Position numbers and translations under genes: made by a program
In this document: piece by piece, positions 1-20,051 of the stretch
Numbering within the stretch: the first letter of the stretch is position 1
Layout of the letters: each line of letters opens with the position of its first letter
Virus record (IMG/VR): IMGVR_UViG_3300009151_004442
Location: 1 to 20,051 of that record
Reading direction: 5' to 3' (one strand)
Origin: a virus
Length of the DNA stretch: 20,051 nt
Notes under the pieces: model-generated
Told to the model about the DNA's origin: nothing
Databases searched by the model: none
Seen by the model: the letters and a program-made list of their open reading frames with translations, nothing else

Positions 1-2
1 AA

Positions 3-272
3 AATGCACAGCAAGCCCATGCTGATGATTATGCAGATTTTTCAGCCAGAGCCGCCGCTAAATCAGCCGAGACTGGTGTAAGTCCAATGCAGGTGCGAAT
101 TTCGAGAGATAGGCCAGCAGCCCATGCGGCTACTGCCGCTAGCAAGAAACTGGATCGTAATAAACAACTTACAATAAATAAACCAAATAGCAACTATGCT
201 AATGACCAAGCGGAAAAGCTAGCTTGGGGGCAAAGACTTGGACAAGCGACAAACCTAGGTAGTGGCAGATAA
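3..272 (+). CDS. C-terminal part of an unidentified phage protein (5' end outside window)
   Basis: The frame is open from the first complete codon at base 3 to the TAA at 270-272, giving 89 visible residues, so this is the 3' end of a gene that starts upstream. An internal ATG at 87 has no ribosome site and lies in continuous coding sequence, so I do not treat it as the start. The peptide is rich in Ala, Asn, Gln and Arg, looks hydrophilic and probably disordered, and ends in GQRLGQATNLGSGR. I do not recognise it. Its place directly upstream of the large terminase would suit a small terminase or a neck/head protein, but nothing in the residues proves this. A strong terminator follows 22 bases after the stop, so this gene ends its transcription unit. 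Confidence 0.6.
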   Translation, partial: NAQQAHADDYADFSARAAAKSAETGVSPMQVRISRDRPAAHAATAASKKLDRNKQLTINKPNSNYANDQAEKLAWGQRLGQATNLGSGR

Positions 273-293
273 TCAAAACTTAGAACGTAGTTC

Positions 294-321
294 AAATAGC
301 CTCTTCGGAGGCTATTTTTTT
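294..321 (+). terminator. Rho-independent terminator with UUCG tetraloop
   Basis: A perfect 10-bp stem pairs 294-303 (AAATAGCCTC) with 308-317 and closes a C(UUCG)G tetraloop at 304-307. The right arm runs into a T-tract ending at 321. This is a textbook intrinsic terminator for the gene ending at 272, and it isolates terL from upstream transcription. Confidence 0.93.
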
Positions 322-322
322 C

Positions 323-330
323 ATTAAATA
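323..330 (+). promoter_or_regulatory. Candidate T4-type late promoter octamer for terL
   Basis: ATTAAATA at 323-330 resembles the T4 late promoter octamer TATAAATA (two mismatches). It directly follows the terminator T-tract and ends five bases before the terL ATG. By the T4 rule that transcription starts about six bases after the octamer, +1 would be the A of the ATG. No Shine-Dalgarno is present between them. Confidence 0.5.
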
Positions 331-335
331 AACAT

Positions 336-1922
336 ATGGGAAGCAAAAATATAGATAATAAGTTAGTTAAGACTGCTCACAGTACACAAAAGTACACTGA
401 GCAGGATATCGAAGACTTACTAAAATGTTCAGACCCGATTACGGGTCCACATTATTTCCTTGATAACTTTTTCTTTATTCAACATCCTACAAGAGGTAAG
501 TTGCAATACGAAGCATTTGATTATCAGCGAAGATTAATTGACAGCTATCATCAACACAGATTTAATGTAAATTTATTACCTCGTCAAACAGGTAAGACAA
601 CTACAGCCGCAGGATATTTGCTATGGTTTGCAATGTTTGTACCAGACAGTACCATTCTTGTTGCCGCGCACAAATATACAGGCGCACAAGAAATTATGCA
701 ACGTATAAGATATGCTTATGAGTTATGTTCTAATCATATTCGTTGTGGTGCCACTAGTTATAATAAACAAAGTATAGAATTTGACAACGGATCGCGTATT
801 GTAGCTCAAACAACTACAGAAACAACCGGTCGTGGTATGTCATTGTCAATGTTATATGCAGACGAGTTTGCATTCGTAGAACCAAATATTGCCACAGAAT
901 TTTGGACTTCTATTTCGCCTACACTGGCTACAGGTGGTAAAGCCATTATAACAAGCACACCTAACAGTGATGAAGATCAATTCTCACAAATTTGGAAAGA
1001 AGCTAATCACAAATTTGATGAGCACGGCAATGAAAGAGCAGTAGGTAAAAATGGATTCTTTCCGTTTAGAGCGTATTGGAGTGAACATCCTGATCGTAAT
1101 GAAGAGTGGGCAAACACCGAACGTAGTCGTATTGGAGAAGAACGATTCCGCCGAGAACATGATTGTGAGTTCTTAGTCTTTGACGAAACACTTATTAACA
1201 GTATAGCACTTGCGGCCATGGAAGGTATTGATCCTATAATGAAAATGGGTCAAGCTAGGTGGTACAAAAAAATTAATCCCATGAACACATATCTAGTGGC
1301 GCTAGATCCTAGTTTAGGTACAGGTGGAGATCCAGCCGCAATACAAATTATTGAAATTCCTAGCTTTGACCAAGTAGCAGAATGGCAACATAATTTAACT
1401 ACTATTCAAGGACAAGTTCGAATATTGCGGGACCTGTGTAATCACATACAGGATGAATGTGCGTCTAGAGGAGTACAGGCCAGCATTTATTACAGCGTTG
1501 AAAACAATAATATTGGTGAAGCCGCCCTAGTTGCCATTGACGAAATTGGAGAAGAAAGTATTCCAGGTTTATTCCTAAGTGAACCTATTAAAAAAGGACA
1601 TGTTCGTAGATTTCGAAAAGGATTTAATACTACAAATTCTAGTAAAATCAATGCCTGCGCCAAGTTAAAACACCTAGTAGAAAGCCACAGATTAGGAATA
1701 AAATCTAAACCTTTGATCAGCGAACTTAAAGCATATATTGCTAAAGGTTTAGGATTTGAAGCAAAAGTTGGAGCACACGATGACCTAGTTAGTAGTATGT
1801 TACTGGCCATACGTATGGCATTAATGCTACAAGAATGGGACCCTGCAATCTACGATAAAATGCGCGAAGAACGAGAAGATGAATTCTTAATGCCCATGCC
1901 CATATATATCTCAAATTACTAA
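336..1922 (+). CDS. terL: Terminase large subunit (T4 gp17-like packaging ATPase/nuclease)
   Basis: This is the motor protein that pumps phage DNA into the prohead through the portal and cuts the concatemer. In 528 residues the N-terminal ATPase shows a Walker A at about 83-89 (RQTGKTT), a Walker B at 172-177 (MLYADE, catalytic Glu177) and a coupling motif near 205-210 (ITSTPN). The C-terminal RNase H-like nuclease shows acidic residues at Asp324 (VALDPSLGTG), Glu389 (YYSVEN) and Asp482-483 (AHDDLV). T4 gp17 is longer (about 610 residues). The ATG at 336 is chosen because the only in-frame upstream sequence is terminator and promoter. There is no Shine-Dalgarno; the late-type octamer at 323-330 sits just before the start. 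The gene is followed 12 bases later by another late-type gene. Confidence 0.95.
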   Translation: MGSKNIDNKLVKTAHSTQKYTEQDIEDLLKCSDPITGPHYFLDNFFFIQHPTRGKLQYEAFDYQRRLIDSYHQHRFNVNLLPRQTGKTTTAAGYLLWFAMFVPDSTILVAAHKYTGAQEIMQRIRYAYELCSNHIRCGATSYNKQSIEFDNGSRIVAQTTTETTGRGMSLSMLYADEFAFVEPNIATEFWTSISPTLATGGKAIITSTPNSDEDQFSQIWKEANHKFDEHGNERAVGKNGFFPFRAYWSEHPDRNEEWANTERSRIGEERFRREHDCEFLVFDETLINSIALAAMEGIDPIMKMGQARWYKKINPMNTYLVALDPSLGTGGDPAAIQIIEIPSFDQVAEWQHNLTTIQGQVRILRDLCNHIQDECASRGVQASIYYSVENNNIGEAALVAIDEIGEESIPGLFLSEPIKKGHVRRFRKGFNTTNSSKINACAKLKHLVESHRLGIKSKPLISELKAYIAKGLGFEAKVGAHDDLVSSMLLAIRMALMLQEWDPAIYDKMREEREDEFLMPMPIYISNY

Positions 1923-1928
1923 TAAATA
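1921..1928 (+). promoter_or_regulatory. Candidate T4-type late promoter octamer for the 831-residue protein
   Basis: AATAAATA at 1921-1928 matches seven of eight bases of TATAAATA and overlaps the terL stop codon (1920-1922). It ends six bases before the ATG at 1935, putting the predicted +1 at about 1934. No Shine-Dalgarno is seen in the gap ACACAT. Confidence 0.55.
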
Positions 1929-1934
1929 ACACAT

Positions 1935-4430
1935 ATGAAAGCTATACAACTAATTTCTCAAGATCTGTTTGATAAAATTCGCAGCCGTTTTCAAAACTTA
2001 GAAATGGGTGATGAAACTGGTGCAGTTACTATCGACCCCGTACGAGCACGTTTCTTTGATTTTGACTTTGTGAATGAAGGTACAAACTTAGGGCGTGTAA
2101 GCATTAGTTTAAACGATCTAGGGTCTTTAAAAATTTATTATAGTCAAGGCATTACGGAAAATCAAGATGATCCTGCCAAACAAATGTGGTACGATTTTCT
2201 TAAAGAAATGAGATTATTTTCAATGCGTAGATTATTGCGTTTTGATACAAGAGACATTGCTAAAACAAATCTTGATAGAAATGATTTCCAACATCTTGCC
2301 GCAACGCAACCTCCCAAGGAAGAACCAGACATGAATACTATGAACGAAACTAAAAAAATCAGAAAAGGTGTATCAGAAAACGCCGGACGCGAATTAACAA
2401 ACACTCCACGTGATCAAATGATATCAAGAATGAGTCCTAGTGTTGATAACAATGCCTTGATGCAAAAAGTTGGAAAAGTGGTAAACAGCCCAGAATTCAA
2501 TAGTGACACTATTTTAAAAATAGTGGATTCGCCCAATATTACTCATCCTGTTGGACTTTATATACAAAAAGAATTTGACGAGCTTCAATATGATTTAGGT
2601 AGAGCATATGAGGATCACCCAGAAGAAGTTGCTGAAAAATTACTATCGATGTTAAAAGACAGAACACAGCAAGGTCTGCAAGAAGGCCGTTGGAACCAAA
2701 AAAGTTCTAAAAAAACAAGTCGCGCAGTAAAAGGTCGTACAGAAGTTATTGTAAGACACCATAAAGCAGTTGACGAAATGTATCCAGGTGCAAGAAGTCA
2801 ACGTAATAATATCAAGGCAATTTTTGTACAGAATGCAGAAGGTGAAAGATTTAAGTATCCATTTATTCACCCAGCAGGTGCATTCGCTATGGCACAACAC
2901 GTGGATCACGGCGGCATTCCTCATGATCCAGCAGGCAAAGCAATTATCCGCATGAGTGAGCAAATTGCTCAACTACAAGAATTTCATAGGCAAGTACAGC
3001 ACACAAGTTTACATGATGACGCCATGGGCATTACAGAAAGGGCCGTAGGCCGACTACAGGAATTAAAATCAAGAATTGAAGCACTAGGTAAGCGTCATCA
3101 CTATGAATCATGGGTAGCAGAATTAACAAATCAAGATGAACCAATGTTAGGTGAATTAGATGATGTTACCATGGAAACTTATAAAAGCAAATTTACACAA
3201 ACAGATTTTAAAGAAGAATTGGCAAGTTTCTTTCCACTATTACACAGTATTATGCAAGAAGCAAATACAGTAGATTTAGAAGAATACGTTAACGAAGAAA
3301 GTAATATTTGCCCGGATTGCAAAGAAGATCCGTGTGTATGTGATAAACATGTTAAAGAAAATGCATTTAACGAATTTGAAGAATGGGCAGAAGCTACTGA
3401 ACAGGGCAAATTAACAAACGATGAAATTGAAGCATTAAAAACAGCATTAAACGAATTGCCTAACGGTGAATTAGAATTAGGTCCAGATGGTCAAACAGCA
3501 TGGCAATTTTTCAGCGGATTAGGTTTAGACGACAGCGATTTGGAAGATAAATTTAAATCTGCCGCTTCTCTAGATCCATCCGCTGATCCAATTGAAGTAT
3601 TAAAAATGTGGGCACAAGACAGTTATCCAGAGTTACTTGTAACTTTAGGACTTAGCGGCACCGGTGAAGAACCGGCAGCGGCACCAGAAGTTGGTGCGGC
3701 GCCTGAAGCACCACCTGCTCCGGAACAGCCAGTAGCCGAAGACAAGGGCAACATGGTTCAAGAAGTTGCTAAAATTGTTAAGAGTTTTTATAACCGTGAC
3801 AATCCGGAAGTTGGACCATTCCGTGGTAATGAAGGCATTGTACTAGATGTTAAAAAAGCAATTAGTGAAAAGTTTGGTGATGAGGCCGGCGAACAAGCCG
3901 CTCAAATGGCAGAACAATTCATGCAAAAACTTACAATGGAATGGCAACAACGTCATGGTAAAACAGGCCCTGTGGAACCAACTGATGGTCTTGCAAGATT
4001 AAAAGAACTAGTTGGTAACATTAAAACCAAAGTAGAAAGTATGGGTTCACAAGAAGAAGCATATAATCCTAATAGTGTTGATGCACAAAATCGTCGTGAT
4101 TTAGAAGCATCACATGAAAAACATTTGAAAGTTAAAGCAGCCGACGGAGATAAAAATGCTCAAGCACGGTTAGATGCACTAGCACAGAAAAAAGAGAGAA
4201 TGAGAAATGACTACAATGATCGCATGGAACGTGAGGGTGTAGACAAGAGTCAAGTACCTGCCGCGCTACGCAAAGAAAAAGGCGGAGATTGGAAAATGTC
4301 TACCAAAGATTTAGAAAAAGAAAAAACCAATAGTCCAACTAGCTCAGCGGGACTAGCCCGTAAAAAAGCAGAATTAGGCATCAGTGAAGAAATGGCCGCA
4401 ATTATGAAATTAGCCGGTTTGGCAAAATAA
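1935..4430 (+). CDS. Large conserved phage protein of unknown function, probably late/virion-associated
   Basis: This 831-residue protein has no enzymatic motif I can name. I recall its N-terminus (about 1-115, FFDFDF and FDTRDI motifs) and a block at about 269-330 (TEVIVRHH; EGERFKYPF) from proteins of other marine T4-like phages, also without a function. Further along is a compact Cys cluster CPDCKEDPCVCDKH at 459-472 that could bind zinc. An Ala/Pro/Glu-rich linker lies at about 578-603, followed by a charged, probably helical C-terminus rich in Lys and Glu. Its position directly after terL, under a late-type octamer, suggests a head-assembly or internal virion protein; that is inference from context. 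Composition argues against sheath, portal or major capsid. A terminator ends the unit at 4469-4507. Confidence 0.75.
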   Translation: MKAIQLISQDLFDKIRSRFQNLEMGDETGAVTIDPVRARFFDFDFVNEGTNLGRVSISLNDLGSLKIYYSQGITENQDDPAKQMWYDFLKEMRLFSMRRLLRFDTRDIAKTNLDRNDFQHLAATQPPKEEPDMNTMNETKKIRKGVSENAGRELTNTPRDQMISRMSPSVDNNALMQKVGKVVNSPEFNSDTILKIVDSPNITHPVGLYIQKEFDELQYDLGRAYEDHPEEVAEKLLSMLKDRTQQGLQEGRWNQKSSKKTSRAVKGRTEVIVRHHKAVDEMYPGARSQRNNIKAIFVQNAEGERFKYPFIHPAGAFAMAQHVDHGGIPHDPAGKAIIRMSEQIAQLQEFHRQVQHTSLHDDAMGITERAVGRLQELKSRIEALGKRHHYESWVAELTNQDEPMLGELDDVTMETYKSKFTQTDFKEELASFFPLLHSIMQEANTVDLEEYVNEESNICPDCKEDPCVCDKHVKENAFNEFEEWAEATEQGKLTNDEIEALKTALNELPNGELELGPDGQTAWQFFSGLGLDDSDLEDKFKSAASLDPSADPIEVLKMWAQDSYPELLVTLGLSGTGEEPAAAPEVGAAPEAPPAPEQPVAEDKGNMVQEVAKIVKSFYNRDNPEVGPFRGNEGIVLDVKKAISEKFGDEAGEQAAQMAEQFMQKLTMEWQQRHGKTGPVEPTDGLARLKELVGNIKTKVESMGSQEEAYNPNSVDAQNRRDLEASHEKHLKVKAADGDKNAQARLDALAQKKERMRNDYNDRMEREGVDKSQVPAALRKEKGGDWKMSTKDLEKEKTNSPTSSAGLARKKAELGISEEMAAIMKLAGLAK

Positions 4431-4460
4431 ATCAAAATATACCAATAAAACTCTTGACGA

Positions 4461-4468
4461 GATAAATA
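4461..4468 (+). promoter_or_regulatory. Late-octamer-like GATAAATA abutting a terminator (weak call)
   Basis: GATAAATA matches seven of eight bases of the T4 late octamer, but the terminator stem begins at the next base. A transcript started here would run straight into the hairpin. In DNA this AT-rich a chance match is possible. Confidence 0.2.
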
Positions 4469-4507
4469 AAACTGTGTATAGTTAACGCTATGCACAGTTT
4501 TTCTTTT
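4469..4507 (+). terminator. Rho-independent terminator between late genes and the gp32 block
   Basis: A 13-bp stem pairs 4469-4481 (AAACTGTGTATAG) with 4488-4500, with one G-T pair at 4477/4492 and a six-base loop TTAACG. The right arm continues into a T-rich tract to 4507. It ends the terL/831-residue unit before the gp32 promoter. Confidence 0.9.
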
Positions 4508-4514
4508 TAGTCAG

Positions 4515-4543
4515 TTGGCTTTAAAGAAGAGGCATAATATAAC
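4515..4543 (+). promoter_or_regulatory. Candidate sigma70-like or middle promoter for gp32
   Basis: TTGGCT (4515-4520), a 17-base spacer and TATAAC (4538-4543) form a plausible host-type promoter with +1 near 4550. The -35 area reads TTGGCTTTA, which also resembles a T4 MotA box, and an alternative -10 TAATAT starts 11 bases after it. Either reading gives a short leader carrying AAGGA at 4551-4555, eight bases before the ATG. Confidence 0.5.
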
Positions 4544-4563
4544 ATTTATTAAGGAAAAACATT

Positions 4564-5553
4564 ATGGCAACGTTAGCAGAAATTCGCGCAAAGCTTCAAC
4601 AAAGCGCACAACAATCCGGCGGGCAATCCGGCGGTGACAACGCAATCTTTCCACACTGGAATATTGCAGAAGGTACAAACGTATCAGTTCGTTTCCTTCC
4701 AGATGCAGACCCCAACAACACTTTTTTCTGGCTTGAACGAGCAATGATTAAATTGCCCTTTGCTGGTATCAAGGGTGAAACAAATTCTAAACCTGTTACT
4801 GTGCAAGTACCTTGCATGGAAATGTGGGGAGAAACTTGCCCAGTTCTAACAGAAGTTCGTCCATGGTTCAAGGACAAGAGTTTGGAAGATATGGGTCGTA
4901 AGTACTGGAAAAAGAAGAGTTACTTGTTCCAAGGATTTGTTGTTGACAGCAAGTTCAAAGAGGACCGTACTCCAGAGAATCCAATTCGTCGATTCATTAT
5001 TGGCTCACAGATTTTTAACATTGTTAAAAATGCACTGATGGATGCTGAGATTGAAGAATTGCCAACAGACTACGTTCGTGGTTTGGATTTTAAAATCACA
5101 AAAACCAGCAAAGGTGGCTATGCTGATTACTCTACTTCAACATGGGCTCGTCGTGAACGTGCTTTGAGCGAAGATGAAAATGCGGCAATCGCAAAACACG
5201 GTTTGTTTAAACTGAATGACTTCTTGCCCAAGAAGCCTGGCGCAGTTGAACTCAAAGTTATTGCAGAAATGTTTGCGGCTTCCGTAGACGGTGAAGCATA
5301 TGATCCAGAACGTTGGAGTCAATACTTTAAGCCAGCAGGTTTTGGCGGTCGTGACGAAGCTAGTGGTTCTTCAACTCCTGCTCCAGCGCCTAAGGCAGCT
5401 CCAGCGCCTAAAGATGAAGATGAAGAAGATGCTCCGTTTGATACAGCACCAGCCAAGACAGCGCCTGCTCCTAAAGCAGAGTCTGCAGGCGGAGAAGCAT
5501 CGAGTCGTGCGGCAGATATCATTGCAATGATTCGTAATCGACAAAAAGACTAA
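4564..5553 (+). CDS. 32: Single-stranded DNA-binding protein gp32
   Basis: This is the T4-type SSB that coats single-stranded DNA in replication, recombination and repair and organises UvsX, UvsY, primase and polymerase. The 329-residue protein has the family layout. A basic, Gln-rich N-terminus (KLQQSAQQSG) serves cooperativity. The core starts near FPHWNI (His31) and contains Cys84 and Cys92 (CMEMWGETC), candidate ligands of the gp32 zinc site, and aromatic-rich segments such as KKYWKKKSYLF. A Pro/Ala/Lys linker and an acidic stretch (DEDEEDAPFD) lead to a C-terminal helix ending IIAMIRNRQKD, which in the family recruits partner proteins. The ATG has a good ribosome site, AAGGA, eight bases upstream. 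It heads the recombination block and is followed ten bases later by uvsX. Confidence 0.9.
   Translation: MATLAEIRAKLQQSAQQSGGQSGGDNAIFPHWNIAEGTNVSVRFLPDADPNNTFFWLERAMIKLPFAGIKGETNSKPVTVQVPCMEMWGETCPVLTEVRPWFKDKSLEDMGRKYWKKKSYLFQGFVVDSKFKEDRTPENPIRRFIIGSQIFNIVKNALMDAEIEELPTDYVRGLDFKITKTSKGGYADYSTSTWARRERALSEDENAAIAKHGLFKLNDFLPKKPGAVELKVIAEMFAASVDGEAYDPERWSQYFKPAGFGGRDEASGSSTPAPAPKAAPAPKDEDEEDAPFDTAPAKTAPAPKAESAGGEASSRAADIIAMIRNRQKD
4612..4634 (+). repeat. Short tandem repeat in the gp32 N-terminal region
   Basis: CAATCCGGCGG occurs at 4612-4622 and again at 4624-4634, a 12-base period. It encodes a Ser-Gly-Gly-Gln repeat, a flexible linker between the N-terminal arm and the DNA-binding core. 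Confidence 0.8.
5380..5411 (+). repeat. Direct repeat in the gp32 Ala/Pro linker
   Basis: GCTCCAGCGCCTAA occurs at 5380-5393 and 5398-5411, an 18-base period. It encodes Ala-Pro-Ala-Pro-Lys units of the linker before the acidic tail, and looks like a small in-frame duplication. Confidence 0.75.
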
Positions 5554-5563
5554 GGGGCATTAG

Positions 5564-6625
5564 ATGGGAAAAGCATTTGATATTTCTAAGTTTAGAAAGT
5601 CAATTACTAAGTCCATTGATGGTCTTGGTATTGGCTTTAACGATCCGACTGATTGGATCTCAACTGGCAACTATGCTCTTAACTATCTTATCTCGGGGGA
5701 CTTCTTTAGGGGAGTTCCTCTTGGTAAAGTTACAGTATTTGCCGGAGAAAGTGGTGCAGGCAAGAGCTATATCTGCTCAGGAAACATTATTCGTCACGCA
5801 CAAGAACAAGGCATTTATGTTGTTCTAGTTGACAGTGAGAACGCTCTTGATGAGAAATGGTTACTTGATCTTGGTGTTGATACCAGTGAAGAAAAACTTC
5901 TAAAACTTAACATGGCTATGATTGACGATGTGGCTAAAACCATTAGTGAATTCATGAAAGAGTACAAAGTTATGCCAGAGGATTCACGTCCTAAGGTGTT
6001 GTTTGTAATTGACAGTTTAGGTATGTTGTTAACTCCTACAGACGTTAACCAGTTTGAAGCAGGCGAAATGAAAGGTGACATGGGCCGTAAACCTAAAGCA
6101 CTTACAAGCCTTGTTCGTAACTGTGTTAACATGTTTGGTTCTTGGAATGTAGGTATGGTTTGTACAAATCATACTTATGCGTCACAGGACATGTTTGATC
6201 CAGATGACAAGATTAGTGGCGGACAAGGATTTGTTTATGCAAGTAGTATTGTAGTTGCCATGAAAAAACTCAAACTGAAAACTGATGAGGATGGCAATAA
6301 AACTACAACTGTAAACGGTATCCGTGCGGCGTGTAAGATTATGAAAACTCGTTATGCTAAACCGTTTGAAGGTGTACAGGTTGAGATTCCGTATACAACG
6401 GGTATGAGTCCATTTAGTGGCTTAGTTGATTTGTTTGAAGCTAAAGGTAAGTTGAAGAAAGAAGGCAATAGTCTTGTTTATACAACAAAAGATGGCGAGA
6501 TTATTAAACAGTTCCGTAAAGCATGGAACAATAATGACAAAGATGGACTAATTACAGTTATGGCGGAATGGGACGACAATGCAAATGTTCCTGCGCCAGT
6601 CATAGAGGAAACTGAGGAAGAATAA
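5564..6625 (+). CDS. uvsX: UvsX, RecA-like recombinase
   Basis: UvsX forms filaments on single-stranded DNA and carries out strand exchange, starting recombination-dependent replication. The 353-residue protein has a clear RecA core: Walker A at 61-68 (GESGAGKS), Walker B around 146-152 (LFVIDSL, Asp150), and loop-like segments after TNHTYAS and SGGQGF. Length is close to T4 UvsX (about 390). The ATG at 5564 is preceded by AAGGGG, nine bases back. The C-terminus is acidic (EETEEE), as in many recombinases, where it tempers DNA binding. It lies between gp32 and a small acidic protein, with uvsY soon after, so the filament-forming protein, its mediator and the SSB are probably co-expressed. Confidence 0.95.
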   Translation: MGKAFDISKFRKSITKSIDGLGIGFNDPTDWISTGNYALNYLISGDFFRGVPLGKVTVFAGESGAGKSYICSGNIIRHAQEQGIYVVLVDSENALDEKWLLDLGVDTSEEKLLKLNMAMIDDVAKTISEFMKEYKVMPEDSRPKVLFVIDSLGMLLTPTDVNQFEAGEMKGDMGRKPKALTSLVRNCVNMFGSWNVGMVCTNHTYASQDMFDPDDKISGGQGFVYASSIVVAMKKLKLKTDEDGNKTTTVNGIRAACKIMKTRYAKPFEGVQVEIPYTTGMSPFSGLVDLFEAKGKLKKEGNSLVYTTKDGEIIKQFRKAWNNNDKDGLITVMAEWDDNANVPAPVIEETEEE

Positions 6626-6626
6626 A

Positions 6627-6887
6627 ATGGAAGAACAGCAAATCATAGAAATATGGGATACATTTAGAGACTATATTCCAGAAAAAAGTCGAGAAACTGC
6701 CGCTAGTCAATTTGTTGAATATCTTGTTAGCCAAGATGTTGAGATTGCAACACTTGAAAGTGTGTTAGGGTACGACCCTAACGTTGATGCGGCAATTGAA
6801 CTTGTTATTAAAGAACACAGTGATGGTTACGATGATGACGAGGACGACGAAGAATTGGATGAAGGCATCGAAGACGAGGACTACTAA
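6627..6887 (+). CDS. Small acidic protein between uvsX and uvsY
   Basis: This is an 86-residue protein of unknown function. Residues 1-60 look helical (IIEIWDTFRDYIPEKSRE, then a segment ending ESVLGYDPNVDAAI), and the last 20 or so are almost all Asp and Glu, a DNA-mimic-like tail. Its ATG follows the uvsX stop by one base, and GAGGAAG inside the uvsX end can serve as ribosome site. Its stop overlaps the uvsY start as TAATG. Location between recombinase and mediator genes suggests a role with UvsX or gp32, for instance modulating filament assembly, but no motif proves it. Confidence 0.8.
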   Translation: MEEQQIIEIWDTFRDYIPEKSRETAASQFVEYLVSQDVEIATLESVLGYDPNVDAAIELVIKEHSDGYDDDEDDEELDEGIEDEDY

Positions 6888-7342
6888 TGTCATGGTATTC
6901 TAAAGTAAGCAAGGATATTAGTCATCTTCCTGCTTGCATTGAATATTTTTATAAAGAACTAGATTCGGCAAGATACGAGGTAAAAATCCACGGAAACGTG
7001 GAAAAATCCTCGGCTCAATTGCCTGGTATTGTTGAGCAAAGATTTAATCAACTTCAAGAGCTTGAAGCAGTACTTGAATATTTAAACATTGAACTAAGAC
7101 GTACCCGCAGTAAGGCATTTAAGAAGTATCTAGAAAATTATCAAAGAGCATTGAGTAGTAGAGATGTTGAAAAATACGTCGAAGGCGAGGCAGATGTAGT
7201 TGATATGGAAAAAATCATTAATGAATTTGCCATGTTGCGAAATCAATGGCTTGGCATTATTAAAGCATTGGATATAAAACAATGGCAATTAAGTAATATC
7301 ATAAAACTACGAACAGCCGGACTTGAAGACGTAGTCCTATAA
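6887..7342 (+). CDS. uvsY: UvsY-like recombination mediator
   Basis: UvsY helps UvsX displace gp32 from single-stranded DNA. This 151-residue, highly helical protein has the features I recall from UvsY of marine T4-like phages: a central block with NIELRRTRSKAFKKYLE and YQRALSSRDVEKYV, then VDMEKIINEFAMLRN and a C-terminal QLSNIIKLRTAGLED. T4 UvsY is about 137 residues. The start ATG overlaps the previous stop by one base (TAATG), so translation is probably coupled. Position two genes after uvsX in one transcription unit supports the call. The unit closes with a terminator 13 bases after the stop. Confidence 0.85.
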   Translation: MSWYSKVSKDISHLPACIEYFYKELDSARYEVKIHGNVEKSSAQLPGIVEQRFNQLQELEAVLEYLNIELRRTRSKAFKKYLENYQRALSSRDVEKYVEGEADVVDMEKIINEFAMLRNQWLGIIKALDIKQWQLSNIIKLRTAGLEDVVL

Positions 7343-7354
7343 AGGTAAAAAGGT

Positions 7355-7379
7355 AAAAAGGAGACTTGTTCTCCTTTTT
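7355..7379 (+). terminator. Rho-independent terminator after uvsY
   Basis: A 10-bp stem pairs 7355-7364 (AAAAAGGAGA) with 7370-7379 around the loop CTTGT, and the right arm ends in five T with ATTTT following. The -35 element of the next promoter lies within the loop and right arm, so terminator and promoter are nested. Confidence 0.88.
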
Positions 7380-7394
7380 ATTTTGTGTTATAAT
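7366..7394 (+). promoter_or_regulatory. Sigma70-type promoter with extended -10, nested in a terminator
   Basis: TTGTTC (7366-7371), exactly 17 bases, then a perfect TATAAT (7389-7394) preceded by TG one base upstream (extended -10, TGTTATAAT). Predicted +1 is 7401, the A of the next gene's ATG, implying a leaderless mRNA. This is the best host-type promoter in the window. Confidence 0.8.
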
Positions 7395-7400
7395 AAGATT

Positions 7401-8585
7401 ATGTATATTGAAGACCTAATAATTGCGTTAACCACTAGTCGTTTAGTGACAGTGAACCCGTTTGATTCAAAAATTGTACATAGCTTTCAAGATCAAATTT
7501 CTAGAGGCTCGGGTCTTACTGAAAAACAAGAAGCACTGGCCATAAAGATCTTAAAACGCCAAACAAGTAAGTTAAATGCCGTATTATCCAAGGATATTTC
7601 GCCATTTTTAGAAAATCCGGTGTTTAGGTTAACACGTAGAACAGTTGTATTAACCAAACACATAAACATTGTCCCCTACGAAACCTATGGCAAGGCAGTG
7701 AAGCTAACTTTTCCATTCAACGAATCATTGTTGAATAAGATTAGAGAAGAAAAGTCAAAATTAAACTATGCAAACTGGGATAGTGACCAAAAATCATGGA
7801 TTTTTTCACTGGATGAGCGCACCTTAAATTTTATATCAACATTGATCAATGATGAATCATTTGTAGTTGATGAAGAATTTGAAAATTATAAGAATCAAAT
7901 TGTTGAGATTAAAAATAATCTTGAACAGTATGTACCTATGGTAAAAATCAGTGGTGAAACTGTGGAATTTTTGAATGTATACCACAAAATTCCACAACCC
8001 ACTAATTCAAACATTATTGAAAATTTGTTTAATGCAAGACGTTATGGAATTTTTACCTGGGACGAGGAAATTGAAAACAGCACAGAGTGGAAAAATACAA
8101 ATCAAGTAGTTAAAGATTTCCTACAATCCGATCCAGGCCAGGAATTTTCAGTAAATTTGGAAAAAAACACTATTTCTAACATTCAAGAGATTGTAAAATA
8201 TTTAAACCCTGTTTTGTTTATTATTCCAGGCGGCACTGAATTAGAAAAATTACAACTATCTTTGGAATTTTTAAATTCAATTGGAATCAGTAAAGACGAA
8301 ATTAGTGTGCTGTTTAGATTACCCACAGAAACTGGTGGAATTTTCAACAATTACATTAGAGAACAAGAATTAAATTCGCCCGTAACTGAAAAAACTAAAG
8401 CAGTGTTTATTAGCAGTAAAGTTCCTAAGACAATTCTTGAAAAGCAATTAAAATTTAATTGTGTTGTAAGTTTTAACTTTTATAATATTCATTATTCCAT
8501 TAGAAATTTGCTAAAATGGCATCATAATGTCATTAATGTATCAGATAAAAAAGTGACCAAGGAACTAAATTTTGGCAACGTGTAA
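7401..8585 (+). CDS. Unknown protein with HARP-like motif and possible degenerate helicase fold
   Basis: This 394-residue protein sits directly upstream of, and overlaps, uvsW. Residues about 100-150 (KLTFPFNESLLNKI, then WDSDQKSWIFSL) resemble the HARP-type DNA-binding motif of SMARCAL1-like annealing helicases. The C-terminal part has alternating hydrophobic strands spaced like the second RecA lobe of an SF2 helicase (LFIIPGG near 275; TKAVFISSKVPK later), but no Walker A, DEAD/H box or arginine finger is visible. If related to helicases it is probably catalytically dead. I start it at ATG 7401; a TTG at 7383 lies upstream of the predicted transcription start. No Shine-Dalgarno is present. 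Base composition is more AT-rich than its neighbours. Function is unknown; a UvsW accessory role is speculation. Confidence 0.75.
   Translation: MYIEDLIIALTTSRLVTVNPFDSKIVHSFQDQISRGSGLTEKQEALAIKILKRQTSKLNAVLSKDISPFLENPVFRLTRRTVVLTKHINIVPYETYGKAVKLTFPFNESLLNKIREEKSKLNYANWDSDQKSWIFSLDERTLNFISTLINDESFVVDEEFENYKNQIVEIKNNLEQYVPMVKISGETVEFLNVYHKIPQPTNSNIIENLFNARRYGIFTWDEEIENSTEWKNTNQVVKDFLQSDPGQEFSVNLEKNTISNIQEIVKYLNPVLFIIPGGTELEKLQLSLEFLNSIGISKDEISVLFRLPTETGGIFNNYIREQELNSPVTEKTKAVFISSKVPKTILEKQLKFNCVVSFNFYNIHYSIRNLLKWHHNVINVSDKKVTKELNFGNV
8559..8563 (+). promoter_or_regulatory. Ribosome-binding site deciding a TTG start for uvsW
   Basis: AAGGA at 8559-8563 lies eight bases before TTG at 8572. No in-frame ATG or GTG is near, and the protein reads in family-like fashion from MATCKVIIKDEV, so the TTG start is well supported. 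Confidence 0.75.
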
Positions 8586-10032
8586 AGTTATTATCAAAGA
8601 CGAGGTAAATGTTAAGATTGAAAACTTAGATCTTGATGTTCGCAAGGCGTTGGTGAAAAAATTCAAGTTTGAAGACCCTACTGCACGGTTTAGACCCAGC
8701 TATAAATTGGGTCGATGGGATGGCAGTATCAGTTTCTTTGGTCTTGGCGGTACTACATATCTCAGTATGCTACCTCAGGTATTAGAGTATCTTGAAAATA
8801 AAAATTATTACATAGAACTTGAAGATTATAGGATTTCGACTGCCCTGCAATTTGACCAAATTTCTGAGGATTTTTGGGGTGATCAAACATGGCCTGTAGG
8901 ACATCGATTTGCCGGTGAAAAGATTAGACTACGAGATGACCAGGTTGAAGTAGTTAATATATTTTTACAAAATCCACAGAGCTTGCAAGAAATTGCCACT
9001 GGATTTGGTAAGACTATTATCACTGCTACACTGGCAAAAATCTGTGAAAAATACGGTCGTACAATAACCATTGTTCCTAACAAAAGTTTAGTTGAACAAA
9101 CAGAGGAAGACTTTATTAATTGTAAATTGGATGTTGGTGTGTACTATGGTGATAGAAAGGATCTAGATAAAACTCATACTATTTGTACCTGGCAAAGTTT
9201 GAATATTTTAGACAAAAAATCCAAAGAATTTGATGTTGATCCCGAAATGCTTACTTTAGCAGAATTGCTAGATGGTGTACAATGTGTTATGGTTGACGAG
9301 GTACATATGGCCAAGGCCGAAGTACTTAAAAAGCTGTTAACTCACAATCTATCAGGCGCACCCATTCGATGGGGATTAACAGGAACTATACCAAAAGCAG
9401 ACCACGAATTTCAAGCATTACGTGCTAGTCTTGGCGAAGTTGTTCATAGGGTTAAAGCACATGAATTACAAGAGGCAGGTGTACTAAGTAACTGTCATGT
9501 GAACATTGTACAGACTGCTGAGTGGAAAGAATTTGGTAGCTATGCAGAAGAGTTGAAGTATCTAGTCACTGACGATTCTAGGATGAATTATATTAGTGAC
9601 ATGATTAAAGGCATTGCTGAGACTGGTAACACATTGGTATTGGTTAATAGAATTGATTCAGGTAAGGCACTAGTTGAGAAAAATCCAGCCGCAGTATTTG
9701 TATCAGGCGAAGTAAAAACCAAAGATCGGAAAGAAGAGTATGACGAGATTAAAACATCTACTAACAAGATTATTGTGGCGACTTACGGTGTGGCCGCTGT
9801 GGGTATTAATATCCCTAGGATTTTTAATCTGGTTCTTCTGGAGCCCGGAAAGAGCTTTGTCCGCGTTATACAATCGATTGGACGAGGTATTCGGAAAGCA
9901 GATGATAAAGACTTCGTCCAGATCTGGGACCTAACAGCCAGTACAAAATACGCAAAGAGGCATCTTACAGAACGCAAGAAGTTTTATAAAGATGCCCACT
10001 ATCCGTTTAACATTGAGAAAGTAAAATACTAA
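8572..10032 (+). CDS. uvsW: UvsW-like SF2 DNA helicase
   Basis: UvsW is the T4 RecG-like helicase that unwinds R-loops and branched DNA, remodels stalled forks and shifts replication to the recombination-dependent mode. The 486 residues (T4: about 503) show an N-terminal DNA-binding region with RFRPSYKLGRWDG, then helicase motifs in order: Walker A ATGFGKT (142-148), DEVH box (242-245), LTGT (269-272), motif V region VAAVGINIP (about 407-415), and QSIGRGIRK (434-442) carrying the arginine finger. Translation probably starts at TTG 8572, 14 bases inside the previous gene, using AAGGA. Co-transcription with the upstream unknown is likely. Confidence 0.93.
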   Translation: MATCKVIIKDEVNVKIENLDLDVRKALVKKFKFEDPTARFRPSYKLGRWDGSISFFGLGGTTYLSMLPQVLEYLENKNYYIELEDYRISTALQFDQISEDFWGDQTWPVGHRFAGEKIRLRDDQVEVVNIFLQNPQSLQEIATGFGKTIITATLAKICEKYGRTITIVPNKSLVEQTEEDFINCKLDVGVYYGDRKDLDKTHTICTWQSLNILDKKSKEFDVDPEMLTLAELLDGVQCVMVDEVHMAKAEVLKKLLTHNLSGAPIRWGLTGTIPKADHEFQALRASLGEVVHRVKAHELQEAGVLSNCHVNIVQTAEWKEFGSYAEELKYLVTDDSRMNYISDMIKGIAETGNTLVLVNRIDSGKALVEKNPAAVFVSGEVKTKDRKEEYDEIKTSTNKIIVATYGVAAVGINIPRIFNLVLLEPGKSFVRVIQSIGRGIRKADDKDFVQIWDLTASTKYAKRHLTERKKFYKDAHYPFNIEKVKY

Positions 10033-10034
10033 TA

Positions 10035-10538
10035 ATGCAAATATTAACCTTAGAAAACAAAACATTCTATTTGAATGATTTACCCGAGGAGGTAGATGAA
10101 GATTTGAGATTTAGTGTTTTAGATAACAGTGACAATTCAAATCCAGACTACTTTTTTATTCCGCTGATCTTTTTAGAAAGTTTCACTGGCCCAGCCGCAG
10201 TACTTAAAGTTGGACCATACGAACTCACTATGCCATTAGATTGGTGTACTATTGTTGGAGATCCAGAAGGTCCTGAGATGGAGGTGCTACCTCTTACAAG
10301 TTTAAACGATCGTGGATTTAGAACCTTTTGTTTTAACCCTATTTCAGGATTTAGACCAGAATTTCATGACATTGATATTATTGACATCTATCAAGATGTT
10401 AAATGGTATTTTCCTAAAATGAAACCAGGTCAACTATTGTGTACTCCGCTGGCACCCGGAGATAAACCTATGTGTGCTTACTTTGTCAAAGAAGTTAGTC
10501 GTCAAAGTGAAATTGTAGATTACACCAAATGTTGGTAA
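10035..10538 (+). CDS. Conserved T4-like phage protein downstream of uvsW
   Basis: A 167-residue protein of a kind I recall as conserved in marine T4-like phages, without assigned function. Marked features are an acidic N-terminal stretch LPEEVDEDLRFSVLDN, a central MPLDWCTIVGDPEGPE and VLPLTSLNDRGF, and a C-terminal block VKWYFPKMKPGQLLC to YFVKEVSRQS. It looks like a compact beta-rich cytoplasmic protein with no signal or membrane segment. The ATG is two bases after the uvsW stop with only a weak purine stretch upstream, so translation is probably coupled to uvsW. Its lasting association with uvsW would suggest a role in replication or late gene control, which is inference only. Confidence 0.82.
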   Translation: MQILTLENKTFYLNDLPEEVDEDLRFSVLDNSDNSNPDYFFIPLIFLESFTGPAAVLKVGPYELTMPLDWCTIVGDPEGPEMEVLPLTSLNDRGFRTFCFNPISGFRPEFHDIDIIDIYQDVKWYFPKMKPGQLLCTPLAPGDKPMCAYFVKEVSRQSEIVDYTKCW

Positions 10539-10548
10539 GGAGAAAATT

Positions 10549-10830
10549 ATGGGACAATTAAAACAAGGCGCAACTTATATATACGAACATGCAGACGGTA
10601 TTACCTATGCCAGAGAATCAGGGTCCGATCCTAGTACTAGAAAAGTAATTGGCATGACTTTAGAGAAAAAATCTATGATTGACCAGATTAAAGAAGATAA
10701 GTTATGGGGCAATATAAGAAGAGCCTCAGAGACAAATCCTGCCTTGCAAAAAGCATTGGAACAGTGTATAATAATATATCATCTTAGTAAAAATTTACAA
10801 AAGGAAACTGTAGATTGGCATCCGGTATAA
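10549..10830 (+). CDS. Small conserved phage protein, first of a tandem related pair
   Basis: A 93-residue protein with an excellent ribosome site (AAGGAG, eight bases before the ATG at 10549). The N-terminal half (GATYIYEHADGITYARE) is beta-like and the C-terminal half helical, with ETNPALQKALEQ and IIYHLSKN. This helical part matches the C-terminus of the next gene (ETNPAVKISLDR, YYLSKEH), so the two look like diverged duplicates. No enzymatic motif is visible and the function is unknown. Similar small proteins occur in marine T4-like phages as far as I recall. Confidence 0.8.
   Translation: MGQLKQGATYIYEHADGITYARESGSDPSTRKVIGMTLEKKSMIDQIKEDKLWGNIRRASETNPALQKALEQCIIIYHLSKNLQKETVDWHPV
10799..10805 (+). 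promoter_or_regulatory. Ribosome-binding site supporting a TTG start at 10815
   Basis: AAAAGGA at 10799-10805 is nine bases before an in-frame TTG at 10815. The alternative ATG at 10845 has only a weak ACGGA close by. I therefore prefer the TTG, with moderate certainty. Confidence 0.5.
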
Positions 10831-11051
10831 AGTTCTACGGAACAATGGCGCGAGAAGTAATGCGTATTGAGTCTAATGGCAACGTAGGAATTGGAATTGG
10901 AAGTAGTTCTGATAGTATTCGTATTGAAGAATATGTCGAATGGATGGATATTCTTAAAGTTGCAGAAACTAATCCTGCTGTAAAAATATCACTAGATAGA
11001 TTGATGACTGTATATTATTTGAGTAAAGAACATGGCAACAGCAAAACTTGA
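10815..11051 (+). CDS. Small phage protein, second of the tandem pair, with tail-fibre-like N-terminus
   Basis: A 78-residue protein if started at TTG 10815 (overlapping the previous gene by 16 bases), or 68 residues from ATG 10845. The N-terminal 28 residues (IKFYGTMAREVMRIESNGN then VGIG) read like the strand-turn unit common in phage tail-fibre and chaperone-tagged proteins, where MRI-SNGNVGIG repeats occur. The C-terminal part shares ETNPA and YYLSK with the upstream gene. It could be a chimera of a tail-fibre scrap with the duplicated helical module. Function is unknown. Its end overlaps the next gene by 20 bases. Confidence 0.7.
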   Translation: MASGIKFYGTMAREVMRIESNGNVGIGIGSSSDSIRIEEYVEWMDILKVAETNPAVKISLDRLMTVYYLSKEHGNSKT

Positions 11052-11499
11052 TATCCAACGAGAACTGCGAGCAGTAGATCAAAAGAACTACAATTTCTAC
11101 AGCAATCTCACTGATGAAGAACGTAAAGCATTCAGTCCGTATATCTTAATGCGATATACAGCCAGTGTACAACTGCCTGATCGAGATATACAAGAATGGT
11201 ATGTAGAAATGACCAATGAAATGGTTAATAAAAATCATTGGGACCTTAGCAAGGATCACAAAGAACTATTGTGGAAATTGTTTGCCGCAACCGGCACAGG
11301 AGTTAATTGCTATCATCCATATCTTGCCGCAGGCAAAAAAACAAAAGCCAATAAAATTGAAAAGTTGTTAGCGGAATTACATCCTACATACAAACTTGAA
11401 GATATTAAATTATTAGCGAGTTTGATGTCAGCCAAAGATAAAACTGATTTATTTGACAACATGGGCTTTGATAAAAAGCAACGAAAGGATTATGAATGA
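11032..11499 (+). CDS. 62: Probable clamp-loader small subunit (gp62-like)
   Basis: A 155-residue helical protein. The order of features (YILMRYTASVQLPDRDIQEWY; TNEMVNKNHWDLSKDHKELLW; YHPYLAAGKK; KANKIEKLLAELHPTYKLED; then a C-terminal MGFDKKQRKDYE) agrees with what I recall of gp62 from cyanophages and relatives. There gp62 joins four gp44 ATPases to load the gp45 clamp on DNA. T4 gp62 is 187 residues, so this is somewhat short. No gp44 or gp45 lies in this window, which is unusual because they are commonly adjacent; that lowers certainty. The ATG at 11032 overlaps the previous gene by 20 bases, and the stop forms an ATGA junction with the next gene. Confidence 0.65.
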   Translation: MATAKLDIQRELRAVDQKNYNFYSNLTDEERKAFSPYILMRYTASVQLPDRDIQEWYVEMTNEMVNKNHWDLSKDHKELLWKLFAATGTGVNCYHPYLAAGKKTKANKIEKLLAELHPTYKLEDIKLLASLMSAKDKTDLFDNMGFDKKQRKDYE

Positions 11500-11903
11500 A
11501 CTGGTTTAAACCTTTACGAGATGATCTAATGGTACAACAGCAGATCTCAAATAGTTGGGAACACATGGTGGGCGTTATTATGCTGAATCAAACTGGACGC
11601 AAACCTGTCAAGACCACACTGCCCGAATTTCTATATTGGTTTCCGACCCCACATGCATTGATCAATGCCGATGAAGAGTTTGTTAAAAGCATTATCAAAC
11701 CCCTAGGTATGACCAATGTTAGATACAAACGGTTAGTTGGCATGAGTTATGACTACTTGACCTGGGACGGCATTGATGCTACAGTGTTATATGGTATCGG
11801 TAAGTATGGTAGCGATAGTTATGAAATATTTTTCAAACAGAACTACTCAGTGCAGCCGCTGGATAAAGAATTGAAAAGATATTTGGATGAAGAAATAGGA
11901 TGA
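11496..11903 (+). CDS. MBD4-like HhH-GPD DNA glycosylase, compact
   Basis: A 135-residue protein resembling the catalytic domain of the mismatch glycosylase MBD4, which removes thymine or uracil opposite guanine. Matching segments are MVGVIMLNQTGRKP (24-37; MBD4 has a LNRTSGK element), KPLGMTNVRYKRL (68-80), the helix-hairpin-helix LYGIGKYGSDSYEIF (98-112) with Tyr104, and VQPLDKELKRYLDE (119-132). In the last segment Asp123 aligns with what I recall as the catalytic Asp560 of human MBD4. Only the glycosylase fold is present, with no methyl-CpG domain and no iron-sulfur cysteines. Start and stop both form ATGA overlaps with neighbours. It is likely intranucleoid repair of deaminated bases; substrate specificity, and any link to modified phage DNA, are inference. 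Confidence 0.85.
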   Translation: MNWFKPLRDDLMVQQQISNSWEHMVGVIMLNQTGRKPVKTTLPEFLYWFPTPHALINADEEFVKSIIKPLGMTNVRYKRLVGMSYDYLTWDGIDATVLYGIGKYGSDSYEIFFKQNYSVQPLDKELKRYLDEEIG

Positions 11904-12595
11904 TAGCATTGGTTAGTCAACCATATAATTGTGTTCATTGTAAAAAGAGTTTTATGCAGGAAAAAACTCTTGTAGCTCACATGTGTGAAAGAAAAAGACG
12001 AGCACTACAGAAAGATGAAAAAAGAGTACAAGCAGGCTTTATGGCCTTTAATCGTTTTTGGCAACTAGCACAAGGTGGTAAGAAATTAAAAACCTATGAT
12101 GAATTCTGCGACACATCATATTACAATGCCTTTGTAAAATTTGGCAGTTTTATTAATAATGTTAATCCGTTGTATCCAACTAAGTTTGTAGACTTTGTAA
12201 TTAAAAGCGGCGTTAAATTAGACCACTGGTGCAGAGATGAATTGTATGAACAATATCTATTTGAGATGTTAAAACTCGAACCTGTTGAATCAGCAGTACA
12301 AAGAAGTTTACAAACAATGATGGAGTGGGGTGATGAGCATAATGCGAATTTTGCACATTACTTTAATTATGTAAGTCTTAATAAATCTGTACACGATATT
12401 CTTAATGGCAAGATAAGTTGTTGGGTCTTACTTAATTCTGTAACTGGAAAAGACATGGTAAGTAAAATGAATGACGAGCAGTTAGCAATGATTGCTCCAG
12501 CATTTGATATTAAATTTTGGGTTAAGAAATTTAGAGAATTTCCAGCAGACGTGGCACTAGTACAAGAAGTGCTAGCTGAAACAGGAATACAATGA
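11900..12595 (+). CDS. Zinc-finger-containing conserved phage protein
   Basis: A 231-residue protein with an N-terminal zinc-finger-like motif: Cys11-X2-Cys14, then His27-X-Cys29, within YNCVHCKKSFMQEKTLVAHM, followed by a very basic helix (CERKRRALQKDEKR). This is typical of a nucleic-acid-binding arm. The rest is helical and aromatic-rich (AFNRFWQLAQ, YYNAFVKFGSFI, DHWCRDELYEQYLFEML), with a C-terminal FWVKKFREFPAD. I believe homologues occur in marine T4-like phages but know no function. Linkage to the clamp-loader-like and glycosylase genes by 4-base overlaps suggests a DNA-transaction role. Confidence 0.8.
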   Translation: MIALVSQPYNCVHCKKSFMQEKTLVAHMCERKRRALQKDEKRVQAGFMAFNRFWQLAQGGKKLKTYDEFCDTSYYNAFVKFGSFINNVNPLYPTKFVDFVIKSGVKLDHWCRDELYEQYLFEMLKLEPVESAVQRSLQTMMEWGDEHNANFAHYFNYVSLNKSVHDILNGKISCWVLLNSVTGKDMVSKMNDEQLAMIAPAFDIKFWVKKFREFPADVALVQEVLAETGIQ

Positions 12596-12978
12596 GTATG
12601 GAAAATGTAAAAAGTTTTTGTGAGCAACATCAAATCCGAGTGCTCGATACAAACAAACGGGCACACCGTTATCGTAGAGTCAATATGTCCTACTTTAGGG
12701 ACCCTACGGATTTTAATAAAGTCTCACTTGTTGACATTGTAAATGACACTGAACCTTTATACACTGTGGAGATTACTGAAAGTGAATTAGAAAAAATTGC
12801 GGATTTTGAATCCGAAGTTTTTAATAATATGAAGAAGCAAGGCCATTACAGAATGTTTGAAATGATTATGGAACAAAAAGAACAAGAGAAATACTTGTCT
12901 AATAAATATCCTGCTGTAAAAAAAGCCTATGAGCATTACAGTCTTATGTTAAAACTAGCAGAAAGCGGCGAATTATGA
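12592..12978 (+). CDS. Unknown helical phage protein
   Basis: A 128-residue protein with no recognised motif. The N-terminal part is basic (TNKRAHRYRRVNMSYF), the middle (KVSLVDIVNDTEPLYTVEI) could be beta, and the C-terminal 65 residues are a long charged amphipathic helix (KKQGHYRMFEMIMEQKEQEKY). The ATG overlaps the previous stop as ATGA; a second in-frame ATG two codons later is possible. Its own stop forms another ATGA with the next gene. It belongs to the tightly coupled block from 11032 onward; a helper in replication or repair is only a guess. Confidence 0.75.
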   Translation: MSMENVKSFCEQHQIRVLDTNKRAHRYRRVNMSYFRDPTDFNKVSLVDIVNDTEPLYTVEITESELEKIADFESEVFNNMKKQGHYRMFEMIMEQKEQEKYLSNKYPAVKKAYEHYSLMLKLAESGEL

Positions 12979-13163
12979 AAATACCAAAGAATGGCAGTAG
13001 GTGGCAAGGAAATGATAGAGACACATTTCATATTTTAAGCACAATTGAATTAGAAGGTAAAACCTGGGTTCATTATATTAAAGAAACTACTACACAAGAT
13101 CCTAGAGAATTTAGTTGCTACTTAGAAAGTTTTTTAGAAAGATTTAGAGAGTTACCAGCATGA
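12975..13163 (+). CDS. Small conserved phage protein (possible DUF4222-like)
   Basis: A 62-residue protein starting MKIPKNGSRWQGNDRDTFHI and ending CYLESFLERFRELP. The pattern of an early GSRW, a central WVHYIKE strand and a terminal Cys/Ser-x-x-x-Phe-x-x-Arg-Phe element is reminiscent of small phage proteins of the DUF4222 type, compact SH3-like beta folds of unknown function. Both ends are ATGA overlaps. It is the last unknown before the sugar genes. Confidence 0.7.
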   Translation: MKIPKNGSRWQGNDRDTFHILSTIELEGKTWVHYIKETTTQDPREFSCYLESFLERFRELPA

Positions 13164-13519
13164 CAAGATTAGACGGCTTTGTAAAAAAAGGTTGGGGTTC
13201 TGAAAACATTTGGGCAACCAACGACAAGTACTGCGGAAAACTAATGCAATTTAATACGGGTGCAAAATTTAGTATGCATTTTCATCATACCAAAGAAGAA
13301 ACTTGGTATGTGCTAGACGGACAATTTTTTGTTAAATGGATTGATACTAAAACTGCTGAGGAATATACTACCTATCTTAAAGCAGGTGACGTATGGCATA
13401 ATGAACCATGCAAGCCACATCAACTAATATGTCAAACCGCAGGTACTATCATTGAAGTTAGTACTCCTGACAGTGTAGAAGACAATTATCGTGTTGCCAA
13501 AGGCGATAGTCAAAAATGA
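13160..13519 (+). CDS. Single-domain cupin, mannose-6-phosphate-isomerase-like
   Basis: A 119-residue cupin. Motif 1 fits the classic pattern exactly: Gly34, five residues, His40-x-His42, four residues, Glu47, six residues, Gly54. The second motif is GDVWHNEPCKPHQL, with His87 (or His80) completing a metal site. Such small cupins bind Fe, Mn or Zn and act as sugar-phosphate isomerases, epimerases or sugar-nucleotide-modifying enzymes. Start and stop both overlap neighbours by 4 bases, and it directly precedes hldD, so a step in the same sugar pathway is likely. One idea is that it replaces GmhA in making the aldoheptose phosphate; this is inference, since no GmhA is seen here. Confidence 0.85.
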   Translation: MTRLDGFVKKGWGSENIWATNDKYCGKLMQFNTGAKFSMHFHHTKEETWYVLDGQFFVKWIDTKTAEEYTTYLKAGDVWHNEPCKPHQLICQTAGTIIEVSTPDSVEDNYRVAKGDSQK

Positions 13520-14289
13520 AAATATTAATTACAGGCCATCGCGGATTCATAGGCCGACATATGGTCAATGCATTAAAAGATGATCACGACTTGTCCTATT
13601 ATGATTGGGGTAATGAGCCACCTGAAATGGAAGGGCTAGATTGGGTAATACATCTTGGTGCTATTGCAGATACTACAGAAACAGATGTTGAAAAAATCAT
13701 GAAACAAAATCATGATTTTAGTTGTATCATGCTCATGGCCTGCCAAATGCATAATGTAAATCTACAATATGCCAGTTCGGCCAGCGTCTACGGAATGAAT
13801 ACTGATTTTAGAGAAGATGCACCAAAGAGTCCAGCTAATGCCTATGCATGGAGCAAGTATTTGTTTGATCGTCATGTAACTTCTCAAAAATTTAATGGTA
13901 TCCGTGTACAAGGATTTAGATACTTTAATGTATATGGACCTTACGAAGATCACAAAGGCAATCAAGCCAGTCCATATTACAAATTTGAAAAGCAGGCTAA
14001 AGAAACAGGAGTTATTAAACTATTTGAAAATTCCGATCAGTACAAACGAGATTTTGTGCCTGTTGAAACAGTAGTCAGTGTTCATAAAAGATTCTTTGAT
14101 GTGCCTGAGAGTGGTATTTGGAATGTGGGTACTGGAATACCAACTTCTTTTGAAAGCGTGGCAAGAGCAGTAGCAGAAAAGTATAATGCTAGAATTGAAT
14201 ATGTTCCAATGCCAGACGATGTTAAAAAACATTATCAGGCCTATACCTGTGCAGACTTAACTAAATTAAGAAAGTATTATTTTATATGA
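13516..14289 (+). CDS. hldD: ADP-glyceromanno-heptose 6-epimerase-like SDR enzyme
   Basis: An extended short-chain dehydrogenase of 257 residues. The N-terminal Rossmann motif GHRGFIG (7-13) binds NAD(P), and the catalytic elements are SSAS (87-90) and Tyr110-x3-Lys114 (YAWSK). HldD-type signatures follow: RYFNVYGPYEDHKGNQAS, then SDQYKRDFVPVE, GIWNVGTGIPTSFESVA, and a C-terminal YQAYTCADLTKLR. HldD converts ADP-D-glycero-D-manno-heptose to the L-glycero form used in LPS inner core. E. coli HldD is about 310 residues; this one ends sooner, lacking the last helices. The start overlaps the cupin stop (ATGA), and the stop overlaps hldC (ATGA). Another NDP-sugar epimerase is the alternative, but the HldD signature is strong. 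Confidence 0.88.
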   Translation: MKILITGHRGFIGRHMVNALKDDHDLSYYDWGNEPPEMEGLDWVIHLGAIADTTETDVEKIMKQNHDFSCIMLMACQMHNVNLQYASSASVYGMNTDFREDAPKSPANAYAWSKYLFDRHVTSQKFNGIRVQGFRYFNVYGPYEDHKGNQASPYYKFEKQAKETGVIKLFENSDQYKRDFVPVETVVSVHKRFFDVPESGIWNVGTGIPTSFESVARAVAEKYNARIEYVPMPDDVKKHYQAYTCADLTKLRKYYFI

Positions 14290-14681
14290 AAGTCATAGTC
14301 AACGGAACCTTTGATATATTGCATCGAGGTCATATTGAAATGTTGGAATATGCAAAAAGCCTCGGCAATCATTTAGTAGTTTGTATAGATACCGACACTA
14401 GGGTTAAACAACTCAAAGGACCAGATCGTCCTATCAACAATCAATTTGATAGATCATTTATGCTTAATGCATTAAAATGTGTTGATACAGTTTGGACATT
14501 TGCCGACGAGGCAGAACTAGAATATATCTTAGAAACTTACAAACCTGACATTATGGTCAAAGGCAGCGACTATCGAGGTAAGCCAATTGTAGGTGAACAC
14601 TTAATCAAAGAAATGAAATTTTATGACATTGACTCAGAATACTCAACAACAAACATCATACAACGTATTACTGATAGGTGA
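14286..14681 (+). CDS. hldC: Heptose-1-phosphate adenylyltransferase (HldE C-terminal domain type)
   Basis: A 131-residue cytidylyltransferase-like nucleotidyltransferase. It begins MKVIVNGTFDILHRGHIEML, with the HxGH motif at 13-16 that binds ATP phosphates. It continues with the family pattern (LKGPDRPINNQFDRSFML, then VKGSDYRGKP at 91-100), ending with STTNIIQRI. It would join ATP to D-glycero-D-manno-heptose 1-phosphate to give ADP-heptose. In E. coli this is the C-terminal half of HldE; here it stands alone, as in bacteria with split HldA/HldC. It starts in an ATGA overlap with hldD and overlaps the kinase gene that follows by over 50 bases. The related FAD synthetase or glycerol-3-phosphate cytidylyltransferase activities are less likely given the neighbours. 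Confidence 0.88.
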   Translation: MKVIVNGTFDILHRGHIEMLEYAKSLGNHLVVCIDTDTRVKQLKGPDRPINNQFDRSFMLNALKCVDTVWTFADEAELEYILETYKPDIMVKGSDYRGKPIVGEHLIKEMKFYDIDSEYSTTNIIQRITDR

Positions 14682-15405
14682 TAGTTGTACTGATATATAT
14701 AATATAGGCATAGTAGATAGACTGAGTCCAGAGGCACCTGTGCCCGTTGTTAAAATTGTAGAAACATTTTCATTACCTGGTATGAGTGCAAATGTATATC
14801 GTAATTTAGTAAGCCTAAATATTGAAGCAGATTTTGTACATAATGAAACATCTATTACTAAAACTAGATTTATAGACAAACGTTCAGGTCAGCATTTACT
14901 TAGAGTAGATGATGAAGAAAATGTAGTACCTTGGTCAGGAAGAACACCACAACCATTAGATGCATATGATGTTATTATTGTATCAGACTACAACAAAGGT
15001 TTTTTAACATCTAAAGGCATTTTAGAAATTATTGAAAATTCTAAATGTCCAATTTTTATTGATACAAAAAAAACACAGCTAGGTATCTTTGATTCTCAAA
15101 GAGTGTATTTTAAAATAAATGAAACTGAATATAAAAATACTCGAAGCCAACCTAAAAATTTAATTGTCACACTAGGAGCCAATGGGGCAGAATATGATGG
15201 TATAAGATATCCTACCAAAAAAGTAGAAGTTATGGATGTATGTGGATGCGGCGACACTTTTCTAGCCGCATTAGTTACCCAATATCTCTTTACAAAAGAC
15301 ATAGAAAAAGCTATACTGTTTGCTAATGTAGCCGCAGGCATTACCGTTCAACATCGCGGAAACTACGCACCATCATACGACGAGATTAGAAATGCCGGAT
15401 ATTGA
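14623..15405 (+). CDS. hldA: Heptose 7-phosphate kinase, PfkB family (HldE N-terminal domain type)
   Basis: A 260-residue ribokinase-fold sugar kinase. It carries HldE-type signatures: VLLIGDSCTD (15-24), the diagnostic RLSPEAPVPVV (33-43), SDYNKG (121-126), and the PfkB catalytic site GCGDTF (208-213) with Asp211 as base. It would phosphorylate D-glycero-D-manno-heptose 7-phosphate at C1. E. coli's kinase domain is longer (about 320), and the usual PGGAANVA substrate motif is altered to LPGMSANVYRN, so activity should not be assumed. The conserved Gly-Asp at 19-20 lies over the hldC stop, so the start must be inside hldC. ATG 14623 (59-base overlap) or TTG 14629 are the only candidates; neither has a good ribosome site. 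Confidence 0.85.
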   Translation: MTLTQNTQQQTSYNVLLIGDSCTDIYNIGIVDRLSPEAPVPVVKIVETFSLPGMSANVYRNLVSLNIEADFVHNETSITKTRFIDKRSGQHLLRVDDEENVVPWSGRTPQPLDAYDVIIVSDYNKGFLTSKGILEIIENSKCPIFIDTKKTQLGIFDSQRVYFKINETEYKNTRSQPKNLIVTLGANGAEYDGIRYPTKKVEVMDVCGCGDTFLAALVTQYLFTKDIEKAILFANVAAGITVQHRGNYAPSYDEIRNAGY

Positions 15406-15970
15406 TATTGACTTTGCTGATAGAAAAAAAGTATTGGAGGTTATCCAACACATACCTGCGGCAATCAAAGAAAACCATACTTTTAAAAAGCACAATACTG
15501 GCATATATTGTCATTCTATGCCCTACAATCCTATAACTAATCTAGCAAGTTTTGACTACAAGGAAGCTGAGGATCGAGGTTATTTCAAGATTGATTTTTT
15601 AAATGTTAACATTTATAATGGTGTAAGAGACGAAGCTCATCTTAAACAACTAATGGAGACTGAACCGCTATGGGATCTTTTAGAGCAGGACGATTTCAAC
15701 AGTCTATTATTTCACGTCAACGGGAATGGTGGTTTATTACGTCAAACAAAGCCAAAGAGCATAGAGCAACTGGCAGCGGTGCTAGCGATGATTCGGCCAG
15801 CGAAGAGACATCTAAGGGACAAGACTTGGAACGAGATAATGTTGGAAGTTTGGACGAAACCAACGAACGATGACTACTATTTCAAGAAAGCCCATGCAAT
15901 AGCTTATGCAATGGCCATTGTGGTACAAATGAATTTAATTTGTGAACAGATTAGTTACGGGTACTCTTAA
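15392..15970 (+). CDS. Miniature DnaE (DNA polymerase III alpha)-like palm protein
   Basis: A 192-residue protein that reads as an abridged Pol III alpha catalytic core. It opens at the palm motif PDIDIDF (2-8; E. coli PDFDVDF with Asp401/403). It has KHNTGIY (33-39) where DnaE has its conserved His-Ala-Gly/Ser-Gly segment, and GYFKIDFL (63-70), where Asp68 matches the third catalytic Asp555. Next come FHVNGNGGLLRQTKPKS (107-123; DnaE FQLESRGM) and LAMIRP (131-136), and finally YYFKKAHAIAYAM (162-174; DnaE GFNKSHSAAYAL). PHP, most of the fingers, beta-binding and OB parts are missing. All three catalytic aspartates remain, so polymerase-like chemistry is conceivable, yet regulation or decay is as likely. 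The ATG overlaps hldA by 14 bases. The stop overlaps a reverse gene by 20 bases. Confidence 0.8.
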   Translation: MPDIDIDFADRKKVLEVIQHIPAAIKENHTFKKHNTGIYCHSMPYNPITNLASFDYKEAEDRGYFKIDFLNVNIYNGVRDEAHLKQLMETEPLWDLLEQDDFNSLLFHVNGNGGLLRQTKPKSIEQLAAVLAMIRPAKRHLRDKTWNEIMLEVWTKPTNDDYYFKKAHAIAYAMAIVVQMNLICEQISYGYS

Positions 15971-16328
15971 CTGACCGAACTAATTGTATTGATTTGCGTT
16001 TGATACGTTTTTCTGCAATTTCACTGAGATTTACTATGGGGCCAAAAATTAATTCTGCATCTTTAGAGTTGAATGTTTTAATAAAGGGCCTAAATATCTG
16101 CATTTCTTTTTTGAGAAATATATTAATTGGAATCTTACGATTTGATTCCCACCACCATATTTCCCCCATTTCTAAAAATACTTGGCGCTGAGCCTCGCCT
16201 ACTATCATTGATAAATCGTAGATGCTGGCTACATAATCGTCAAAATTAATAACGATGCCTACGTATTCCTTATCATTGGATTTAACACAGGAAATAAACG
16301 GAAAATTTTCTTGAAACTGATCTCTCAT
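15951..16328 (-). CDS. Conserved T4-like phage protein on the reverse strand
   Basis: From ATG at 16328 this encodes 125 residues beginning MRDQFQENFPFISCVKSND, with EYVGIVINFDDYVASIYDL, GEIWWWESNRKIPINIFL, and a basic C-terminus KRIKRKSIQLVRS. I recall this layout (RDQFQENFPFISC, WWxESNRxIPINIF, KRRSIQL) from hypothetical proteins of marine T4-like phages; the function is unknown. A longer version from TTG 16355 exists but adds nothing family-like. A perfect TATAAATA (16375-16368, reverse strand) is well placed to transcribe it. Its stop lies inside the end of the DnaE-like gene, with no terminator visible between. It is one of only two reverse-strand genes here. Confidence 0.83.
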   Translation of the reverse strand: MRDQFQENFPFISCVKSNDKEYVGIVINFDDYVASIYDLSMIVGEAQRQVFLEMGEIWWWESNRKIPINIFLKKEMQIFRPFIKTFNSKDAELIFGPIVNLSEIAEKRIKRKSIQLVRSVKSTRN

Positions 16329-16336
16329 TGATTTAA

Positions 16337-16344
16337 AATAAATA
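16337..16344 (+). promoter_or_regulatory. Candidate late promoter octamer for the gene at 16350
   Basis: AATAAATA at 16337-16344 (seven of eight bases of TATAAATA) ends five bases before ATG 16350. The predicted +1 is the A of that ATG. No Shine-Dalgarno is present. Confidence 0.55.
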
Positions 16345-16349
16345 CTCTT

Positions 16350-17174
16350 ATGCAAAATTTACCAATCTATTTATACCCAAACTCTCTTGACGTTATATTA
16401 GATTTGGACGCAAACATTAGGGGAGTTAACCAAGTTATGTATCAACGAGACTTGAAAGTACAAAAAGGGATTAAGAACCAAATTCGAGTCCAATTTAAAA
16501 ATAGCGATCAAAAAAGAATTTCTATTTCTACTGCATCGACATTTGTTTTTAGTATGTTTGATATAATAGATCAGCGTTTGATTTTAGAAAAACAACTTGA
16601 AATTCTAAGCGAAACTACCAGTACCAAAGGCATTGGGCTATTAACACTCAGCGAAAGCGATACTATAGACTTAGATAGAACTAGTTATCAATATAGTGTA
16701 AAAAAATTAGACACAGATGGTACATATACTCCTGCTTATTCAAATACCTATTATGGAATGGCGGGTACCTTGCACCTAAGTAATGATGTAAATCCAGTGC
16801 TCAAAGACAGCGTAACAGTGACCACGTTCAATCCAACATATAACCCTGATATTCAACTATATGAATTTTTCAGTGGTAACTTATATGCAAATCCAGAATT
16901 TAATGGAAACAGCGCATTACACACTGTGGCCATTTACACTACAGCATTTAAAGGTTCAATATACATTGAGGGTACTTTGGAAAACAGTCCTGTAAATTTT
17001 GGAGTAATTACCAGCAAAGATTATACAGGATATTCGGGAGTATCATATCTTAATTTTACAGGTGTGTACTCATATATCCGTATTAGACATATTCCAACCA
17101 AAGGTCCTATCGATGCAGACAACAGAAATACTGCTTACTCCGGAACACTTGACAAAATCCTCTACAGAAGTTAA
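16350..17174 (+). CDS. Probable virion structural protein
   Basis: A 274-residue protein, beta-rich and Thr/Ser/Tyr/Asn-rich, typical of tail or baseplate proteins. The N-terminal part (IYLYPNSLDVILD; VMYQRDLKVQKGIKNQIRV; TFVFSMFDI) resembles the start of baseplate-upper-type proteins that bind polymer-like ligands. The C-terminal half (TVAIYTTAFKGSIYIEGTL; SYLNFTGVYSYIRIRHIP) looks like a jelly-roll or Ig-like sandwich. Similar proteins occur in marine T4-like phages as far as I recall. It starts without a Shine-Dalgarno directly under a late-type octamer, in line with a late gene set between replication genes. The primase promoter overlaps its stop codon. Confidence 0.72.
   Translation: MQNLPIYLYPNSLDVILDLDANIRGVNQVMYQRDLKVQKGIKNQIRVQFKNSDQKRISISTASTFVFSMFDIIDQRLILEKQLEILSETTSTKGIGLLTLSESDTIDLDRTSYQYSVKKLDTDGTYTPAYSNTYYGMAGTLHLSNDVNPVLKDSVTVTTFNPTYNPDIQLYEFFSGNLYANPEFNGNSALHTVAIYTTAFKGSIYIEGTLENSPVNFGVITSKDYTGYSGVSYLNFTGVYSYIRIRHIPTKGPIDADNRNTAYSGTLDKILYRS
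16368..16375 (-). promoter_or_regulatory. Perfect TATAAATA late promoter on the reverse strand
   Basis: Reading leftward, 16375 to 16368 is TATAAATA, an exact T4 late consensus, located inside the first codons of the + strand gene. The predicted +1 is near 16362, giving a 34-base leader to the ATG at 16328. With the + octamer at 16337-16344 it forms an overlapping divergent late promoter pair. Confidence 0.6.
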
Positions 17175-17177
17175 ACT
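17149..17177 (+). promoter_or_regulatory. Sigma70-type promoter for primase, predicting a leaderless mRNA
   Basis: A perfect TTGACA (17149-17154), exactly 17 bases, then TAAACT (17172-17177), which contains the stop codon of the upstream gene. The predicted +1 is 17184, the G of the primase GTG. No Shine-Dalgarno lies near the GTG. Confidence 0.6.
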
Positions 17178-17183
17178 GTACAT

Positions 17184-18182
17184 GTGAATGATATACAATC
17201 TGCATTACTAGCATTACTACCTCCAAAAAGAAAACTAACATCTGGTGGTTGGACAAGTTTCAACGCACCATGTTGTTCTCATCGAGGTGAACGTCAAGAT
17301 GACAGGCTTCGTGGCGGCGTCAAAGTAGAAAATGATGGATTTGTTTATCACTGTTTCAATTGCGGATTTGCCGCAGGTTGGACTCCGGGCAAGCTGTTAA
17401 GTAAAAACACCAAAAACTTATTCCAATGGATTGGGATGAGTGAGCTAGATATAGGAAAACTTAATCTAGCCACTATGAAGATCAAAGATGATCAGCCAGT
17501 ACTCAAGAAAGCATTCAATCTTACCCTATTAGAAAAACCTTTGCCCGAAGGCACTATGTCTGTAATGGAATGGATCAATACAGGATACTTGCCCGATGTT
17601 GCAGAAGACATTGGTAAGATAGTAGAGTACATCATAGGCCGGGGGATGAGTCTTGATTGGTATAACTGGATGTGGAGCCCTGCCCCAGGCTATGTAGATA
17701 GGGTATTGATACCTTTTTACCAAGACGGTAAGGTAGTCGGCTATACCGGACGTAAGATTACAGAAGGTAAGCCAAAGTATCTCACTGATAGCCAAAGCGG
17801 ATATGTGTTTAATATAGATGCACAAGACTACAATAGAAAGTTTGTTATTGTGGTGGAAGGCCAGTTTGATGCTATTGCTGTGGATGGAGTTGGTATCATG
17901 ACCAATGAACCCAACGAGGCGCAGGTTGCTAGGATAAATGCTTTGGCCAAAGAAGTAATTGTTGTACCGGATAGAGATCGTCCAGGTTCTAAATTATTAA
18001 AGTTTGCCATAGATAATGGTTGGGGCGCTAGTTTACCTCCCTGGGGCGACGATGTCAAAGATGTAGCAGATGCTGTGAAAAAATATGGTAGGATCTATAC
18101 CTTATTCACAATTCTACACTATCGAGAAACAAACGAGATAAAAATACAACTGCTGAAGAAAAAATTAGAAACATATGAATAA
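17184..18182 (+). CDS. 61: DNA primase (T4 gp61-like)
   Basis: The primase makes RNA primers for lagging-strand synthesis and works with the gp41 helicase. In 332 residues there is an N-terminal zinc-binding domain with Cys30, His33, Cys57 and Cys60 (APCCSHRG, YHCFNCGF). This is followed by the catalytic TOPRIM domain: VVEGQFDAIAVDG (223-235, Glu225) and VPDRDRPG (261-268, Asp263/Asp265). Length is close to T4 gp61 (342). The start is GTG at 17184, because no in-frame ATG is near and the zinc domain needs this N-terminus. There is no ribosome site, but a sigma70-like promoter places +1 on the GTG. The end overlaps the helicase gene by 8 bases, coupling the two primosome parts. Confidence 0.93.
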   Translation: MNDIQSALLALLPPKRKLTSGGWTSFNAPCCSHRGERQDDRLRGGVKVENDGFVYHCFNCGFAAGWTPGKLLSKNTKNLFQWIGMSELDIGKLNLATMKIKDDQPVLKKAFNLTLLEKPLPEGTMSVMEWINTGYLPDVAEDIGKIVEYIIGRGMSLDWYNWMWSPAPGYVDRVLIPFYQDGKVVGYTGRKITEGKPKYLTDSQSGYVFNIDAQDYNRKFVIVVEGQFDAIAVDGVGIMTNEPNEAQVARINALAKEVIVVPDRDRPGSKLLKFAIDNGWGASLPPWGDDVKDVADAVKKYGRIYTLFTILHYRETNEIKIQLLKKKLETYE

Positions 18183-19632
18183 ACCAAACTATAATTACGA
18201 TATACAAAAATTGTATCTAGAAATGTTTATGAGCGATGCAGAAACATTTGCTCGTTGCCAGAATATTTTTGATCCAGAAAACTTTGATCAACGACTAAGG
18301 AACACTGCGGAGTTTATTAACAAGTATGTTGACGATTATAAGGTAATGCCCGAAGCAAGTATTGTCAATGCCAGCGTGGGTTCTGATTTAAATCCTGTGC
18401 AATTGCCCAAGGAAAACTATGACTGGTTGATGACAGAGTTTGAGCAGTTTAGTCGGCACAAAGGACTGGAGCGAGCTATTCTATCCAGCGCCGATTTATT
18501 GGAAAAGGGTGACTACGGTCCTGTGGAAAAGTTGATCAAAGATGCTATCCAGATCAGTTTGAACAAAGACATGGGCACTGATTACTTTGAAGATCCTAGA
18601 GGTCGTCTTACAAAACTAAAGGATGGTAATGGACAGATTAGTACAGGATGGCCTAGCATTGATAAGAAACTTTACGGAGGTTTCAATCGAGGAGAGCTTA
18701 ATATTTTTTGTGCTGGTTCTGGCGGTGGTAAAAGTTTGTTCTTGGCTAATCTTGGCGTTAACTGGGCATTGCAAGGACTGAATGTATTGTATCTTACATT
18801 TGAATTAGCAGAAGGTCTAGTAAGTATGCGTTTAGATTCTATGACCACAGGTATTAGCACTAGAGAAATCTTTAAGAGCATTGATGATGTTGAACTAAAG
18901 GTTAAAATGATTGGAAAGAAGTCGGGCAGTATTCAAGTTAAGTATATGCCAAGTGGCAAGAACTGCAACGACATCCGTGCTTACTTAAAAGAATATCAGG
19001 TCAAGAAAGGATACAGACCAGATGTTATCTTAATTGACTATTTGGACTTGATGATGCCGTTGAGTGTTAAAGTTAGTCCCAGTGATTTGTTTGTCAAGGA
19101 CAAATATGTGTCAGAAGAGATTCGTAACTTGGCCATGGAAACACAGTGTATCACAGTTACAGCCAGTCAGTTGAATCGTAGTGCTGTTGAAGAGATTGAG
19201 TTTGATCACAGTCACATCTCGGGTGGATTGTCAAAGATTATGACAGCAGATAATGTTATCGGTATCTTTACTAGTAGGGCAATGAAGGAACGTGGACGTT
19301 ATCAAATCCAGTTTATGAAGACACGTTCAAGTAGTGGCGTTGGACAGAAAGTTGACCTAGAGTTTAACATGGAAACTCTGCGTATCACTGACCTAGGTGA
19401 AGATGAGCAGGAAAGTAGCTTTAGTCAACAAAAGCAGGCCAATGGTGGTCAAAGTAGCGTATATGCAGGATTGAAACGGACCAGCACAGTGAGCACTACT
19501 ACAGATCCAGAGACAGGTGAAATTACTCCAATTGATCCTACAAAAGGGTCAAGCATTGGTAAGCCTAATCACAATAAAGGTGTATCGGATATTAGAAATA
19601 TCCTAGCAACTATGAATTCTGAACGAGATTAG
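18175..19632 (+). CDS. 41: Replicative DnaB-family helicase (T4 gp41-like)
   Basis: The hexameric 5'-3' helicase that opens the replication fork. It has 485 residues (T4 gp41: 475). A helical N-terminal domain (about 1-130) precedes the RecA-like motor: Walker A GSGGGKS (181-187), catalytic Glu210 in YLTFE, Walker B VILIDYLDL (284-292, Asp288), the Q-containing motif TASQLNRSAVEE (329-340), and a basic-finger region MKERGRYQIQFMKTRSSSG. The Ser/Thr/Gln-rich C-terminal tail (about 420-485) is likely disordered and may contact primase. ATG 18175 overlaps the primase end by 8 bases. The stop overlaps the stop of the reverse-strand YqgE-like gene, with no hairpin visible between them. Confidence 0.95.
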   Translation: MNKPNYNYDIQKLYLEMFMSDAETFARCQNIFDPENFDQRLRNTAEFINKYVDDYKVMPEASIVNASVGSDLNPVQLPKENYDWLMTEFEQFSRHKGLERAILSSADLLEKGDYGPVEKLIKDAIQISLNKDMGTDYFEDPRGRLTKLKDGNGQISTGWPSIDKKLYGGFNRGELNIFCAGSGGGKSLFLANLGVNWALQGLNVLYLTFELAEGLVSMRLDSMTTGISTREIFKSIDDVELKVKMIGKKSGSIQVKYMPSGKNCNDIRAYLKEYQVKKGYRPDVILIDYLDLMMPLSVKVSPSDLFVKDKYVSEEIRNLAMETQCITVTASQLNRSAVEEIEFDHSHISGGLSKIMTADNVIGIFTSRAMKERGRYQIQFMKTRSSSGVGQKVDLEFNMETLRITDLGEDEQESSFSQQKQANGGQSSVYAGLKRTSTVSTTTDPETGEITPIDPTKGSSIGKPNHNKGVSDIRNILATMNSERD

Positions 19633-20051
19633 AACCAGCTAGAAACTTGTAGGCGACCACTTTCGGATATGATATTGTGCCATTGATCAATATCATCGCG
19701 GTCAAATAACATATCAATATCTGCAGGAATAAACGTCCAACTATGATTGATGGTCCAAGGATCTTCTGCTTTGATCTCCCCTAGCAAATGCCCGGGTTGC
19801 CAACTTGTATATCCAGCTACTACCCTAAAACATTCAGGGCCTTGACTTTCTGATATAGCGGCCAGCACACTGATATCGTTGCTAACACCTATTTGATCTG
19901 TGACTTTAACAGTGCTGGGGCTATACCAATCTAAGGTGTGTATAACATGTATTCGGTTAGCATGTTCCGGACCTCCATGATACAGTGGATAATCTCGTGG
20001 ACAGGGTAAACCAACATTTCTCATCACAGTTTCAAATGTAACATCATTGGT
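19629..20051 (-). CDS. YqgE/AlgH (UPF0301) family protein, 5' end beyond window
   Basis: The reverse-strand frame is open from the right edge (20051) to TAA at 19631-19629, so these 140 residues are the C-terminal part of a longer gene (family length about 185). Family signatures are NVGLPCPRDYPLYHGGPEHANRIHVIH (YqgE: VYLGGPV...GFVLH), VTDQIGVSNDISVLAAI, and GPECFRVVAGYTSWQPGHLLGEI (YqgE: LGYAGWGPGQLE-EI), with FIPADIDMLFD following. An internal GTG at 20027 is not needed as start. The biochemical role of YqgE/AlgH is not settled; in Pseudomonas AlgH affects alginate expression. Here it is reverse-oriented and meets gene 41 tail to tail, so it has its own promoter outside the window. Confidence 0.85.
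   Translation of the reverse strand, partial: TNDVTFETVMRNVGLPCPRDYPLYHGGPEHANRIHVIHTLDWYSPSTVKVTDQIGVSNDISVLAAISESQGPECFRVVAGYTSWQPGHLLGEIKAEDPWTINHSWTFIPADIDMLFDRDDIDQWHNIISESGRLQVSSWF

Follow-up and report, generated by a model that had tools for sequence, protein, structure and literature searches.

A 394-aa protein conserved beside uvsW in lake and ocean phages, with a HARP-like domain and a predicted RecA-like lobe lacking catalytic motifs

To remodel a fork, an enzyme needs both a domain able to read DNA junctions and a motor to move the DNA. XPB, in which a damage-recognition region (DRD) precedes RecA lobe 1, is an active two-lobed translocase. In phage T4, a HARP domain has been described at the N-terminus of UvsW (PMC4666394), and HARP domains fused to other SNF2 proteins confer annealing-helicase activity (PMC4035279). 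Transcription of T4 uvsW is driven by a late promoter of the gene itself, and the late appearance of UvsW controls when replication changes from origin R-loops to the recombination-dependent mode (PMC3016281). T4 also has UvsW.1, a small protein that is a potential DNA-binding partner of UvsW (PMC7824862); the paper on it mentions neither HARP nor "inactive".

The locus described here lies in a stretch of viral DNA of 20,051 nt (IMG/VR record IMGVR_UViG_3300009151_004442), hereafter the window, and encodes a 394-aa protein directly upstream of uvsW. The protein resembles T4 UvsW in its genome neighbourhood and in having a HARP-like domain followed by a predicted RecA lobe 1, but it has no Walker A, DExH or lobe 2, carries an extra helical N-terminal domain and has no detectable sequence similarity to UvsW. 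A Y/F-N-E, W-D, K-x-W pattern is common to the 394-aa family, the SMARCAL1/HARP annealing helicases and the phage HARP proteins (PF07443), whereas the 394-aa protein stays below the Pfam cut-off and its helicase part appears dead and halved. It would be comparable to UvsW.1 as a small partner of UvsW with potential DNA binding, although UvsW.1 is trihelical and has neither a HARP domain nor a RecA lobe.

Gene neighbourhood, distribution and selection

The gene occupies 7401..8585 on the plus strand, with an ATG at 7401 and the stop ending at 8585. A program-made list of open reading frames put the start at a TTG at 7383; the -10 box at 7389 comes after this codon, which makes the ATG at 7401 the likelier start. 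The gene belongs to a T4-like recombination block consisting, in order, of gp32 (identified by position and sequence), uvsX, an 86-aa ORF, uvsY, the 394-aa gene and uvsW. The constant upstream neighbour is a uvsY-like recombination mediator (6887..7342, plus strand; phrog_231 at E 7.4e-17, and synteny). The downstream neighbour is a uvsW helicase with intact motifs and an N-terminal UvsW_N domain of its own (8572..10032, plus strand). The initial annotation had reported that the gene overlaps uvsW and is richer in AT than its neighbours, and both statements hold. The overlap measures 14 nt (8572..8585, plus strand) with TTG as the uvsW start, and among the 40 loci counted an identical 14-nt overlap was found in 33, 31 with TTG. 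The GC content of the gene is 0.313, compared with 0.351-0.451 for gp32, uvsX, uvsY and uvsW, and it was lower than that of each of uvsX, uvsY and uvsW in 50 of 51 comparable loci.

A first scan of IMG/VR for relatives of the protein gave 48 loci, and alignment-led scans confirmed 143 and 194 stretches, with 80 loci kept from each. The sample drawn from the kept loci contained 188 complete relatives (101 distinct), from which 57 representatives with pairwise identity of at most 75% formed the comparison set. Immediately upstream, uvsY was found for 99 of the 101 distinct proteins, and uvsW was found immediately downstream for 95; the other two and six cases, respectively, were contig ends, and contig ends aside the order uvsY-394-aa gene-uvsW had no exception. 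The dN/dS values ranged from 0.052 to 0.201 in the 14 listed of 21 chosen pairs, and the value exceeded that of uvsW in 13 of these 14, indicating that the gene is under purifying selection and functional while changing faster than its neighbours.

The carriers are phages of lakes and oceans that form a little-studied family, and the protein family is undescribed. A tblastn search of 50,697 annotated phage records with the window protein returned no relative at E up to 1, the same search with a divergent family member gave matches at chance level, and none was confirmed in genome_contigs with two patterns. A published account of the protein was not found in the literature searched, which included few subscription journals.

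HARP-like domain and predicted RecA-like lobe

Three domains are distinguished in the 394-aa protein, for which the full AlphaFold model has a mean pLDDT of 85.3 and a pTM of 0.63. Residues 1-82 (7401..7646, plus strand) are modelled as a helical N-terminal domain with a conserved T-E-K-Q and are matched by profile to gp418 of Sinorhizobium phage Phosso. Residues 84-158 (7650..7874, plus strand) form the HARP-like domain according to profile searches and a domain model, and residues 210-389 (8028..8567, plus strand) resemble RecA lobe 1 according to the model and structural alignment.

A resemblance to the HARP motif had been proposed for residues of about 100-150, and reciprocal profile searches place it at about 97-152, beyond chance. 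In the forward direction, a profile of residues 84-158 built from 57 sequences was run against 9580 six-frame ORFs from all loci, and the top non-family ORFs were three Bacillus phage HARP proteins (E 2.5e-6, 8.4e-4 and 5.2e-3), followed by the next non-family ORF at E 0.6. One of these three, the Bacillus phage protein P0001, served as the HARP reference, being annotated as HARP-related and confirmed as PF07443 at 44.4 bits; the other two are its relatives. In the reverse direction, the HARP-segment profile returned its three seed proteins and then, at ranks 4-172, members of the 394-aa family with no outsider among them; the window protein itself came at rank 149, and its score there was weak (9.8 bits). 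Alignment of the HARP-like-domain profile with the HARP profile by hhalign gave 94.8%, against at most 1.1% in six control comparisons.

The Pfam model for HARP (PF07443) did not match the window sequence. Among the 57 representatives it was the Pfam family most often matched, with matches in nine at E up to 10 (best E 0.0018, below the Pfam cut-off), and the best of ten relatives reached 17.5 bits over residues 100-140 against a curated cut-off of 25 bits. A PDB profile search with the HARP-like region did not return the SMARCAL1 HARP structure and gave VV2_1132 (E 0.2) as its only match. The model of residues 77-200 has a pLDDT of 87.4 and superposes on the damage-recognition region of archaeal XPB with an rmsd of 1.8-2.0 over 49-50 residues, at a Z of only 4.7-5.0 that rows for eIF1 and gyrase equal or exceed. 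The SMARCAL1 HARP structure 4o66 is absent among the rows listed for this model, which says nothing either way.

For the C-terminal half, the initial annotation had proposed strand spacing like that of a RecA lobe without the catalytic motifs, and this description agrees with the predicted structure and with the finding that all 188 relatives lack Walker A throughout and DExH in the C-terminal third. VIA-align was applied to the Foldseek candidates, and residues 210-389 aligned with lobes of XPB/TFIIH, Mfd, UvsW, Hef and PriA at Z 7-9 (maximum 9.0, XPB/TFIIH chains), values that according to the tool note are common for models without clear relatives. T4 UvsW (1rif) was matched at Z 7.9, with model residues 217-389 on 87-267. 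Judged by their titles, nearly all of the 50 alignment rows are SF1/SF2 helicase or UvrB-type lobes, with RNase J at rank 11 as an exception. Archaeal XPB (2fz4) was matched twice, by the HARP-like domain on 24-79 and by the lobe on 96-229, in the same order as in the 394-aa protein. With Foldseek, neither the full model nor the model of residues 77-200 matched a PDB entry at E 0.001 or better; the best match of the full model was Mfd (E 0.0054), and other RecA-like ATPases (PilT, F1, Bcs1) also stood high in its list. The full family profile searched against the PDB gave matches at chance level, and no sequence profile ties the C-terminal domain to SF2. The results support, as foreseen, a HARP-like domain followed by a predicted SF2 RecA-like lobe, the latter with moderate strength, and an unrelated fold did not turn up.

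Six strands of the model (249-252, 271-274, 301-303, 334-337, 354-358 and 377-381) fit lobe 1, and the strand order of this lobe would place Walker A at about 253-258, motif Ia at 275-283, motif Ib at 338-343 and DExH at about 358-362. The first strand and its loop (residues 249-258; 8145..8174, plus strand), the putative Walker A place, appear erased, and a GK[ST] P-loop is missing from all 188 relatives. The end of the second strand with the following P-G-G-x-E-x-x-K (residues 275-283; 8223..8249, plus strand), the presumed place of motif Ia, is conserved, and P276, G277 and E280 are invariant in the 57 representatives. Likewise conserved is S-x-K-x-P-K (residues 338-343; 8412..8429, plus strand) at the presumed place of motif Ib, where S338, K340 and K343 are invariant in the same set. 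At the end of strand 5 (residues 357-365; 8469..8495, plus strand), the candidate DExH place holds a conserved H-Y and no acidic residue, and DExH was found in the C-terminal third of none of the 188 relatives. The protein ends at residue 394, just past lobe 1, and a second RecA lobe is absent. The modelled strand order suggests that the conserved positions are those of the DNA-contact motifs Ia and Ib, and that the catalytic positions have been erased.

The proposal of a catalytically dead helicase paralogue beside UvsW stood in part. The succession of a HARP-like domain and a RecA-like lobe without Walker A or DExH agrees with it, but descent from UvsW found no support at the sensitivity used: profile-profile comparison with the UvsW family by hhalign stayed at noise level (0.6% for whole against whole and 0.2-0.9% for the domains). 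The 394-aa protein has no UvsW_N or helicase match in Pfam.

Promoter elements upstream of the gene

The initial annotation had assigned the gene a promoter of its own, which is confirmed by the conservation of the -35 and -10 elements. The -10 element TATAAT (7389..7394, plus strand) lies 6 nt before the ATG; 51 of the 57 representatives have a -10-like box at a distance of 5-9 nt ahead of the ATG, with a modal spacing of 6 nt, and 43 of the 57 have exactly TATAAT. The -35 element TTGTTC (7366..7371, plus strand) lies 17 nt before the -10 element, and a TTG is found at exactly this spacing in 46 of the 51 loci with a -10-like box, against a background frequency of 0.028. In 760,912 bases of both strands of the 57 loci, the pattern TTG-N20-TATAAT-N5-6-ATG occurred at 34 distinct sites, all of them at the 394-aa gene. 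Between uvsY and the gene, a terminator-like hairpin of 11 pairs (7354..7380; from the minus-strand terminator scan, visible in relatives) has a loop that contains the initial bases of the -35 element. The location of the -35 element varies, falling in the hairpin loop after uvsY in some loci and in the last uvsY codons in others.

No Shine-Dalgarno-like sequence was found before the gene in the 51 loci, whereas such sequences precede gp32 in 27 of 32, uvsX in 33 of 42, the 86-aa ORF (o86) in 51 of 52, uvsY in 53 of 54 and uvsW in 40 of 57 cases. Exact TATAAT was not found at the matching place before the starts of six other genes tested, and the uvsW start has no such -10 box. The placement of the -10 element ahead of the ATG predicts the A of this ATG as the first transcribed base, and the conserved sigma-70-type promoter without a Shine-Dalgarno sequence is therefore predicted to give a leaderless mRNA, a feature that was not found linked with UvsW in the literature searched.

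A strict consensus promoter scan did not list this promoter because the -35 element of the window matches the consensus at only three of six bases. The scan gave six promoters in the region, no more than in shuffled sequences (mean 7.1); promoter-like sites inside the 394-aa gene may serve uvsW. The o167 gene was considered as sharing the -10 box and was rejected, as loose hexamers occurred in 17 of 37 cases but exact TATAAT in none of the 37, and the loose matches shown fall in the 3' end of uvsW. Elsewhere in the window, a T4-late-promoter-like AAATAAATACTC is located at 16335-16350, directly before the ATG of an ORF at 16350.

Counterparts in jumbo phages and candidate roles

Among annotated phages, the record with the closest UvsW is that of Phosso. 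Its gp418 (212 aa), two genes upstream of uvsW, matches the N-terminal half of the family at 28.7 bits with the whole profile and at E 3.1e-9 in 9580 ORFs with the N-domain profile, and it has the N-domain and HARP-like region in common with the 394-aa protein. The Phosso arrangement differs in being split in two genes, with gp419 between gp418 and uvsW. Inspected by eye, gp419 (500 aa; L123:4372-5874) resembles an SF2 helicase of two lobes whose motifs are ruined. Its assignment as a dead two-lobed helicase was not retained, as no support came from Pfam, PHROG or PDB sequence searches, no relatives were found in viral_contigs, and one match to an annotated DNA/RNA helicase (E 8) is at chance level. 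In Agrobacterium phage Atu_ph07, ORFs of 181 and 334 aa lie close upstream of uvsW, with one opposite-strand ORF between; the 181-aa protein is itself a structural match from BFVD (E 3.6e-5), with a weak sequence match (E 0.42). At this place phage 121Q and Vibrio phage 2.275 carry another protein, exonuclease-like by eye, and in Paride uvsW directly follows uvsY with no gene between. These three phages have UvsW without the 394-aa protein, indicating that UvsW generally does not need it.

On balance, with a probability slightly better than even, the 394-aa protein is an ATPase-less accessory protein that binds branched DNA and is co-expressed with UvsW. Its HARP-like domain would read DNA junctions, and its lobe would have lost the motifs for ATP binding and hydrolysis while keeping conserved residues at the places of Ia and Ib. 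A leaderless message from its own sigma-70-type promoter would run on into uvsW, and the protein would most likely bind forks, D-loops or R-loops and either hand these to UvsW or hold UvsW there. Since HARP domains confer annealing-helicase activity on SNF2 motors (PMC4035279), a HARP-like domain joined to a dead lobe would be expected to bind junctions but not to remodel them. A partnership with UvsW is suggested by the strict neighbourhood, the overlap and likely co-transcription, and it is the HARP precedent together with this fixed place, the overlap and probable co-transcription that makes a structure-reading accessory of UvsW the best reading.

The domain assignment also allows the reading that the C-terminal domain has a widespread alpha/beta fold of other than helicase origin, and that the protein is a HARP-type DNA binder with some other function. 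The absence of a PDB match at the Foldseek threshold, the ordinary range of the Z values and the missing profile link to SF2 are all compatible with this reading. We consider it unlikely, as the alignment rows are almost uniformly SF1/SF2 or UvrB-type by title and the domain order is that of XPB, although the high places of PilT, F1 and Bcs1 in Foldseek temper the former point. The protein might instead be a brake, a pseudo-helicase that occupies the same junctions and bars UvsW from forks and R-loops until its own level falls. The domain order, as in the N-terminal half of UvsW and XPB, and production upstream of uvsW from a separate promoter fit such a role, and UvsW timing is itself a control point in T4, set by the late promoter (PMC3016281). 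The translational overlap, however, would yield both proteins together, and the present results do not tell help from hindrance; a brake seems slightly less likely still.

The promoter could also point away from UvsW, to an early takeover or counter-defence protein for which adjacency to uvsW reflects a shared transcription unit and not function. The host-type promoter and leaderless design, which differ from gp32, uvsX and uvsY, and the evolution faster than that of uvsW favour this idea. It is nevertheless very improbable, as the position beside uvsW is conserved without exception, the HARP-like domain points to DNA junctions and dN/dS is well below 1.

An extension of the accessory reading, possible but doubtful, is a two-part fork remodeller in which a HARP pseudo-helicase recognizes the junction and determines both the place and the time of UvsW action, its leaderless host-type promoter replaces the T4-style late uvsW promoter, and jumbo relatives carry the partner split in two genes. 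If the 394-aa protein is a motorless version beside an intact UvsW, junction reading and motor would be naturally separated, which would offer a compact system for studying how annealing helicases are directed by HARP domains. Separately, the timing of UvsW would be set by a different, conserved and leaderless promoter instead of the late promoter described for T4 (PMC3016281).

Three further observations were made. A 135-aa ORF (11496-11903 of the window) has weak similarity, below cut-off, to the glycosylases Nth/MutY. Between uvsW and the primase, positions 13160-15405 hold cupin, ADP-heptose 6-epimerase-like, heptose-1-phosphate adenylyltransferase-like and heptose-7-phosphate kinase-like ORFs, which make up a phage set of genes for ADP-heptose; their scores with the heptose models lie below the NCBIfam cut-offs. 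In one related locus (L079:7163-9926), the DExH box of uvsW is interrupted by an intein-like insert; the insert is about 1.2 kb long and has a stop and a frame change of its own.
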